Assembly: GCA_902775735.1 (NCBI GenBank)
Contig: CACYNH010000001.1
Span: forward strand, 62,001 to 126,000
Direction: 5' to 3'
Length of the DNA: 64,000 bases
Source of the DNA: an uncultured Erysipelotrichaceae bacterium
Lineage (GTDB): Bacteria > Bacillota_I > Bacilli_A > Erysipelotrichales > Erysipelotrichaceae
In this document: positions 1-64,000 of the stretch, piece after piece
How the letters are laid out: each line of letters starts with the position of its first letter
Numbering within the stretch: the stretch's first letter is position 1
Translations under genes and position numbers: made by a program
Notes under the pieces: model-generated
Database searches by the model: none
Seen by the model: only the letters and a program-made list of their open reading frames with translations
Told to the model about the DNA's origin: nothing

Positions 1-1
1 C

Positions 2-271
2 GCGGCGGGCGTCTGCCGTATTGACTTCATGATGGACGCTGAAACCAAGCATGTCTATGTCAATGAAATCAACACCATTCCCGGTTCCCTGGCCTTCTAT
101 CTCTGGACCGCAAAGGGCGTCAGCTTCCCTGAGTTAATGGACAGACTGGTGAACCTCGCTCTTGAAAGAGAGAGAAGAAGATCGAGAATGACCACCTCCT
201 TCGATACCGACCTGCTCCTGAACTACAAAGCGGGCGGCGGCGCAAAAGGAGCCAAGGGTTCCAAAGGTTAA
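2..271 (+). CDS. ddl: D-alanine--D-alanine ligase, C-terminal fragment (left edge)
   Basis: The open frame enters from the left edge and is read from base 2; only about 89 C-terminal residues are in the window. The visible part carries the end of the ATP-grasp fold: a CRIDFMMD strand and the VYVNEINTIPGSL segment, where the Glu and Asn are the metal and ligand residues typical of D-Ala-D-Ala ligases. The enzyme joins two D-alanines in the cytoplasm for peptidoglycan precursors. The C-terminus is slightly extended by a Gly/Lys/Ala-rich tail (KAGGGAKGAKGSKG), which is not part of the catalytic fold. A terminator follows directly. Family identity is secure from the motif; the N-terminus cannot be judged. 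Confidence 0.9.
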   Translation, partial: AAGVCRIDFMMDAETKHVYVNEINTIPGSLAFYLWTAKGVSFPELMDRLVNLALERERRRSRMTTSFDTDLLLNYKAGGGAKGAKGSKG

Positions 272-279
272 TCATACTG

Positions 280-302
280 AAGACCGCATGGCGGTCTTTT
301 GT
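280..302 (+). terminator. Intrinsic terminator of ddl
   Basis: Eight-base stem AAGACCGC/GCGGTCTT with an ATG loop, followed by a TTTTGTTT run, 9 bases after the ddl stop codon. Confidence 0.85.
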
Positions 303-327
303 TTCGGTTCAAAGAAAATGCTATACT
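299..327 (+). promoter_or_regulatory. Putative sigma-A promoter of deoD
   Basis: TTGTTT (299-304), a 17-base spacer and TATACT (322-327). The -35 overlaps the U-run of the preceding terminator. The predicted start lies about 25 bases before the ribosome binding site of deoD. Confidence 0.55.
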
Positions 328-360
328 GATTTCAACAGATCCAGGAGGAAACACAATTAT

Positions 361-1071
361 ATGTCAACACCCCATAACAGCGCCGCAAAAGAACAGATCG
401 CCAGGAGTGTTCTGATGCCCGGCGATCCGCTGCGGGCGAAATTTATCGCGGAAACATTCCTTGAAAACCCGGTCCTGGTCAATCCGGTCCGCGGCATCAA
501 CGGATATACCGGCACCTATAAAGGCGTCCCCGTCACCGTCATGGCTTCCGGCATGGGCATGCCTTCCATCGGCATCTATTCCTATGAGCTCTTTAAATTC
601 TACGATGTCGACAACATCATCCGTGTCGGATCAGCCGGCGCCTATGTGCCTGACCTGCATGTCTATGACGTCGTCATCGCCGACAGCGCCTATTCCGAAA
701 GCACCTTTGCAAAATCCGCCTTCCACTATGAAGAGGATATTCTTCTTCCTTCCGCGCAGCTGAGTGAAAAGCTGAAAAAGGCCGCCGCTGATCTTGGCAT
801 CAAAGTCCATGACGGCCGCGTCCACAGTTCCGACGCTTTCTACCATGCGGATGATGAGTATCTGAAAACAGTCGTGGATGAAAAGAAGTGCACGGTCGTC
901 GAAATGGAAAGCTTCGCCCTTTTCGCAAACGCGAAGTATACCGGCAAGAACGGCGCCTGCATCCTGACAGTATCGGACAACCTTGTCACCCATGAGGACA
1001 CCACGCCGGAAGAAAGACAGAACTCATTCACAAACATGATGAAGATTGCCCTTGAGGCAGCCATCGCTTAA
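361..1071 (+). CDS. deoD: Purine-nucleoside phosphorylase, DeoD (hexameric) type
   Basis: 236 residues, the usual DeoD length. It reversibly phosphorolyses purine (deoxy)ribonucleosides to base and (deoxy)ribose-1-phosphate in purine salvage. Visible signatures are the phosphate-binding GDPLR at residues 21-25, the RVGSAG segment at 88-93, the ribose-binding EME at 181-183, and the base-contacting Asp206 in TVSDNL, the likely general acid. The start is fixed by an AGGAGG at 343-348. It appears monocistronic with its own promoter. Downstream genes are convergent. Confidence 0.95.
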   Translation: MSTPHNSAAKEQIARSVLMPGDPLRAKFIAETFLENPVLVNPVRGINGYTGTYKGVPVTVMASGMGMPSIGIYSYELFKFYDVDNIIRVGSAGAYVPDLHVYDVVIADSAYSESTFAKSAFHYEEDILLPSAQLSEKLKKAAADLGIKVHDGRVHSSDAFYHADDEYLKTVVDEKKCTVVEMESFALFANAKYTGKNGACILTVSDNLVTHEDTTPEERQNSFTNMMKIALEAAIA

Positions 1072-1107
1072 GAAAAAAATGAAGGCTCCGCTCAGTCGGA
1101 GTCTTCA
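1072..1107 (-). terminator. Terminator of the LtaS-like gene, overlapping its stop codon
   Basis: Hairpin arms 1080-1090 and 1097-1107 (one G-T wobble). On the minus strand the stem is followed by a T7 run (complement of 1072-1079). The stop codon at 1092-1094 lies in the hairpin loop, so the last codons of the gene form one arm. Confidence 0.7.
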
Positions 1108-3092
1108 TTGATTTCATCGGCTATGTCCAGCGCGTCCTGTTCCGCCAGCCTTCTGGCCAGTACCGCCGGAGCGGTGTTTTCATAAACAGGCTTTGTGATG
1201 AACTCACGCGCAGCGAAGTAATCGGAGCGGTAGATCATCTTTGAGATATTGAGCATGTTCTGGTTTTCGCGGGTCACGGCATTGATGTAGTCTTCATCCG
1301 CGTTTCCGTCGAACTCACCGGATTCCATGTAGTAGATGCCTTTGTCCGTGATCCAGTCGCCTTCAGGCATGAAGACGACTTTTTCTTTTTCACTGAAATA
1401 GTCGGTGCCCATGTAAAGACGCGGATCATATTCAATGTTGAACAGGTTGAACATTGTCGGCAGGATATCGAAGGTGCTGTTGACGCCGTCAAACTTTCTT
1501 GCCGGTGTGCCGGCGTTGTAGATCACCCACTGGCCGCGGTCGATATTGAGCGCTTCCAGACGGTCAAACGGAGTATTGGAATATTCGGCGATCATTTCCT
1601 CATCCATCTCGAAAGGATGGTGGTCATTGAAGAACATGATGACCGTGTCCTCCAGTTTCCCCTCTTCATCAAGAGCGTCGATCAGATACTCCAGGGAAGC
1701 GTCGAAGTCCATGGATTTGGAAAGGTAGGACTTGACGGCGTCGGGATAATCCGGATGGACCCTGTTGATTTCGCTCAGATACCTTGTGCCGAGGTCTGAG
1801 TATTTCTGGTAAGGATAATGCATGGCGGAAGTGATGATGGCGGCCATGAATTTATCCTGATGAATGAACTCGGGCACCGCCAGCTTCATGAGCTCAAGAT
1901 CCGACTGCCAGCCGGTCAGCGTCTTGATGGGCAGATCATCGTAATTCAGATAGACCTGGCAGCCTTCATTGGCATAGTAGGTTCTTCTTTCATAATACTG
2001 ATCCCACCAGTTGTGATAGGCCGACGTCGTATAGCCGGCGTTGACGAACTGCTGGAACATGCCGTTGGGGAAGGCGTTGTCTTTATATTCATTTTCCGTG
2101 CAGACGGCGTTATCGGGAATCAGGGATGTCTCAGTGATAAAGCCGGTGTCGCCGGTCGTGCAGTTGTAGCGAGGTGTGTAGTGATTCGTGAAGTCCCAGC
2201 CCTCTTTCATCAGACGGCAGAGTGTCGGCGTCAGTTCTTCATCAAACGCCATATAATCAAGCGCTTCGACCAGGATATAGATGTAATTCTTTCCTTCAAA
2301 AATACCGGTCATGTCATTGAATTCAGTGGAAGGTCTGCTCATGAGGTAGGTGTCGATGGTGCTCATGACCTCATCCTCTTCGGCGTCTCTGGTTTCGATC
2401 CATTCGCTGTCGTCGATCTTCCGGATGGAAGGATCTTCCGTTTCCTCTTCTTCCGTGCTTTCATCGACCGTGATTCCGCCGGTATTGCGGAATACGGTTG
2501 TCAAATCGCGGATCAGGAAACGGTTGAGGCCGAATTCCATAAATCCTTTTGAAATGTAAGCCGGATCATTGTAAAGATCATCAAGAGCCGCCCCATGCAC
2601 AGTGATCACGCCGATCATATTGACAAGTAAGCCAAGCACCAGGAAGAACGCCACGCCGAAGCGTCTTGTCTCCCGCTTTGTCCTGATTTTAAGTGACCAG
2701 ACAGTGATTAAAAGCGGCGCTAAAAACAGCAGGATGTATTCCGGCTTCAGGCAGTTGAGGAAAGGCTCCACAAATTCCGAGACCTTGGTCCCCTGCCCGG
2801 CGCTCTTGAGTGAAATATAATGGCCAAGAAGACCGTTGTAGCCAAGCTGGAAAACAGCATAGACCGGCAGGAACCAGTTGCATATTGTCACAACCGCGGT
2901 GCCGAGCTTTAAAGGCAGCAGGGAACAGATCCCGGCCAGGCTAAGAGCGTAAGCGATGGAAAACAGCGTGATCCGGATCAGGGAAAGATCAAACATGACC
3001 GGAAAGCTGAAAAGCCTGAACAGCATTTCAGAAACCATCGCGACTATAAAGCACTTCAGTGCCGACTGTACAAAAAATCCGTTTTTCTCCAT
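1092..3092 (-). CDS. LtaS-like membrane sulfatase-fold phosphotransferase
   Basis: 666 residues. The N-terminal part (about 1-165) holds roughly five membrane segments. An acidic linker (about 205-245) leads to an extracellular alkaline-phosphatase/sulfatase domain from about 265. Seen in the sequence: the metal Glu in LVEALDY (Glu276), the probable nucleophile Thr in CTTGDTGF (Thr312/313), AMHYPYQKYSD, and a late NDHHPF metal motif. This is the LtaS layout, in which the nucleophile Thr takes glycerol phosphate from phosphatidylglycerol to build lipoteichoic acid. The motifs are divergent from classic LtaS, so another phosphoglycerol or phosphoethanolamine transferase is possible. GGAG lies 8 bases before the start. 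Convergent with deoD, transcribed alone. Confidence 0.8.
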   Translation of the reverse strand: MEKNGFFVQSALKCFIVAMVSEMLFRLFSFPVMFDLSLIRITLFSIAYALSLAGICSLLPLKLGTAVVTICNWFLPVYAVFQLGYNGLLGHYISLKSAGQGTKVSEFVEPFLNCLKPEYILLFLAPLLITVWSLKIRTKRETRRFGVAFFLVLGLLVNMIGVITVHGAALDDLYNDPAYISKGFMEFGLNRFLIRDLTTVFRNTGGITVDESTEEEETEDPSIRKIDDSEWIETRDAEEDEVMSTIDTYLMSRPSTEFNDMTGIFEGKNYIYILVEALDYMAFDEELTPTLCRLMKEGWDFTNHYTPRYNCTTGDTGFITETSLIPDNAVCTENEYKDNAFPNGMFQQFVNAGYTTSAYHNWWDQYYERRTYYANEGCQVYLNYDDLPIKTLTGWQSDLELMKLAVPEFIHQDKFMAAIITSAMHYPYQKYSDLGTRYLSEINRVHPDYPDAVKSYLSKSMDFDASLEYLIDALDEEGKLEDTVIMFFNDHHPFEMDEEMIAEYSNTPFDRLEALNIDRGQWVIYNAGTPARKFDGVNSTFDILPTMFNLFNIEYDPRLYMGTDYFSEKEKVVFMPEGDWITDKGIYYMESGEFDGNADEDYINAVTRENQNMLNISKMIYRSDYFAAREFITKPVYENTAPAVLARRLAEQDALDIADEINEDSD

Positions 3093-3192
3093 TCAGGGCT
3101 CCAAACAGGGGTATTTTACCACAGTTGTTCAAAGTCAAAAACAATATGATTTCACTTGTTTCTGAACTTCTTCTGAATCTTTGGAAGCATTA

Positions 3193-3218
3193 GAAAACCG
3201 GCTGGTTTTTCCAGCCGG
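3193..3218 (-). terminator. Terminator of the HAD/thioredoxin operon
   Basis: Perfect 8-bp stem CCGGCTGG/CCAGCCGG (3198-3205, 3211-3218) with a TTTTC run on the minus strand, just after the stop at 3225. Confidence 0.8.
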
Positions 3219-3224
3219 CAATTC

Positions 3225-3767
3225 TCATTTCATGGCTTCAAAGCCTTCGCGGTAAATATCCTTAAGCTGCTGAACTTCCTCTTGGCTCAGACTGCGCTCC
3301 GTTGCGTCATGGCCTTCCACGGTGCCGTTATGTTCAAAGACGGTTTCTCCGTTTTTCACAAAAAAGACATGCGGTGTGTAGAGATGTTTAATTCCGTTGT
3401 CATCATATTCCAGATAATCAGAGAACTTCTCAACAAACAGGTCATAATCATCGATATCGATGTTGGATGACCAGGAAGGATCTTTTCTGGTATCGACATA
3501 GCCGACCTTCACGCCTGCCGCTTTGGCTTCCTCATTCAGATACGGCAGCGCGGCGATGCACCAGGGGCATTTGGAAAAACCGAAGTAAACGGCGAATGTC
3601 TCTTTGCGCTCCATGGCGTCCGAAACATCTTTGACGCTCATGTCATAAAAGACATGATCTTTGTCGTCAAATCCTTCATAGCCGCTCATGTCGCTTTTAT
3701 TCTGGGATGCGCAGGCGTTTGCGGAAAGGATGAGGAAGCAGAACAGAAGAGAGAGAATCTTTTTCAT
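3225..3767 (-). CDS. Thioredoxin-fold lipoprotein
   Basis: 180 residues. A signal peptide with a hydrophobic core at 4-15 ends at ANAC (Cys19), a slightly atypical lipobox, so the protein is probably anchored on the outer face of the membrane. The thioredoxin fold is shown by the CPWC redox pair (Cys67, Cys70) in GFSKCPWC and by the later TPHVFF with its cis-Pro. It resembles the bacteriocin-transport-accessory/thioredoxin-like group. The start codon overlaps the stop of the upstream HAD gene by 4 bases (ATGA), so the two are translationally coupled. The substrate is unknown. Confidence 0.75.
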   Translation of the reverse strand: MKKILSLLFCFLILSANACASQNKSDMSGYEGFDDKDHVFYDMSVKDVSDAMERKETFAVYFGFSKCPWCIAALPYLNEEAKAAGVKVGYVDTRKDPSWSSNIDIDDYDLFVEKFSDYLEYDDNGIKHLYTPHVFFVKNGETVFEHNGTVEGHDATERSLSQEEVQQLKDIYREGFEAMK

Positions 3768-4411
3768 TCGTTCTTCAGTGCCTCAAGAGCGGACAGCAGT
3801 GAATCATAGACGCCGCCGGTGGCCATCGCCCTGATCTCATCGGTGGGCTGACTCATATCCGGAATCATGATCGTGCGGCAGCCGGCGTTGTATCCGGCGG
3901 TAACCCCGTTGAAGGCGTCCTCAAAGACATAGCAGTCCTTCGGATCAAGCCCCAGCATATCCGCCGCTTTGAGGAAAATGTCAGGGGCGGGTTTGCCGTT
4001 GGCCATGCCGATGCCGCTGACCACTGCTTCTATGTAGTCTTCGGTATTTGTGTTTTTGAGATTTCTGCGGATGACTTCCTCGGCTGAGCTTGAGGCAACC
4101 GCCATGCGGACGCCCTTCTCTCTGAAGAATTCCAGAATCTCATGAATACCAGGCTTTTCCGGTGTGAATTCGATCAGGTCATCGTGGACACGCTGTTTGA
4201 CAACGGAAGAAACCGTCGCCCCGTCTTCCACGCCGTAGTATTTTTCGCAGACACTGTCCATGAGTCTGCCGGAAGTGCCGCAGATGTTGTACTTGAATTC
4301 TTCCGCGAGAGTGATTCCCATTTCATCCGCGATCCGGTTCCAGTTTTTCTGCCAGATCTGCTCGGTATCGAACATCAGTCCGTCCATGTCGAAAATAGCT
4401 CCCTTGAGCAT
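3764..4411 (-). CDS. HAD-superfamily phosphatase, beta-phosphoglucomutase-like
   Basis: 215 residues, class I HAD with a helical cap. All four motifs are visible: DMDGLMFDTE (Asp8 nucleophile, Asp10 acid/base), AVASSS, the Lys in NGKPAPD, and FEDAFNGV for Mg2+. It probably dephosphorylates a small sugar phosphate or nucleotide; the substrate cannot be read from the motifs. First gene of a two-gene unit with the thioredoxin lipoprotein. A GAGGAAATC ribosome binding site precedes the ATG. Confidence 0.85.
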   Translation of the reverse strand: MLKGAIFDMDGLMFDTEQIWQKNWNRIADEMGITLAEEFKYNICGTSGRLMDSVCEKYYGVEDGATVSSVVKQRVHDDLIEFTPEKPGIHEILEFFREKGVRMAVASSSAEEVIRRNLKNTNTEDYIEAVVSGIGMANGKPAPDIFLKAADMLGLDPKDCYVFEDAFNGVTAGYNAGCRTIMIPDMSQPTDEIRAMATGGVYDSLLSALEALKNE

Positions 4412-4474
4412 CGTGATTTCCTCCTCTTTGCTTTAAATGGCTGAATTAATCATAGCATGAATTACTGAATTGCC

Positions 4475-4503
4475 TTGAGCGAAAGGCTTAAAAACAGTAT
4501 TAT
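4475..4503 (+). promoter_or_regulatory. Sigma-A promoter of pfkA
   Basis: TTGAGC (4475-4480), 17-base spacer, TATTAT (4498-4503). A strong TAAGGAGG ribosome binding site follows before the ATG at 4545. Confidence 0.65.
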
Positions 4504-4544
4504 TATTTTAATAGCAGACATATGTCTAAGGAGGAATACTTATA

Positions 4545-5621
4545 ATGCTTAGGATTGGTATGCTGACAAGCGGCGGTGACTGTCAGGCACTGAATGCTGC
4601 AATGCGCGGTGTATACAAAACAATCATGAACAACGCGACAGAACCCGTTGAATTCTACGGTTTCCTGAATGGTTACCAGGGACTCATGTACGGAAGATTC
4701 AAGCTTTTGACAGACCGTGATTTCACAGGTCTTATGACCAAGGGCGGCACCTTCCTCGGCACCAGCCGCACACCGTTCAAAGAAATCCGCAATCCGGACA
4801 AGGACGGCAACGACAAGGTTGCCCTGATGAAACAGACATACTACAAGCTCATGCTTGACTGCCTTGTCATGCTCGGCGGCAACGGCTCCACAAAGACAGC
4901 CAACCTTCTCTCCGAAGAAGGCCTCAATGTTGTCACACTTCCGAAAACAATCGACAATGACCTTTACGGCACAGACATGACATTCGGCTTCCAGTCCGCA
5001 GTCGATATCGCAACCAGAGCGATTGATGAAATTCATACAACCGCAAGTTCCCACAACCGTGTCTTCATCGTTGAAGTCATGGGTCATAAAGTAGGCTGGC
5101 TGCCTCTCAACGCAGGCATGGCCGGCGGCGCTGACATCATTCTCCTGCCGGAAATCCCTTACGACATCAAGAACGTCGTAGCTGCGATTGAAGACAGAGC
5201 CAAGACAGGCCATCAGTTCACAATCATCGCGGTCGCTGAAGGCGCGATCTCCAAAGAGGACGCTGCCCTCTCCAAGAAGGAATACAAGAAGAAGCTGGCC
5301 AAGTCCAAGTATCCTTCCGTTTCATATGAAATCGCTGCCCAGATTCAGGAACTCACAGGACGTGAAGTCAGAGTCACAGTTCCGGGCCACACACAGCGCG
5401 GCGGACAGCCCTGCGCTTATGACAGAGTCTTCGCGAGCCGTCTTGGCGCGGAAGCAGGCAAGCTCATCCTCAAGAAGCAGTACGGCTTCATGGTCGGCTA
5501 CAAGAACCGTGAAATGGTCAAGGTTCCGCTCAAGGAAGTTGCCGGCAAGCTCAAGGTTATCGATCCCAAGTCAGAGATCATCAAGGAAGCCAAGATGCTC
5601 GGCATCTGCTTCGGCGATTAA
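4545..5621 (+). CDS. pfkA: 6-phosphofructokinase (GGNGS/PKTIDND type)
   Basis: 358 residues. It phosphorylates fructose-6-phosphate, the committed step of glycolysis. Diagnostic segments are the N-terminal LTSGGDCQALNA loop, GGNGS at 111-115, PKTIDND at 133-139 with the catalytic Asp137, and PGHTQRGG near residue 285. Gly at the position after GGN points to ATP rather than pyrophosphate as donor, while Lys134 before TIDND is shared with PPi-dependent and mixed-substrate group III enzymes. Family knowledge therefore favours a non-allosteric, ATP-using enzyme, but donor choice is an inference. It has its own promoter, terminator and strong ribosome binding site, and no pyruvate kinase neighbour. 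Confidence 0.9.
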   Translation: MLRIGMLTSGGDCQALNAAMRGVYKTIMNNATEPVEFYGFLNGYQGLMYGRFKLLTDRDFTGLMTKGGTFLGTSRTPFKEIRNPDKDGNDKVALMKQTYYKLMLDCLVMLGGNGSTKTANLLSEEGLNVVTLPKTIDNDLYGTDMTFGFQSAVDIATRAIDEIHTTASSHNRVFIVEVMGHKVGWLPLNAGMAGGADIILLPEIPYDIKNVVAAIEDRAKTGHQFTIIAVAEGAISKEDAALSKKEYKKKLAKSKYPSVSYEIAAQIQELTGREVRVTVPGHTQRGGQPCAYDRVFASRLGAEAGKLILKKQYGFMVGYKNREMVKVPLKEVAGKLKVIDPKSEIIKEAKMLGICFGD

Positions 5622-5637
5622 TCAGCATTTCAATCAG

Positions 5638-5667
5638 AAGAGTTCCTTTTCCGGGAACTCTTTTTTT
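5638..5667 (+). terminator. Terminator of pfkA
   Basis: Stem AAGAGTTCC/GGAACTCTT with a TTTTCCG-like loop and a following T7 run. Confidence 0.9.
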
Positions 5668-5671
5668 GCGC

Positions 5672-5712
5672 GGAAAAAAGACCGTAACAATTGTCTGGCA
5701 GCTGTTACGGTC
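5672..5712 (-). terminator. Terminator of the esterase-like lipoprotein gene
   Basis: Perfect 10-bp stem GACCGTAACA/TGTTACGGTC (5680-5689, 5703-5712) followed on the minus strand by TTTTTTCC. Confidence 0.85.
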
Positions 5713-5721
5713 TCTTACGGT

Positions 5722-7050
5722 TTACTGAGCGTTCTGTGCGATGAACTCCCAGGCGCTGAGTCCGTTTTCGTCCACGGCCTCATTGTTGTCGAAGTAAATC
5801 CATGACCAGTGACCGGCATATTCATGCGCATTGCCGTTTTCATCCTTGAAGCGGCCGCTTGTGTCGGTGACGGAATCCGGATTGAATACATGCAGATCAG
5901 AGGCGCCTGCGGCCTGCAATCTTTCGACATTTGTCTTTGAGCAGTCATCCGGATTGACCATGGTGTCATTCTTGGACCAGATGAAGAACATGGGCAGATC
6001 CTTGACGCGTTCAATATCGGCATCGGAGATACTCTCAGCCTTCAGTGACTCGCAGATCATGACATAGGCGTCGTAATCATCCGGATAATTGATAGCCTGC
6101 AGGAATGTCATGTAGCCGCCGTTGGAGCAGCCGGTCAGAATAACCTTTTCCGCGCCAACCTTTTCTTTGTAGTTCATGATCAGCTCATGCAGTGATTCTG
6201 TGTAATAGGAAACATTTGTGGATAATGTGTAGTCCTGAACAGCAATATTGTCATGGCCTTCACTGTCCATCCAGTAGGAAGGACACTGGGGAGAAAGGAC
6301 ATACGCGCCGCCGACTGCGTTCTGGAAGTCTTCCTTGGCAAGGTTTCCCGCCTCATTGCCAAGCAGCGGGATCCGGGGATCTGTTCCGGCTTCACGGACA
6401 TGCCCTTCGCCGCCGCCATGGAGCCATACAACAAGGGTTTTGGATTCATTTTTCGGCTCATAATACGCGTAGTCGTATTCAGTGCCGTCGGAAGCTGTAT
6501 AAGTGTCCATCGCGAATTCGTCAACGGATGTTTTTGTGTCAGACGGAGCGGCGCTGATGGAAACATAAACAGGCTTGCCTTCACTTGTCAGCGCTGCGGA
6601 TGTGATATCAAGTTTGTAAGGAGACCATTCATTTCTGGTGATATGCGGTTCATATGTGAAAGCATTTCCTTCACTGGGGCTGATGTACAGCTCAACCGCG
6701 AAAGTGGCGGACGCGTTGCTGGTTTTGTTTCCCTGGCTGTCTGTCAGATAGGCATCCGTGATCGTCCTTTCATTTGTGACCAGTGTCAGAGGCATTCCCT
6801 CCGCGCCCCAGTCGGCGCTTACTCTTGTTTCCTTTACGGTCAGATCGTCCGCGCTCAGACTGTCAAGTTTACTGTCGAGGGTGACGTCGATTCTGGAAAC
6901 ACCGGCACCCCAGTCATCTCCCTGTACAAACCTTGTGTATGTTCCGGTTAAGACAGCGGCAGGCTCTTCTTCAGCCTGGGGCTGCCGGGCTGACTGTGCA
7001 CAGCCGGCCAGAAGTGTTAATGCGCATGCAAGAGTGAGATACTTCTTCAT
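5722..7050 (-). CDS. Secreted alpha/beta-hydrolase lipoprotein (esterase-like)
   Basis: 442 residues. The signal peptide ends in LLAGC (Cys17), a canonical lipobox, so it is an exported lipoprotein. Residues about 30-195 form a beta-rich N-terminal region (Ig-like appearance). An alpha/beta hydrolase follows: the oxyanion segment WLHGGGEGH, the nucleophile elbow GCSNGGY, the Asp candidate in WSKNDTMV, and the His candidate in AGHWSW near the C-terminus. This layout matches PHB-depolymerase/feruloyl-esterase-like or BlaEST2-type peptidase-esterases; the ester or peptide substrate is unknown. GGGAGG precedes the start. Transcribed alone between two terminators; a TATAAT-like -10 is at 7102-7107 on the minus strand. 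Confidence 0.8.
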   Translation of the reverse strand: MKKYLTLACALTLLAGCAQSARQPQAEEEPAAVLTGTYTRFVQGDDWGAGVSRIDVTLDSKLDSLSADDLTVKETRVSADWGAEGMPLTLVTNERTITDAYLTDSQGNKTSNASATFAVELYISPSEGNAFTYEPHITRNEWSPYKLDITSAALTSEGKPVYVSISAAPSDTKTSVDEFAMDTYTASDGTEYDYAYYEPKNESKTLVVWLHGGGEGHVREAGTDPRIPLLGNEAGNLAKEDFQNAVGGAYVLSPQCPSYWMDSEGHDNIAVQDYTLSTNVSYYTESLHELIMNYKEKVGAEKVILTGCSNGGYMTFLQAINYPDDYDAYVMICESLKAESISDADIERVKDLPMFFIWSKNDTMVNPDDCSKTNVERLQAAGASDLHVFNPDSVTDTSGRFKDENGNAHEYAGHWSWIYFDNNEAVDENGLSAWEFIAQNAQ

Positions 7051-7221
7051 TCTGAATTCCTCCCTTTCAACACCTGCAATTTACCACTTGCGAAGGGGCG
7101 GATTATAGCCGTTTAAAACCATTTAATTGTCATTTTCGACCATCATGATTTCTATTGCCGCCTGTGCCGGCGGACATCTGTTCAGTTTTTAAGGTTCATG
7201 AAAAAGCTGTTTCCGGCAGAC

Positions 7222-7245
7222 AAAAACGCGGCAGTAACGCCGCGT
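7222..7245 (-). terminator. Terminator of the MFS gene
   Basis: Stem ACGCGGC/GCCGCGT (7226-7232, 7239-7245) followed by TTTTTG on the minus strand. Confidence 0.75.
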
Positions 7246-7270
7246 ATGTCAGGACTCATAACGGCAGGGC

Positions 7271-8446
7271 TCAGTTCCCTGCTTTTCTGTTTTTCATGAC
7301 CGGGATCAATGACATGATCACCGGCACCAGCATGATTCCCATGCCAAGCAGCGCCACCGAGCGGGCGCCGAAGCTGTCCATCATCGCACCTGAATAAAGA
7401 AGAGCGATAATGCCGGCGAAAGAACCATACATCGCGTCGGACAGTGAATGGGCGGTATTCTTGAGGGCGCCGGTCACATTCTTTTCCGTGATCTCCCTCA
7501 TTGTCGGCAGCATCACCCCGTAGCTGATATTGTTGAAGACAGTGCCCAGGATCACCATCGCCGGGGAAGACGCCGTAAATGTCAAAAACATCGTCACAAA
7601 GACACAGGCGCACATCACAAACAAACGCAGGTCGGAAGGATATCTTCTCAGTGTGCCGGAAATGAAGATGAAGACCGCCTGGACCATGACCCCGATGAAA
7701 GCGTCAAGGCCAAGAACAGACACATCGCCGCCGACACTGTCGAGAATGACTGTTTTCAGGTTGTTGAACGGCGAGACGGCAAGACCGGTCAGAAACAGGA
7801 TGGCCAGAAGGAACATATACGGCCGGATTTTAAAAAGATCCCTTGTGTTTGTTTTCTGTGCGTTCCCCTTTCTTTCCTCATACGGCATTTCCTCGGTGAA
7901 GAAAGCGAGGATCAGAACCACGGCAGCGGCGGAAAGAGACATCACCGGCATCATCACATAGCCGAAGGAACTGATCAGCTTTCCCATCGCCAGCATCATC
8001 ACCGCATAGCCGACCGAGCCAAGCGATCTTGCCCGGCCATACACCGCCGCGTCACGGTTGAAGCTTCTCAGCATCCATGAGTCGAGGTTGGAGCCAAGCG
8101 GCGCAAACAGGAAACCGAATAAAGGATAAAGCGCGGCCCCGACCCGCACATTGCGTGAGGCCATGAACCAGACAGCCATGGCAGCAGCGGCGGCAGCCGT
8201 GAATTCAAACAGGAAGACTTTGCGGTTTGTTTTTTTGCGGTCGCATAAGCCGCCCCAGAAAAAGGCGCCGGTAAAGCAGCAGCCCATATAGCACGCCAGC
8301 ATGACGGAAAGCACGCCGGCGCTCAGTCCGCAGGAAATCAGATAGGCAGAGGCGTATCCGGCAAAAGCCGCGATGAAAGCCCAGTACAGAGCGTCAAGAC
8401 AGGCAAATTTCGAAAATGTTTTTAAATCTGTAGTATTCATCATCAA
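7271..8446 (-). CDS. MFS transporter, 12 membrane segments
   Basis: 391 residues with about twelve hydrophobic segments. The loop between segments 2 and 3 reads GGLCDRKKTNRK, the usual MFS G-x(3)-D-R/K motif. Overall it looks like the MFS_1-like/nucleoside-symporter-type group; the substrate cannot be deduced. The start has three consecutive Met codons; GGAGG lies 4, 7 or 10 bases from them, so the second (8443) may be the real start. Single gene, divergent from nfnA, with a promoter that carries a perfect inverted repeat. Confidence 0.8.
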   Translation of the reverse strand: MMMNTTDLKTFSKFACLDALYWAFIAAFAGYASAYLISCGLSAGVLSVMLACYMGCCFTGAFFWGGLCDRKKTNRKVFLFEFTAAAAAAMAVWFMASRNVRVGAALYPLFGFLFAPLGSNLDSWMLRSFNRDAAVYGRARSLGSVGYAVMMLAMGKLISSFGYVMMPVMSLSAAAVVLILAFFTEEMPYEERKGNAQKTNTRDLFKIRPYMFLLAILFLTGLAVSPFNNLKTVILDSVGGDVSVLGLDAFIGVMVQAVFIFISGTLRRYPSDLRLFVMCACVFVTMFLTFTASSPAMVILGTVFNNISYGVMLPTMREITEKNVTGALKNTAHSLSDAMYGSFAGIIALLYSGAMMDSFGARSVALLGMGIMLVPVIMSLIPVMKNRKAGN

Positions 8447-8459
8447 ACCTCCGCGAGGT

Positions 8460-8498
8460 ATCTTAGCACAAACGGTGTATTGTTCAACTCATTTGAAC
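8460..8498 (-). promoter_or_regulatory. Promoter with operator-like inverted repeat (MFS gene)
   Basis: Minus-strand TTGAAC (8482-8487), 16-base spacer, TAAGAT (8460-8465). The -35 is one arm of a perfect repeat GTTCAA-N5-TTGAAC (8482-8498), a probable repressor site. Confidence 0.5.
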
Positions 8499-8546
8499 CA
8501 TGGACATGCATTATTAAAAGTAATCGTTTCCATAAGAATCCGGCAC

Positions 8547-8575
8547 TTTAACGCAATAAAGTATTTCTGTATAAT
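8547..8575 (+). promoter_or_regulatory. Promoter of nfnAB
   Basis: TATAAT (8570-8575) with a weak TTTAAC (8547-8552) at 17 bases. Confidence 0.5.
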
Positions 8576-8613
8576 ATGTTTGTTGCAACAGACCAGACAG
8601 AAGGAGGCTGTTT

Positions 8614-9486
8614 ATGTTCAAGATTTTAAAAAAGGAAGTTCTCGCGCCGAACATCTATCTCATGGATGTCGAAGCGCCGAGAGTCGCGAAGAATGCCCTG
8701 CCCGGGCAGTTCCTGATCGTCAGGGTTGACGATGAGGGTGAAAGAATCCCGCTGACGATCTGTGATTATGATTCCGAGCAGGGAATTGTCCAGATTGTTT
8801 TCCAGGCCATCGGCGCCGATACCCGCCGCATGGCAAAGCTGCAGGAAGGCGACTGTTTCCAGGATGTCGTCGGTCCGCTCGGCAGACCCAGCGACCTGAC
8901 CGAACTGCCGCTTGATGAGCTGAAGAAAATGAAAATCTGCTTCATCGCCGGCGGTGTCGGCACAGCGCCTGTCTACTGCCAGCTCAAGTGGCTGAAGAAA
9001 AACGGCGTCGATGTCGACTGCATCCAGGGCGCCAGAACAAAAGACATCATCATCCTCGAGGATGAAATGAAGGCTGTTTCCAATCTGCACATCTGCACCG
9101 ATGACGGTTCCTACGGCATCAAGGGAAATGTCTGCGTGGCCCTGCAGCAGCTCATCGACGAAGGCCGTGAATTTGACCGTGTTGTCGCGATCGGTCCGAT
9201 GATCATGATGAAGTTTGTCTGCCAGCTGACCGAAAAGCTCGGTATCGAAACAATCGTTTCCATGAACCCGATCATGGTTGACGGCACCGGCATGTGCGGC
9301 GCCTGCCGCCTGATGGTCGGCGATGAAGTGAAGTTTGCCTGCGTTGACGGTCCTGAGTTCGACGGCCACAAGGTCGATTTCGATCAGGCGATGCAGAGAA
9401 TGAGACTTTACAAGAGCGAGGAAGGAAGACTCCTTCTCAAAGAGCAGGAAGGCGAAACCCATGAGGGCGGCTGCGGAAACTGCTGA
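8614..9486 (+). CDS. nfnA: NfnA: FAD/NAD-binding ferredoxin-NADP+ reductase subunit with [2Fe-2S] site
   Basis: 290 residues. An FNR-like FAD domain (about 1-100) is followed by an NAD-binding domain with FIAGGVGTAPVY. The C-terminal part has the MCGACR cysteines and FACVDGPEFDGHKVDFD, the [2Fe-2S] region typical of the small subunit of Nfn (also annotated SudB or a PyrK-like protein). The extreme C-terminus ends in GGCGNC. With the following gene it forms the NADH-dependent reduced ferredoxin:NADP+ oxidoreductase, which couples ferredoxin and NADH oxidation to NADP+ reduction by flavin-based bifurcation. AAGGAGG precedes the ATG. A dihydroorotate dehydrogenase electron-transfer role is less likely because no pyrD is adjacent. 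Confidence 0.85.
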   Translation: MFKILKKEVLAPNIYLMDVEAPRVAKNALPGQFLIVRVDDEGERIPLTICDYDSEQGIVQIVFQAIGADTRRMAKLQEGDCFQDVVGPLGRPSDLTELPLDELKKMKICFIAGGVGTAPVYCQLKWLKKNGVDVDCIQGARTKDIIILEDEMKAVSNLHICTDDGSYGIKGNVCVALQQLIDEGREFDRVVAIGPMIMMKFVCQLTEKLGIETIVSMNPIMVDGTGMCGACRLMVGDEVKFACVDGPEFDGHKVDFDQAMQRMRLYKSEEGRLLLKEQEGETHEGGCGNC

Positions 9487-9506
9487 AGCGGAAAGGATGA
9501 ACAGAA

Positions 9507-10898
9507 ATGACAGTTGATATGTGGAAAAAGGTTCCTGTCCGTGAGCAGGACCCGAAAGTCAGAGCGGCAAATTTTGATGAAGTCTGCCTTGGCTATAACA
9601 AAGAAGAAGCGGAAGCCGAAGCACAGAGATGCCTGAACTGCAAGAACCCCTTCTGTGTTCAGGGATGCCCGGTTTCCATCAACATTCCCGGTTTCATCGC
9701 AAGAGTCAAGGAAGGCGATGTGGCCGGCGCCTATGAAGTGATCAGCCAGTCCAGCGCCCTGCCTGCTGTCTGCGGCCGTGTCTGCCCGCAGGAATCGCAG
9801 TGCGAAGGCAAATGCGTCAGAGGCATCCGCGGCGAAGCGGTCTCCATCGGCAAGCTGGAAAGATATGTCGCCGACACCGCCCGTGAGATGGGAATCAAGC
9901 CCACCGTCACAGCTGAAAAGAAAAACAAGAAGGTCGCCGTCATCGGCTCCGGTCCGGCAGGCCTGACATGTGCGGGCGATCTGGCCAGACTTGGCTATGA
10001 CGTCACCATCTTTGAAGCCCTGCATAAGGCAGGCGGCGTCCTTGTTTACGGTATTCCCGAATTCCGTCTGCCGAAGGACGCGGTTGTCGAAAAGGAAATT
10101 GAAAACGTCAGGGCGCTCGGCGTCAAAATCGAGACTGACGTTGTCATCGGCAAATCCGTCACCATTGATTCCCTGATGAAGGACGAAGGCTTTGAAGCAG
10201 TCTTCATCGGCTCCGGCGCCGGTCTGCCCCGCTTCATGCATATTCCGGGCGAACAGGCCATGGGCGTCTTCTCCGCCAATGAATACCTGACCCGTTCCAA
10301 CCTCATGAAGGCGTTCCGCGAAGATTCCAGAACCCCGATCATGAGAGCGAAGAAAACCGTCGTTGTCGGCGGCGGCAACGTCGCGATGGACGCCGCTAGA
10401 ACCGCTCTGCGTCTCGGCTCTGAAGTTCACATCGTCTACAGAAGAAGCGAAGAAGAACTGCCGGCCCGTAAGGAAGAAGTCGAGCACGCCAAACAGGAAG
10501 GCATCATCTTCGACCTGCTGACCAACCCGGTTGAAATCCACGCCGATGAAAACGGCTGGGTCAAAGGCATCACATGTATCCGGATGGAACTCGGCGAACC
10601 GGACGCTTCCGGCAGAAGATCCCCGATTCCTGTCGAAGGCAGCGAATTCTACATCGAATGCGACGCGGTCATCATGTCGCTCGGCACTTCCCCCAACCCG
10701 TTAATCTCCTCGACCACAGCCGGTCTTGAGATCAACCGCAGAAAGTGCATCGTCGCCGATGAGGCAAACGGCCAGACCTCCAAGGCAGGCGTCTTCGCCG
10801 GCGGCGACGCGGTCACCGGCGCGGCAACCGTCATCCTGGCAATGGGTGCCGGCAAAGCGGCAGCCAAAGGCATCGACGAATATCTCAGCAGTCTCTGA
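9507..10898 (+). CDS. nfnB: NfnB: GltD-like flavoprotein, large subunit of NADH-dependent ferredoxin:NADP+ oxidoreductase
   Basis: 463 residues, the length of NfnB and GltD-type proteins. The N-terminal domain holds the cysteines for two [4Fe-4S] clusters (CLNCKNPFCVQGCP and CGRVCPQESQCEGKC). Then come an FAD-binding Rossmann motif VIGSGPAGL and an NADPH motif VVGGGNVAMDAAR. It starts 20 bases after nfnA in the same operon, and there is no gltB large chain nearby. These facts favour bifurcating Nfn over glutamate synthase. A strong terminator follows. Confidence 0.87.
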   Translation: MTVDMWKKVPVREQDPKVRAANFDEVCLGYNKEEAEAEAQRCLNCKNPFCVQGCPVSINIPGFIARVKEGDVAGAYEVISQSSALPAVCGRVCPQESQCEGKCVRGIRGEAVSIGKLERYVADTAREMGIKPTVTAEKKNKKVAVIGSGPAGLTCAGDLARLGYDVTIFEALHKAGGVLVYGIPEFRLPKDAVVEKEIENVRALGVKIETDVVIGKSVTIDSLMKDEGFEAVFIGSGAGLPRFMHIPGEQAMGVFSANEYLTRSNLMKAFREDSRTPIMRAKKTVVVGGGNVAMDAARTALRLGSEVHIVYRRSEEELPARKEEVEHAKQEGIIFDLLTNPVEIHADENGWVKGITCIRMELGEPDASGRRSPIPVEGSEFYIECDAVIMSLGTSPNPLISSTTAGLEINRRKCIVADEANGQTSKAGVFAGGDAVTGAATVILAMGAGKAAAKGIDEYLSSL

Positions 10899-10906
10899 AA
10901 ACAATG

Positions 10907-10955
10907 AAGGCATGGCACTGAAGGAATTAATCCCTCAGGCCATGCCTGTTTTTTT
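10907..10955. terminator. Bidirectional terminator between nfnB and the anti-sigma gene
   Basis: Long hairpin with outer arms AAGGCATGGC and GCCATGCCT, further inner pairing, and a T7 run on the plus strand. The minus-strand side has TTTTC. It serves both convergent genes. Confidence 0.85.
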
Positions 10956-11835
10956 AAAGATCCTTTACGGCCTTCATTTCCCTTCTGCGCAAGTCAAAGC
11001 ACAGGAAGAAGATGGATAAGAAAAAGCACAGCAGGCCGATCAGGGAGACATCCCTGACGGGGCTCCACGTCGCTGCGTTGATTCCCCTTTCCACAATCAT
11101 CGAGGCAAGACACCAGGACAGCGGGATCAGTGTCAGCTTCTGCAGGATGACACCCGCCTTTGTTTTACGCAGCAGGAAGCCGCCGCAGGCGCCCAGAATG
11201 GTCAGGCCGCCTGCCGCCAGGAACCAGAAGTTCAGCGCCAGCCGCCTGAGCGTTTTGGAGCCGCCCTCTTCCGGTCCGTAAAGCTGCACATCGGAAGCCA
11301 TACTGTCTTTGTTTCCCCGGAACCAGATTTTGTCAGCCCTGATCAGTGTATCTTCCGCTGAAGGAGCTTTCCAGAGCTGATCCAGCGCGGATGTCCAGCA
11401 TTCAAGATCGGCCGTCTCATATCCGTCCGGATCCATATAGGTCACACTTCTGATATGGCGCACATCATCTTTGAAGTGCACAAGAATCCCGCCTTCGGTT
11501 TCCTGAACGCTGTCAACAGCCTGGGCGTATCCAAGATACCGGGGCGTGCTGAGCAGCGCGTAAAGAGCGATTACAATGGAAGCGGCCAGAGCTGCGATCA
11601 TCACAGCCAGCCCTCTTTTTTTCTTTCTGAATGTCTTTGAGAATTCCTTCAGCGGCAGTTCCTTTTCAGGAAGTTCCTCCGCCGCCATCACATCACTGCG
11701 CAAAGCGTCCAGCGCTTCCTGACATTCCTTACATGTTCTAAGATGCTCCTCAATCAGTTCATTGCTGGAAGGAGAAGTCATCCCCTCCGCATAAAGCGGT
11801 AACAGATCCTTTACGATCTCACAGTCATTCCTCAT
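10954..11835 (-). CDS. Membrane anti-sigma factor with N-terminal zinc-finger
   Basis: 293 residues from the start at 11835, chosen because MRNDCEIVKDLLPLY is the usual start of this family; the upstream in-frame stretch lies inside the sigma gene. The zf-HC2 site is Cys5 plus HLRTCKEC. A membrane segment lies near 77-98 and three more hydrophobic segments fill the C-terminal 100 residues. Between them sits an extracytoplasmic domain (about 100-190). It should hold the ECF sigma factor inactive until an envelope signal arrives. The start overlaps the sigma gene by 11 bases, so the two are coupled. Confidence 0.87.
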   Translation of the reverse strand: MRNDCEIVKDLLPLYAEGMTSPSSNELIEEHLRTCKECQEALDALRSDVMAAEELPEKELPLKEFSKTFRKKKRGLAVMIAALAASIVIALYALLSTPRYLGYAQAVDSVQETEGGILVHFKDDVRHIRSVTYMDPDGYETADLECWTSALDQLWKAPSAEDTLIRADKIWFRGNKDSMASDVQLYGPEEGGSKTLRRLALNFWFLAAGGLTILGACGGFLLRKTKAGVILQKLTLIPLSWCLASMIVERGINAATWSPVRDVSLIGLLCFFLSIFFLCFDLRRREMKAVKDL

Positions 11836-12319
11836 CCTGTTCTGTTTCCTTTCTGACCATTTCCTTTGCCCGGTGGGCAGTGACACAGGCCCAGTTCTCG
11901 CTTTTTTCATAGCGGGCCGCGATTTCCCTGAAGCTTTCATTGTCCACATACCGCAGCAGGAAGACTGTCCGGTAAGGTTCTCTGAGCTTTCCGGCCGCTT
12001 CAAGAACCTCCTGCACCTGCCGTCTTCTTTCTGCCTGTTCGGGCGAGTTCACAGGGTCCGGGATGCGCATCATGCCGGTGTCCGAAATGTCTGCGAACTT
12101 TTTGTTCTGGCGCACCTGATCCAGCCAGATATTCCTGGCGATCGCGCACAGCCAGCTGTGAAGGGAACTTTGATGGCGGAAGGAAGACATCGCCCGCATG
12201 GCCCGGAAAAAGGTTTCCGCCGTGATCTCCTCAGCCAGACTTTCGTTATGGGTCAGCTTCAGAGTGTAGCGCCAGACAGCCGTGAAATATGTTCTGTAGA
12301 TTTCTTCAAAATCTTCCAT
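11825..12319 (-). CDS. ECF-type RNA polymerase sigma factor
   Basis: 164 residues with only regions 2 and 4. Region 2 shows FFRAMRAMSSFRHQSSLHSWLCAIA (interrupted here: about residues 38-62) and region 4 shows FREIAARYEKSENWACVTAHRAK. It directs transcription of a stress regulon under control of the downstream anti-sigma factor. AAGGGG lies about 9 bases before the ATG. Its upstream region carries an ECF-type promoter, so it likely activates its own operon. The signal and the wider regulon are not visible. Confidence 0.93.
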   Translation of the reverse strand: MEDFEEIYRTYFTAVWRYTLKLTHNESLAEEITAETFFRAMRAMSSFRHQSSLHSWLCAIARNIWLDQVRQNKKFADISDTGMMRIPDPVNSPEQAERRRQVQEVLEAAGKLREPYRTVFLLRYVDNESFREIAARYEKSENWACVTAHRAKEMVRKETEQDEE

Positions 12320-12340
12320 CTCTTTTTCCCCTTCTGTCTG

Positions 12341-12369
12341 TTAGACGCTTCAAAGGCGGAAACCTTACA
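12341..12369 (-). promoter_or_regulatory. ECF-type autoregulatory promoter
   Basis: Minus-strand TGTAAGGTTT (12360-12369) and CGTCTAA (12341-12347); 16 bases separate TGTAAG from CGTC. This is the usual shape of promoters read by Bacillota ECF factors and sits just before the sigma gene. Confidence 0.7.
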
Positions 12370-12378
12370 AGGTTTTTG

Positions 12379-12407
12379 AAAAAAATCCGGACTTTCGCAA
12401 TCCGGAT
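12379..12407 (-). terminator. Terminator of the symporter-fusion gene
   Basis: Stem ATCCGGA/TCCGGAT (12385-12391, 12401-12407) with TTTTTTTC on the minus strand. Confidence 0.85.
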
Positions 12408-12417
12408 CACAATACAG

Positions 12418-14025
12418 TCAGCTGTGTGAGGCTTCCTTATGGATCACCTTCTGGCTGACCAGGCCGATCGGAGCGGCCTGCAGGACGAGCTCAAGCTGCA
12501 GGATGGCCTGATTGAAGGCACCGGCAATCACGCCGAAGATAATATCGGCGATCATTCCCGCGACAAGGGCGGGACGCGGAATGCCGAGTGCCGCGAAGAT
12601 CGTCATGAATGAGATCAGCGATACCCCGGCCACAGGCGGAGAAGCCATGGAAAGCACGACGGTCAGAAACAGCAGGAAGAAATACCATGTGAAGGAAGCT
12701 TCCACATTGTAGATTGTCGCCGCGTAAACGGAGAAGACAATCAGTTCAATCAATGAGGACGGCATGAAGAGAACCAGTCCGGAGGGAAGCGACGCTTTGG
12801 CAAAATGCCTTTCCACGCCAAGCGAGGAAATGCAGGATTTTTCAATATAGGAGTAGGCGTCGTTGATCGAGCCGGTGCGCAGGGTCACGTTGAATGACTG
12901 CTTCAGTTTTCCCAGCAATAAACCCACCGGCACTTTGAAGCGCCTTGATACAGCCAGCACCCAGATCATAAGGGTGACGGTGCTCAGAATGCAGAAAATC
13001 AAAAACGGAATCCAGATATTGCGGAAGATCGCGATATCCCCCCTCCAGATGATCAGGGTCATCAGGACAACCGAGAAGAACGGAACCGCCGAGGAAACCC
13101 ATTCCGCCAGCTGCAGCCCGATGCCGTAGCACTGGTGAATAAATGATTCGACAACGTCCGATTCAAAACGGAGTTTGTTGATGGCGGCGCCGATAAAGAC
13201 GGCCATTAAGACAAGCTGGGCGGTATTGACGGTCACAAACGGGCTGATCATATCTTCAGCCATGATTCCGAACAGAGTATCCAGAACATCCGAGAATTCC
13301 GAAGTGCCGATCGCCGATTTGATGAAGTCCAGCGGCAGCAGCGGCATGATCGCAAACAGCACCGCGACAGCCAGCACAATCAGCAGCGAGATATAGCGCA
13401 GAATGACCTTTTTCTTGTTGCCGCCCTGCACATCAACCGTGCTCAGGTTCAGAACCGTGTTCAGCACAAGGATGAAGATGAGCGGTCCGCAAAGCAGGTT
13501 GAGCGTGCGCATCCATAAATCGAAGAACGGATCAAGGATGGTGTTGTTGATGACGGAAATCACACTCCTGCTGATCAGCAGGCGGCCCATAACCCCAAAC
13601 AGCATACCGAGCGCCACACAGATCAGAAGCTTCAGCACCGGATTCATGTGCTTTCTCGGCAGGATCAGGCGCAGGTGGTTTTTCCCAAAGGTATATGAGT
13701 AATGCGGCGAAATGCCGATATCGCTGAGCAGCGAAGCACTCCAGTTTTCCGTTTGGTCATCCGAAAGCACAAGCGGATTGTACGCCGGTCCGCCCAGTGA
13801 GATATGGATTTCATTTTCCGTAAAGCGCCTGCCGATGAAGACATGCATGGTCTGATCATCCGGGAAGTGATCATAGAACCTCAGCAGTGCTTCCTCAATG
13901 GAAAGACGGATCCTGAGGATTGTCGCCGGATCGGTTTCCGACGTCTCCATATAGGAAGCCAGCTGCTCTGAAACCTCATCAATGGCAGCGCTGTTCAAAA
14001 TCAGATTTTTATCATAAGAAGCCAT
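12418..14025 (-). CDS. GHKL-like domain fused to a dicarboxylate/amino-acid:cation symporter (SDF family)
   Basis: 535 residues. Residues 1-125 have no membrane segment and read like a GHKL/RsbW-type ATP-binding fold: LRIRLSIEEALLRF resembles the N-box helix and LGGPAYNPL resembles the D-x-G-x-P loop, but the N-box Asn and the loop Asp are missing, so nucleotide binding is doubtful. Residues 128-535 form an SDF/GltP-like transporter with many membrane segments. The usual NMDGT and serine-rich hairpin motifs are altered (FMPSS, TGSINDAYS), and the substrate-binding helix keeps an Asp (IADIIFGVIAG) without the Arg that fixes glutamate or aspartate in classic members. GGAG precedes the start. 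Substrate and regulation are unknown; it could be a sensor-transporter. Confidence 0.75.
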   Translation of the reverse strand: MASYDKNLILNSAAIDEVSEQLASYMETSETDPATILRIRLSIEEALLRFYDHFPDDQTMHVFIGRRFTENEIHISLGGPAYNPLVLSDDQTENWSASLLSDIGISPHYSYTFGKNHLRLILPRKHMNPVLKLLICVALGMLFGVMGRLLISRSVISVINNTILDPFFDLWMRTLNLLCGPLIFILVLNTVLNLSTVDVQGGNKKKVILRYISLLIVLAVAVLFAIMPLLPLDFIKSAIGTSEFSDVLDTLFGIMAEDMISPFVTVNTAQLVLMAVFIGAAINKLRFESDVVESFIHQCYGIGLQLAEWVSSAVPFFSVVLMTLIIWRGDIAIFRNIWIPFLIFCILSTVTLMIWVLAVSRRFKVPVGLLLGKLKQSFNVTLRTGSINDAYSYIEKSCISSLGVERHFAKASLPSGLVLFMPSSLIELIVFSVYAATIYNVEASFTWYFFLLFLTVVLSMASPPVAGVSLISFMTIFAALGIPRPALVAGMIADIIFGVIAGAFNQAILQLELVLQAAPIGLVSQKVIHKEASHS

Positions 14026-14073
14026 ACTTCATCTCCATTGATAGTGTACCAAATCCATTACGCACCGGCATAC

Positions 14074-14107
14074 CAAAAAGAAACGGGACTTTTTTAATAT
14101 GTCCCGT
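14074..14107 (-). terminator. Terminator of the GH1-ABC exporter operon
   Basis: Stem ACGGGAC/GTCCCGT (14083-14089, 14101-14107) with TTCTTTTT on the minus strand. Confidence 0.8.
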
Positions 14108-14117
14108 GATCTGTATT

Positions 14118-15860
14118 TCAGGCAGCCGCGCTGCTGACAAACTGCGAATTGTAGAGTTCGGCATAGAAGCCGCCTTTATCCATCAGTTCCTCATGGGAGC
14201 CCTGTTCTATGATCCTGCCTTCCTTCATGACCAGAATCACATCGGCGGAGCGGATCGTGGAAAGACGGTGGGCGACGATGAAGCTTGTTCTGCCCTTCAT
14301 CAGTTCATCGAAAGCCTTCTGGATCTTGATTTCCGTCAGAGTATCGATTGAGGAGGTCGCCTCATCCAGAATGAGCACCGGCGGCAGCGCCAGCATGACC
14401 CTTGTGATGCAGAGCAGCTGCTTCTGTCCGGCTGAGAAAGAATCCTCACTGATGGGCGTGTCGAGTTTCTGCGGCAGCCTGCGGATGAACTCCCAGCTGT
14501 GGGCTTTGCGGCAGGCGTCGATGATTTCCTCATCCGTCGCATCCGGGCGCCCGAAGGCCAGGTTTTCCCGGACAGTACCTGACTGCAGCCATGTTTCCTG
14601 CAGAACCATTCCGTACTGCTCACGCAGCGAATGGCGCGTCACATCGCGGATTTCATGGCCGTTGACATGGATTGTGCCGCTGTCGATTTCATAGAAGCGC
14701 ATCAGCAGGTTGATGAAAGTGGTCTTTCCGCAGCCGGTCGGACCGACAATGGCGATATGCTGGCCGGGCTTCACATCGAGGTTGAAGTTTTCGATCAGCG
14801 GTCTTTCCGGAACATAGCGGAAGCTGACGTCCTTTAACTGCACACTGCCTTCCCTGCTTTCGATGACGCCGTCCTTTTCCGGCACCTCCGGTTCGGCTTC
14901 GATCAGTTCGAACACCCGGGCCGCGCAGGCAAGTGCGTTCTGGAATTCAGTGACAACGGAGCTGATATCATTGAATGGTTTCATATACTGGTTGGCGTAT
15001 GACAGCATGACCGACAGTCCGCCCACACTCAGCATGCCCCCCAGAATCAGGAAACTGCCCACAAGCGCCACTGCCGCGTAGATCATGGAGTTGACCGCCC
15101 TGGTGCAGGGATTGGTCAGAGAGCTGATGAAGATCGCTTTCTGAGAATACTCCTTCACCTCTTCATTGACTTTTCTGAAACGGAGAGAGGCCCGCTTTCC
15201 ATAGCCGAAAGCCTGTACGAGTTTCTGATTGGTGATCATTTCATCAATCAGCGCGGTCTGCGCGCCGCGGGCGGCGGCCTGTTTGCGGAACATCTCAAAG
15301 GATCTTGAAGCGATCACTTTGGCGGCGATGAAACTGACCGGCGTCAGGGCGATCACCAGCAGGGTGATCTGCCAGCTGCGCATGAACATGAAGACAAGCG
15401 TCACAATAATGGTCAGCACGCCGGAAAACAGCTGTGTGAGTCCCAGCAGCAGCCCGTCGGAGAGCTGGTCGGTATCGGCGATGATGCGGCCGGTGATGTC
15501 GCCGGTGGAATGGGCATCGATATATTTCATCGGGATGACCTGGATATGGCGGATCGCCTTTGCCCGGATGTCATAGACGACCCGGTAAGTCAGATGATTG
15601 TTGACGAGGTTCATGACCCATGTGCACAGCGAAGAGATGGCAACACAGATCAGAACCCGCACAAGCATCGCTGACACAACAGCGGGATCCACTCTTCCCT
15701 GTCCCGCGATCGCGTCAATGGCGTCGCCGAACAGGATCGGCACATAGAGCGTCAGCACAACAGTGACAGCCGCAAGAACCAGTGATAATACAAGCCACAG
15801 AGAATAGCGGCCGACCATCCGCATCAGTTTCTTCATCGTTTCCATGGATGTGCTTTTCAT
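14118..15860 (-). CDS. ABC exporter half-transporter, canonical-ATPase subunit
   Basis: 580 residues: six membrane segments (about 1-320) then a nucleotide-binding domain. Walker A is GPTGCGKTT, Walker B LILDEATSSID keeps the catalytic Glu, and the switch His is present in VAHRLST. The ABC signature is degenerate (FSAGQKQLL instead of LSGGQ). With the upstream partner this makes an asymmetric heterodimeric exporter of the BmrCD/LmrCD/TM287-288 class. The start overlaps the partner by 4 bases. Likely cargo is a drug, lipid or peptide, undetermined here. Confidence 0.9.
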   Translation of the reverse strand: MKSTSMETMKKLMRMVGRYSLWLVLSLVLAAVTVVLTLYVPILFGDAIDAIAGQGRVDPAVVSAMLVRVLICVAISSLCTWVMNLVNNHLTYRVVYDIRAKAIRHIQVIPMKYIDAHSTGDITGRIIADTDQLSDGLLLGLTQLFSGVLTIIVTLVFMFMRSWQITLLVIALTPVSFIAAKVIASRSFEMFRKQAAARGAQTALIDEMITNQKLVQAFGYGKRASLRFRKVNEEVKEYSQKAIFISSLTNPCTRAVNSMIYAAVALVGSFLILGGMLSVGGLSVMLSYANQYMKPFNDISSVVTEFQNALACAARVFELIEAEPEVPEKDGVIESREGSVQLKDVSFRYVPERPLIENFNLDVKPGQHIAIVGPTGCGKTTFINLLMRFYEIDSGTIHVNGHEIRDVTRHSLREQYGMVLQETWLQSGTVRENLAFGRPDATDEEIIDACRKAHSWEFIRRLPQKLDTPISEDSFSAGQKQLLCITRVMLALPPVLILDEATSSIDTLTEIKIQKAFDELMKGRTSFIVAHRLSTIRSADVILVMKEGRIIEQGSHEELMDKGGFYAELYNSQFVSSAAA

Positions 15861-17608
15861 GCCTGCACCTCCTGTAAAGATGAGGATCTTCTGTGATCCG
15901 GATACTGGGATTCGTAGATCTGACGGTAGACTTCACAGCTTTCCAGCAGCTCCTCATGGGTTCCTTCCCCGGCGATCATGCCGTCAAAAAGCACCAGGAT
16001 GGTATCGGCATAGCGGATCGAGGAAATGCGCTGGCTGATAATGAAAGTTGTGATGCCGGCAAGATCGCAGCGGATCGCGGTGCGCAGCCTGGCGTCGGTG
16101 GCGAAGTCAAGGGCGCTGGCGGAATCATCCAGAATCAGGATTTCCGGTTTATGGACAAGGGCTCTGGCGATGGTCAGGCGCTGCCTCTGGCCGCCGGAAA
16201 GATTGCGGCCGCCCTGCTCAATCATGAAATCAAGTTTTCCGTCCTTGCCTTCAACGACGTCCTTCGCCTGGGCGGTTTCCAGAGCCTGCCAGATTTCTTC
16301 GTCAGTCGCGGACTCATTGGCGATCTTCATGTTGTCGCGCACACTGCCGGCAAACAGCACCGCCTTCTGGGGCACCATGCCGATGAGAGCCGTGAGATCT
16401 TCTCTTGTATAGTCTTCAATCGCAAGACCGTTGACTGAAATCTTTCCTTCCGTGGCGTCATAATAGCGGCCGGTCATATTCGCGATCGTCGACTTGCCGG
16501 AGCCGGTGGCGCCGATGATGCCGACGGTTTGTCCCTTTTTCACCGCAAAGGAAATGTCGCTGACGGCCGGTTCAGAAGCGCCGGCGTAAGTGAAGCTGAC
16601 ATGGTCAAAGCGGACCGCTTCATCCGAAGGTTCCGCATGCTTTGTTGTTTCAGGATAAACAATGGAAGGCTGCTCATCCAGAACCGACTGGACTCTTGCG
16701 GCACAGGCCAGCGACTTGTCGATTGTGATGATCAGGCTTGCCAGCTTGATCAGCTCGACAATGATCTGCGCCATGTAGTTGTAAAGCGCGACGACGTCGC
16801 CCTGCTCGATCGCTCCGAGCGTGACCCGCCATCCGGCTTCTCTGATCAGCATCACAGTCGCGATATTGATGAGCGCGTAGGTTAACGGATTCAATAATGC
16901 GGAAATCCGGCCGACCTTTTCATTAATGAATGTCAGTGCCTCACTGGCTTCATCAAAAGCGGCCACCTCATCCTGTTCCTTGCGGAAGGCGCGGATGACG
17001 CGCACGCCGGTCAGGCTGTCCCTTGTTTTGCCAAGCACTTTGTCCAGGGCGTTCTGCACTTTTTTATAAAGCGGAATACTGATGAGCATGATGCCGAAGA
17101 CGGCAACGGAAAGAACCGGAATCGCGCCCAAGAAAATCAGAGCGCACTGCACATCGATGGTAAAGGCCATGAACATTGCGCCGAAAACAATGAACGGGCT
17201 TCTCAGAAGCAGACGCAGCGCCAGGTTCAGGCCGTTCTGCATCTGGTTGACGTCGGAAGTCAGTCTTGTGATCAGGGTATTGGCGCCGATGGTGTCAAGA
17301 GAGCTCCAGGATAGGTTCTGGACATGATCAAAGAGCGCCTGGCGCACATTGGCCGCAAAGCCGACCGAGGCTTTGGAGGCGAAGTACTGGGCGGTAAACG
17401 AACAGGCAAGGCCGCAGACGGCCATGCCGATCAGCAGAATGAAGCGGCTGTAAAGAACACCGGCGTCGCCGTTGACGATCCCGCTGTCGATCATGTCCGC
17501 CACAATCAGGGGAACCGTCAGATCGAAAACAACCTCGAGCAGCTTGAACAGCGGCGCGATGATGCTTTCCTTCCGGTATTCCCTGAGATAAATCAGAAGT
17601 TTCTTCAT
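15857..17608 (-). CDS. ABC exporter half-transporter, degenerate-ATPase subunit
   Basis: 583 residues with the same layout: six membrane segments then an ABC domain. Walker A GATGSGKST and signature NLSGGQRQR are canonical, but Walker B reads LILDDSASALD (catalytic Glu replaced by Asp) and the switch region is ISQRISS (His replaced by Gln). These are the changes seen in the degenerate half of heterodimeric exporters, and they pair with the weak signature of the downstream subunit to form the inactive site. It begins 4 bases after the GH1 gene, so the three genes are one transcript. Confidence 0.9.
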   Translation of the reverse strand: MKKLLIYLREYRKESIIAPLFKLLEVVFDLTVPLIVADMIDSGIVNGDAGVLYSRFILLIGMAVCGLACSFTAQYFASKASVGFAANVRQALFDHVQNLSWSSLDTIGANTLITRLTSDVNQMQNGLNLALRLLLRSPFIVFGAMFMAFTIDVQCALIFLGAIPVLSVAVFGIMLISIPLYKKVQNALDKVLGKTRDSLTGVRVIRAFRKEQDEVAAFDEASEALTFINEKVGRISALLNPLTYALINIATVMLIREAGWRVTLGAIEQGDVVALYNYMAQIIVELIKLASLIITIDKSLACAARVQSVLDEQPSIVYPETTKHAEPSDEAVRFDHVSFTYAGASEPAVSDISFAVKKGQTVGIIGATGSGKSTIANMTGRYYDATEGKISVNGLAIEDYTREDLTALIGMVPQKAVLFAGSVRDNMKIANESATDEEIWQALETAQAKDVVEGKDGKLDFMIEQGGRNLSGGQRQRLTIARALVHKPEILILDDSASALDFATDARLRTAIRCDLAGITTFIISQRISSIRYADTILVLFDGMIAGEGTHEELLESCEVYRQIYESQYPDHRRSSSLQEVQA

Positions 17609-17612
17609 AAAA

Positions 17613-18980
17613 CTATTCGCTCAGATCCTCCCCGTTGGAGGCGATGACCTTTTTCAGCCAGTGATAGGATTTCTTGGGGACCCGCTTCATGTCGCGCAGG
17701 TCATGATTGGTGCGGTTGACATAGACAACGCCGTAGCGCTTGCGCATGTCGCCCTGTGAGGAAAGAATGTCGATTAAGCCCCAGCCCAGATAGCCGATGA
17801 CATCAATGCCGTCTTCCTCAATGGCGTCCTTCATGGCCTGGATGTGGCGGCGGTGATAGTCAATCCGGTAATCATCCTGGATTTCATGTTCGCCATCCCA
17901 CTCTTCATTGACGCCGATGCCGTTTTCAATCGGGAAGACCGGAAGCCCTGTGCGCTTTGCGATTTTATTGAGAACATCGCGGAAGCCGAGCGGGTCAATC
18001 TGCCAGCCCCACTCCGTGGCGGGAATGTAGGGGTTGGGCTTTCCGCCATACTGCAGCCACTCATTGACCAGGGTGTTTTCCGGAATGTTTTCAGCGCTGA
18101 TTGTTGAGGAGGCGTAATAGGAGAAGCAGATATAATCCTCCTTGTGCGCCGCCAGGATTTGAAGATCTTCTTCTGTCAGTCCGGTTTCAATGCCGTTCTT
18201 TTCAATATAATGCATGACCTCTTTTGAGAAACGGCCATGGGCGAAGGCGTCAAGCAGATTGTAATTGATGAATTCATCCCATCTGCGGGCGGCCATGATG
18301 TCTTCCGGCCGGCATGTGGCGGGATAGATTTCTGAATACGCCAGCATTCCGCCGATCTTCGCATCGCTGTTTTCATGCAGGAAAGTGCAGATGCGGGCGT
18401 GCGACAGCATGACATTGGAAATGATCTGATACAGCTCATCCGCCGTCTTTTCGCCATGCGTATAGCCGGCAATGCGGAAGGCAAGCGGCTGGGAATATAA
18501 ATTCTGCTCATTGAAGGTGATCCAGTACTTCACCTTTGAGCTGAAGCGTCTGATCATCTCTTCGCCATAACGCACAAAAGCGTCCTGCACATAGCGGGAC
18601 ACAAAGCCGTTGTATTCATTGGCAAGCTTCAGAGGCATATCGAAATGATACAGACAGATCATCGGTTCAATGCCCGTCTCAATCAGATCATCGATAAAGC
18701 GGTCATAGTAGGCGATCCCCTCTTCGTTGAAGTCCCCGTCGCCGTCTCTGACGACGCGCGACCAGGAGATCTGGAAGCGGTACATATTCATGCCCAGATC
18801 CTTCATCAGGGCAAAGTCTTCTTTATAGGAATGATAATTGTCATTGGCGAAATGCCAGTCGCTGCGGTTTTCCCCCGCTTCGACGATGTCATAGACGGAC
18901 AGGGACTTGCCGCCTTCATTCCAGCCGCCCTCCGTCTGCATGCTTGATACCGAGTTGCCCCAGAAAAATCCTTTTTTCAT
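17613..18980 (-). CDS. Glycoside hydrolase family 1 (beta-glucosidase / 6-phospho-beta-glucosidase)
   Basis: 455 residues from the ATG at 18980, chosen because AAGGGAG precedes it and MKKGFFWGNSVSSMQTEGG is the family start. The acid/base Glu is in WITFNEQN and the nucleophile Glu in FPIENGIG, each slightly different from the usual TFNEPN and TENG. It hydrolyses beta-glucosides in the cytoplasm; phosphorylated or free substrate cannot be decided, and no PTS gene is next to it. It is the first gene of an operon with a heterodimeric ABC exporter, an unusual pairing. Confidence 0.88.
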   Translation of the reverse strand: MKKGFFWGNSVSSMQTEGGWNEGGKSLSVYDIVEAGENRSDWHFANDNYHSYKEDFALMKDLGMNMYRFQISWSRVVRDGDGDFNEEGIAYYDRFIDDLIETGIEPMICLYHFDMPLKLANEYNGFVSRYVQDAFVRYGEEMIRRFSSKVKYWITFNEQNLYSQPLAFRIAGYTHGEKTADELYQIISNVMLSHARICTFLHENSDAKIGGMLAYSEIYPATCRPEDIMAARRWDEFINYNLLDAFAHGRFSKEVMHYIEKNGIETGLTEEDLQILAAHKEDYICFSYYASSTISAENIPENTLVNEWLQYGGKPNPYIPATEWGWQIDPLGFRDVLNKIAKRTGLPVFPIENGIGVNEEWDGEHEIQDDYRIDYHRRHIQAMKDAIEEDGIDVIGYLGWGLIDILSSQGDMRKRYGVVYVNRTNHDLRDMKRVPKKSYHWLKKVIASNGEDLSE

Positions 18981-18994
18981 ATCTGCTCTCCCTT

Positions 18995-19041
18995 CTGGTT
19001 TCTTCATGTGTAATCTTACACTTTTCAAAGAAACCAGACAA
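18995..19041 (-). promoter_or_regulatory. GH1 promoter with two nearly concentric inverted repeats
   Basis: Minus-strand TTGTCT (19036-19041), 17-base spacer, TAAGAT (19013-19018). The -10 lies inside GTGTAA-TC-TTACAC (19008-19021). A 10-bp repeat CTGGTTTCTT/AAGAAACCAG (18995-19004, 19028-19037) surrounds it. Both centre within two bases of 19015, suggesting operator DNA. Confidence 0.6.
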
Positions 19042-19055
19042 CCGAGCAGAACCCT

Positions 19056-19754
19056 TCATCCTTCTTTGCGGATCATCTGGTAGCCGATGCCGATGTGGGT
19101 GCGGATCAGCTCCTCGCCATCCGCTGTTCTGAGCTTTTTGCGCAGCGAGGTCATGTAGACGCGCAATGAGGAGATGTCGCTTTCCATTTCATTGCCCCAG
19201 ATCCTGGAAATGATCCAGGAGTGGGTCAGCACCTTGCCGGCGTTCTTCGTCAGCAGGCACAGAAGCTTATACTCGATATTGGTCAGGTGCACTTCCTGCC
19301 CGTCGGCATAGACAAGATTTGCCGCGTAGTTCACCGTCAGGCTGCCGTTTGTAAAGACGGCCTTTTCCTCTTTTGATTCCGCAAGATAATTCATCCTTCT
19401 CTGGGCGGCGCGGATTCTTGCCATCAACTCATCCACGGAAAAAGGCTTGGTGAGATAATCATCGGCGCCGGCGTCAAGAGCAGTGATTTTGTCACTGTCG
19501 TCGCTTCTGGCGCTGATGATGATAATGACAGCGGCCGACCATGTGCGCACTGTTCTGATCACATCAATGCCGTCCATATCCGGCAGACCGAGGTCCAGCA
19601 GGATCAGATCGGGATTCATCGAAGAAGCCAGGGCGATCGCCTGGGTTCCGGTTGAAGCCCTGATACAGCTGTACTGATTGATCTTCAGTGTTGTCGCGAT
19701 CAGATTGGAGACGGAGCTGTCATCCTCCGTCACAAGGATCCGGATATCATTCAT
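19056..19754 (-). CDS. kdpE: KdpE-like OmpR-family response regulator
   Basis: 232 residues. The receiver domain has the acidic pair in VTEDDS, the phosphorylation Asp in LILLDLGLPDMDG and the Lys in LTKPFSVDEL. A winged-helix OmpR domain follows (TNIEYKLLCLLTKNAGKV, then IWGNEMESDISSLRVYM). It overlaps the kinase gene by 4 bases. KdpE proteins normally switch on kdpFABC; no kdp pump is in the window, and the neighbours are ktrB and ktrA, so it probably controls Ktr. Confidence 0.88.
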   Translation of the reverse strand: MNDIRILVTEDDSSVSNLIATTLKINQYSCIRASTGTQAIALASSMNPDLILLDLGLPDMDGIDVIRTVRTWSAAVIIIISARSDDSDKITALDAGADDYLTKPFSVDELMARIRAAQRRMNYLAESKEEKAVFTNGSLTVNYAANLVYADGQEVHLTNIEYKLLCLLTKNAGKVLTHSWIISRIWGNEMESDISSLRVYMTSLRKKLRTADGEELIRTHIGIGYQMIRKEG

Positions 19755-21685
19755 AGACTCACTTCCTTTGCCTGAAGAAAAAAGGTAAATACGGCGCCAT
19801 GAGGCACAGCGTCACTGACTTCGATGGAAGAGCCGTGCGCCTTCATGATCAGCTGGCACAGATTCAGACCGATGCCCATATTGCGGCTTTTGTCTGTAGG
19901 CATCCGGCTGCCGGTGTAGAAAAGATCGAAAACATGCGGTTTGTCTTCATCGGCAATCCCGCTTCCCTCATCGGCGACGCTGACCCTGATCAGCTCACCT
20001 TCATGGAGGGCGCTGACCGTGATCTTTGTGCCCTGCGGGGTATATTTCAAAGCGTTATTGAGCAGGTTGTCCATCACCGTCATGATCAGCCGGGCGTTCA
20101 TGAGGGCAAAGAGCGGTTCATCATCAAACTGCGTTTCAATCTCATGATCCGTCTTCTGGCCAAGATGGCGGATGCTTTCAAGGATCACATCCTCCACGTT
20201 TTCAATGTTCATGGCAATATCGGCTTCATTTTCGATTCTGGTCATCGAGAGAATATTCTCCATCTGCCGGATGAGCCAGGACGAGTTTTCCTGCATGTCG
20301 CCATAGATTTCCTGACGGTCGCCGGCGCTCATTCTTTCGGCGTTTTCGGCCAGGTTCACCGCATTGCCGTAAATGGAAGTCAGCGGCGTGCGCAGATCAT
20401 GCGAGATCGAGCGCAGAAGCGCGGTCCGCATCCGTTCGTTTTCGGCGGCGATTTCCGCCCGGTGGTGTTCCTGTCTCATCCTCTCATTGTCAAGAGCCAT
20501 CGCGGCTTCATAGACGATGGAATACAGGATGGTCTGCTCAAAGCCGGAAAACGGGCTTTTGTTCATATCAATGCCGATGACGCCGTAGTTTCTGTTATCG
20601 GCATGGATGGCGATGTACTGGCAGCGGCATCTGCTGTACCGGTCGGTGAAGGCACCGCAGCGGCGGCTGTTTTCCTTAGTCCACTTCACTGCCTCTGTTT
20701 CCTGTTCCGTGTCTCTTTCAAGGGGCATCCCCGGACCGGCGGAAAAGAGCTGAGGCTCCTCCCCGTCATTTTCAGCCGGATAAAACAATACAGATCTGTT
20801 GAGCAGGCGGACAAGCTGCTGACATGTGATCGCTGTCATTTCCGCTGGATCGGAGGCTCTTTCCAGCTGGTTTGACGTGTCCAGGAGCACTTTTGCCTGA
20901 TAGGCGTTTTCGGCGGACCGGCGGGCAATGGCCTGAGCGTGGGCCGCCAGGGAGCTGGTGATTAATGCCGCCGCCAGGGAGACAAAGTAGGTCATGAGAT
21001 AGGCGGAATCATAGACCAGCAATGTGAAGCGGGGCTCAATGAACAGGAAATTGAACAGCAGGATATAAAGCACAGCGGCCAGAATCCCGTAGCGGCGGCG
21101 GGTGGTGATCAGAGAGGAGATCAGAACCGCCAGAATATAGACCGTGATGATGTTGGCGTTGGAATAGCGCGACTGGTAGAACCACCAGCCCACGGCCGTG
21201 GCGGCTGACATGAGGGCAATGACCCGCAGGCAGTCGGCCAGCTGGAACGGAAGCCGGTTGGCTTCCCGCTGTATGTATGGAACGACGGAGGAAAGACCGT
21301 TGGGAATGACATGGATCGTCACATCACTCAGAGAAGCGGTCAGCTGGTCGCTCAGCGGCTTTTTTGTCTGGATAAAAAACGCGGAGGGCGAGGAGCCGAT
21401 AAACAGATTTGTCGCTTTGATCCGCCTGGCGTATTCGGCAATGGAAACCGCGATGTCGCTGCTGTTCAGCGACCGGTATTCAAAACCGCATTTGCGGGCA
21501 TAGGCGATATTTTCCCTGAGAACGGCGTTTTCGCTTTCCATGGATGAATCGCCGACAAACAGCGCGGTGCCGGTGCTGCCCGGCACTTTCAGCATAGCCG
21601 CGGCCGCTTCAATCACCCGCTGGCTGGAGGGAGAGGAAGACATACAGACGAGTATGACCGGCGCATTGTCCTTGACTGCTGACAT
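19751..21685 (-). CDS. kdpD: KdpD-like sensor histidine kinase, short form
   Basis: 644 residues from the ATG at 21685, preferred because AAGGAG lies 6 bases before it; a longer frame from 21751 lacks a ribosome binding site. Residues about 8-130 are a UspA-like domain. The long N-terminal KdpD Walker domain is absent. Four close membrane segments (about 155-260) precede a GAF-like region and the kinase core: SISHDLRTPLTSI (phospho-acceptor His), NLLNNALKYT, DEGSGI and GIGLNL. It senses potassium or turgor signals and phosphorylates KdpE. Fifth in the ktrB-ktrA-small ORF order and overlapping kdpE. Confidence 0.88.
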   Translation of the reverse strand: MSAVKDNAPVILVCMSSSPSSQRVIEAAAAMLKVPGSTGTALFVGDSSMESENAVLRENIAYARKCGFEYRSLNSSDIAVSIAEYARRIKATNLFIGSSPSAFFIQTKKPLSDQLTASLSDVTIHVIPNGLSSVVPYIQREANRLPFQLADCLRVIALMSAATAVGWWFYQSRYSNANIITVYILAVLISSLITTRRRYGILAAVLYILLFNFLFIEPRFTLLVYDSAYLMTYFVSLAAALITSSLAAHAQAIARRSAENAYQAKVLLDTSNQLERASDPAEMTAITCQQLVRLLNRSVLFYPAENDGEEPQLFSAGPGMPLERDTEQETEAVKWTKENSRRCGAFTDRYSRCRCQYIAIHADNRNYGVIGIDMNKSPFSGFEQTILYSIVYEAAMALDNERMRQEHHRAEIAAENERMRTALLRSISHDLRTPLTSIYGNAVNLAENAERMSAGDRQEIYGDMQENSSWLIRQMENILSMTRIENEADIAMNIENVEDVILESIRHLGQKTDHEIETQFDDEPLFALMNARLIMTVMDNLLNNALKYTPQGTKITVSALHEGELIRVSVADEGSGIADEDKPHVFDLFYTGSRMPTDKSRNMGIGLNLCQLIMKAHGSSIEVSDAVPHGAVFTFFLQAKEVSL

Positions 21686-21740
21686 AGGCCACTCCTTTTC
21701 TTTTTCACGATCATACTCTTTTTCGCGGCTGTAAGCACTG

Positions 21741-21890
21741 TCAGTTGTCATAGCGGGAGTCATTTTCATCTTTCTTACACAAAGCGGACTGATTTTCGAT
21801 GAACCAGAAGAAGAAAGCCAGGGCCAGATACATGACGGCAGCGCCGAAGAGCGCACAGAACAGAATCAGAAAATCAGACATACGCTTCAT
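21741..21890 (-). CDS. Small membrane protein between ktrA and kdpD (49 aa)
   Basis: A 49-codon frame. Its ATG shares one base with the ktrA stop (TGATG), and it ends 55 bases before the chosen kdpD start. The product begins MKRMSDFLILFCALFG and continues into one long hydrophobic stretch (about residues 7-30), then a short charged tail ENQSALCKKDENDSRYDN. A single membrane helix is clear. I do not recognise a family. Size and place recall KdpF or other small transporter-associated peptides, but that is analogy only. Coupled translation from ktrA is the main support. Confidence 0.6.
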   Translation of the reverse strand: MKRMSDFLILFCALFGAAVMYLALAFFFWFIENQSALCKKDENDSRYDN

Positions 21891-22537
21891 CACTGGCGGA
21901 AGAAGATCCGCCTGAGATCCTCATATCTGCCCAGCACCAGCATCTGCTGTCCGGCATGCAGGACAGTCTCATTCGTCACATTCATATTCATCTTCCCTTC
22001 CCTGACCCCGAGAATGTTCAGCTTCCACTTCCGGCGCACATTCAGCTCACCGATCTTCATGTCATCCCAATGGGCGGGAACCCCGATCTCGAAAATCGAA
22101 TAGCCGTCGGTCAGTTCAATATAATCGGTGATATGGTCGGAGCTGTAGCGGATGGCGGTCCAGGTGCCCAGCTGCCTTTCCGGATAAACAACAGCCTCGG
22201 CCCCGTTGCGTAAAAGGAATTTTTCCTGGGATCCGGTCGTGGCCCGGGAAACGATTTTCTTCGCCCCGAGCTCATCCAGAAGGAACGTGGTTTCCAGGGA
22301 AGCCAGGAAATCATCACCGATCGCCACAATGCACAGATCAAAATCCCGGATCCCCAGCGAGGACATGAAATCCTGATCGGTGCTGTCGCCGATCTGTCCG
22401 TCCGATACCAGCGGCAGGATGCGCGCGATTCTCTCCTCATTGCGGTCAACCGCGACAACCTGATGTCCCAGTTCATGAAGCTTGCGGATTGTATAGCGCC
22501 CGAATCTTCCGGCGCCGATGACCAGTACATTTTTCAT
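21890..22537 (-). CDS. ktrA: KtrA/TrkA-type RCK gating subunit of a potassium channel-transporter
   Basis: 215 residues. The N-terminal RCK Rossmann domain has VIGAGRFGRYT and the acidic end of strand two in VAVDRNEE, binding ATP/ADP or NAD(H). A C-terminal RCK_C domain (about 135-215) in other species binds ligands such as c-di-AMP. It forms a cytoplasmic ring under KtrB. It follows ktrB by 10 bases. Confidence 0.92.
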   Translation of the reverse strand: MKNVLVIGAGRFGRYTIRKLHELGHQVVAVDRNEERIARILPLVSDGQIGDSTDQDFMSSLGIRDFDLCIVAIGDDFLASLETTFLLDELGAKKIVSRATTGSQEKFLLRNGAEAVVYPERQLGTWTAIRYSSDHITDYIELTDGYSIFEIGVPAHWDDMKIGELNVRRKWKLNILGVREGKMNMNVTNETVLHAGQQMLVLGRYEDLRRIFFRQ

Positions 22538-22547
22538 TTGATTCCTC

Positions 22548-23891
22548 CTATCCGACAGTCACTTTCTCAGGCGGATAACGCCGCGGGGTGCGGTTATGAC
22601 CGATCACAATCGCATACGAGATCGTCAATCCCCCTGCTCTGCCGAAAAACATAAACGCGCACAGAAGCAGTTTGCCCAAAGTATGAAGACCGGGCGTGAT
22701 TCCGGTGGTAAGGCCCACCGTGCCAAGCGCCGAAGCGCACTCGAACATGCATGCCAGTACCGGAAGCTGTTCACTGATGCTGAGAATGAGCGTCCCTGCC
22801 AGCAGCATGCAGACATAGACCGTCACCAGGGCGGCAGCCCGGTGAATGGTTTCCTCATCCAGACGCCTGCGGAAACAGACCGCGTCGGTATTCTTGTTCG
22901 TGACCGCTCTGGCGCTCAGAATAATCACCGCCAGCGTGGTCACCTTGAAGCCGCCGGCAGTCGAGCCCGGAGCGCCGCCGGTCATCATTAACACAATGCT
23001 CAATAGCAGCGAAGGCTCGCTCATCTTTCCGTAATCCACCGTGCTGAAGCCGGCTGTGCGGGGTGTCACCGCCTGAAACAGCGCCGCAAGCACCCGCTCA
23101 CTCCCCTGCGCTTCCGCAAACTCAAGGAAGTAGAAGAACAGAAACGGCAGAGTGATCAGGATCACCGTCATGGAAAGAATGATCTTCGACTGCAGCCGCA
23201 GTTTTTTCAGATGGAAATGACAGTCCAGAAGATCCCGCCATGTCGTAAAGCCAAGGCCGCCGATCACAATCAGCAGGATGATCACAAGGTTCACCAGTAC
23301 TGATGAGCGGTAAGCCGCAAGCGAGGCGAATGACTCCGATGTGCCGAGAATATCAAAGCCGGCGTTGCAGAAAGCGGAGACGGAATGGAAGACTGCGTAG
23401 CCTGCCCCTTTGAGAAAGCCGAACTCCCTCATAAACACAAAGCTCAGTAACAGCGCCCCGATGCCCTCGATCAGGAATGTCACACTCAGGAAAAACAGGG
23501 TGAACCGGATGATGCCGCCGGTCTGGGGCGCCGAGACCGCGTCCTGCATGGTCAGCCTTGAGACAATGCCGATCCTTTTGCCGCGCAGCACCTGGGCCGC
23601 CACCACCGCTGTCACAACCCCGAGGCCTCCGATCTGGATCAGGACCAGAATGACAATCTTACCGAACAGCGACCATTTCACTCCGGTTTCAAACAGGACA
23701 AGTCCGGTCACGCATGAAGCCGATGTGCTGGTGAAAAGCGCGTCGACAAAACTCACAGCCTGACCGTCCGCCGCCGCGAAAGGCAGACACAGCAGAATCG
23801 CCCCGGCTGCGATCAAAAGGACAAATCCGAGAATGATTGCCCTGAAAGTAGTGAAATGTTCACGAAAGAAGACTTGTATCCTGGTCCACAT
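22548..23891 (-). CDS. ktrB: KtrB/TrkH-type potassium uptake membrane subunit
   Basis: 447 residues, eight membrane segments in four M1-P-M2 units. The four pore-loop filters are visible with their conserved Gly: SASCVTGLV, SAFCNAGFD, TPRTAGFST and ASALGTVGLTTG. It carries K+ (with Na+ coupling in characterised members). First gene of the ktrB-ktrA-small ORF-kdpD-kdpE run. I looked for a c-di-AMP riboswitch in the short upstream stretch and saw none. Confidence 0.92.
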   Translation of the reverse strand: MWTRIQVFFREHFTTFRAIILGFVLLIAAGAILLCLPFAAADGQAVSFVDALFTSTSASCVTGLVLFETGVKWSLFGKIVILVLIQIGGLGVVTAVVAAQVLRGKRIGIVSRLTMQDAVSAPQTGGIIRFTLFFLSVTFLIEGIGALLLSFVFMREFGFLKGAGYAVFHSVSAFCNAGFDILGTSESFASLAAYRSSVLVNLVIILLIVIGGLGFTTWRDLLDCHFHLKKLRLQSKIILSMTVILITLPFLFFYFLEFAEAQGSERVLAALFQAVTPRTAGFSTVDYGKMSEPSLLLSIVLMMTGGAPGSTAGGFKVTTLAVIILSARAVTNKNTDAVCFRRRLDEETIHRAAALVTVYVCMLLAGTLILSISEQLPVLACMFECASALGTVGLTTGITPGLHTLGKLLLCAFMFFGRAGGLTISYAIVIGHNRTPRRYPPEKVTVG

Positions 23892-23972
23892 GTTTTTTCT
23901 CTTTACTCTGAAATTGTCGCTGAAGCGCCATTAAAACGGGATTAAAATCATGGAACCGGAATTAAAAAGACA

Positions 23973-24000
23973 TAAAAAAACCGGTTCGCACCGAACCGGT
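23973..24000 (-). terminator. Terminator of the FakA-like gene
   Basis: Perfect 9-bp stem ACCGGTTCG/CGAACCGGT with a T7 run on the minus strand. Confidence 0.9.
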
Positions 24001-24010
24001 CAATGGATGC

Positions 24011-24268
24011 TCAGCCCTGAAGGCCTTCCTCCTGTCTCTGCATGTTTTCAACAACCACATCGTAGATGTCGCCGATGGACTGTCCGTATTCAAGGACAAG
24101 CCAGGGTTCGTTTGTGTGGAAGTGAATCTTGATCAGCGTGTCATCGCCGACAACCAGCAGGCAGTCGCCTTTGAAATGCTCGAGAATATAGTCGTGGATC
24201 ACGTCTTCATCAAGATCATGACCGTCAATCAGAAGCTGTGTATCAAATTTAAATTCAAGCTGTTCCAT
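24011..24268 (-). CDS. Stand-alone FakA/YloV-like domain protein (85 aa)
   Basis: 85 residues. The segment GDCLLVVGDDTLIKIHFHT, followed by a Glu-Tyr and IGDIYDVVVENM, matches the part of the FakA/YloV DAK2-kinase family that reads GDSLVVVGDD-VKVHVHT, in the middle/C-terminal region beyond the kinase domain. No DhaL kinase domain is present. Such proteins are sometimes called kinase to dihydroxyacetone kinase, but this one cannot phosphorylate anything by itself. A strong AGGAGG precedes the ATG and a TATAAT-like -10 lies at 24292-24297. Role unknown; it could bind a fatty-acid-binding FakB-like partner. Confidence 0.7.
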   Translation of the reverse strand: MEQLEFKFDTQLLIDGHDLDEDVIHDYILEHFKGDCLLVVGDDTLIKIHFHTNEPWLVLEYGQSIGDIYDVVVENMQRQEEGLQG

Positions 24269-24386
24269 GTTTTTCCTCCTGAAACATTGACATTATAACA
24301 TGGCTTTTTCAAAAGAAAACCGATCCGCATTTTCACTTCGGGGAAACCGGGCAAAAGCAGGAAATATATCCTCAGGAGGAATCATC

Positions 24387-25217
24387 ATGGAAAAACTGCA
24401 GACCCTGACCGGGGAAGAACTGACCGGATCGCTCGGACGGTACGCGAAAACCGTCTTTACATATGAAGTATGGCCGCAATACCTCAGTGTCTCCGCCAAC
24501 TTTCATACCTTCAGTCTGGCAAACACCCTTCTTCTATGCGCCCAGAAACCCGATGCGCTTTATGTCGGGGGCTACCACTGGTGGCGCGACGAATTCGGCC
24601 GCCATGTGCGCAAAGGCGAAAAAGCCATCCGTCTGGTCTTTCCCGAATATGGGGAAGACTGCTGGCGGACCGCCTCCGTCTTTGATGTTTCGCAGACCGC
24701 CGGCGCCCGTATGCCTTCTTTTCTTACCCGCCGTTTCATGACTTCTCTCAAAGATGATCCCCTGTTTCTGCAGTCCCTTTTACTGGCTTCGCCGGTCCCT
24801 GTCCGTTTTGAGGAAACAACGGCAGGAGTCGCCGGATTCTACCGGCCGCTCGATCAGGAAATCATTATCCGACAGGGCATGCCGGCAGAGGAAACCATAC
24901 GGGTATTGCTTTATGAAATCGCCAGCGCTCTGGTTCATCAGGAGCACAGCGGCGACAGCAGACAGGACAGAATCAGACGGGAAATCGAAACTGCCGGCAT
25001 CGCCGGGATCGTGTCACGGCGTTTTATGCTGTCGGCTGACCCTTCCCGCTTCCGCCACATCGGTCTCTGGGCCAAAGATCAGAGCCCGGCCGATCTGACC
25101 GGCACTCTTGAAACAATCCGCTGTGCGGCGGACAAGCTGATCAGGCTGATTTGCGCTGTCCGTGACCCGCAGGCAGAGAGCAGCTATCCGGAGCCGCTTT
25201 CCCTGATTGCGGCATGA
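24387..25217 (+). CDS. ArdC-like antirestriction/ssDNA-binding domain protein with degenerate metallopeptidase half
   Basis: 276 residues from the ATG at 24387, fixed by AGGAGG at 24374-24379. Residues about 25-90 match the ArdC N-terminal domain: YLSVSANFHTFSLANTLLL, then a GGYHWW-RDEFGRHVRKGEKAIRLVFPE pattern. The second half resembles the ArdC zinc-peptidase region, but the expected HExxH reads YEIASAL (176-182), so the catalytic site is lost. ArdC-type proteins protect incoming plasmid DNA or bind ssDNA. There is no plasmid, relaxase or integrase gene nearby. Divergent from the FakA-like gene. Confidence 0.7.
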   Translation: MEKLQTLTGEELTGSLGRYAKTVFTYEVWPQYLSVSANFHTFSLANTLLLCAQKPDALYVGGYHWWRDEFGRHVRKGEKAIRLVFPEYGEDCWRTASVFDVSQTAGARMPSFLTRRFMTSLKDDPLFLQSLLLASPVPVRFEETTAGVAGFYRPLDQEIIIRQGMPAEETIRVLLYEIASALVHQEHSGDSRQDRIRREIETAGIAGIVSRRFMLSADPSRFRHIGLWAKDQSPADLTGTLETIRCAADKLIRLICAVRDPQAESSYPEPLSLIAA

Positions 25218-25244
25218 AAAAAGATCCGCAGGCGCGGATCTTTT
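25217..25244. terminator. Bidirectional terminator after the ArdC-like gene
   Basis: Perfect stem AAAAGATCCGC/GCGGATCTTTT with an AGGC loop; U-tracts on both strands serve two convergent genes. Confidence 0.85.
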
Positions 25245-25251
25245 CTGTGGA

Positions 25252-25635
25252 TTATGCTGAGAAAACTTCAGTCTCTTCTGCGGGCGCTTCGGCATTCTCC
25301 GCTTCAGGCATTTCACCTTCAGGCAGCTCACCTTCCGGGAATTCACCTTCAGGCATTCCTTCAGGACGAGGTCCGCCAGGACCATGGCCCGGTCCGCCAT
25401 GAGGAGGCATTCCGCCGGGTCCATGTCCGCCGGGACCGCCATGCGGCGGCATTCCGCCGGGGCCCGGTCCGCCGGGACCGTGACCGCCATGCGGCGGCAT
25501 CGGGGGTCTGTCTCCCCTCGGAGGTTCAGGGAATTCTCCTTCAGGCATTTCTCCTTCAGCGGGAAGTTCTTCTGTAATTTCTTCTGCGGGTTCTTCTGTG
25601 ATTTCGTCGAGGATCTCTTTGTTTTCTTCTGACAT
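25252..25635 (-). CDS. Acidic protein with a Pro/Gly/His-rich repeat core
   Basis: 127 residues from the ATG at 25635 (AGAAAGGG upstream). The N-terminus (1-35) and C-terminus (90-127) are Glu-rich, with repeated PEGE-[MFL]-P units. The core (47-89) is a repeat of GMPPHGG and GHGPGG units with almost no hydrophobic residues, so it should be disordered. Spaced His residues might bind metal, which is a guess. No signal peptide or membrane helix. I know no family for it. It lies downstream of another Glu-rich gene but is separated from it by a terminator. The repeats could be an expansion-prone sequence. Confidence 0.6.
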   Translation of the reverse strand: MSEENKEILDEITEEPAEEITEELPAEGEMPEGEFPEPPRGDRPPMPPHGGHGPGGPGPGGMPPHGGPGGHGPGGMPPHGGPGHGPGGPRPEGMPEGEFPEGELPEGEMPEAENAEAPAEETEVFSA

Positions 25636-25740
25636 ACTTTGTACCCTTTCTGTTATGGAAAGAATAGTCTGTCCCGATGAATCCGCACTGAATGAAATGT
25701 GGAGGTTTTCTGAACATGCATACAAATGCAGGACAGCAGA

Positions 25741-25771
25741 AAAAAGCCGCAGTCTTTTCAGTACTGCAGCT
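25741..25771 (-). terminator. Terminator of the DUF5060-like gene
   Basis: Arms 25745-25753 (AGCCGCAGT) and 25763-25771 (ACTGCAGCT) with one G-T pair and a TTTTTT run on the minus strand. Confidence 0.75.
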
Positions 25772-25780
25772 TAAGTCAGA

Positions 25781-27979
25781 TCACTTTTTGTTTGTGAAAG
25801 CCATGTTGGGAATATCGAGTGTCTTTGTGGCTTCTTCAATAAGACCCTCGAGTTCATCCTCATCCGTTTCAAGTTCCGGAGCCAGTTCAGGTTCCCTGTC
25901 GTCGTAGGAATCGACGGTTTCGATGGCGCCGCTGACGATATCGGGAAGTTCTTCATCATCATCATCGAGTTCGATGGATGTCAGGTCGATCTCTTCGGAT
26001 TCGCCTTCCATCAGTTCATCTTCGACATGGACGCTTTCTTCACCGGGAACTGTGTATTCGGGTATTTCTTCCTCAACGTTTCCGGCCCGGCCGGGACCGT
26101 GCTTGTATGTGTAGGCGGGAAGAGGCTGCTGTTCAAGCTCCTGGGTCATTTCCTCATCTTCCGCGACAGGTTCTTCCTCAGTCACTTCAGGCAGTTCTGT
26201 TTCCTCTTCTTCCTCATCCCCGGCAGGCTCCGCTTCTTCTTCGGGTTCCGGTTCTTCCTCAAGATCGAATTCAGGTTCCTCTTCCGGTTCCTCTGTTTCT
26301 GTAACCTCAGTTTCCTCAGATTCTTCAGCCGGTGCTTCATCGACTGTTTCCAGAGCTGTGAATGCGGCTTCCTCTTCTTCGATCAGTTCTTCTTCGATGA
26401 CGGGTTCTTCCTCAACAGGCTCTTCATCGACCGGGTTGAGCCAGTCTTCCTCAGTCGGCTTACGCAGACGGATTGCCATGTAAGGTTTGCCCGGCAGAGC
26501 GATTCTGAAGGCACCCTTATGAATACCGGCTTTGCGGACTGTCATTTCCCATGTGTCGATCACTTCGGCGATGAAGTCTGTTTCATCATCGATGTGGAAA
26601 TCACGGAAAGACGGACGCATGAAGCTGTAGTAGAACAGATACTGGCTCTTGACCGGTTCGAACCATTCGGATTCCGGCACGCCGCAGACGCTGTCCCATT
26701 CAAGATCCGCTTCAGCTAAACCATTGCCCGGAACTTCCTTCAGCACATCGAGAAGGAAACCGGCACGCTTCCAGCTTTCGCCTCTGAGGGTTCCGCCATG
26801 GGACCACCAGAGAATGTTTTCATCGTTGAGATATGTTTCGCCATGCCCGGGATAGCCGCCTCTGACAGCTGTCTCCCAGAATCTTCTGATCAGTTCTTCA
26901 CCGGAGATATTGCCCCAGCCGTACTGGATATTGCCTTCATAGGCGATTTCATCCATGACAACCGGCTTGCCGTAGCGTTCAGCCAGTTCACCGGTCAGCT
27001 CAGCGCCCTTGTAGAGATCGATTCTCTGGACTGAGCAATGGGTGATCCAGGGTCTGGAATGGTCATACATCTTGCGGCAGTTGTGAATGGAGCGCAGATG
27101 CTTATACGGATCCTTCTTCATCAGAATGGAAGCGTATCTTTCCCAGTCGGCCAGCGTCTTGGCCTTCATCAGGTCATATTCATTAGCCAGTGCCCACCAG
27201 ACATTGTGGTAAGCGCTGAAACGGGCGATGATGTACTTCCAGTACAGGTCATCCTGTTCTGCGGTCATTGAGGAGAAGCCCCATCTGTCATACGGATGCA
27301 TGCAAATCAGATCAGCTTCAATGCCCCTTCTGCCGAGTTCTTCAATACAGTATTCAATCTGTCTGAAATGTTCAGGATTGAAACGGGTATAGTCAAAGTT
27401 ATTTCCTTCTGTTTTCCCGGTATAGGCCATGAAGTTTTCATCGTTGAGCACGGATGAATCCATCGGGGTTCCTTCATAAGGATAGGAACGCGGCTCGCCG
27501 AGATTGAAGGCATAATGTTTGGGGAATACACAGAAACGGATCTTGTTGAAGCGTGCTTCCTCCAGGCTCTTCAGTGTTTCCTGAATCAGTTCATCTGACT
27601 GCAGATTCCAGACATAGGCGGTTGTGCCGACAGGAATGTACGGGGTTCCGTCTTCATACGCAAAATGATGTGTGTTGACAACTCTGACAACACCATGATT
27701 GTTCTCATCCGGCGCGCCGACATAGAAAGCTCCGGACAGCGGTGTGTTCAGGAATGAGCCCTTCAGCACGAATGTGTATTTGCCTTCATAGGACGGCATG
27801 AAACGGATCTTGTAGATGCCTTCGCCGTCATAGAAGCCGTCAGTGATGACACATTCATTTCTTCCGGAGAAAATGCCGTTCAGATACTGTTCTGTAAACG
27901 GGTTCCCCTCTGAAGGTCCTTCCAGAGTGATTTCGAATACACTCCATTTTGAAACCTGTGCTGGATAGTCCTGGTTCAT
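25781..27979 (-). CDS. Cytoplasmic glycoside-hydrolase-like protein (DUF5060/DUF4038/DUF5605 type) with a 215-residue acidic tail
   Basis: 732 residues. Residues 1-90 form the beta-sandwich DUF5060-like start (VSKWSVFEITLEG, with YEGKYTFVLKG). Residues about 100-460 are a TIM-barrel (DUF4038-like) with candidate acid/base Glu267 in WWALANEYD and nucleophile Glu344 in VVMDEIAYEGN. A small beta domain (DUF5605-like) ends near 510. From about 517 to 732 the chain is dominated by Glu, Pro and Asp and is surely disordered until a short C-terminal segment. No signal peptide is present, so it acts inside the cell. Substrate unknown. AGGGGG precedes the start. The tail is unusual for these enzymes. 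Confidence 0.75.
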   Translation of the reverse strand: MNQDYPAQVSKWSVFEITLEGPSEGNPFTEQYLNGIFSGRNECVITDGFYDGEGIYKIRFMPSYEGKYTFVLKGSFLNTPLSGAFYVGAPDENNHGVVRVVNTHHFAYEDGTPYIPVGTTAYVWNLQSDELIQETLKSLEEARFNKIRFCVFPKHYAFNLGEPRSYPYEGTPMDSSVLNDENFMAYTGKTEGNNFDYTRFNPEHFRQIEYCIEELGRRGIEADLICMHPYDRWGFSSMTAEQDDLYWKYIIARFSAYHNVWWALANEYDLMKAKTLADWERYASILMKKDPYKHLRSIHNCRKMYDHSRPWITHCSVQRIDLYKGAELTGELAERYGKPVVMDEIAYEGNIQYGWGNISGEELIRRFWETAVRGGYPGHGETYLNDENILWWSHGGTLRGESWKRAGFLLDVLKEVPGNGLAEADLEWDSVCGVPESEWFEPVKSQYLFYYSFMRPSFRDFHIDDETDFIAEVIDTWEMTVRKAGIHKGAFRIALPGKPYMAIRLRKPTEEDWLNPVDEEPVEEEPVIEEELIEEEEAAFTALETVDEAPAEESEETEVTETEEPEEEPEFDLEEEPEPEEEAEPAGDEEEEETELPEVTEEEPVAEDEEMTQELEQQPLPAYTYKHGPGRAGNVEEEIPEYTVPGEESVHVEDELMEGESEEIDLTSIELDDDDEELPDIVSGAIETVDSYDDREPELAPELETDEDELEGLIEEATKTLDIPNMAFTNKK

Positions 27980-28062
27980 ACTTTTTTCCCCCTGATGCCA
28001 ACCTGTTTCAAAGCACGATAAAAACAGGCGCTTATATACAGTAAAGATATCACTGATTCATG

Positions 28063-28087
28063 CAGAAAAAAAGCGGAAAAGCGCTTT
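28063..28087 (-). terminator. Terminator of the his operon
   Basis: Stem AAAGCG/CGCTTT (28070-28075, 28082-28087) with a T7 run on the minus strand, 14 bases after the hisE stop. Confidence 0.7.
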
Positions 28088-28100
28088 GAATCGGCACTTT

Positions 28101-28424
28101 TCACACTTTTGTGACGGGTTTTCTCTCCGCTTTCAGGTTATGCTGTTTCTCTGAACGGCGGATCATTTCCTTCTCAACATCCTCAAGGGTGATTCCCTTT
28201 TCGACCATCAGGACAATCAGATGATAGGCAAGATCATTGAGCTCGCCGATCAGTTCCTCATCGCTCTGGCTCAGCGCCGCGACGATGACCTCGGTCGTTT
28301 CCTCGCCGATCTTCTTGAGGATCTTTTCAAGTCCCTTGTTATAAAGATAGGTTGTATAGCTGCCCTCTTCCGGATTGAGCTTCCGGTCCAGGGCTGTCTC
28401 ATAAAGATTCTTTAACTCGCTCAC
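28101..28424 (-). CDS. hisE: Phosphoribosyl-ATP pyrophosphatase
   Basis: 107 residues. It hydrolyses PR-ATP to PR-AMP, step 2 of histidine synthesis. The MazG-like helical fold shows [15 protein letters not shown] and [13 protein letters not shown], whose Glu and Asp residues bind Mg2+. It is a separate gene rather than the hisIE fusion found in many bacteria. Last gene of the operon; it overlaps hisI by 4 bases. Confidence 0.95.
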
Positions 28425-28750
28425 AGTACTTCCTCCCCTTCCAGATTGCGGTAGAAACAGCTGTATTTGCCGGTATGGCAGGCCGCTGTGTCCTGATCAA
28501 CCTTCAGCAGGATGGTATCCTCATCGCAGTCGACAAGGATTTCCTTCACATGCTGGTAATGGCCGCTGGTTTCCCCTTTGACCCACAGTTCACCGCGGCT
28601 TCTTGACCAATAGGTCGCAAGCCCTGTTTCCACTGTTTTCTGAAGGCTTTCCTCGTTCATATACGCCAGCATCAGAACCTGCAGGGTTTTATAATCCTGG
28701 ACAATGCATGGCACCAGGCCGTTTCCTTTTTCAAAATCAATTCTGATCAT
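28421..28750 (-). CDS. hisI: Phosphoribosyl-AMP cyclohydrolase
   Basis: 109 residues. Opens the adenine ring of PR-AMP, step 3 of the pathway. The family block is clear: [43 protein letters not shown], and the zinc Cys residues around [12 protein letters not shown]. It overlaps hisF and hisE by 4 bases each. Confidence 0.96.
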
Positions 28751-29508
28751 AGACGCACCGGAATTCCTTTCTCTCTGAGATACTTCTTCACATCGCCCAC
28801 CGTCAGTTCGCCATAGTGGAACAGGCTTGCCGCAAGAGCCGCGTCCGCCGCGTCCTGTTCAAAGACTTCGGCGAAATGCTCAAGGCTGCCGCAGCCGCCG
28901 CTTGCGATGACAGGCACATGGACCTCTTTGCGCACCGCTTTGAGAAACGGCAGGTCGAAGCCGTTCTTCGTGCCGTCGGCGTCCATTGAAGTCAGAAGAA
29001 TTTCTCCGGCGCCTTTTTTCACGCCCTCTCTGATCCACTCAATGGCGTCAAGACCGGTATCGATGCGGCCGCCGTTGATCACGACATTCCAGCCGTCTTT
29101 CTCCGGACGCATGCGGCCGTCGACCGCCAGAACAATGCACTGGCTGCCGAATAATGAGGCTGAGCGGGCAATCAGGTCAGGATCCCTGACCGCGGCGGAA
29201 TTGAGTGAAACCTTGTCAGCGCCGGCTCTCAGTACAGCGCGGATTTCTTCCGGGGTGCGGATCCCGCCGCCGACGGTAAAGGGCATGAAAACCTGTTCAG
29301 CGACCTTTTCGACGATATGCACCATCGTTTCCCGGTGCTCATGGGTGGCGGTGATATCAAGAAAGACAAGCTCATCGGCGCCCTGTTCGTAATACTGCTT
29401 TGCCAGGGAAGCCGGATCCCCCACTTCCCGAAGCCCGACAAAATTAATGCCTTTGACGACTTTGCCGTCTTTGACGTCAAGGCAGGGAATGATGCGTTTT
29501 GTGATCAT
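28747..29508 (-). CDS. hisF: Imidazole glycerol phosphate synthase, cyclase subunit
   Basis: 253 residues, a (beta/alpha)8 barrel. It closes the imidazole ring with ammonia from HisH, yielding IGP and AICAR. The two catalytic Asp are in [14 protein letters not shown] (Asp11) and LAVDGR (about 130); [10 protein letters not shown] is a phosphate site. It overlaps both neighbours by 4 bases. Confidence 0.96.
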
Positions 29509-30227
29509 ACATCCTCCCTTGTCACGGCGATGGCTTCTTCAAGACTGATATTGCCGGTGTAGATCGCCTTGCCGATGATGGCGCCGTAAACGCCGAGATC
29601 CTTCAGGGCTCTGACATCGTCCATTGTTGTGACGCCGCCGCTGGCGGTGATATCGCAGGAAACAGCGTTCTTCAGCTTTTCCAGCATTTCAAGGTTCGGT
29701 CCGCTCAGGGTTCCGTCGCGGGAAATGTCGGTGAAGATGATATTGGCCACGCCGATATCCTCGAGCTTTTTCGCAAAATCGAGATAGTAATATTGCGAGG
29801 ACTGGAGCCAGCCGTCCGTGCATGCGTAGCCATCGCGGCAGTCCATGCCGACGGCGATCTTTTTTCCATAGAGACTGACCGCTTCTTTGAGCAGGGCCTC
29901 ATCAGCGATGGCAGCCGTGCCGAGAATCACCCGGCTGACGCCGTTTTCGATATACCAGCGGATATCCTCAAGAGTCCGGATTCCCCCGCCGCACTCGACA
30001 GGCACATTCAGCGATGAGGCGGTTTCGCCGATCAGCACAGCGTTTTCACGTTTTCCGCTTTTGGCCCCGTCCAGATCCACCATGTGAATATAATCCGCGC
30101 CTGCCTCAGCGAAGGAAAGAGCGGTCGCCTTCACGGAATCGGCGACGATTTCAGAGCGGCTGTAATCGCCCTGGTAAAGACGCACCGGCTTACCGGCGAT
30201 CATATCGATTGCAGGAAGAATAATCAT
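29505..30227 (-). CDS. hisA: ProFAR isomerase (1-(5-phosphoribosyl)-5-[(5-phosphoribosylamino)methylideneamino]imidazole-4-carboxamide isomerase)
   Basis: 240 residues, a barrel homologous to HisF. The catalytic pair is visible in [20 protein letters not shown] (Asp8) and in [14 protein letters not shown] (about Asp130). It performs the Amadori isomerisation of ProFAR to PRFAR. Its first base is the last base of the hisH stop codon; it overlaps hisF by 4. Confidence 0.95.
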
Positions 30228-30832
30228 CAGAACACCTCCGCGAAATATGTGAGTATTTTAAGACCGTCCTGAGCGCTTTTTTCCGGATGGAACTGGGTGC
30301 CCATGACATTGCCTCTGACCACCAGGCCGCAGACTCTGATATCGCCATACATGGAATATGCGGCAAGATCAGCGTCGTCATAATCCGCCGCGCAGTAGGA
30401 ATGGACATAGTAAACATAGGGATGCTCGCTGAGCAGGGAGCGCAGCGGGCACTCATGATTCCATTCAAGTTCATTCCAGCCGATTTCCGGCACCGGCAGA
30501 TCAGTGATCATTTTCGTGACCCTGCCCTTCAGGAAACCAAGGCCTTTGGAGATTCCGTTTTCTTCGCTGTATTCATACAGCATCTGCATGCCCAGACAAA
30601 TCCCCAGCAGCGGTTTGCCGGCGGAAACCTCCTCTTTCATAAAGACGTCAAGTTTTCTGTCCGTGACATTTTTCATGCAGTCATTAAAAGCACCGACCCC
30701 CGGCAGGATCAGCTTATCACAGTCATGAAGCACCGCCGGATCATCGCTGATCACGCACTCCCGGCCGATTGCCTTTAAGGCGTTTTCAACGCTGCGCAGG
30801 TTGCCCATGCCGTAGTCTATGATGCCGATCAT
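30227..30832 (-). CDS. hisH: Imidazole glycerol phosphate synthase, glutamine amidotransferase subunit
   Basis: 201 residues, class I glutamine amidotransferase. The nucleophile Cys is in GICLGMQML and the His-Glu pair in GTQFHPEKS. It supplies ammonia to HisF through the interface. Overlaps hisB by 4 bases and hisA by 1. Confidence 0.96.
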
Positions 30833-31410
30833 TCAAGCATCCCCTTTGTGCTCATCACTCTGTCTGAGCTGACTGTCACGGCTTTGTGAAGCGCGTGGCC
30901 AAGCCCCTTGAAGATGGCCTCCGCCTTGTGGTGGTCGTTTTTGCCATGGCGCAGGCTGACATGCAGGGTGATGCCGGCGTTGAAAGCGAAGGCGCGCATG
31001 AACTCCTCGACCATTTCCGTCGCCATCATGCCGATCTGATCCCTTGTGAATTCACAATCGAAAACCAGGAACGGTCTGCCGCTGATATCAAGAGCCACTT
31101 CGGCCAGCGCCTCATCCATCGGCAGCAGGAAGAAGCCGTAGCGCTCAATGCCGATTCTTTCGCCGAGCGCTTCCCTGAACGCCTGGCCCAGGGCAATGCC
31201 GCAGTCCTCGACGGTATGATGGTCATCAACGTCAAGATCGCCTCTTGCCTTCATCGAAAGATCAAAGCCGCTGTGGAAAGCGAGCAGTTCAAGCATGTGG
31301 TCGAAAAAGCCGATGCCGGTGGCAATGTCCGCCCGGCCATTGCCGTCAAGATCCAGCACGCAGCGGATCTCTGTTTCTTTTGTCTGTCTGTCTATGACTG
31401 CTGTTCTCAT
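30829..31410 (-). CDS. hisB: Imidazoleglycerol-phosphate dehydratase
   Basis: 193 residues, the monofunctional IGPD form without an N-terminal histidinol-phosphatase. Metal-binding His motifs are visible: [19 protein letters not shown] and [10 protein letters not shown]. It dehydrates IGP to imidazole acetol phosphate. Because the fused phosphatase is absent and no hisJ or hisK lies in the operon, that step must be encoded elsewhere. Confidence 0.96.
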
Positions 31411-32435
31411 CCTTCCTCCCCGAACTGCTTCAAAGCTGAAAGAACCAGTTCATTTTCCTCTTCTGTTCCGATTGTAATACGGAAATACGGTGTATTGGAA
31501 TAGTCACGGATGGTGATGTTCTTTTCGCTGAGCGCATTGAGGAGTTTTTCTTTTTCGCCGCTTTTGCCGTAAAGGAAATTGGCTTCGCCGTTAAAGATCT
31601 TCATATTGGGGATGTCTTTGAGAATTTCATACATCCGCGCCCGTTCGCTTTTGATCTTTGCAATCTGTCCTTTATATTCTTCCGCAAACTGCAGAACCGT
31701 GGAAGCGATCTTCATCGAGACGCTGTTAAGGGCGTAAGGCACAAAGGACTGCTTCAGCGGTTTCATATTTTCTTCAGAAGAAATCAGGAAACCGACTCTC
31801 AGTGCCGCTAAGCCATAGGCTTTGGAAAGCGTTCTGGTCAGATAGAGATTCTTATATTTTCCAATCAGTCCGAGACTGCTTTTCGTATCGGCAAAATCAA
31901 TATAGGCTTCATCAATGACCACCGGGATGTCATGACAGGCAGCGGCAATTTTTTCGATCTCGTCCGGCGGAAGGCAGTGGCCGGTCGGATTGTTGGGATT
32001 GGAGAACAGGATCATTCCGGCTTTGTTTTCTTTTGCGAAGGCAATGAAATCCTCTGTCCTGAAGCTGCCGTCCTCTTCCATTTTGAATTTGACGACATCC
32101 GCTTCATAGCTGGAAGCGTAATAGTCATACATCGAAAAGTCAGGGCTCAGCGTGCAGAGCGTTTTTCCTTTGCCAAGGAATGTGCCGATCATATAGCCGA
32201 GCATCTGATCGGAACCGTTGCCGGCTAAAAGCTGACCGGGACTGACGCCGATGACATCAGCGTAAGCCGCAAGCAGTTCTTTCTGGTCACTGTCGGGATA
32301 GCGGTTGAAAGCCAGCGCGGAAACAGCCTCGGCGATCTTCTGCCGAATGCGGCTGTCAAGTGGATTTGAATTTTCGTTGGCGTTTAAAAGAATCCCGTCC
32401 GTTCTGGCCGGAACATAAGTCTCTATTGTCTTCAT
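31407..32435 (-). CDS. hisC: Histidinol-phosphate aminotransferase
   Basis: 342 residues, fold-type I PLP enzyme. [19 protein letters not shown], and the PLP Lys in [17 protein letters not shown] are visible. It transaminates imidazole acetol phosphate with glutamate. Placement inside the his operon decides this specificity over other aromatic aminotransferases. It overlaps both neighbours by 4 bases. Confidence 0.95.
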
Positions 32436-33715
32436 TTCTTCATCCTCACTCTGGCCGCGTTGGCATGGGCGCGCAGCTCTTCCTCTTCCGCCATTGAAAC
32501 AATGTGGCTGCCATAGTTCTTCAAAGCTTCTTCCGTGTAATACAGGAAGGAGGATTTCTTGATGAAAGCGTCAACGCCAAGGGCGCTGGAGAAGCGGGCG
32601 GTGCCGCTGGTGGGCAGGACATGGTTGGTGCCGCCGAAGTAATCGCCGATTGACTCGCAGGTGTAGTAGCCAAGGAATACCGAACCGGCGTTTTTGACCT
32701 GGCTGAGATAAGGCATCGGATCCGCCACCATCAGCTCAAGATGTTCAGGGGCGATCGCGTTGGAGAATTCAATGCATTCTTCGATTGAGTCAAGCACGAT
32801 GGATGTGCCGTAGTCGCGCAGTGAGCTTTCGACGATTTCCCGCTTGGGCAGTACGGCTGACTGGATGCGCAATTGTTCATTGACCTTTTCAAGAAGCTCT
32901 TCACTGGTGGTTAGCAGGATGGCGCTTGCCATCGGGTCATGTTCCGCCTGGGAAAGCAGGTCGGCTGCCGTGAATTCAGGATCAGCGCCTTCATCGGCGA
33001 TGACGAGGATTTCACTGGGACCGGCGATCATGTCGATGTCCACTTTGCCATAGACGAGTTTTTTCGCCGCGGCGACATAGATGTTGCCGGGGCCGACGAT
33101 CTTATCGACAGCCGGGATTGACTCTGTTCCGTAGGCCAGGGCCGCGATGGCCTGGGCGCCGCCGATTTTATAAATCTCATCCACTCCGGCAAGGCGGGCC
33201 GCGAAAGCGATATTGGGATTGATGGAGCCGTCTTTATTGGGCGGGGTGACCATGACAATCCGTCTGACGCCTGCCACTTTGGCGGGGATTGTGTTCATTA
33301 ATACTGAACTGGGATACTGGGCACGGCCGCCGGGCACATAAATGCCGGCAGAATCCAGCGGAATGACTCTCTGGCCCAGGAAAATGCCGTATTCCTTCTG
33401 CTGAAGATAGGAGTTCTGAACCTGTGCTCTGTGGAAGAATTCGATATTCTCTTTTGCCTTTCTCATGGATTCCATGAAGTAAGGATCGCACTTTGAAGCG
33501 GCCTCATCGATCTCCTGCTGCGAAACACGGAAATCATCAATCTCAATGCCGTCGAACTTCTTTGTATAAGCCTTCGCCGCCTCATCGCCGTTCTTACGGA
33601 TTTCGTCAATGATCTCAGAAGCCCTCAGAATAATCTCAGAGGAGATTTCCTGGGAGCGTGAGTCCAGATATTCACGCAGTTCTTTTGTGGCGGTTTTCTC
33701 AATTCTCTTCAGCAT
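32432..33715 (-). CDS. hisD: Histidinol dehydrogenase
   Basis: 427 residues, full length. It oxidises histidinol to histidine in two NAD+-linked steps. Signature regions are AGIYVPGGRAQYPSSVLM, IAGPSEILVIADE with LLSQAEHDP, EHLEL, and the C-terminal HVLPTSGTARFSSALGVD. It starts 17 bases inside the end of hisG with an AAGGAA-like site. Confidence 0.97.
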   Translation of the reverse strand: MLKRIEKTATKELREYLDSRSQEISSEIILRASEIIDEIRKNGDEAAKAYTKKFDGIEIDDFRVSQQEIDEAASKCDPYFMESMRKAKENIEFFHRAQVQNSYLQQKEYGIFLGQRVIPLDSAGIYVPGGRAQYPSSVLMNTIPAKVAGVRRIVMVTPPNKDGSINPNIAFAARLAGVDEIYKIGGAQAIAALAYGTESIPAVDKIVGPGNIYVAAAKKLVYGKVDIDMIAGPSEILVIADEGADPEFTAADLLSQAEHDPMASAILLTTSEELLEKVNEQLRIQSAVLPKREIVESSLRDYGTSIVLDSIEECIEFSNAIAPEHLELMVADPMPYLSQVKNAGSVFLGYYTCESIGDYFGGTNHVLPTSGTARFSSALGVDAFIKKSSFLYYTEEALKNYGSHIVSMAEEEELRAHANAARVRMKK

Positions 33716-34340
33716 ATTTCACCATTCCTTCCAGGTCACTGATCAGTGCCATGATTTCGTCCTGTTTCATTTTGAAGCTTGCCTTGTTCACGATCACGCG
33801 GGCGGACAGTTCCGCCGCGGTGTCATAGACAACCAGACCGTTTTCCTTTAGAGTCGCTCCGGTTTCCATGATATCGACAATCCCGTCGACCAGTCCGAGC
33901 ACCGGCGCCAGTTCAACGGAGCCGTCGATTTTGATCACCTCAATGTCCTTGCCTTTGGAATGGAAATACTCCAGGGCGACATTGGGATATTTGGAGCCGA
34001 TGCGGATGTGGCCGGTTTTGTTCAGCGGGTTATGGCCGGCCAGACCGGCGACGATGAAGCGGCAGCGGCCGATGTTGAGATCCAGCATCTCATAATAGTC
34101 TTTGCCGCCTTCCATGAGGGTGTCCTTGCCGACAACCCCGACGTCCGCCACGCCGTGCTCGACATAGGTGATGCAGTCATTGGCCTTGACCAGGAAATAG
34201 CGGATGTCCTTTTTTGTGTCGGGAAAGACCAGCGCCCTTCCCTTGTTGTCGAGTTTTTCCGTGCCGTAGCCGCACGCCTTCAGCATTTCAACGGTCGCCT
34301 TTTCCAGACGCCCTTTTGTCAAAGCGATGGAGAGACTCAT
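33699..34340 (-). CDS. hisG: ATP phosphoribosyltransferase, short catalytic form
   Basis: 213 residues, the short HisG that lacks the C-terminal regulatory domain and needs HisZ. Visible are LTKGRLEKATVEML, the VEHGVADVGVVGKDTL block, and a PRPP-binding IVDIMETGATL. It condenses ATP and PRPP, the first committed and feedback-controlled step. It overlaps hisZ by 4 bases, matching their stable complex. Confidence 0.96.
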   Translation of the reverse strand: MSLSIALTKGRLEKATVEMLKACGYGTEKLDNKGRALVFPDTKKDIRYFLVKANDCITYVEHGVADVGVVGKDTLMEGGKDYYEMLDLNIGRCRFIVAGLAGHNPLNKTGHIRIGSKYPNVALEYFHSKGKDIEVIKIDGSVELAPVLGLVDGIVDIMETGATLKENGLVVYDTAAELSARVIVNKASFKMKQDEIMALISDLEGMVKYAEEN

Positions 34341-35440
34341 TTCACCACCTCCATAATATCTTTGTCCCAGGGGATCATTTCCACCGGCGCTTCCTGTCTG
34401 AGCTTTCTCGCCTCGATCATGGCCTCAGCCGCCTTTTCAGCCGGGTAGAAGAGTTTCCAGATCTTTGTCTGAGGCTGCGGGGCTGTTTCAAGAAGGTAAT
34501 CCAGCTTGACGCCGAATCCGATCGCCGGCATGTCGCGTCCCAGCTTTGAAAGAAGAGAATCATAGCGGCCGCCGGAGAGCACGCTTGTGCCGATGCCGCT
34601 GATATAGCCTTCAAAGATGATGCCGGTATAGTAGTCCAGATGCGGAACCTTGCCAAGATCGAAGGTCACCTTTTCTCCGTATCCGAGCTGTGTCAGGATC
34701 TCCCTGAGCTTCATCAGACTGTCGACCTCCTGCCTCAGCTCATCCGCGAAGCAGACTTGCTTCGCCTTTTCCAGCGCGTTTCGCCCGCACAGCAGCGGCA
34801 GCTTTGTGAAGAAGGCCGTCTGTTCTTCACTCAGGTCCAGGCTCCTGACGAAGGTCTGAAGCGCCGGCATTTCCTTGCGGTCAACCAGGTCAGCCAGCAC
34901 GGCGGCGTCATTTTCACTGATGCCGGAAAGCGTGAACGCCTTGCGGAAGAAGTCGCTGTTGCCGATTTCCAGCGTATATTCATAATCGCCCAGCGCTTCC
35001 ATCACATCCAGCGCGCAGCAGAGCACTTCCGGATCGCTTGTGCTGTCAAGGCCGATCAGTTCCACGCCGCAGTCGGTCACCACATTCCGCTTGCCGGCGA
35101 AATTCTGCCTGACTTTATAAACATTGGAACAATAGGAGAAGCGCAGCGGCACTTCATCCTGCCCGAAGCGGGTCACGCAGACCCGGGCGATGGGCAGCGT
35201 CATGTCTGTCCGCAGGGTCAGGATCTGCCCGCTTTCATCGACAAACTTGTAGAGTGTTTCTTCTTTGAGGGAAGTGAAAGTGTTCTGGTAGGTTGAATAG
35301 AATTCGATCAGCGGCGTTTCCACCGGCTGATAGCCATAGGCGGTATAGACCGCGCTGATGCGCTTTCTGAGCTCCTCTTTGGCGGCGCATTCCCCGGCAA
35401 GCAGGTCCCGCATTCCGCCGGGAATCTGAATCTGTTTCAT
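34337..35440 (-). CDS. hisZ: ATP phosphoribosyltransferase regulatory subunit
   Basis: 367 residues from the ATG at 35440, chosen because AAAGGAG is 7 bases before it; an in-frame TTG at 35446 is too close to that site. It is a HisS paralogue with the class II synthetase core (PGGMRDLL, VETPLIEFY, LRTDMTLPIARV, and the late LSGGRYDSLLSKLG) but no anticodon-binding domain. It therefore regulates HisG rather than charging tRNA. First gene of the operon, directly after the T-box leader. Confidence 0.93.
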   Translation of the reverse strand: MKQIQIPGGMRDLLAGECAAKEELRKRISAVYTAYGYQPVETPLIEFYSTYQNTFTSLKEETLYKFVDESGQILTLRTDMTLPIARVCVTRFGQDEVPLRFSYCSNVYKVRQNFAGKRNVVTDCGVELIGLDSTSDPEVLCCALDVMEALGDYEYTLEIGNSDFFRKAFTLSGISENDAAVLADLVDRKEMPALQTFVRSLDLSEEQTAFFTKLPLLCGRNALEKAKQVCFADELRQEVDSLMKLREILTQLGYGEKVTFDLGKVPHLDYYTGIIFEGYISGIGTSVLSGGRYDSLLSKLGRDMPAIGFGVKLDYLLETAPQPQTKIWKLFYPAEKAAEAMIEARKLRQEAPVEMIPWDKDIMEVVK

Positions 35441-35458
35441 AATCAAGCTCCTTTGTAC

Positions 35459-35712
35459 AAAAAAGACGTCCTCACAAGGGACGTCTTAAACGTGGTTCCA
35501 CCCGGATTCACCGGTTCCTCACGGAAACCGGCCTCATGAAGTACAGTCATACTTCCGTGCTGTAACGTGCACCCACGTCGTTCCCTACTGGCTTCGCGTT
35601 CGGGAGCGCGGCTCCGGGATGTGTTTCCGCAGGACTGATTCCGCTTCCTTTTCAGCAGCCGGAAGCTCTCTTATCGGAACAGGAAACTGCGTACTCTTTC
35701 CCTTCAGCGCCA
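35459..35712 (-). promoter_or_regulatory. T-box leader of the his operon, specifier CAC (histidine)
   Basis: Read on the minus strand. The T-box core CGGGTGGAACCACG (about 35488-35504) is followed by a terminator stem AAGACGTCC/GGGACGTCTT (35463-35471, 35478-35487) with a T6 run. Stem I shows AGTAC on the 5-prime side, a GAGAG element, and a loop like GGCTGCTGAAAA. GTTTCC pairs with GGAAAC and GGGA with TCCC; between them the specifier position reads CAC (35623-35621) followed by A. CAC codes for His. Uncharged tRNA-His should stabilise the antiterminator and turn on hisZ-hisE. Confidence 0.9.
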
Positions 35713-35729
35713 TTTTTATGATTGATACA

Positions 35730-35757
35730 ATCATATCACCGGATCTTTTCAAGTCAA
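35730..35757 (-). promoter_or_regulatory. Promoter of the his operon
   Basis: Minus-strand TTGACT (35752-35757), 16-base spacer, TATGAT (35730-35735), just before the T-box leader. Confidence 0.7.
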
Positions 35758-35794
35758 CGGAAATGTTACATTTTTCAACAGTTTGAAAACATTT

Positions 35795-37102
35795 TCATTT
35801 TGTTTTCGGATGCGGTTTCCTGAGGGCGGTCCAGATCAGGGCGCCGATGGCAAGGGCTGCGATCACAGCCGAGGCGATCACCAGCCAGTCCGCTGTCTTT
35901 TTGATTTTCTGCGTTTCCGTGACTTCCTTCACTTCCGCTTTGGGATGATCGCTCATCTCAATCACCGGATAGCGGCCGTCGGCCAGGCTGAGGGCGGTAT
36001 GCTCAATGTCCAGCGTATCGGCGGCGTAGCCTTCCGCGGCTTTGATCAGACGGATGGTATAGGTTTCCCCTTCGCTGACCTTGTCGCCCGAAACAAGATG
36101 ATCCTCACTGGCGCTGATCCAGGCGTCAACCGGATTGCCCTGACTGTCATAAACGGCCAGGGACGCGCCGGAAAGATACTGGTGCTTCCCGTCTGTCATG
36201 CGGATCAGGAATCCCGTTTTCTTATTGGCCATGACTGCCGTTTCTTTCTTCTCAGGCTCTTTGGCGGTACCGATGGAATGGGTGACATAGGAGGGAGCAC
36301 TCCAGGAAACATTCCGGATTTCCTCTTTCTTCTCCTCTTTGAGAGTTTCTGTCTTTTCCTTCTTTTCCACCGCTTTTGTTTCAAACGGTTCTTCGGGCAC
36401 CTTCGGAATGATCAGATCCCCTGCCCACTCGCCGTCTATGGGGGTCGCCGGCTCAATGTAAGCCGGAGGAACGGTGAGGCTGTAGGTGATTTCAATGGGT
36501 TCGTCAGTTTCTTCCATGTATTCCGGAATGGCCACCAGCATATCGCCTCCCGCTTCAAAGTCAGGCGCAGCCTCTTTCTGGCTCAGCACATAGTCCTTAC
36601 CGGCCTGAAGCAGGATTTCCTCTCCTTCCTCATCGAGCATTTTCCCTTCCGGATCAGGCACAAATTCACAGAGCGGCTCATCCTTCTCATCCCGCAGTTC
36701 CAGTTTTCCGCCCGGCGCGAAGATCTCTGTTCCTTCAATCCTCTGGAAGATTTTTATTTCAAAAGGCCGCAGGGTGATCACTTTCTCACTGTCGGCCATC
36801 GTTTCAGAGAAATAAAGAAACACTTCCCTGTCCGGCATCAGTCCCGCCGGCACATCACTCAGGCTGACGGCGTATTCATTTCCCTTCTGCAGTGAAAGAT
36901 CCTCGTACGCTTTTGTCATCGGGATTTGCGTCACGACGCCGCTGTCGAGATCGACAAGGCGGATCACGGGGAATTCTTCAGTGTCTTCCTCAATGCCTTC
37001 GACCGTAAGCCGCAGCGTTGAAACAGGTTCACTGCTGTCTGCCCGCGGTGTAAGCGGACTCACAAGGCTCATGCTCAGAAACAGCGCCGCACATAATTTC
37101 AT
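35795..37102 (-). CDS. Secreted/membrane-anchored protein with SpaA-like (prealbumin-type) domains
   Basis: 435 residues. An N-terminal signal peptide (about 1-20) is followed by beta-rich segments, an acidic/Lys-rich linker (about 245-275), a module reminiscent of SpaA/Cna-B domains (YLSGASLAVYDSQGNPVDAWISA, then a YTIRLIKAAEGYA strand pattern), and a C-terminal helix near 405-425 with a basic tail RKPHPKTK. No LPXTG motif is seen, so it is held by the membrane helix. Likely a surface protein of unknown role. It overlaps the upstream SSB-like gene by 4 bases, an odd partner. Confidence 0.65.
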   Translation of the reverse strand: MKLCAALFLSMSLVSPLTPRADSSEPVSTLRLTVEGIEEDTEEFPVIRLVDLDSGVVTQIPMTKAYEDLSLQKGNEYAVSLSDVPAGLMPDREVFLYFSETMADSEKVITLRPFEIKIFQRIEGTEIFAPGGKLELRDEKDEPLCEFVPDPEGKMLDEEGEEILLQAGKDYVLSQKEAAPDFEAGGDMLVAIPEYMEETDEPIEITYSLTVPPAYIEPATPIDGEWAGDLIIPKVPEEPFETKAVEKKEKTETLKEEKKEEIRNVSWSAPSYVTHSIGTAKEPEKKETAVMANKKTGFLIRMTDGKHQYLSGASLAVYDSQGNPVDAWISASEDHLVSGDKVSEGETYTIRLIKAAEGYAADTLDIEHTALSLADGRYPVIEMSDHPKAEVKEVTETQKIKKTADWLVIASAVIAALAIGALIWTALRKPHPKTK

Positions 37103-37467
37103 GCGGCGGCCCCCAGAAGAGACGGAAAGGGTTCCGCTTCCGCGGTTTCCTCTTCCTCCTCAGTGAGCTCCTCAATCTCCTTTGCCTCGACTTTTGTGCT
37201 GGAATGGCGGCGGCCGTCATTGCCGTCATAGCTTGACTTGCGCAGGCATCCTCTGATCCGCAGCCGCTTGCCGGCCTGCAGGCGGTCGATGATGATCGCC
37301 GCCAGGGGCTGCCAGACAACGACATCCAGATAGTCGTGCGCCCTTGAAGGTTCCGGCCGCGCTACAGCAAGCTGGAATGAGCACATCGGTTCACCTGCTT
37401 TTGTGGTGGAGGTTCTCGGTTCGGAGCGGATGACTCCGCTGATGGTTACTTCATTTCTGTCTTTCAT
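37099..37467 (-). CDS. SSB-like OB-fold protein (122 aa)
   Basis: 122 residues from the ATG at 37467, with AGGAG 6 bases upstream; an ATG two codons earlier touches that site. The OB-fold pattern of single-strand binding proteins is visible: VTISGVIRSEP, AGEPMCSFQLAVARPE, YLDVVVWQPLA, GKRLRIRGCLR. The usual acidic C-terminal tip (DDDIPF) is missing and the end reads PFPSLLGAAA after an acidic stretch, so it may not recruit repair partners. Likely a paralogue of the housekeeping SSB, which is not in this window. It overlaps the surface-protein gene. Confidence 0.75.
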   Translation of the reverse strand: MKDRNEVTISGVIRSEPRTSTTKAGEPMCSFQLAVARPEPSRAHDYLDVVVWQPLAAIIIDRLQAGKRLRIRGCLRKSSYDGNDGRRHSSTKVEAKEIEELTEEEEETAEAEPFPSLLGAAA

Positions 37468-37543
37468 TTTCATCTCCTGTGGTCTGTCACCGGATATATT
37501 TCCCGGTTTTTTGAAAACTCCACAAAAGAAAAAACAGAAATGT

Positions 37544-38848
37544 TCACTGAACATCCTGTTTCATGTATGCCTTGAGATTGTCATCCATGCGCCGCATGAA
37601 CTCTTCAAGCTTTTCTTTTTCTTCCTCACTGAACCCTTTGGTGCTGAGCTGCCGCAGGTCATCGCAGGCTTCCAGAACATCTTTTTTAAGTGTTCCTTCC
37701 GCCGCAGTGTAAACCGGCAGGTCCGATCCTTCCTTAAACTTCTGGACAACATAGTTCTGCAGGATCAGTTTCTGCAGAATTGTCATGACAACCAGTTCAT
37801 TGATGCCGGTGAAGTCGGCGATTCCTTTGGAATAGAGCGCTTCCCCCGCAAACAGCAGTGCCGCGAACACGGTGACTTCCCTAAGTGAAAGATCATGACT
37901 GATCGCCACCCGGTCAAGATAGCCGGCAAAGAGCTTCTTATGGTAGTAGCCGGTGATGATCGGATTGACGCTGTCCGTCATAAACGGGACGGTGACTTTT
38001 TCCTGGCCGAGCTTTTTGGTGCCGGGCATCATCGGAATGACCATCTCGTCATTGGCGGCGGCGATCAGAAAACGGGCGATGGATAGCCGCTCGGCGTTAT
38101 ACTGTTTCTCATCCAGGACGTCGCGGAAATACTGGTCGTAGTAGGTATAGATATTCAGCTTCATCTGCACCAGTCTGGCCGGATTCATATTGACCGAAAC
38201 CAGGCCGCCTTCGGTTTTGACATAGTAATAGACAGGCACATTGAGGGCGCGGATGCGCTGGCAGTGGACAAGGTATTCAAGATTGAAGACAAAGTCTTCG
38301 CAGAAGCTCAGCTCCTCCTCCATGCGCACATTGTATTTTTCAATGATGTCCCGGCGGTAGAGCTTGTTCCATAAAACGCCATAGTAATAATCGGCGGGAT
38401 TGTCCTTCATGTATTCGGAATACTCCTTCAGAGTGAGCACATCCTCATCATCCAGTGAGCTCTTGCGGGCCACGCGGTCATTGACCACCCGGTAGAATCC
38501 CGCCACAACAAGATCGCACTCATCCTCCACAGCTGTTCTGACAAGAATCTTTGTGGATTCCGGCGGCAGCCAGTCATCGGCGTCCATAAACTGCACATAA
38601 GTGCCCGAGGCTTCGCAAAGACCGCGGTTGCGGGTGGCAGAAACGCCCTGGTTGGGTTTATGGATGACTTTGATCCTTGCGTCATGCGCAGCATATTCAT
38701 CCAGAATCGCGGGACTGCTGTCCTTTGATCCGTCATCCACCAGGATCAGCTCATAATCGCTGTATTCCTGATTCAGAACACTTTCTATGCACCGGCGGAT
38801 TCCTTTTTCCGCGTTGTAGACCGGGATGATAATACTGACATTTGGCAT
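37544..38848 (-). CDS. Family 2 glycosyltransferase fused to a MarR-like winged-helix domain
   Basis: 434 residues from the ATG at 38848 (AGGAG 8 bases upstream). Residues 1-230 are a GT-A transferase: SIIIPVYNAEKGI, LILVDDGSKDSS, and the metal motif FMDADDW at 88-93. Residues about 300-430 do not look like a transferase tail. LSLREVTVFAALLFAG, SKGIADFTGINELVVMTIL, LILQNYVVQKF and a final GFSEEEKEKLEEFMRRMDDN follow the helix order of MarR regulators. Possibly a transferase with a ligand-sensing or DNA-binding module. No membrane anchor seen. The acceptor is unknown. Confidence 0.72.
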   Translation of the reverse strand: MPNVSIIIPVYNAEKGIRRCIESVLNQEYSDYELILVDDGSKDSSPAILDEYAAHDARIKVIHKPNQGVSATRNRGLCEASGTYVQFMDADDWLPPESTKILVRTAVEDECDLVVAGFYRVVNDRVARKSSLDDEDVLTLKEYSEYMKDNPADYYYGVLWNKLYRRDIIEKYNVRMEEELSFCEDFVFNLEYLVHCQRIRALNVPVYYYVKTEGGLVSVNMNPARLVQMKLNIYTYYDQYFRDVLDEKQYNAERLSIARFLIAAANDEMVIPMMPGTKKLGQEKVTVPFMTDSVNPIITGYYHKKLFAGYLDRVAISHDLSLREVTVFAALLFAGEALYSKGIADFTGINELVVMTILQKLILQNYVVQKFKEGSDLPVYTAAEGTLKKDVLEACDDLRQLSTKGFSEEEKEKLEEFMRRMDDNLKAYMKQDVQ

Positions 38849-38920
38849 GGGAGATTCTCCTTTGTTCGAAGAGATTATAATACACAATTCCAGGGAATGG
38901 AGAAACCCGCCGGTTTTGGA

Positions 38921-40408
38921 TCAGACTGTGATGCGGACAGTTCCGTCGGCGTGCTCGAAAGCAGCCAGCTGCGGATTCTCCTTTTTTTCCTCAGTGTAGT
39001 TTTCGTAGGAAGGACGCCTGTGGGTCTGTTCCCTCCATGCTTTTTCCGCATAGGGAGCCCATTTTTCCGCGTAGTCATCGCACTTGGCGCAGAGTTCTTC
39101 AGCGCTTTCCGGCGATTCCTCATTTGTCTGCTTTGCCCCGCAGACCTGAACCATCTGCCGCAGCAGCTGCGGATTCTCCAGCATTGGGCATGGCCTCAGA
39201 TGATTCCGGTTGAACGGCTGGCCTTCGTGATAGGCCATGAAAAGCGGGCTCTTCAGCATCTCAAGAACGCTGTGGGTGTGAATGTTTGTATTGGAAAAAT
39301 GAATGAAGACGCATGGTTCGCCATCACCGGCAGCGTTGATGTGGAAGTAGTTTCTTCCTCCGGCAATACAGCCGCCCACATATTCCCCGTCGTTCTGAAA
39401 GTCCATCGGGAAGAATGCGGCTGGATTGTCTTCAGAGCGGATCTGCCGGATTCTGCGGATCATATACAATCTCTGCTCAGGCGTGGGCATCAGTTCAGGC
39501 ACAGCGTTTGTGCCGACAGGCATAAGATGGAAATAAAAGCCGAAGTGAGCACCGCCGGCATCCAGCATCCGGAAGAATTCATCACTGGTGACCGCTTTGA
39601 TGTTATCCCTTGTATAGCAGATGGATGTGCCGAATATGATCCCGTATTTTTTAAGCAGCGCCATGGCCTTCATGACCGCGTTATAATGTCCGTCTCCCCT
39701 TCTGCTGTCGTTTGTTTCGGGCGTTCCTTCGATCGAAAGCAGGAAGGTCAGATTGCCGAGCTTCTGAACCTTGCGGCAGAGTTCATCATCAATGAGGGTG
39801 GAATTGGTGAATGCGGCGAAGAAGCAGTCTTCATGTTTTTCACACAGCTTCAGAATATCGTTCTTCTTGACTAACGGCTCACCGCCGGTCAGAAAATACA
39901 GATGGGTGCCGAGCTGCTTTCCCTCACGCACGATTTTGTCCATATCCTCAAAGGACAGGCTGTTTTTATGGCCGTATGTCCCCGACCAGCAGCCGATGCA
40001 GTGCATGTTGCAGGCGGAAGTCGGGTCAAAAAGAATCAGCCAGGGAATATTGCAGCGGTGAATTTCACGTGACCGGCGGATCGTTTTCGTTCCGTTGAAG
40101 AACGCCTCATACCCCAGCGTCATCAGCATCCTTTCCGCGTAATGGGGATCGGCGTCATCGATCACGTCATTGATGAGACGAACCCATTTGTGTTCAGGAT
40201 TTTCAAAATAGTTCCTCACCGCGCTGATCTTCTCCTGTGTTTCAGCGGAGTCACCGTAGAAGTGAGCGGCAGCGTCGATGATCTTCAGATATGTTTCCGT
40301 CCTTTCCTGCCTGTCCTGAGGGCTTTTCAGTTTTTTCAGAATCTTATGGGCAGCGGCGTTCAGCATTTCTTTCTGCGCGCGGCTGCTGATGGTTTCTTTC
40401 AGTGTCAT
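38921..40408 (-). CDS. Radical SAM protein with Cys-rich C-terminal region
   Basis: 495 residues from the ATG at 40408 (GAGGT upstream). The [4Fe-4S]/SAM motif is SACNMHCIGC (Cys133, 137, 140), with TGGEP at the SAM site. After the barrel, additional cysteines occur in GGCIAGG, EPCVF, RPCPML, QVCGAK and ELCAKC, suggesting a SPASM-like auxiliary cluster domain. An N-terminal helical region of about 120 residues precedes the barrel. Such proteins modify peptides or small substrates. No precursor peptide gene is evident next to it, so the target is unknown. Confidence 0.8.
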   Translation of the reverse strand: MTLKETISSRAQKEMLNAAAHKILKKLKSPQDRQERTETYLKIIDAAAHFYGDSAETQEKISAVRNYFENPEHKWVRLINDVIDDADPHYAERMLMTLGYEAFFNGTKTIRRSREIHRCNIPWLILFDPTSACNMHCIGCWSGTYGHKNSLSFEDMDKIVREGKQLGTHLYFLTGGEPLVKKNDILKLCEKHEDCFFAAFTNSTLIDDELCRKVQKLGNLTFLLSIEGTPETNDSRRGDGHYNAVMKAMALLKKYGIIFGTSICYTRDNIKAVTSDEFFRMLDAGGAHFGFYFHLMPVGTNAVPELMPTPEQRLYMIRRIRQIRSEDNPAAFFPMDFQNDGEYVGGCIAGGRNYFHINAAGDGEPCVFIHFSNTNIHTHSVLEMLKSPLFMAYHEGQPFNRNHLRPCPMLENPQLLRQMVQVCGAKQTNEESPESAEELCAKCDDYAEKWAPYAEKAWREQTHRRPSYENYTEEKKENPQLAAFEHADGTVRITV

Positions 40409-40491
40409 TGTATTTACCTCGTTTTGAACATGGTAAAACTGATCCGTTCCTGTTGAAACTGACAGATCCTCTGAATTGTCGAAGACACTGA

Positions 40492-40525
40492 TAAAAAAAG
40501 AATACAGATCAGCCGATCTGTATTC
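40492..40525 (-). terminator. Terminator of the 137-aa gene
   Basis: Perfect 11-bp stem GAATACAGATC/GATCTGTATTC with a T7 run on the minus strand. Confidence 0.9.
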
Positions 40526-40538
40526 CCGCAGCCTGCAA

Positions 40539-40952
40539 TTATTCTTCTTCCAAAGAATTGTGGTCAATCGCGTCAGGGATGACGTTCTTTTCGATTTCGT
40601 CGATATCTTTGGAGAATTCAGTGGGAAGAATCACTTCAATGATATTGGCTTCCGGCTTGTACGCCAGCATGAGTGTCTCGCCGTCATATTCCATGATCGC
40701 TGTGACGCATGTGAGAGGAACGTCCTTGAGGCGGGCGGCGAATTTTTCTGAATCCGGGATAAACGGAAGCTGCTTTGTCATGCCGGGCCAGTCATCGTTT
40801 TCCAGCGGCTGGGTCAGGATCACGCCATGTCCGGTGATTCTGTCGGCATGGAGGATGTCGGCGATATAGCTGAGCATCTCTTCCTTGCTGAGATCCTTGA
40901 CATTATAGGAATATGTAATGCAATGTTCGTCTTTTTCAATTGATCTTGTCAT
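40539..40952 (-). CDS. Uncharacterised acidic protein (137 aa)
   Basis: 137 residues, no signal peptide or membrane segment. Seen: an N-terminal YSYNVKDLSKEEMLSYIADIL helix region, a central beta-like stretch VTAIMEYDGETLMLAYKP, and an acidic end DIDEIEKNVIPDAIDHNSLEEE. I do not recognise the family. It is a single-gene unit with its own promoter (TATAGT) and a strong terminator, and a GAAGG site before the ATG. Confidence 0.75.
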   Translation of the reverse strand: MTRSIEKDEHCITYSYNVKDLSKEEMLSYIADILHADRITGHGVILTQPLENDDWPGMTKQLPFIPDSEKFAARLKDVPLTCVTAIMEYDGETLMLAYKPEANIIEVILPTEFSKDIDEIEKNVIPDAIDHNSLEEE

Positions 40953-40980
40953 TTGTTAAAACCTTCTTTCATCACCATCT

Positions 40981-41010
40981 ACTATACCTTAAGGCCGTTG
41001 CCTTTTCCAA
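40981..41010 (-). promoter_or_regulatory. Promoter with spacer inverted repeat (137-aa gene)
   Basis: Minus-strand TTGGAA (41005-41010), 18-base spacer, TATAGT (40981-40986). The spacer contains AAGGC-CGTT-GCCTT (40991-41004), a possible operator. Confidence 0.5.
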
Positions 41011-41033
41011 TTGATTTTGAATATGCCCGGTAA

Positions 41034-41060
41034 ACAGAAAATGCCCCGTTATGAGGCATT
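41034..41060 (-). terminator. Terminator of the serA-larA operon
   Basis: Stem AATGCC/GGCATT (41040-41045, 41054-41059) with TTTTC on the minus strand. Confidence 0.65.
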
Positions 41061-41066
41061 CTGTCT

Positions 41067-42311
41067 TTATTGTTTCAGCTTTGGCAGGGTGCTGCCGCCG
41101 AAGGGCATCGCAAGGATTGTTTTCCTGCCGCCCGCTTCCGCTTTCTTCAGCGCTTCCTCAAGGGAAGGGGCAGGCTTCAGGATGGTTCTGTTGACAATTT
41201 CAGGATCCATATCGGAGACAAGGTAAATCTCCGCCTTTTCTCTGACCATGGCGATCGCGGCTGCCTTATGGGCGCCTAAGATAAAGTTTCTCTGAATCTC
41301 CTCAACCATGTCATGGGGATTCTTATACTTCAGCATCCACTCCTCGAAATGGCTTTCGCCGAAGCCTTCGGCACAGCTGCCGCAGAGGATGACGGCACCG
41401 CCGTTTTTCACCGCGTGCTTGGCGTTGTCGAGCGCCTTCTGGGTCTGGTAAAGATTGAGATCCTTGGGCGCGCCGCCCTGGGAAACAATCACGATATCCG
41501 CCTGTTCATCAATTTCACGCAGATAATAGGAATCCAGGAACGCGCAGGCTTCGCGGTGGGCTTTTGTGACGTCGCCTGCCTTGGCGCAGACGATTTCCTT
41601 TTTTGTGTTGAGAACGACATTGACGATGAAGTCGATGCCTGCCATCGCGCCTGCCTCCTCGATATCCTCGCGGACCGGATTGCCTTCCAGCCTGCCGGCG
41701 CAGGATTCGGGCTTCACCATGTGGCGGTGGTTGTACTGAATCGCGTCACGGGTCGAGACGCCCGGCATGATCGCCTTGGCGCCGCCGGAATAGCCGGCGA
41801 AGTAATGGTATTCCACATTGCCCAGGCAGATCCGTCTGTCGGCCGCCATGACTCTTCTGTCGATGTCCACCGGCGTTCCTCTTGAAGTTGTGCCGAGATG
41901 GACCGTGTCATCGGGATCGGAGTCGATACATGTGATCTCTCTGTATGCCTCTTCGCCGGCCAGATGGATCATTTCCGCTTCGGTGTGATGGCGGTGGGAG
42001 CCAAGGGCGAAGACAAGGGTGATGTTTTCTTTTTTCACGCCTGCCGCGTAAAGTTCTTTGAGAACTGAAGGCAGGATCTTCCATGTCGGACAGGGTCTTG
42101 TGATGTCGCTGGTGACAATCGCGACGGTCTCATCAGGAGAAACAATCTCACTGAGTTTTTCCGAACCGGCCGGATTGTTCAGGGCAGCTCTCACAAGCGC
42201 TTCTTCATCGCCGCCTTCGGGCAGATCGTCGGGTTCAAGAATGCCGAGAACTCTTTCGTCTTCCACATTGACGGTTTCAGCGCGGGAACCGATTTTAAAC
42301 GTGAGTTCCAT
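41067..42311 (-). CDS. LarA-family nickel-dependent 2-hydroxyacid racemase/epimerase homologue
   Basis: 414 residues from the ATG at 42311. The LarA block is clear: DITRPCP, GSHRHHTEAEM (His pair), EYHYFAGYSGGAKAIMPG (the Lys that binds the nickel-pincer cofactor and a nearby catalytic His), and YNHRH. In LarA these hold the Ni-pincer nucleotide and perform hydride transfer on lactate. LarA homologues differ in substrate, so lactate is not assured. The cofactor genes larB, larC and larE are not in the window. It starts 1 base after the serA stop, so the two are co-expressed. Confidence 0.85.
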   Translation of the reverse strand: MELTFKIGSRAETVNVEDERVLGILEPDDLPEGGDEEALVRAALNNPAGSEKLSEIVSPDETVAIVTSDITRPCPTWKILPSVLKELYAAGVKKENITLVFALGSHRHHTEAEMIHLAGEEAYREITCIDSDPDDTVHLGTTSRGTPVDIDRRVMAADRRICLGNVEYHYFAGYSGGAKAIMPGVSTRDAIQYNHRHMVKPESCAGRLEGNPVREDIEEAGAMAGIDFIVNVVLNTKKEIVCAKAGDVTKAHREACAFLDSYYLREIDEQADIVIVSQGGAPKDLNLYQTQKALDNAKHAVKNGGAVILCGSCAEGFGESHFEEWMLKYKNPHDMVEEIQRNFILGAHKAAAIAMVREKAEIYLVSDMDPEIVNRTILKPAPSLEEALKKAEAGGRKTILAMPFGGSTLPKLKQ

Positions 42312-42312
42312 C

Positions 42313-43488
42313 TCAGTTATCCCACTTGATGATTCTGACTCTGACCATGCCGCGGACTTCATTGAGCTCGCGGATGTTGTGCTCGTCGACCTCGGAGTTG
42401 ACGTCAAACAGGGAGTAGGCATACTCGCCGCTGGACTTGTTGGTCATGTTTTCAATATTGATGCCGTCTTCGGAAAGAACAGCTGTGATCGCGGCCAGAA
42501 CACCGGGCAGGTTTTTATGAATCAGGCAGATTCTCGCCTTGCCGCTGCGCTCCAGGATGACTGTCGGCAGGTTGACGGAATTCTTGATGTTGCCGAACTT
42601 GAGATAGTCGTTGATTTCCTGGGCGGCCATGCGGGCGCAGTTGGCCTCGGACTCGTATGTGGTTCCGCCAAGGTGCGGCGTCAGGATGACGTTCTCGGTT
42701 TCGATCAGTCTTCTTGTCGGGAAGTCGGAAACGAACTTGGCGATCTTGCCGGAATTCAGACCGTCAATGATGGCGTCTTCCTCCACTACCGCGTCACGGG
42801 CGTAGTTGATGATGCGCACGCCGTCCTTCATTTTGGAAATGGCGTCGGCGTTGATCATATATCTTGTGTCGGCTTTGAGCGGCACATGAAGTGTGATGAA
42901 ATCGGAGTTGCGCAGCAGCTCGTCCAGGGTGTCGACACGGTCGACATGTCTTGAGACATGCCAGGCGGCGTCAACGGAAAGGTAAGGGTCATAGCCCAGA
43001 ACCTTCATGCCCAGTGAAAGAGCGATGTTGGCGACAGCGGAACCGACGTTGCCGGTACCGACGACGCCGAGTGTCTTGCCTTCGTATTCAGGACCCGCGA
43101 ACTGCTTCTTGATCTTTTCCATCCGCTGCTCTACCGGGCCTTCGGAATCATCATATGTATAAACCCATTTCATGGCGTTGAAAATGTCACGGCCGGCCAT
43201 GGAGATGCCGAACAGGAACAGTTCCTTGACGCCGTTGGCGTTTCCGCCGGGAGTGTTGAAAACAACGATTCCCTTTTCACTGCATTCGTCGAGCGGGATC
43301 GTGTTGACGCCGATGCCGGCTCTGCCGATGCACTTGAGTTCCTTATTGAAAGGATAGTTATGCATATCGGATGCCCTGACAAAGATCGCGTCAGGATTCT
43401 TCACGTCGTCGCCGACGGTGAATTCCTGGGGCTTGAGAATTTCAAGGCATGAATCAGATATGTTATTCAGTGTTTTCACTTTATACAT
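42313..43488 (-). CDS. serA: D-3-phosphoglycerate dehydrogenase-like D-2-hydroxyacid dehydrogenase
   Basis: 391 residues from the ATG at 43488. The NAD motif is VVGTGNVGSAVANIA. Active-site Arg lies in INYARDAVV and His in LTPHLGGTTYESE; the region before it reads FVSDFPTRRL, the pattern of the short SerA clade rather than DVFxxEP. A C-terminal ACT domain (ARICLIHKNLPGVLAAITAVL) is the usual serine-feedback site. It oxidises 3-phosphoglycerate for serine synthesis, but serC and serB are absent here and the partner is a LarA homologue, so another hydroxyacid substrate is possible. Confidence 0.85.
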   Translation of the reverse strand: MYKVKTLNNISDSCLEILKPQEFTVGDDVKNPDAIFVRASDMHNYPFNKELKCIGRAGIGVNTIPLDECSEKGIVVFNTPGGNANGVKELFLFGISMAGRDIFNAMKWVYTYDDSEGPVEQRMEKIKKQFAGPEYEGKTLGVVGTGNVGSAVANIALSLGMKVLGYDPYLSVDAAWHVSRHVDRVDTLDELLRNSDFITLHVPLKADTRYMINADAISKMKDGVRIINYARDAVVEEDAIIDGLNSGKIAKFVSDFPTRRLIETENVILTPHLGGTTYESEANCARMAAQEINDYLKFGNIKNSVNLPTVILERSGKARICLIHKNLPGVLAAITAVLSEDGINIENMTNKSSGEYAYSLFDVNSEVDEHNIRELNEVRGMVRVRIIKWDN

Positions 43489-43529
43489 ATTAGTTTTCCT
43501 CTTCCTCCGCTTCACGTGCGGTTCGTCAC

Positions 43530-43557
43530 ATTATAGCACAATGAGTGAAAACCGTAA
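43530..43557 (-). promoter_or_regulatory. Promoter of serA-larA
   Basis: Minus-strand TATAAT (43530-43535) with a weak TTACGG (43552-43557) at 16 bases. Confidence 0.55.
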
Positions 43558-43588
43558 CATCCAGTTACATTTGTTTTCACTGCTGTTT

Positions 43589-44782
43589 TCATAGGATCTG
43601 GAAAATATAGAACTTCAGATAGGAGGTTTCCTCCATCAGCCACAGGATCGGATGATCCGCGTTCTGCTGGGTGACGGAAACCTGGCGCAGGATGACGCCT
43701 GCCTCTGAGGCGGCTTCTTTGAGCATCTGCTCAAAGAGTCCTGTTTCCATATATCTTGAACATGAGCAGGTCGCCAGCCACCCGCCGCCTTTAAGGGCGC
43801 GCATCGCCTGGGCGTTGATCCGCTTGTATCCGTTGTAGGCTTTATAGACTGTCTTTCTGGACTTGGTGAAGGCGGGCGGATCAAGGATGATGAAGTCATA
43901 CTGTCCTTTTTCAAGAGTATCGAGATATTCAAACACATCCGCCTGCACAAAGCGCATTCTTTCTTCAAGATGGTTGAGTTTCGCGTTGGCAAGTCCCGCT
44001 TCAAGGGCAAGGCCGGAAACATCCACGGCTGTGACTTCAGCCGCCCCGCCAAGAGCGGCGTTGAGCGCAAAACCGCCGGTATGGGTGAAGCAGTCCAGGA
44101 CCCTATGACCCTTTGCCATTCTTCTCACCAGCATCCGGTTGGTTTTCTGATCCAGGAAATAGCCGGTCTTCTGTCCGTCAATATAATCCACATGTAGTTT
44201 TAAGCCGTTTTCCTCCACGATCACAGGACATTCATATGTTTTTTCATTCCAGAACCCTGTGTACTGATCCAGTCCTTCCTTCGTGCGGGAAGGAATGTCA
44301 TTGCGGATATAGACCGCTTCAACCGGAGCGTCTTTGGAAAGCTCCTCTTCAAGCAGTTCACAGATCATGTCTTTGCGCTTTTCAAAGCCGGCGCAGGAGA
44401 TCTGGATGACAAGCACGGCGCCATAGCGGTCGCAGACAAGCCCGGGCAGAAGATCCGCTTCCGAAAAAACCATACGGCAGCACGTCAGATTTTCACGCTC
44501 TGCGGTTCTGCGGTAATCCGCGGCGGCCTGAATTCTTCTTCTGAAAAAAGCGCGGTCGATCACCTCATCCTCATCGCGGGAAAGAATCCTGACGGTGACA
44601 TGGGAAACGGCGGAATAAAACCCTTTGGCGATGAATGTTCCTTCCTCATCGACAATCCTGACAGGGTCGCCGTCTTCACAGGAGGAATCCGCCCTGATGA
44701 CATTGTTGGAATACATCCACATCTGACCTTTTTCCAGAAACGGCTTCCCCTGTTCTGAAATCACAACACAGGGCTCATTCAT
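43589..44782 (-). CDS. rlmI: 23S rRNA (cytosine-C5) methyltransferase, RlmI family
   Basis: 397 residues. An N-terminal PUA domain (about 1-75) is followed by a linker and a class I SAM methyltransferase: VLDCFTHTGGFALNA (SAM loop), DFIILDPPAFTKS, and ATCSCSRYM with the catalytic Cys. RlmI methylates C1962 of 23S rRNA in E. coli. It overlaps the HD hydrolase upstream by 8 bases. Its end has only a weak GTAAC/GTTAC hairpin that overlaps the serA -35 region. Confidence 0.88.
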   Translation of the reverse strand: MNEPCVVISEQGKPFLEKGQMWMYSNNVIRADSSCEDGDPVRIVDEEGTFIAKGFYSAVSHVTVRILSRDEDEVIDRAFFRRRIQAAADYRRTAERENLTCCRMVFSEADLLPGLVCDRYGAVLVIQISCAGFEKRKDMICELLEEELSKDAPVEAVYIRNDIPSRTKEGLDQYTGFWNEKTYECPVIVEENGLKLHVDYIDGQKTGYFLDQKTNRMLVRRMAKGHRVLDCFTHTGGFALNAALGGAAEVTAVDVSGLALEAGLANAKLNHLEERMRFVQADVFEYLDTLEKGQYDFIILDPPAFTKSRKTVYKAYNGYKRINAQAMRALKGGGWLATCSCSRYMETGLFEQMLKEAASEAGVILRQVSVTQQNADHPILWLMEETSYLKFYIFQIL

Positions 44783-45371
44783 GGCTCATCTTTCCTTCCA
44801 GCTCTGCTTTGCGCTTACTCAGAGCTTCATATTCCTTCCGGTATTTTTCAATCCGCTGATAATCCTTTTCTGAAGGGTCTGCGATTCTGGAAAGATCGCT
44901 GTTATGGGTCAGGTCAGCCAGCTTGACGCAGACCGCGTCATAGTTTGCGGCGATTCTTTCAAGATAGTCTTTGCGTGGCTCCCCCTCGCGGTGGGTCAGA
45001 CAGTCAACGCAGGCAATCACTTCTTCACTCATGCCAAGCTCCCGGAGCTTTTCAAGCGTGATGTCTGTATCCTCGACGGTGTCATGGAGCAGCGCGCTGA
45101 TCACGGCGGTCAAAGAGCCTTTGGTCAGAGCGGATACGCTCACCGGGTGCGTGAAATAATCATTGCCGCCCTTGTCCTTCTGTCCTTTGTGGGCTTCCTT
45201 CGCTGTTTCCAGTGCGCAGAGATACATCCGCACTTCTTTCTCACTCACATCGATGGCGTTCCTGCTCATTTCCGCAGACTGCCAGGTGAGTGTGAGCGGG
45301 TCAAGGACTTCACAGGTTCCGTCTGTGGTTCTGTAAATCCTGTTTGAATCAGAAAAGTCAATCCGGTACAT
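44775..45371 (-). CDS. HD-domain (p)ppGpp-hydrolase-like protein
   Basis: 198 residues from the ATG at 45371 (AGGAGG 5 bases upstream). The SpoT/Mesh1 hydrolase pattern is visible: HKGQKDKGGNDYFTHPVSV, ISALLHDTVEDTD (HD with ED pair), and VKLADLTHN. Residues 1-60 and a C-terminal helical tail are extra. No synthetase or TGS domain is present, so it should only hydrolyse alarmones or related nucleotides. Forms a unit with rlmI. Confidence 0.83.
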   Translation of the reverse strand: MYRIDFSDSNRIYRTTDGTCEVLDPLTLTWQSAEMSRNAIDVSEKEVRMYLCALETAKEAHKGQKDKGGNDYFTHPVSVSALTKGSLTAVISALLHDTVEDTDITLEKLRELGMSEEVIACVDCLTHREGEPRKDYLERIAANYDAVCVKLADLTHNSDLSRIADPSEKDYQRIEKYRKEYEALSKRKAELEGKMSHE

Positions 45372-45390
45372 CATTGCCTCCTGTCTGTTT

Positions 45391-45435
45391 AAAAACGAAA
45401 AGCGGCGGATTCCGGTGAAGGGATCGCACCGCTTT
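45391..45435 (-). terminator. Terminator of tRNA-Leu
   Basis: Stem AAAGCGG/CCGCTTT (45399-45405, 45429-45435) with a long loop and TCGTTTTT on the minus strand. Confidence 0.6.
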
Positions 45436-45444
45436 CTTGAATCG

Positions 45445-45528
45445 TGCCCGTGGCCGGGCTCGAACCGGCATGGTGTCGCCACCGGCAGATTTTGAGTCTG
45501 CTACGTCTGCCAATTCCGTCACACGGGC
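45445..45528 (-). tRNA. tRNA-Leu (CAA)
   Basis: 84 bases, type II tRNA. Acceptor GCCCGTG pairs with CACGGGC, discriminator A. The anticodon arm is GCAGA-CTCAAAA-TCTGC, anticodon CAA. A long variable arm (CGGTGGCGACACCATG region) and a T arm CCGGTTCGAGCCCGG are present. CCA is not encoded. Confidence 0.96.
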
Positions 45529-45548
45529 ATGTTTGAACGTGCCTACCT

Positions 45549-45577
45549 ATTTTAGCTTAGAACCTTTCCGAATGCAA
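45549..45577 (-). promoter_or_regulatory. Promoter of tRNA-Leu
   Basis: Minus-strand TTGCAT (45572-45577), 17-base spacer, TAAAAT (45549-45554). Confidence 0.6.
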
Positions 45578-45580
45578 TAA

Positions 45581-45604
45581 CAGAGGCCGCGCATGCGGCC
45601 CCTG
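45581..45604 (-). terminator. Hairpin after the EF-G paralogue gene
   Basis: Ten-bp GC-rich stem CAGRGGCCGC type (45581-45590, 45595-45604, one mismatch) with a poor U-run (TTATT); a weak terminator. Confidence 0.5.
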
Positions 45605-45632
45605 TATTGTTTCGTTATTTGACTGATTGAGA

Positions 45633-47705
45633 TTATTCAGCCTGACGTGCCTTGGCTTCGGCGATGACCTTGTCAGCAACTTCCTTCGGCGCTGTCTGGT
45701 ATCTGTCGAACGCGAGAACGTATCTGCCTCTGCCCTGTGTCATAGCGCGCAGTTCGTTTGCGTATGTCAGCATTTCAGCGACAGGAACTTCAGCGTTGAT
45801 GACCTGGTCGCCGTCTTCATTGACAGCCATATCCATGATCAGACCGCGTCTCTTTGTGATGTCGCCCATCAGAGTACCTGTGTATTCTTCCGGAGCGATG
45901 ACTGTGACCTTGCCGATCGGCTCGAGGAGTGCCGGCTTGGCGTTGGGCATTGCCTTGTTGTAAGCAAGTCTTGCGGCTTCCTTGAAGGCAACTTCCTTGG
46001 AGTCAACGGGGTGGTAGGAACCGTCGAACAGTGTGGCCTTGACGCCGACAACCTTATAGCCGGCCAGAGGGCCCTTGGCCATACAGTCGCGCAGACCCTG
46101 CTCTGTCGGAGGGAAGTACTGCTTCGGAACAGCGCCGCCGAAGACTTCCTCGGCGAAGACCATATCGTCGCTGTCGCACGGTTCGAAACGGACCCAGACG
46201 TCACCGTACTGGCCGGCGCCGCCGTTCTGCTTCTTGTATTTACCCTGAGCTTCAGCCTTGCCGCGGATTGTTTCACGGTACTGAACGATCGGAGTTTCTG
46301 TTTCAACTTCAACCTTGTACTTGGACTTGAGCTTGGAGATGATCAGGTCGATGTGCTGGTCGCCCAGACCATAGAGAACCTGCTGGTGTGTCTCGGCATT
46401 GTTGTCGAGGCGGATTGTGCCGTCTTCCTGCATGAGGTTGCGGATACCGACGGACAGCTTGTCTTCGTCTGCCTTTGTCTTCGGTCTGATCGCGTAGCCG
46501 AGCATCGGTGTCGGATAGTCGATGGCAGGGTAGTGGACCTGCTTGTTCTTCATGCACAGAGTGTCGTTTGTCTCTGTGTTCTGCAGCTTGACAACCGCGC
46601 CGATGTCACCGGTGAACAGTTTGCCGACGCCTATCTGGAACTTGCCGTTGATGACATAGATCTGGGAGATCTTTTCAACTGCGTCTTTCTTGGAGTTGTA
46701 TACCTGGCTGTCGGAGTTGAGAACACCGGACATGACCTTGAGGTAGGAAATCTTGCCGACGAACGGGTCGACGACTGTCTTGAAGACGAACGCGGAGAGG
46801 CTTTCGTTTTCATTTGTCTCAAGGGAAACTTCATTGTCAGCAGCGTCGAGAGCCTTGACTGTGCCCTTTTCCGCATAGCTGGGGAAGTATTCAGTGATGA
46901 GGTCCATCAGTCTTTCGATACCGGTCTGGGATGTTGCGGAACCGCAGTAAACAGGACGGATGTCGCCGGATCTGACGCCGATTCTGAGTCCCTTTGCGAT
47001 TTCGTGTTCATCGAATTCTTCGCCTTCGAAGAACTTTTCCATCAGTTCATCGTCGCCCATCGCGATTGCTTCGCTGATTTCAGCGTAGTATTCTTCGACC
47101 TGGTCAGCCAGAGCAGCGGGAACTTCCTGCGGCTGCTTCGGATTTGCGTAATACCATGCCTTCTTGCGGAGAATGTTGACGGAACCGACTGTCTTGCCGC
47201 CTTCCTGGATCGGCATTTCGAACAGGAATACGCTCTTGCCGAACTTGTCGCGCAGTGAGTTATAGACCTGGTCGAAGTGAGCGTGTTCGTCATCAATCTT
47301 GTTGATGAAGAAGATTGTCGGCAGCTTTCTCTTTCTGGCTGCTTCCTTCCATGCTCTTTCGGTGCCGGCTTCGATGCCTTCCTTGCCGTTGACGACGATC
47401 AGGGCGTTGTCGCCGACCGCGATACCGGTGGCTTCTTCACCTTCGTAGTCCATATAGCCCGGAGTGTCGATGAAGTTGATCTTCTTGTTCTTCCATTCAA
47501 CCGGTGCCAGGTGGCAGTAGACGGACAGGCCTCTCTTGCCTTCTTCAGGATCAAAGTTCAGAGCTGTTGTGCCATCGTTGTTCTTGCCGAATTTGTCGAT
47601 CTGTTTGGTGTGATACAGGCAGGCTTCAATCACAGAGCTTTTGCCGGCGCCGGAATGGCCGAGGACTGTGACGTTTCTAACTTCATTAGCCAGATAATCT
47701 CTCAT
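45633..47705 (-). CDS. Elongation factor G paralogue (EF-G2/FusA2-like)
   Basis: 690 residues with all five EF-G domains. GTPase motifs are G1 GHSGAGKSS (16-24; normal EF-G has GHIDAGKTT), switch I RGLSV (58-62), DTPGYMD (80-86) and NKID (135-138). The catalytic His of DTPGH is Tyr here. Both changes mark the EF-G-like paralogue group (for example mycobacterial FusA2), whose role in translocation, recycling or stress is not settled. It is not adjacent to rpsG or tuf, which supports a paralogue. It follows the ankyrin gene by 18 bases and shares its attenuator-like leader. Confidence 0.88.
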   Translation of the reverse strand: MRDYLANEVRNVTVLGHSGAGKSSVIEACLYHTKQIDKFGKNNDGTTALNFDPEEGKRGLSVYCHLAPVEWKNKKINFIDTPGYMDYEGEEATGIAVGDNALIVVNGKEGIEAGTERAWKEAARKRKLPTIFFINKIDDEHAHFDQVYNSLRDKFGKSVFLFEMPIQEGGKTVGSVNILRKKAWYYANPKQPQEVPAALADQVEEYYAEISEAIAMGDDELMEKFFEGEEFDEHEIAKGLRIGVRSGDIRPVYCGSATSQTGIERLMDLITEYFPSYAEKGTVKALDAADNEVSLETNENESLSAFVFKTVVDPFVGKISYLKVMSGVLNSDSQVYNSKKDAVEKISQIYVINGKFQIGVGKLFTGDIGAVVKLQNTETNDTLCMKNKQVHYPAIDYPTPMLGYAIRPKTKADEDKLSVGIRNLMQEDGTIRLDNNAETHQQVLYGLGDQHIDLIISKLKSKYKVEVETETPIVQYRETIRGKAEAQGKYKKQNGGAGQYGDVWVRFEPCDSDDMVFAEEVFGGAVPKQYFPPTEQGLRDCMAKGPLAGYKVVGVKATLFDGSYHPVDSKEVAFKEAARLAYNKAMPNAKPALLEPIGKVTVIAPEEYTGTLMGDITKRRGLIMDMAVNEDGDQVINAEVPVAEMLTYANELRAMTQGRGRYVLAFDRYQTAPKEVADKVIAEAKARQAE

Positions 47706-47723
47706 AATTTCTTTTCCTCCCGA

Positions 47724-48392
47724 TTATTTAAGAATGTCTTTGAGATCCGCAAGACATTCCTTGCGTACATAGTGGATTGCCATGTTGGCATTGTTGTCTT
47801 TGATTTCCCTGTCGGCGCCGTTTTCCAGCAGCATATTGACAAGGCTCGGATAGCCGATATAGGCAGCTCTCATCAGAGCTGTGCAGCCCTTGTGGTCCTG
47901 GGCGTTGATGTTGGCGCCGTTGGCCAGCAGATATTCAATGATATCTGTCTTGTAGCCGTTGACGGCTTCCATCAGGGATGTTCTGCCCTGCTCGTCAACC
48001 GCGTTGACGTCAGCTCCCTTGGATACGAGATATTCGACAACATCGCGTTCACCGAGAAGTGCCGCTCTCATTAATGCGGTTCTGCCTTTATTATCATGTG
48101 AATTCACATCCGCTCCGGCATGAACGAGCATTCTGCAGATTTCCACATGACCCTTTTTGGCGGCGCCCATGAGCGCAGTCTTATTGTTGCGGTCACGCAT
48201 TCTGGCATCGGCACCGTTGTCGAGCAGGAATCTTACGATATCCTCATACCCGCGCTTGGCGCTTCTCATCAGAGCTGTCCGGCCATCTCCGCTTGCGACA
48301 TTGACATTTGCGCCCTTGGCGACACTGGCGCATACCTTAGCGAAATCTCCGCTCGCCGCTGCATCAAAGAATTCCTGATTTGTCTGATCCAT
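47724..48392 (-). CDS. Ankyrin-repeat protein
   Basis: 222 residues, almost wholly about six ankyrin repeats of the form DGRTALMRSAKRGYEDIVRF/LLDNGAD, DNKGRTALMRAALLGERDVV and so on. No signal peptide or membrane helix, so it is cytosolic and probably binds another protein. It has an AGGAGG site. It is transcribed with the EF-G paralogue directly downstream, so that GTPase, a ribosomal protein or a stress factor is a possible partner. Bacterial ankyrin proteins have no common function. Confidence 0.9.
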   Translation of the reverse strand: MDQTNQEFFDAAASGDFAKVCASVAKGANVNVASGDGRTALMRSAKRGYEDIVRFLLDNGADARMRDRNNKTALMGAAKKGHVEICRMLVHAGADVNSHDNKGRTALMRAALLGERDVVEYLVSKGADVNAVDEQGRTSLMEAVNGYKTDIIEYLLANGANINAQDHKGCTALMRAAYIGYPSLVNMLLENGADREIKDNNANMAIHYVRKECLADLKDILK

Positions 48393-48435
48393 ATTGTTTA
48401 CCTCCTAATGCAATCAGATAAAGTGTTTTTTGACC

Positions 48436-48463
48436 AAAAAAGATGGACGCTCTCCATCCATCT
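48436..48463 (-). promoter_or_regulatory. Terminator-type attenuator in the ankyrin/EF-G2 leader
   Basis: Minus-strand stem AGATGGA/TCCATCT (48463-48457, 48447-48441) followed by TTTTT, 43 bases before the ankyrin start. The stop codon of a 34-codon frame (48464-48462) overlaps its first arm. With few other genes to end here, it looks like conditional termination of the operon it precedes. Confidence 0.6.
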
Positions 48464-48566
48464 AAAAAACAATTCCGGATTTTGGTTCAACCCTGCCTAA
48501 AAGACCGCGATCCTCCGTGTTCTTTTCTGACACAATTCCAATCAAAAGTTCCTTATGTACAACCAT
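48462..48566 (-). CDS. Putative leader peptide ORF (34 aa) of the ankyrin/EF-G2 operon
   Basis: 34 codons, starting MVVHKELLIGIVSEKN and ending KSGIVF. CGGAG lies 11 bases before the ATG. The frame lies between a putative promoter and the terminator hairpin, and its stop codon touches the hairpin. A ribosome paused at the end would block the first arm and allow read-through. No homologue recognised; coding status is an inference from position. Confidence 0.45.
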   Translation of the reverse strand: MVVHKELLIGIVSEKNTEDRGLLGRVEPKSGIVF

Positions 48567-48614
48567 ATTATTTAAAACTCCGATCTTCCAAAGGCTGAAA
48601 CTTTACCTACATAC

Positions 48615-48642
48615 ATTTTATCGAAAACTCTCTTCAGTTCAA
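48615..48642 (-). promoter_or_regulatory. Promoter of the ankyrin/EF-G2 leader
   Basis: Minus-strand TTGAAC (48637-48642), 16-base spacer, TAAAAT (48615-48620). It lies in the 313-base non-coding stretch 48393-48705, which otherwise holds the leader ORF and attenuator. Confidence 0.5.
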
Positions 48643-48705
48643 TAGAATTTCAGTGAACATCCCGTGAGATTCATGAAAATACAGCGCATTTTCCTGTAAC
48701 TCTTT

Positions 48706-49407
48706 TCATTCCTTCAGGATCTTCACATACTCTTTGTATTCCGGCATCCGGATCTCCACCTGGTGCCAGAAGTTTTTTGAATGGTTGGCTTCCAGCATGT
48801 GGGCATACTCATGAAGCAGGACATAATCCAGGCATTTTTCCGGATAGTGGATCAGCCGCATGGAAATGGAGATATGCGCCTTTGCCGGCGTGCAGCTGCC
48901 CCAGCGGCTGGTCATGTATTTCACCGTGATCTTCGGTAATGGCTTTCCGTTTGCCCTGCAGACCGATTCATCCAGCCATCCCCTCTTTTGTTTCAGCAGG
49001 CTGACGATATGCCGGCTTCCATATGTATAGAAGACATGTTTTCTTGTCTCGGGCGTGTCATTTCTCAGATGGAATGTCAGATAATGATCATCCACCTCAA
49101 GATAATCGCGTGTGTCGTGTACAGCGCGCACGGCGAGTCTTTTTCCCATCCACATGGCGTCATTGCCATCGTCCCCGCAGGCAGTGCTTTCATTGCGCTT
49201 TGTCACGGAGGCTTCCGCTTTCATGATCCATTTTTCCTTGCTGAGAATGAATTCACGGATCTGTTTCTGGCTGACATACCTGCTGCAGGTGATATGGAGA
49301 CTGCCGTCCTCATTGACACGCAGCCACATATTTTTGTTCCGTTTGTATTCAATCAGGACTTCCCTGGTTTTTCCCGCCACATCTAAAATCATTGGTTCTT
49401 TCTCCAT
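48706..49407 (-). CDS. YgjP/M48-type zinc metallopeptidase (DUF45)
   Basis: 233 residues from the ATG at 49407; other Met codons at 49428 and 49392 are possible, none with a perfect ribosome binding site. The zinc motif is VLLHEYAHMLEANHSKNFW, with the preceding KYMTSRWGSC that marks the YgjP/DUF45 group. Cytoplasmic, no membrane segment. Function in the family is poorly defined. Single gene. Confidence 0.85.
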   Translation of the reverse strand: MEKEPMILDVAGKTREVLIEYKRNKNMWLRVNEDGSLHITCSRYVSQKQIREFILSKEKWIMKAEASVTKRNESTACGDDGNDAMWMGKRLAVRAVHDTRDYLEVDDHYLTFHLRNDTPETRKHVFYTYGSRHIVSLLKQKRGWLDESVCRANGKPLPKITVKYMTSRWGSCTPAKAHISISMRLIHYPEKCLDYVLLHEYAHMLEANHSKNFWHQVEIRMPEYKEYVKILKE

Positions 49408-49502
49408 AAAACCCATTATATCCTTCAAGTCAACACCGGCCGCCTGATCTGTTTATAGCCTCATGTCAGGGACCGGATCGGACAAACTCTGAATTTTCCT
49501 TG

Positions 49503-49531
49503 TTGTTTTCATTTTTGCTTTATGCTATTAT
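49503..49531 (+). promoter_or_regulatory. Promoter of tRNA-His
   Basis: TTGTTT (49503-49508), 17-base spacer, TATTAT (49526-49531), 14 bases before the tRNA. Confidence 0.6.
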
Positions 49532-49545
49532 CAGTAGGCACACAT

Positions 49546-49623
49546 GGCGGCTATGGTGAAGTTGGTCAACACACTGGATTGTGGCTCCAGCACTCGTGGG
49601 TTCGAGTCCCACTAGTCGCCCCA
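49546..49623 (+). tRNA. tRNA-His (GTG)
   Basis: 78 bases including the His-specific extra G at position -1 (49546) opposite discriminator C and an encoded CCA. Acceptor GCGGCTA pairs with TAGTCGC. The anticodon arm is CTGGA-TTGTGGC-TCCAG, anticodon GTG. T arm GTGGGTTCGAGTCCCAC. Confidence 0.97.
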
Positions 49624-49630
49624 TGCAGAG

Positions 49631-49659
49631 AAGAAGTTCCAGGCGGAACTTCTTTTTTT
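49631..49659 (+). terminator. Terminator of tRNA-His
   Basis: Perfect 9-bp stem AGAAGTTCC/GGAACTTCT with an AGGC loop and a T7 run. It may also end the convergent CpaB-like gene weakly. Confidence 0.88.
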
Positions 49660-49661
49660 GT

Positions 49662-50417
49662 TTATTCCTCACTGTCAACTTCTTCGGCAGGCTGCGGATT
49701 CATCAAAGCGCGCAGGTACGCGGTGATCTGTGAGGTTTCATCAAGCACTGCCTCTTTGTCTGTGTTATAGGAATCCACGGACATGTAGAGCTGGAAGGTG
49801 CCGTAGGTTTTTGCCATGGTCAACAGTTCCAGATGGGAGCCGTTCACTGCCAGCTCGGCCAGATAGGGAACTTTCGTGCTGTCCGGGGAACGCAGGCTGA
49901 CTCCTTTGTGATCTTTCACATCGATAACTCTGACATTTCTGAGCAGACAGCCGGTAATGGGAGTTTCGGAGCGCTGGTTCACTGTCACGAAAACATCCGC
50001 TCTCTGTCCCGCTTCAATGCCGCCGAGCATTGCCACATCCACTTCCATGGAGAAGGCGACCTGGTTTTCCTTGAGCTGGGCAGCGGCGTGATCGGGCAGT
50101 TCGCTTTCCTCATACAGCATTGATTTATAGAACGGGGAGCCGGCCGGGATCATCCCCTGGATTTCGGTATACTTTCCGATGATATCCTCCTTCTGCGTAT
50201 AGGCGTGATCAGCCAGATAGCGGCCCGAGATCCTGACCGGAATCAGATCCGCTTCGGTGATTTTTGTGCGGGGAGAGATGTCACGGGAAGCGATATATGT
50301 CTGACACAGGTCCAGCTTCGCCCCGACATAAAGGCGGAAGAGGAACAGGTTGACTAATAACAGTGCGGCTGCGCAGAGGGCTGCCGCGGCAGCCTTGGCG
50401 ATGAGTTTCTTTTTCAT
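49662..50417 (-). CDS. CpaB/SAF-domain membrane-anchored protein
   Basis: 251 residues from the ATG at 50417 (AGGAGG 8 bases upstream). One N-terminal membrane helix (about 8-30) is followed by a SAF domain, YIASRDISPRTKITEADLIPVRI, and a CpaB-like region with EVDVAMLGGIEAGQRADVFVTV. CpaB/RcpC proteins support Flp/tad pilus assembly outside the membrane. No other tad or flp gene is in the window, so it is an orphan here. Transcribed alone. Confidence 0.75.
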   Translation of the reverse strand: MKKKLIAKAAAAALCAAALLLVNLFLFRLYVGAKLDLCQTYIASRDISPRTKITEADLIPVRISGRYLADHAYTQKEDIIGKYTEIQGMIPAGSPFYKSMLYEESELPDHAAAQLKENQVAFSMEVDVAMLGGIEAGQRADVFVTVNQRSETPITGCLLRNVRVIDVKDHKGVSLRSPDSTKVPYLAELAVNGSHLELLTMAKTYGTFQLYMSVDSYNTDKEAVLDETSQITAYLRALMNPQPAEEVDSEE

Positions 50418-50473
50418 GGATGATGCCTCCTGCTTTTTTATTTCCTTCTTTTTCCGTGATTCCACGAAAAAAA

Positions 50474-50500
50474 AGAAAAAAGAACCGGATGAACCGGTTC
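50474..50500 (-). terminator. Terminator of cyuA
   Basis: Stem GAACCGG/CCGGTTC (50482-50488, 50494-50500) with TTTTTT on the minus strand. Confidence 0.85.
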
Positions 50501-50505
50501 ACAGG

Positions 50506-51789
50506 TCAGCAGTTTTCAAGATCGACTTTGTCAAGCATGATGTTGAGGATCTGGCTGTCGGTGATTTTCATGCCGACCCGGCCGACATAGCCGACCGAGC
50601 GGATGGTTTTTTCAATTGAAGGCTGGACGATTCCCTCCCCTTCATGGAAGGTGAATCCGTCTTTGGCCATGACATAGCCAAGGATCGCGGCGTCCACTGC
50701 CGAAGCGATTTTGGCGGCACAGGAAGGTTTGGCGCCATCGCAGATAATCCCGCCGACATTGGCAAGTGTGTTGACGATGGTCCGGCCGACGGTTTCAAGG
50801 TCAGCTCCATGAAGATAAGCGATGCCGGCGCCTGCTCCGGCCGCTGCCGTGACCGCCCCGCAGAATGCGGAGAGCGAGCCGATATAGTGTTTAAGATGAA
50901 CGGACGTCAGGTTTGACACCAGGAGCGCCCGGTATAGTTTTTCCTTTGAACATCCCAGTTCCTTTGCATATTCAACCAGAGGCATTGTGACGGTGATGCC
51001 CTGGTTGCCCGAGCCTGAGTTGATCACAACCGGAAGCGAGCAGCCGCTCATGCGGGCGTCAGACCCAGCAGCCGCGTAAGCTCTGGCCCTGCTTTTGACA
51101 TCATTCCCATAGTATTTGAGAATGCTGCGGCCGACTTCGGCGCCAAAGGAGTTTTCGATGCCCGCTTTCGAGATGGCGGTATTGCAGCGGATCTGCTCAT
51201 CGAGTATTTCCTTTACATTGTCAAGATCAGCTTCTTCGGCATATTCAAGAATGCCTTCCATGTTCAGACAGTCATAGTCGGCTTCTTCACTCTCCTCCTG
51301 AGCATCCAGACGGTAAAGAGGTTCATCGTTTTTATCAATTTCCGTGATCAGGGTATGACGGTTGACGATCCGCACCCGGGCGGTTTCCTCACCGGCGCTG
51401 ACCAGGGTGTCGATATAAAGATTTTCAACGCCTTCGGCGATGGTGCAGCTGAAATAATCTGTTTTAAGCAGCTCAACGGTTTCTCTGATGTCTTCATCCG
51501 TGACTTCATCAAGGACTTCAAGTTCTTTGTCAGCCCTGCCGCCGATGATGCCGAGGACCACCGCCGGACCGATTCCCTTGAGCCCGCCTGAATTTGGAAC
51601 AGTGACGGCTTTGACGTTTTTGACGACGTTGCCGCTGCAGCAGACAGTGACACGTTCCGGTTTTTTCCCGAGGACCTCTCTTGCCTTTGCGGCGCAGTAA
51701 GCAAGCGCAATCGGTTCGGTGCAGCCAAGGGCGGGAACCAGTTCTTTTTTCAGAACGGCCGTGTAGTTTCTTTCCAAACGCTCATCCAT
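50506..51789 (-). CDS. cyuA: L-cysteine desulfidase / serine-dehydratase-alpha-like protein (UPF0597, CyuA/YhaM)
   Basis: 427 residues. It matches the CyuA/YhaM family: LVPALGCTEPIALAYCAAKA, VTVPNSGGLKGIGPA, INSGSGNQGITVTMP, and the paired Cys in ICDGAKPSCAAK. Conserved cysteines (LGC, SGC, CDGAKPSC) carry the Fe-S cluster. The enzyme breaks L-cysteine to pyruvate, ammonia and sulfide. Its ribosome binding site (GAGGG) lies in one arm of a terminator-like hairpin, so expression seems conditional. No transporter cyuP is next to it. Confidence 0.85.
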   Translation of the reverse strand: MDERLERNYTAVLKKELVPALGCTEPIALAYCAAKAREVLGKKPERVTVCCSGNVVKNVKAVTVPNSGGLKGIGPAVVLGIIGGRADKELEVLDEVTDEDIRETVELLKTDYFSCTIAEGVENLYIDTLVSAGEETARVRIVNRHTLITEIDKNDEPLYRLDAQEESEEADYDCLNMEGILEYAEEADLDNVKEILDEQIRCNTAISKAGIENSFGAEVGRSILKYYGNDVKSRARAYAAAGSDARMSGCSLPVVINSGSGNQGITVTMPLVEYAKELGCSKEKLYRALLVSNLTSVHLKHYIGSLSAFCGAVTAAAGAGAGIAYLHGADLETVGRTIVNTLANVGGIICDGAKPSCAAKIASAVDAAILGYVMAKDGFTFHEGEGIVQPSIEKTIRSVGYVGRVGMKITDSQILNIMLDKVDLENC

Positions 51790-51835
51790 AAAAAATACCC
51801 TCTTCGTTAATTAAAATATAACGGAAAGAGGGTAT
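51790..51835 (-). promoter_or_regulatory. Terminator-like hairpin that contains the cyuA ribosome binding site
   Basis: Arms 51795-51804 (ATACCCTCTT) and 51826-51835 (AAGAGGGTAT), with extra pairing CGTTA/TAACG inside. On the minus strand the stem is followed by TTTTTT and immediately by the cyuA ATG. The GAGGG needed for translation is in the 3-prime arm. Confidence 0.65.
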
Positions 51836-51881
51836 CTGTTTCTATAAGTCCTGTCTGAAAAAGCCGTGAACAAAAAGCTTT

Positions 51882-52409
51882 TTACCTAAAATCAGCGACT
51901 TCTTCAAGCGGCTTGCGTGGGCGCTGTGCCGGGTCCTGGTTCCGGTAGCCCATGGCGATGACGGACATGATCTGCTCATTTTCAGGAATATTGAGAAGTT
52001 CCCTGATCTTTTCTGAGTCGCGAAGGCCCATGATCAGTGTGTCAAGACCGTTGTTTCTGGCGGAAAGCACAAGCAGCGCGTCATGGAGACCAAGGTCATA
52101 GGCGCCCCAGAAATTGCCGCCGTCATTGTCGGCTTTTCCGTCTGTGAAGCCTGATGTGTCTTTGACAAAGCAGGTGATGATCAATACGGCGTTTCCTGCG
52201 TTGTTCGCGTTTCTTTCCGGCAGGATTGCCGTGCGGATTGCGTCAAGCTCACTGCCGCAGACGACATGGCATCTTGCGGTCTGGCTGTTTTTCCACGACG
52301 GCGCCATCTGGGCGTCGAGCAGAACTTTTCTGATCAGTTCCTCTGAAATTGTTTCTTCACGGTAAGAGCGGATGCTGCGGCGTTCCGAGATCAGTTTTTC
52401 AAATTCCAT
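51882..52409 (-). CDS. Nitroreductase-family flavoprotein
   Basis: 175 residues, short form. FMN-binding signs: RRSIRSYREETISEE at the N-terminus, APSWKNSQTARCHVV, and the late IMSVIAMGYRNQDP. It likely uses NAD(P)H to reduce nitro or quinone compounds; the true substrate is unknown. Its transcript runs toward the hairpin before cyuA, 46 bases away. GAGGAATAAGC precedes the ATG. Confidence 0.88.
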   Translation of the reverse strand: MEFEKLISERRSIRSYREETISEELIRKVLLDAQMAPSWKNSQTARCHVVCGSELDAIRTAILPERNANNAGNAVLIITCFVKDTSGFTDGKADNDGGNFWGAYDLGLHDALLVLSARNNGLDTLIMGLRDSEKIRELLNIPENEQIMSVIAMGYRNQDPAQRPRKPLEEVADFR

Positions 52410-52523
52410 GCTTATTCCTCACTTCCTTTAAGATCGTATCACAAACAGAGGAAATCCGTTTCACAATGCCTGCATATGCCTGAACATGCGATATAATGAT
52501 TTCAGAAACAGTGAGGAAAAATC

Positions 52524-53333
52524 ATGAACAATATCGAAAAAGTCTATGCTGCGATCAGCAGCGATCCCGCCCTTCTCGACCGCCTTTTCGAAGAAACAAA
52601 ACCGGCTGAGGATGCCCCCGTCACAAGATCCATGCCCTGGGGAAACCAGGCTGAATCCAACACAGAGCTGAAGGAGATCCTTGGTGGAGATGTCACGGAA
52701 GATGACATCAACAAGGTTCTCGACGAGCTCAAAGACAACCAGGTTGTCCAGCTTTACAGACAGTCCGAAGGCGCGATTGACGCCAAGGAACTGCTCGACT
52801 ATGTCGGCGATCTTTCCGGCACAAAGGCAGGCAGCGACAACAAAGCGCTCAGAGCCCTCTTTGACGGCAAGCTGCAGCTCAAGGAAATCATCATGATCAT
52901 CCTGCTGCTCAAGCTCTTCAAGAAAAAGCAGCAGACAACAGGCTACACAAACAATAACCTGCTCAACACACTGCTTGGCGGACAGACTCATCAGTCCACA
53001 ACCAACAGCCTGTTCAACAGCCTCTTCGGCTCAAACTACGGAACGGGCTACGGCACAAATTACGGTCTTGGTTCCAACTATGGCTACACAACAATCTATC
53101 CGTCCTCCGGCTCTTCCCTGCTCAACCTGTTCGGACTCGGCACATCCAATTCAAACTATAACAACAGCTACAGCAGCCTGAACAATTTCCTGACAGGAAA
53201 CAGCAGCCAGTCGCAGATGCAGCAGCTCTACAACCTGCTCAACGGCCAGTCGCAGACCTCCGTTTACAATAACGGTCAGGTTTCCGTAAACTCCCTCTTC
53301 TCCATCCTCAATTCACTGCTTGGCGGAAGATAA
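52524..53333 (+). CDS. Asn/Ser/Gly-rich low-complexity repeat protein (269 aa)
   Basis: Residues 1-115 look like a soluble helical domain (LDRLFEETKP, DINKVLDELKDNQVVQLYR). Residues 117-136 are an amphipathic or membrane-binding helix EIIMIILLLKLFKKKQQ. From 140 to 269 the chain is rich in Asn, Ser, Gln, Tyr and Gly and holds about six degenerate units of the type N-S-L-F-N-x-L-x-G (144-153, 161-170, 197-206, 217-226, 233-242, 259-268). I recognise no family. Prion-like or aggregation-prone behaviour is possible. GAGG precedes the ATG and a TATAAT lies at 52492-52497. Own terminator downstream. Confidence 0.78.
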   Translation: MNNIEKVYAAISSDPALLDRLFEETKPAEDAPVTRSMPWGNQAESNTELKEILGGDVTEDDINKVLDELKDNQVVQLYRQSEGAIDAKELLDYVGDLSGTKAGSDNKALRALFDGKLQLKEIIMIILLLKLFKKKQQTTGYTNNNLLNTLLGGQTHQSTTNSLFNSLFGSNYGTGYGTNYGLGSNYGYTTIYPSSGSSLLNLFGLGTSNSNYNNSYSSLNNFLTGNSSQSQMQQLYNLLNGQSQTSVYNNGQVSVNSLFSILNSLLGGR

Positions 53334-53346
53334 GATCATCAGTTTC

Positions 53347-53386
53347 AAAACCGTCCCGGGTCATCTGCCCTGGGACGGTTTTTTCA
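53347..53386. terminator. Bidirectional terminator
   Basis: Perfect 11-bp stem AAAACCGTCCC/GGGACGGTTTT with U-runs on both strands, between the repeat protein and the yolD-like gene. Confidence 0.9.
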
Positions 53387-53387
53387 G

Positions 53388-53828
53388 TTAACGGATTTCA
53401 AGAACATCCTGAAGCGGAATCTTCAGACCTGTATCGGTCTTCAGGAAATCACTGCCGATGTCTGTGACTGTGCAGACTTCCTCAAAGATGCCGCCGCCCT
53501 CCTTGTAATCATCCATGCGGTAATAAGTGATTGTGACGGGAACAGGATTCTTCAATACCATCTGAATCATTTCATCCAGTTTTTCTTTCTGCTCTTCGGA
53601 AAGTTCGGGTTTTTCGACAGTCAGGCGGGCGGTTTCTTTAATGGCGTCCTCATAGCCGGTCAGAGCCGCAAAAGGAGAAAACTGGACTGCCCGTGAATCG
53701 CGTGAAGAAGGCATGTGCTTCTTTGAGACGGGACGGGGCAGATCAATAATATCTCCATACAGTCTTTCCGCTTCGGCTGCCGCCTGCTTCATTTCTTCAG
53801 AAAGCTGATCATGCTGGAGCGCGCTCAT
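53388..53828 (-). CDS. YolD-like protein
   Basis: 146 residues. The YolD pattern is present: VQFSPFAALTGYEDAI, a central VPVTITYYRMDDYKEGG, and KIPLQDVLEIR at the end. YolD-like proteins are found next to Y-family polymerases and are thought to act with them, like UmuD partners, but the mechanism is not established. It overlaps the polymerase gene by 4 bases. Confidence 0.85.
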   Translation of the reverse strand: MSALQHDQLSEEMKQAAAEAERLYGDIIDLPRPVSKKHMPSSRDSRAVQFSPFAALTGYEDAIKETARLTVEKPELSEEQKEKLDEMIQMVLKNPVPVTITYYRMDDYKEGGGIFEEVCTVTDIGSDFLKTDTGLKIPLQDVLEIR

Positions 53829-55315
53829 GCTTTGTGGCCTCCGATCTGTTTGTTTCTTTCCCTGCCGGTGGCTCCTTCCTGCAGGCTGGTGCCTTTGAGG
53901 ATGGAATTCTTCCCGTATTTCTTCTGAATCTGAAGAATCGCTTTCTGCATCCTGTTTTCCTTTTCCAGCTCCTCTTCGTTTTCCTCATCCGCCTCTTTTG
54001 AAGTGACGGGCGAAAACAGGCTGATCTGTTCATAGGAATCCATGGATGAGGATAGCTCACGGCTTATGACATTTACGGCGGTCAGGGTGACGCGCCTGAC
54101 GTAAAGGGAAGGATCGGCAATCTCGTCATAAAGCTTCATCATGGCTTCCATGATCAGCTTTGAGGAGGAGGTTCTTCTTTTTAACCTGGCGGTGCCATGC
54201 CCGCTTTTGGGGACTGTTCTGCCATACCAGTCCTGCTTGATTTCACCGTTGTAATCATCATCCAGTGAAGTGCGGTCATAGCCGATATTGAGCACGAATG
54301 TGTCACTGACCAGGCCATGCTCGACAAGGCTCAGAACCAGTGAATCGGTCATCTCACGGACGATCAGCCTGGCTTTTTCATGGCCGTACGGGCTCATGAG
54401 CACCTGGCCGCTGCCGATTGAATTAGCCGCCGGTTTATAGGCTTTGATCTCACTGATCAAAGTGTCCTCATATCCGAAGGCATGGTCAATCAGGTATTCG
54501 GCGCTGACGCCGAAGAGTTTATAAAGAAGGTCTTCATTTTCGATCGCGCAGCGGGCAACGTCGCCCATCGTGAACATTCCGCTGGCTTCCAGTTTTTTGC
54601 GGCAGCCCCGGCCGACCCGCCAGAAATCGGTGAGCGGCTGATGGGTCCAGAGATATCTGCGGTAATCCTCGACGGAAAGCTCGGCGATCCTGACGCCGTC
54701 CTTGTCGGCGGGCATATGCTTGGCCATGATATCCATGGCGACTTTGGCTAAATAGAGGTTGGGGCCGATGCCGGCGGTTGCCGTGATACCGGTGACGGAA
54801 AGCACTTCGCGGATCATCGTGACCGCCAGTTCATGGGCGCTCATGTTATAGGTTTTCAGATACCCGGTCACATCCATGAACACTTCATCAATCGAATAGA
54901 CATGGATATCTTCCGGAGCGATGTATTTGAGATAGACACTGTAGACCCGGCTGGAATATTCAATGTAAAGGGCCATCCGTGGCACCGCCGCAAGATAGGT
55001 GAGTTCCAGCTCCGGGTTTTCTTTCAGCTCAACAGCGTCGATCGAGGAACCTGTAAAAGGCCGGTAGCGGATCGCTTCCCGGCGCTCTTTATTGATTTCC
55101 CTGACTCTCTGGATCACCTCATACAGCCTTGATCTGCCGGAGATGCCGTATGCCTTGAGCGCAGGCGAAACAGCCAGACAGATTGTCTTGTCCGTCCGGC
55201 TGGTGTCGGCGACCACAAGGTTGGCGCGCAGCGGGTCAAGTCCCCTTTCCTGGCACTCGACGCTGGCGTAGAACGACTTGAGATCAATGGCGATGTAGGT
55301 GCGCTGTTTTGTCAT
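53825..55315 (-). CDS. Y-family DNA polymerase (UmuC/UvrX/YqjW-like)
   Basis: 496 residues. The catalytic acidic residues are in IAIDLKSFYASVE (Asp11) and YSIDEVFMDVT. Helix-hairpin-helix and little-finger regions follow. A beta-clamp motif QISLF lies near residue 430. A basic/Glu-rich tail of about 60 residues ends the protein. It should carry out translesion synthesis. The gene starts 6 bases after the OB-fold gene and overlaps yolD. No LexA/DinR box was found upstream of the cassette. Confidence 0.92.
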   Translation of the reverse strand: MTKQRTYIAIDLKSFYASVECQERGLDPLRANLVVADTSRTDKTICLAVSPALKAYGISGRSRLYEVIQRVREINKERREAIRYRPFTGSSIDAVELKENPELELTYLAAVPRMALYIEYSSRVYSVYLKYIAPEDIHVYSIDEVFMDVTGYLKTYNMSAHELAVTMIREVLSVTGITATAGIGPNLYLAKVAMDIMAKHMPADKDGVRIAELSVEDYRRYLWTHQPLTDFWRVGRGCRKKLEASGMFTMGDVARCAIENEDLLYKLFGVSAEYLIDHAFGYEDTLISEIKAYKPAANSIGSGQVLMSPYGHEKARLIVREMTDSLVLSLVEHGLVSDTFVLNIGYDRTSLDDDYNGEIKQDWYGRTVPKSGHGTARLKRRTSSSKLIMEAMMKLYDEIADPSLYVRRVTLTAVNVISRELSSSMDSYEQISLFSPVTSKEADEENEEELEKENRMQKAILQIQKKYGKNSILKGTSLQEGATGRERNKQIGGHKA

Positions 55316-55321
55316 TCAATA

Positions 55322-55804
55322 CTATTTCTGCGGAATCAGCCCGCTGTTGAAGCTCTGTCTTCTCTTTCTTCCCAGCAGGAACATACCGGTCGCGGTCACG
55401 CTGAGCTCCGGCAGTTTCTCCGGATTGGCCGTGTTGTCCCTGATGTAGGCTCTGCCTTCCACCAGGACACGGTCGCCTTCATTGAATCCGTAGGCTTCAT
55501 CCGCTCGCCAGTCTCTGGCTGTATAGCTGATGATATCCACAGAGCCGTCTTCTTCCGACCAGGAGTGATACCACACCCGGCTTCCGGTTTCGCGCAGAAG
55601 AACCGCGATCTTTTTGTCGAGACCCCTGACGGTCAGGCGGCCGAAGGCCATTTTCTTATCCTGCTCTGTGCCGAGGTCTGTTCTGATTCTGGCAACACCG
55701 TCCGCCTCAACCGTACCGATCATCGTGATGTGATAGCATACAATCTCGCCGTTTCTGTCTCTGATGGATTCGAATGAAAAATAATCTTTAATACGTCCGT
55801 TCAT
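55322..55804 (-). CDS. SSB-like OB-fold protein in the polymerase Y cassette (160 aa)
   Basis: 160 residues from the ATG at 55804 (AGGAAAGG upstream). The middle part has the look of an OB-fold SSB: FGRLTVRGLDKKIAVLLRE, then YGFNEGDRVLVEGRAYIRDN, and SVTATGMFLL. The C-terminus is basic (RKRRQSFNSGL), without an acidic SSB tip. It lies directly before the polymerase gene, so it may bind ssDNA during lesion bypass. Family assignment is by fold pattern only. Confidence 0.65.
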   Translation of the reverse strand: MNGRIKDYFSFESIRDRNGEIVCYHITMIGTVEADGVARIRTDLGTEQDKKMAFGRLTVRGLDKKIAVLLRETGSRVWYHSWSEEDGSVDIISYTARDWRADEAYGFNEGDRVLVEGRAYIRDNTANPEKLPELSVTATGMFLLGRKRRQSFNSGLIPQK

Positions 55805-56169
55805 AAAACCTTTCCTGCTGTACTGTCCTGAATTGTGAATTGTTTCTGCTGAGCCAGACGGATCATCCGTCTGACGATTTTCTGGGGCCATCCCTGCTTC
55901 AGCCTTTCGTCAAAGGCATTTTCAAACCAGTAGTCTTCTCTTAACAGCATCGTTAACAGCGCTCCGCACATTTCCATGTCCGCGCTTTCGAGCTTTGAGA
56001 GTTCCGCTTCCGGATCAATCGGGGTTGTGAAATATTTCTGATCATTGATCAGAAGCAGACCCAGGGTTTTCAGGGATGAATAGTAGGCTTCCATCCTGAG
56101 CGGATGGTATTCGATAAGATTGGTGAGGACAAATATGATGTCCTGACTGCTGCTGAAATCAGCCTTCAT
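55801..56169 (-). CDS. Uncharacterised protein of the polymerase Y cassette (122 aa)
   Basis: 122 residues from the ATG at 56169, which overlaps the hydrolase gene by 11 bases; the stop overlaps the OB-fold gene by 4. The sequence looks all-helical: IIFVLTNLIEYHPLRMEAYY, LKTLGLLLINDQKYF, WPQKIVRRMIRLAQQKQF. No signal peptide or known motif. Its place suggests a link to lesion bypass, but that is inference. Confidence 0.7.
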   Translation of the reverse strand: MKADFSSSQDIIFVLTNLIEYHPLRMEAYYSSLKTLGLLLINDQKYFTTPIDPEAELSKLESADMEMCGALLTMLLREDYWFENAFDERLKQGWPQKIVRRMIRLAQQKQFTIQDSTAGKVL

Positions 56170-57481
56170 TGTCTTCTGCCGGTTTTTCTTCCGTTTTGGC
56201 CGGTTTGAGCCAGGCCATATAATCATCGAAGTAGTCTTCGATGCCGTAGTAGTGGCCTTTGTTTACGGAATGTTCCGTGATATCCCCTTCCGCTGCTTTT
56301 GCGGCGGCGATATAATCCTGCGCGCTCTGCGGCGGCACGAGGGTATCCTTTGTGCCATAGCTGACAAACTGGCGGATTTCCGCTGAATTGAACTGTTTTG
56401 TCAGGTCAGTGTCCTCCAGCATCTGTGTTCTTGCGGTGACGGAGCGGACTTCGTCGGAATTGTAATGAGTGAATAAGAGCGGCACATTCTGGTAATAATT
56501 CATAAACGGATAGATCATCGCCGCGCCGGACACCTTGTCGCTGACACTGTCAATACTGTCGCCGGTAAAGCCTTCGGGAAGTATTGTGTTTCCCATGATT
56601 TTATTGACGTATTCCGCCGCCAGATTTCCCCCGGCCCCAAAGCCGAGCAGACTGACGTGATCCGCTTTATAGCCATAGGTTTCGGCGTTGGCTTTCACCC
56701 ACCTTACCGCTCTCTGCAGATCCATTTCGGCGATCGGCGAGGGATAAGGATTGGCGCGGTACCAGAGCACAAAGGCGGAGATGCCTTTTTCATTGAGCGC
56801 TTTGGCAATTATCTGACCTTCATTGTTTTTCCCTTCATTGGAGCGGATCGCGTAGCCGCCGCCGGGAATGATCAGAACCGCGTCCTCGGATTTTTCGGCA
56901 ATATAGGGAATGACGAACGGCTCGTCATTGTATAGATAAGAATCATATTCCCCCTGGATGCCATGGGTATAGGTGTAGGTGTCGATGATGTTGAGCACAT
57001 CTTTGTACTCGGTGCCTGTAACTGCCTTTTCAAAGCGCAGTCTGGCGACCGGGACCGGCGGCTCACCGTCAATTTCCATATAATCCAGTTTTGAGACAAG
57101 CTCATTGCCCGGAATCGCGGCGCCCCAGATATTGATGCTTTCCTTCACATCCGCGATCGGCGTTCCTTCATCATTGCCGAGCGGATTGATCATAAACAGC
57201 GCCGCCCCGATGACAGCGGAAAGAACCGCGCAGGTCAGGATAATTCCCAGCACCCTTGCGATTTTGCTGTACCAGCGGCGGTCCTCCCAGTCCGGACCCG
57301 TAAAGAAAGCAATGATAAACAGAATCAGAGCGCCGATCCCCATCACTGCCAGAAACAGTTTTGTCTTCAGGGTAAAGACCGCTCCATAAAGACCGCCTGC
57401 GATCACCGCAAGCGCCACCAGCATTCCAATCAGCCGTATCATAAAAAGCACATCCTCCGGCATCATCATATATGACGCCAC
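56159..57481 (-). CDS. Membrane alpha/beta-hydrolase-fold protein lacking the nucleophile Ser
   Basis: 440 residues. Three hydrophobic segments lie at about 12-35, 42-62 and 78-98, then a BD-FAE/HSL-like hydrolase domain. The oxyanion loop IIPGGGY (204-210), Asp in YGTKDTLVP and His in NKGHYYG are present, but the elbow reads GFGAGG (280-285) with Gly where GFSAGG has the nucleophile Ser. It is therefore probably inactive as an ester hydrolase. Start at 57481 is uncertain; an ATG at 57442 has GGAGG upstream. First gene of an overlapping cassette leading to the polymerase. Confidence 0.75.
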   Translation of the reverse strand: MASYMMMPEDVLFMIRLIGMLVALAVIAGGLYGAVFTLKTKLFLAVMGIGALILFIIAFFTGPDWEDRRWYSKIARVLGIILTCAVLSAVIGAALFMINPLGNDEGTPIADVKESINIWGAAIPGNELVSKLDYMEIDGEPPVPVARLRFEKAVTGTEYKDVLNIIDTYTYTHGIQGEYDSYLYNDEPFVIPYIAEKSEDAVLIIPGGGYAIRSNEGKNNEGQIIAKALNEKGISAFVLWYRANPYPSPIAEMDLQRAVRWVKANAETYGYKADHVSLLGFGAGGNLAAEYVNKIMGNTILPEGFTGDSIDSVSDKVSGAAMIYPFMNYYQNVPLLFTHYNSDEVRSVTARTQMLEDTDLTKQFNSAEIRQFVSYGTKDTLVPPQSAQDYIAAAKAAEGDITEHSVNKGHYYGIEDYFDDYMAWLKPAKTEEKPAEDNEG

Positions 57482-57558
57482 TCAGTTCAGAAATTAAATC
57501 TGTGTTAAATCTTTTTTAATCATACCCCCATCAAAAAGATCAAACAAGAAAGATGTTC

Positions 57559-60500
57559 TCATTCCACGCTCTTTAATGCCTCAACCGGATCAACCGCGTC
57601 CAGAATCCGGTCGCAGAACAGATTGACAAAGACAGCGAAAAGCACCGTCAGGCCGATGGCGATGAGATAGCTCTTCAGATGCAGCGAAACCGCGAGGTAA
57701 ATGGACGGCAGGTTCAGGATGCCCGTAAGTGTTGAGGCAAACGCCCTGCCCAGCGGAATGCCGCTGACGATGCCGATTGCCGTCAGGATCACGGTTTCCT
57801 TGTCGATGTAGGCGTGCACCTCATGATCAAAGAAACCGAGCACCTTGATCGTCGCGATTTCCCTGGTCCGCTCTGAAACATTGATTGACGCCAGGGTGAA
57901 CAGCACCACAAAGGCAAGCGCCGCCGACATGGCAATGACAATATAGACAACCGCGTTGATCAGCCGAAAGGCCTGTGAAAACTGCTCAACCATTTCATCC
58001 GTCACCAGAACGCTCATCACTTTAGGCTGTTCTTTGAGGCTTTCCCCATAGGCGGCGGAATCCGCCCCTTCCTTTAAATTCACAAGGATGCCGTTGGCCA
58101 TGTAATCATGGAAATATGTTTCATATCCGGCCCTGGTCATAAAGACATAGTTGCCAAGATAATTCTGCACAAGATGCGAGGCGGTGACAGACGCCGTCTG
58201 CAGATCCGCCAGCTGGATGGAAACCGTTTCCCCTTCATCAAAGCCAAGGACAATGCCGGCGTTCTGGGTCACGAAGATTTCGTTCTTCGAAAGCTTCAGT
58301 TCATTGCCGTCCGGATCGCGGAAGGAAAAGTATTTTTCAGTTTCCAGCGCATCGTCCAGCACGATCAGCTGCAGGCTTTCCCGTCTTCCCTCCCCTTTGG
58401 CAAGACCTGCTGAGGTGATCATGACATCGGCATACTCCTCTGTATCTTTGTTTGTTATGACTGCCTTTGAGAGTTCCTCATGGTCGCCGTCTCGGGCCAC
58501 CGCCATGATGTCATAGAAAAATGTCTGCTCATACTGGCGCGGCATCAGATCGCGCACGGAATCGCCGATCGCGAATCCGAACAGCAATAGTGCCATACAG
58601 CCGGCAATGCCGAAAACGGTCATGAACATTCTTTTTTTATAGCGGAACAGGTTGCGGGAAGTCACTTTGTCAAGGAAGGACATACGCTGCCACAGCGGCG
58701 TGATTCTTTCCAGGAACACTCTGGATCCGGCCCTCGGCGCTTTGGGACGCATCAAAGCGGCAGGCACCAGGTTCAGCTCAGTCGATGAAGCGACCAAAAC
58801 AGCGCCCAGGATCGCGGCCATAAAGATGAGGGGACCGCCCAGCCCGTACAGCGGCAGGAACGTCAGCTCATAGGATGGCAGCAGATACATGATAGAGAAA
58901 ATGGTAAAAATGAACAGAGGCAATGCCACAAAAGCCATGAGCGTTCCGAAAACAGCGCCGCCCACAACCGCCAGGGTCGCGTAGACAAGATACTTTCTGC
59001 GGATTTCATTATCGGTATAGCCAAGCGACTTGTAGGTGCCGATGAGGCCTCTTTCCTCTTCCACCATGCGGGTGATTGTCGTTAAGGAAATCAAGACTGC
59101 CACGACCAGGAAAACAATCGGGAAAACAGTGCCGATTGATTCAATGGAGCCGGCGTCGGAATCGATGTTGGCGTAGCCGCTCATCGCCATTCTGTCCTGG
59201 ATATACCAGGCGGCTGTATCGATTTCACGGATCGTCTTATACGCTTCTTCAAATTCTTCTTTGGCTTCCGCTTCGCCTTCGTAATACTGCGCCCAGCCGT
59301 CATCGAGCTCTTTCTTTCCTTCCCGCAGTTTCTGATAGCCTTCCTGAATCTGCCGCAATGCGTCGTCCAGTGCCGCAAGAGTGGAAATGCGGTTTGCGTC
59401 AAGTTCCATCTGTCCGGCGTTCAGCTGCGCCTCGCCGTTTCTGATCTGTTCTTCGCCATAGGCGATTCCTTCCCGGATCTGCCGGATTCCGTCTTCAATC
59501 GCGGCGATGGTTTCGTCGATTTCATCTTCCTTCACGCCGTTATCTTCAAGCTGCTTCACAACATCCGCCCGCATCGCGGTCAGCTCTTCTTTTGTCTGTG
59601 TTAGTTTTTCCACCGCCGCTTTCCATGTCTCAACCAGTTCACTGACCGTCTGAGGTTCCTGTGTCCCGGCGGCTTCCGCAAGCTGGGAAGGCATATCGTG
59701 AATCTGTTCCTGCAGATCGGAAAAATCCTGTGTTCCTTCCGATAACTTCAGCAGATCTTCCGCCATGACAAACTCTTCCGAAGAAAAAACCTCTTCGCCA
59801 AGCGCGCATAAACGGACTGCGAAATCATAGGTCTCCACCAGCTCATGAGCCATGGTGATTTCCCGGCCCGGACGGTACTTTGCCAGAACTTCCAGCAGAA
59901 GACTCACATCCTCTTCCGTTTCTTCCAGCGGCCTGTCTTCTTCATCCTGGCGCAGCCGTCCGATGATTTCCGTCTGCAGCGGATCATCAAGAACCGCCTG
60001 ATCGGCCGCCAGGTCTGTTTTGGCGTCTTCCAGAGCCTGTGTGATTTCTTCCGCTGAAATCTCTTCGGGAAGAAGGCCGCTTTCCTGCAGCTGGCTCACC
60101 AGACTGCTGATCTGTTCCATTGTTTCAAAAAGATCTTCAAGGGCGGTATCTTCCGGCAGCTGTTCAAGGAGTTCCATCAAAAGACGCATTTCCTGCGAAT
60201 CAAGCTGCGCAAGTCCGTCCTCCACCTGCCGGATTCCTTCGTCGAGCTGCGCCAGTCCGTTTTTCGCCTCAAGCAGGTCAGCTTTGTTTTTTTCAAGGTC
60301 TTCAATCTGCTTCAGAAGGCTGGCCTTTGTTTTTTCAAAAGCCTCCTTCTCCCTCTCCAGCCTTGCCCTGTTTTCGCTGATCAGCCTCTGCGCGTCGGCC
60401 AGCGCTTTTTCCGCCGTTCTTCTTCCTTCCGCAAGAAGAGCGCTGTTTTCGTCCAGTTCCTTTTTCCCGTCGTTGTACTCCTTAAGCGCGTCTTCCAGTT

Positions 60501-61356
60501 TTTTCCTGGCTTCTTCGAGCTCTTTGAGAATCTCCTCTTCCGCCTCACGCACTTTTTCTTCCGCTTCCCGGCGGATTTTTTCGGTCCTGGCTTTTTCCCT
60601 GTCTTTCTGGATTTCTTCTTCGATTCTTGTCTTCAGATCATCGATGATGTCTGTATAGGCAGAAGAAAAGCAGTCCAGCCGCGCCGTGTCTTCCGCCTGA
60701 ACCGCAACGGATGTGTAAAGGTCATGTTCCACTGCGCTTTCCGGAATAAAAACCGTATCGGAGCGGATCGCCGCGTCACGGTAGGCGACCGAGCCGAAAG
60801 GATTGTTGAGATCGGTCACATCCGTCACAAGGGCGGTGATTGTATATTCTTTGACGGGGAAGTTTTCGGTTTCGTTCTCTCCTTCTTTTTCAATGATCCT
60901 GAAGAGATCGCCGACTTTCGCCCCGGTGTCTTTGGCAAAGCGTTCGGTCATCGCCGCTTCATTGTTTCTGACCGGAAAAGAGCCCTCCAGCAGGTACGGC
61001 TGATCAAGATCATCTTCGCTTAAAGCGCTCAGGTTCACCGAAAGCTCCGTCTCTTTGCATATGGCGGTGACCTCCTCGCTGTAGCGGGCGCTCACCTTCG
61101 CCACGCCCTCCAGCATTTTGATCGCTTTGATGTCATCATCGTCAAAACCGAGGGTGGAAAGAATCTGCAGATCATGTAAATTCTGCGCGTCAAAAAAACG
61201 GTCCGCGGAATAACGCAGATCCATACAGGCCGCCTTCAGTCCTGAAAACATCATGACCCCGAGTGCCGTGATGATCATGATGGAGAAAAATCTTCTTCTG
61301 CCTTTCAGGATGGTGCGGAAGATATCGCTTCTGTAGGCATTTGTCTTCTTTACCAT
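57559..61356 (-). CDS. FtsX-type ABC transporter permease with a giant coiled-coil ectodomain
   Basis: 1265 residues. A first membrane segment at about 23-43 is followed by a large extracytoplasmic region to about 770, of which about 240-720 is charged, heptad-like helix (IRREAEEKVREAEEEILKEL and similar). Then come a three-helix FtsX domain (from about 775), a short second external domain and a second FtsX domain at the C-terminus. It is the permease of a MacB-like or lipoprotein/peptidoglycan-linked ABC system that works mechanically rather than as a classical pump. It overlaps the ATPase gene by 7 bases. Cargo or partner unknown. Confidence 0.87.
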   Translation of the reverse strand: MVKKTNAYRSDIFRTILKGRRRFFSIMIITALGVMMFSGLKAACMDLRYSADRFFDAQNLHDLQILSTLGFDDDDIKAIKMLEGVAKVSARYSEEVTAICKETELSVNLSALSEDDLDQPYLLEGSFPVRNNEAAMTERFAKDTGAKVGDLFRIIEKEGENETENFPVKEYTITALVTDVTDLNNPFGSVAYRDAAIRSDTVFIPESAVEHDLYTSVAVQAEDTARLDCFSSAYTDIIDDLKTRIEEEIQKDREKARTEKIRREAEEKVREAEEEILKELEEARKKLEDALKEYNDGKKELDENSALLAEGRRTAEKALADAQRLISENRARLEREKEAFEKTKASLLKQIEDLEKNKADLLEAKNGLAQLDEGIRQVEDGLAQLDSQEMRLLMELLEQLPEDTALEDLFETMEQISSLVSQLQESGLLPEEISAEEITQALEDAKTDLAADQAVLDDPLQTEIIGRLRQDEEDRPLEETEEDVSLLLEVLAKYRPGREITMAHELVETYDFAVRLCALGEEVFSSEEFVMAEDLLKLSEGTQDFSDLQEQIHDMPSQLAEAAGTQEPQTVSELVETWKAAVEKLTQTKEELTAMRADVVKQLEDNGVKEDEIDETIAAIEDGIRQIREGIAYGEEQIRNGEAQLNAGQMELDANRISTLAALDDALRQIQEGYQKLREGKKELDDGWAQYYEGEAEAKEEFEEAYKTIREIDTAAWYIQDRMAMSGYANIDSDAGSIESIGTVFPIVFLVVAVLISLTTITRMVEEERGLIGTYKSLGYTDNEIRRKYLVYATLAVVGGAVFGTLMAFVALPLFIFTIFSIMYLLPSYELTFLPLYGLGGPLIFMAAILGAVLVASSTELNLVPAALMRPKAPRAGSRVFLERITPLWQRMSFLDKVTSRNLFRYKKRMFMTVFGIAGCMALLLFGFAIGDSVRDLMPRQYEQTFFYDIMAVARDGDHEELSKAVITNKDTEEYADVMITSAGLAKGEGRRESLQLIVLDDALETEKYFSFRDPDGNELKLSKNEIFVTQNAGIVLGFDEGETVSIQLADLQTASVTASHLVQNYLGNYVFMTRAGYETYFHDYMANGILVNLKEGADSAAYGESLKEQPKVMSVLVTDEMVEQFSQAFRLINAVVYIVIAMSAALAFVVLFTLASINVSERTREIATIKVLGFFDHEVHAYIDKETVILTAIGIVSGIPLGRAFASTLTGILNLPSIYLAVSLHLKSYLIAIGLTVLFAVFVNLFCDRILDAVDPVEALKSVE

Positions 61357-62051
61357 TCGATTTCCCCGATCGGTCTGGGATTCTGATTGACTTCCATTGA
61401 GATCACCCTGCCGTTTTTAAAACGGATCAGCCGGTCCGCCATATCGGCCAGGGCTGAATTATGGGTGATGATCAGGACGGTGATCCCCTCTTTGCGGCAT
61501 GTGTCCTGCAGGATCTGCAGAACCTGCTTGCCGGTCTGGTAGTCGAGGGCGCCGGTCGGCTCATCGCATAAAAGAAGCTTCGGGTTTTTGGCAATCGCCC
61601 GGGCGATGGAAACCCGCTGCTGTTCCCCGCCGGAAAGCTGGGACGGGAAATTGGCCATTCTCTCCCTGAGGCCGACTTTTTCAAGAGTGGCCTTCGGATC
61701 AAGATGGTCATCGCACACCTGCACCGCCAGCTCGACATTTTCAAGGGCAGTCAGATTCGGCACCAGATTGTAGAACTGGAAAACAAAGCCGATATCATGG
61801 CGGCGGTACGCCACCAGCTGCTTCTTCTTGAGGGCGGTGATATCCTTGCCGTCGACGCTGACCAGGCCGCCGGTTGCGCGGTCCATTCCGCCCAGTATAT
61901 TGAGGGCGGTTGTCTTGCCGGCGCCGGAAGAACCGAGAATGACCGCGAGTTCTCCCTTTTCCACGATGAAATCCGCACCGTCGAGGGCTTTGATCACCGT
62001 CTCGCCGCTGCCGTATTCTTTATAAACATTTCTGAACTCAATGTAGGCCAT
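61350..62051 (-). CDS. ABC transporter ATPase partner of the FtsX-type permease
   Basis: 233 residues from the ATG at 62051, the start expected for MacB/LolD-type ATPases ([14 protein letters not shown]). Walker [10 protein letters not shown], signature [14 protein letters not shown], Walker [13 protein letters not shown], and the switch His in IITHNSALA are all intact. It powers the adjacent permease. The start codon has only a weak GGAT site upstream. Divergent from tetR. Confidence 0.93.
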
Positions 62052-62115
62052 AAATGTATCCAGAAATATTGTACGGACCGCAAAACAGGTGATCAATTCA
62101 CACATCTTTGCAATC

Positions 62116-62152
62116 TGTCAAATTTGAATCCGACACACTGTCGCATTATAAT
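62116..62152 (+). promoter_or_regulatory. Divergent promoter region with TetR operator candidate
   Basis: Plus strand: TTGAAT (62124-62129), 17-base spacer, TATAAT (62147-62152). The spacer holds the palindrome CGACA-CAC-TGTCG (62131-62143). A minus-strand TTGACA (62116-62121) for the ABC operon lies close by, with a weak -10. Confidence 0.65.
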
Positions 62153-62158
62153 AATCCC

Positions 62159-62701
62159 ATGAACAAAAGACCTGAAATCACTGAACAGACCAGAAACAAC
62201 CTGCGGGAAGCTTTCTGGACACTGTATATGAAAGCGCCTGTTTCCAGGATCACCGTTAAACAGATCACGGACCTGGCCGGCTATAACCGGGCCACGTTTT
62301 ACCACTATTACACCGATGTGCCAAAGCTCCTTGAAGAAGAGGAGAACACGCTCCTTGCGGAAATCGGCCAGCTGCTTGAGACGGCCTCCCACGGCGCTTT
62401 GCATGAGCAGATCGGACCTTTGCTGGAAGTGCTCGTGGAAAACAACCGCTACGCCAGCGCGCTTTTATCCGATCATGGCGATCCCGCCTTTGTGAGCAGA
62501 CTGAAGGAAATGATCTGGCCTTATGTGCGCAGTTTCCTGGTGCCGCTGACGCCGGATGATCCCTATGAGGGTGAGCTGATGAAAGAGTTTTATCTTTCCG
62601 CCATCTTCGGAACAGTCAGGCTGTGGCTGCAGGATCCCCGCATTGAGATCAGCCGCCTGATCGAACTGCTGCTGGCCGGGATTGCCGGACGCCCGCAGTA
62701 A
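62159..62701 (+). CDS. TetR-family regulator
   Basis: 180 residues from the ATG at 62159. The N-terminal helix-turn-helix is clear: ITVKQITDLAGYNRATFYHYY. The C-terminal part is the ligand-binding helical domain. Divergent from the FtsX-type ABC operon, which it probably controls together with itself through the CGACA-CAC-TGTCG palindrome. The predicted transcription start coincides with the ATG and there is no ribosome binding site, so its mRNA may be leaderless. Confidence 0.88.
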   Translation: MNKRPEITEQTRNNLREAFWTLYMKAPVSRITVKQITDLAGYNRATFYHYYTDVPKLLEEEENTLLAEIGQLLETASHGALHEQIGPLLEVLVENNRYASALLSDHGDPAFVSRLKEMIWPYVRSFLVPLTPDDPYEGELMKEFYLSAIFGTVRLWLQDPRIEISRLIELLLAGIAGRPQ

Positions 62702-62754
62702 AGAAACGTGAATATATGAGAACCGCTGTATAATGAACAGGAAGGGAGTTTTTT

Positions 62755-64000
62755 ATGGAATTCAGAAACAAGAAAATACTGGTGATCGGTCTGGCCAGAA
62801 GCGGCCTTGCGGCGATTAAGCTTCTGCACGCCATCGGCGTTGAGGACATCACCTTAACCGAACAGAAAGAAGTCAAAGAACGTGAATGGCTCGAAAGCAT
62901 CGGCGTCACCATCCTGCCGCAGAGCGATGAGGTCTTCTCACGTCCTTACGATATTGTCATCAAAAACCCCGGCGTCCCGCCCATTTCCCCTTTCATCAGG
63001 AAATTCAGGGACAGAGGGATCCCGGTCATCACCGAAATCGAGCTGGCTTTCTGCACGGCAAAGCCCCAGCACTATATCGGCATCACCGGCACCAACGGCA
63101 AGACAACCACAACCACTCTGGTCTATGAAATGCTGAAGAAGGCATTCGGTGACAAGGCGCATGTCGGCGGCAACATCGGCATCCCGCTCAGCGAAGTCGT
63201 TCTGGAAAACAACCTGCTCAATGAGGAAGGCCACTACATTTCCCTTGAACTTTCGAACATGCAGCTGATTGAGTCGGTGGAACTGCGTCCTGAAATCGCG
63301 ACCATCGTCAACCTGACCCCCGACCATGTCGACTTCATGGGCGGCCTGGACAATTATTACTACTCCAAGACAAGAATCTATAAGAACATGAGCGGCTCCG
63401 ACATGTTCATCCTCAACGCGGATGATCCTGTCGTGGCTGAATATACACAGAGGTATCCCATCCATTGCGAAACATTCACCTTCTCACTGGAAAGAACAGA
63501 TACCGACGCTTACATGAAGGACGGCTGGATGGTCATCGGCGGCGAAAAGCTTCTCGAACTCGATAAGATCACCCTGCCCGGTCTGCACAACAAGCAGAAC
63601 ATCATGATCGCCGTCAGCGCATGTAAGCGCATCGGTGTTTCTTCCGATGACATCCGTGAAGTCATCTACAGCTTTAAAGGCGTTGAGCACAGAATCGAAT
63701 TTGTCCGCGAGCTCAACGGGGTCCGTTTCTACAATGACTCCAAAGGCACCAACACCGACGCCACCATCACCGCCCTCAAGGCGTTTGACAAAGGCGTGAT
63801 CCTGCTGGTCGGCGGATTTGAAAAAGGCCTGTCGATGGATGAAATGAAGAACTACATGGGCTGCGTCAAACAGGTCATCGGCTTCGGCGCCTCCGGTCCG
63901 AGAATCGCCGGAGATCTCGCCGGGGACAAAGCAATTGTCGTCACCAATCTGGATGAGGCTGTTGCGGAAGCGGTGAAGTGTTCAGAAAGCGGCGACGTCA
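62755..64000 (+). CDS. murD: UDP-N-acetylmuramoylalanine--D-glutamate ligase, right-edge partial
   Basis: About 415 residues are present; the frame stays open to the end of the window. GAAGGGAG precedes the ATG, and a TATAAT is at 62729-62734. Mur ligase marks: an N-terminal Rossmann segment ILVIGLARSGLAAIKLL, the ATP loop GITGTNGKTTTT, NLTPDHVDFMG, GVEHRIEFV and FYNDSKGTNTDAT. It adds D-Glu to UDP-MurNAc-L-Ala in the cytoplasm. No other mur gene is visible here. Confidence 0.95.
   Translation, partial: MEFRNKKILVIGLARSGLAAIKLLHAIGVEDITLTEQKEVKEREWLESIGVTILPQSDEVFSRPYDIVIKNPGVPPISPFIRKFRDRGIPVITEIELAFCTAKPQHYIGITGTNGKTTTTTLVYEMLKKAFGDKAHVGGNIGIPLSEVVLENNLLNEEGHYISLELSNMQLIESVELRPEIATIVNLTPDHVDFMGGLDNYYYSKTRIYKNMSGSDMFILNADDPVVAEYTQRYPIHCETFTFSLERTDTDAYMKDGWMVIGGEKLLELDKITLPGLHNKQNIMIAVSACKRIGVSSDDIREVIYSFKGVEHRIEFVRELNGVRFYNDSKGTNTDATITALKAFDKGVILLVGGFEKGLSMDEMKNYMGCVKQVIGFGASGPRIAGDLAGDKAIVVTNLDEAVAEAVKCSESGDV

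Follow-up and report, generated by a model that had tools for sequence, protein, structure and literature searches.

The window analysed here, a 64-kb stretch of DNA from an uncultured Erysipelotrichaceae bacterium, carries on its minus strand an operon in which a gene for an ankyrin-repeat protein is followed by a gene for a paralogue of EF-G, and ahead of this operon lies a short open reading frame that ends on an intrinsic terminator. An earlier note on this DNA had listed a promoter, a CGGAG site, a 34-codon frame whose stop lies on the first arm of the terminator, the ankyrin gene 43 nt farther on and the EF-G paralogue next to it, and all of these elements were confirmed in the sequence. 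The features are as follows.

49428-48706, minus strand: YgjP-like metallopeptidase gene, upstream and outside the unit (Pfam YgjP-like, 3.7e-40; adjacency varies among relatives)
48708-48695, minus strand: cre-like box (CcpA/LacI-family palindrome; weak match in the window, strong in relatives)
48642-48615, minus strand: sigma-70-type promoter TTGAAC-N16-TAAAAT (pattern match)
48582-48578, minus strand: SD-like CGGAG of the leader ORF (from the sequence; a GGAG-type SD in most relatives)
48566-48462, minus strand: leader ORF, ATG to TAG, 34 codons plus stop, MVVHKELLIGIVSEKNTEDRGLLGRVEPKSGIVF (open frame and stop position kept across relatives)
48504-48489, minus strand: motif conserved at the nucleic-acid level, TCTTTTAGGCAGGGTT, a candidate NusG-type pause site for RNA polymerase (41 nt upstream of the hairpin)
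48463-48441, minus strand: intrinsic terminator hairpin AGATGGATG-GAGAG-CGTCCATCT, 9 bp with loop GAGAG (first arm overlaps the leader stop)
48440-48436, minus strand: T-run (T5) of the terminator (from the sequence)
48406-48401, minus strand: SD AGGAGG of the ankyrin gene (from the sequence)
48392-47724, minus strand: ankyrin-repeat protein gene, 222 aa, first in the operon (Pfam Ank_2, 3e-65)
47705-45633, minus strand: EF-G paralogue, 690 aa (NF009381, 857 bits)

The last two bases of the leader TAG form part of the first arm of the hairpin, an overlap of 2 nt, and the ankyrin gene starts 48 nt past the hairpin and 43 nt past its T-run. The spacing between the SD and the start codon of the leader is long in this window, at 11 nt. 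Among the neighbouring genes, a tRNA-Leu(caa) gene lies just downstream of the EF-G paralogue (45444-45528, minus strand), and upstream of the metallopeptidase gene are a tRNA-His(gtg) gene on the opposite strand (49547-49623, plus strand) and a gene for a CpaB/RcpC-like Flp pilus assembly protein (49662-50465, minus strand). A search of the leader with Rfam covariance models, including those for T-box elements and riboswitches, gave no cis-regulatory match there; elsewhere in the window, a T-box leader (RF00230, 118.8 bits) is found at 35474-35716 on the minus strand. A search for phage DNA gave no match.

Might such an arrangement have arisen by chance? Taken singly, promoter matches (4 versus 3.5 expected) and terminator matches (9 versus 5.6 expected) are near chance level in this region, but the arrangement as a whole is not. 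A scan of the whole 64-kb window for a short ORF with a hairpin at its stop and a gene behind it returned this single occurrence. Among relatives (Erysipelotrichaceae MAGs and Lactimicrobium massiliense, with the genus of the source genome taken as Lactimicrobium), a strict leader rule requiring an ATG, an SD, 18-48 codons and a stop within -10..+6 of the arm was satisfied in 76/108 loci; dinucleotide shuffles gave 2.65 on average and never more than 7. The leader arrangement is thus neither a product of chance nor private to the source genome.

We sorted 118 loci by their ORF and hairpin, 58 of them from the genus Lactimicrobium and 60 from other genera of Erysipelotrichaceae. By automatic classing, an ORF is coupled to the terminator in 56/58 genus loci and 50/60 loci of other genera, a total of 106/118; likewise, an ORF with an SD whose stop lies less than 27 nt from the hairpin, a threshold taken from a study in Escherichia coli (PMC4824070), is present in 106/118 loci. 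Within the genus, the stop overlaps the arm in 44 loci, lies within the hairpin in 7 and just upstream of it in 4, and in one the frame runs through; in the remaining 2 the automatic rule finds no ORF, yet one with a weak SD can be seen. The corresponding numbers in the other genera are 22 overlapping, 19 within the hairpin and 9 just upstream, with 7 loci classed by the automatic rule as lacking a terminator and 3 as lacking an ORF. In five loci of other genera (L177, L178, L196, L206 and L224), the ankyrin and EF-G genes are present and the automatic test detects no terminator at the usual place; in the examples L177, L178 and L206, it is invisible by eye as well. Because the terminator is absent by test and by eye in some of these loci, the attenuator proposed below can probably be lost.

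The position of the stop codon is also conserved. An overlap of exactly 2 nt (+2) between stop and arm occurs in 64/102 leaders, versus 4/66 in a control set of long ordinary genes with a hairpin close to the stop (Fisher p 1e-14), and all three stop codons are in use (TAA in 52 leaders, TGA in 26 and TAG in 24). Within the genus, the start codon, the SD and a length of 33-34 codons are kept. Hairpin and T-run are both conserved, and the terminator stem contains approximately 98-100% standard pairs at each position across the family, with many double changes. A promoter score of at least 9 is reached in 79% of leaders versus 26% of shuffles, and the median distance from the -10 element to the leader ATG is 42 nt. 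The check proposed in the earlier note, an alignment of the leader frame across related genomes, therefore came out in favour of the leader: the open frame is kept, the stop is fixed and the stem covaries. On this comparative evidence, the leader is kept as an anatomy rather than as a sequence, while the peptide, the hairpin sequence and the neighbouring genes have changed.

The encoded peptide presents a different picture. The pN/pS ratio of the leader, calculated from 17 independent pairs, is 0.85 (CI 0.73-1.01), versus 0.063 for the ankyrin gene in the same pairs; selection thus maintains the open frame and the stop at the hairpin and hardly the peptide itself. No leader peptide shared between genera was found, and neither position-wise conservation nor pN/pS revealed a conserved stall sequence.

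The sole stretch conserved inside the ORF in the genus is TCTTTTNGGCGGGGTT, and this element (TCTTTTNGGCGGGG) starts 41 nt before the hairpin. This distance to the arm is observed in 44/57 leaders, and the distance to the start codon is more variable. In the window, the motif TCTTTTAGGCAGGGTT has one match versus 0.01 expected, and the combined pattern of motif and hairpin occurs once each in 18/70 genomes, always at the coordinates of this leader. The third codon positions of the motif are fixed while the amino acid varies (CTT/GTT/ATT; GGG/AGG/GTG/CGG), and its free base is the very one that swaps Phe and Leu; for these reasons, it is not a peptide motif.

Read instead as a pause signal, the motif is T-rich at -11..-6 (TNTTT; the first T of TTNTTT varies), with a pyrimidine at -1 and a G at +1; G+1 to G+3 are kept at the nucleotide level, and the G-run is missing in many genera. 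NusG was not found in the incomplete source genome, and we examined the NusG of relatives instead; the protein of the genus bears RNTPGVTGF, including the asparagine-threonine pair. We take the RNTPG of this protein to be the recognition site matching N81/T82 of Bacillus subtilis NusG. In B. subtilis, these two residues recognise TTNTTT, and both the position of the NusG motif and the general pause rule of Y-1 G+1 have been described (PMC12288461); the T-rich position and Y-1 G+1 of TCTTTTNGGCGGGG fit this pattern, a resemblance in sequence alone. The motif fades in distant genera: an EM motif search in the family settled on the SD site, and when the family was scanned with the genus matrix instead, TNTTT was commonest at -55..-33, in 20/50 leaders versus 2-6 farther upstream. 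Moreover, no pause hairpin is predicted upstream of the T-run (z 0.0). Because of the fading and the lack of a predicted pause hairpin, we regard TCTTTTNGGCGGGG only as a candidate NusG-type pause.

In attenuators of the trp and vmlR type, an upstream structure competes for the arm of the terminator. When the truncated leaders of 108 loci were folded and compared with shuffles, the first arm was found to pair upstream less than in the shuffles (z above 1.5 in 1/108 loci and below -1.5 in 17/108). A switch of this type was rejected, as no antiterminator upstream of the arm was detectable in these loci, and the ribosome itself therefore remains as the candidate switch.

What does the leader precede? 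The EF-G paralogue is present in 62/70 genus genomes, as judged by a count of high-scoring matches. The ankyrin gene lies just upstream of it in 60/60 relative loci examined, and other genera have the two genes in the same order (60/60 loci). The ankyrin gene was detected in 177/244 genomes of the order and 49/72 genera, and all of the matches listed fall in Erysipelotrichaceae; in a sample of the phylum, the EF-G paralogue passes E 1e-185 in Erysipelotrichaceae only (16/195 genomes). The G3 motif of the paralogue reads DTPGY, not DTPGH, with one DVPGY variant type and Tyr in 45/45 orthologues, and the other EF-G of the source genome retains DTPGH. The change from His to Tyr makes a loss of GTPase activity possible and is suggestive only: EF-G-2 of Thermus thermophilus (chain 1wdt) has Tyr at the same place (PGY) and hydrolyses GTP, while EF-G-2 of Mycobacterium smegmatis is without ribosome-dependent GTPase (PMC3150367). 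Bacteroides offers a suggestive parallel: carbon limitation induces its EF-G2, which is described as allowing translation independent of GTP (PMC10294740, PMC6989115). Against the Bacteroides EF-G2 model NF058620, the paralogue scores 563.5 bits, below the curated cut-off of 1000 bits. The PDB chain 7uvp_A, deposited as TetQ, comprises 718 residues and has DCPGS at G3, without the G3 histidine; it is possibly Bacteroides EF-G2 under another name, its length being close to that of the EF-G2 model (717) and not to that of TetQ (638).

A cre-like box matching at least 9 of 10 positions is present in 32/56 genus loci and 38/60 loci of other genera, versus 0.5 expected in shuffles. In the genus, it lies approximately 80-90 nt upstream of where transcription is estimated to begin, and in many other genera it runs into the -10 region of the promoter. 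These boxes suggest that the operon may be under carbon control.

Taken together, we consider it likely that the leader acts as a translation-dependent transcription attenuator of the type found in pyrBI and in pil1 of Streptococcus gallolyticus. RNA polymerase would transcribe the leader, probably pausing at TCTTTTNGGCGGGG, and during the pause a ribosome could begin translating the leader and close the gap. If this ribosome then reached the stop codon of the leader, or still sat on it, as the hairpin was being made, it would mask the first arm, the terminator could not fold and the polymerase would read through into the ankyrin and EF-G-paralogue genes; if the ribosome did not arrive in time or had already left, the hairpin would form and transcription would stop. 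The sequence of the peptide would be irrelevant, and translation as far as the leader stop would be what counts. Candidate signals are the speed of the polymerase or the level of NTPs, the supply of ribosomes, and slow release or recycling at the stop.

We infer leader translation, pausing, ribosome masking and readthrough alike, and the earlier suggestion that a ribosome at the end of the leader blocks the terminator is well supported by the anatomy and by precedents (PMC3894217, PMC4824070). In S. gallolyticus pil1, expression is switched on by leader ORFs whose stop falls inside the terminator or 4 bp short of it, and translation is needed (PMC3894217). In E. coli, the efficiency of a terminator drops from approximately 90% to below 10% when a stop codon 5 bp away is occupied by a coupled ribosome, and spacings of more than 27 nt abolish the effect; pause sites are the means by which short leaders, that of pyrBI among them, keep ribosome and polymerase coupled (PMC4824070). 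Because the polymerase outruns the ribosome in B. subtilis (PMC9226507), such coupling is not assured in Erysipelotrichaceae. As to the idea that stress-induced stalling turns the operon on, a ribosome masking the hairpin at the stop is retained in our model, but the sign of the response is uncertain: when translation is slowed with fusidic acid, termination rises at terminators adjoining stop codons (PMC4824070), which makes it unsafe to assume that stress switches the operon on. By analogy, slower translation may even reduce its expression, and to switch it on the delay would have to fall precisely at the stop.

Several other readings of the leader were weighed. The earlier note had likened it to the leaders of ABC-F and ribosome-protection genes, in which the nascent chain halts the ribosome under an antibiotic or stress (tlrB/msrD/vmlR); an EF-G paralogue that eases stress on translation would be a fitting product. 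The combination of leader, terminator and translation-factor product does have the general layout of ABC-F and methylase leaders (PMC9226507, PMC6851288), and 39/50 genus leaders have Phe as their last sense codon. This TTT, however, sits within a T-rich stretch and precedes the stop in just 15/51 leaders family-wide; the peptide is near-neutral with nothing in common between genera, the sole conserved inner motif lies at the nucleotide level, and there is no antiterminator. The almost unconstrained peptide speaks against a sensor of the arrest-peptide or antibiotic type; pN/pS and position-wise conservation led us to reject a leader of the ermC/tlrB/msrD type, and we hold nascent-chain arrest in general to be improbable. 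The same pN/pS value and the lack of a sequence common to genera make it highly improbable that the leader is a functional microprotein with its own terminator and an operon expressed by leakage, despite the start, SD and length conserved within the genus. Equally hard to credit is the possibility raised in the earlier note that the hairpin simply ends the metallopeptidase transcript and that the operon has a separate promoter after it. The metallopeptidase gene is directly upstream of the leader in 32/53 genus loci, but in the other 21/53 an extra stretch of approximately 0.9-1.3 kb intervenes and the leader is retained, as it is in other genera; the promoter sits before the leader, and the overlap of stop and arm would be left unexplained. 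Synteny and the promoter ahead of the leader ruled this reading out.

Two further proposals are special cases of the translation-dependent attenuator. In one, which we consider possible though rather unlikely, slow release or recycling at the leader stop would keep the hairpin open, and a shortage of release activity, or of the recycling activity that is the task of EF-G and RRF, would induce the EF-G paralogue; the placing of the stop at the arm does not depend on which of the three codons is used, and in tlrB it is release that ends the interference of the ribosome with termination (PMC6851288). In the other, a GTP analogue of pyrBI, low GTP would lengthen the pause before GGGG, the ribosome would catch up and a possibly GTP-sparing EF-G would be made. 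The nucleotide-level conservation of G+1 to G+3, the DTPGY motif and the cre-like boxes are in keeping with this proposal, as is the Bacteroides EF-G2, described as allowing GTP-independent translation and as induced when carbon is limiting (PMC10294740, PMC6989115), but the G-run is gone in many genera and the Tyr-bearing EF-G-2 of T. thermophilus hydrolyses GTP (PMC3150367); we regard it as doubtful.

The attenuator reading has a wider bearing. An EF-G paralogue appears here to be gated by translation itself, possibly as a feedback loop; the design is kept over the whole family, and an uncharacterised operon of common gut bacteria gains a testable regulator. One might speculate further, though as a complete scheme we think it unlikely, that this is a family-wide energy-sensing attenuator in which the T-rich/G-run pause measures GTP, the ribosome opens the terminator, and a GTP-sparing EF-G is made together with a dedicated ankyrin partner. 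If this were true, translation would adjust its own GTP cost.

How does this leader compare with known systems? Among the titles listed by literature searches on EF-G/fusA2, ankyrin, leaders and attenuation, none reports it. Control of an EF-G paralogue has, in the accessible portions of the sources, been described elsewhere only at the promoter, in Bacteroides fusA2. This gene likewise encodes an EF-G paralogue with signs of promoter-level carbon control; it is under the activator BT4338, and those portions make no mention of a leader attenuator (PMC6989115, PMC10294740). By score, its product belongs to another subfamily, and 7uvp_A has Ser where the paralogue studied here has Tyr. The tlrB and vmlR leaders of B. 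subtilis likewise combine an upstream ORF, an intrinsic terminator and a translation-related gene with a NusG-type T-rich pause motif, of which the present leader has a candidate (PMC6851288, PMC9226507); they rely on drug stalling on the upstream ORF, an SD-sequestering hairpin and, in vmlR, an antiterminator, whereas the present leader has neither a conserved stall motif nor an antiterminator. In pil1/pil3 of S. gallolyticus, as here, the stop is at or in the first arm and the peptide is secondary, and translation to the stop destabilises the hairpin as we propose for the present leader (PMC3894217); pil1 is phase-variable through GCAGA repeats, whereas our leader lacks such repeats, has a stop fixed family-wide and precedes a gene for a translation factor. 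E. coli pyrL-pyrBI also places a short ORF over the terminator and, as in the scheme proposed here, uses catch-up pauses and ribosome masking instead of a competing hairpin (PMC4824070). That system responds to UTP, and its terminator lies inside the leader gene of 135 bp, whereas in the Erysipelotrichaceae leader a run of U4 is followed by G4 in the motif and the stop codon overlaps the first arm.
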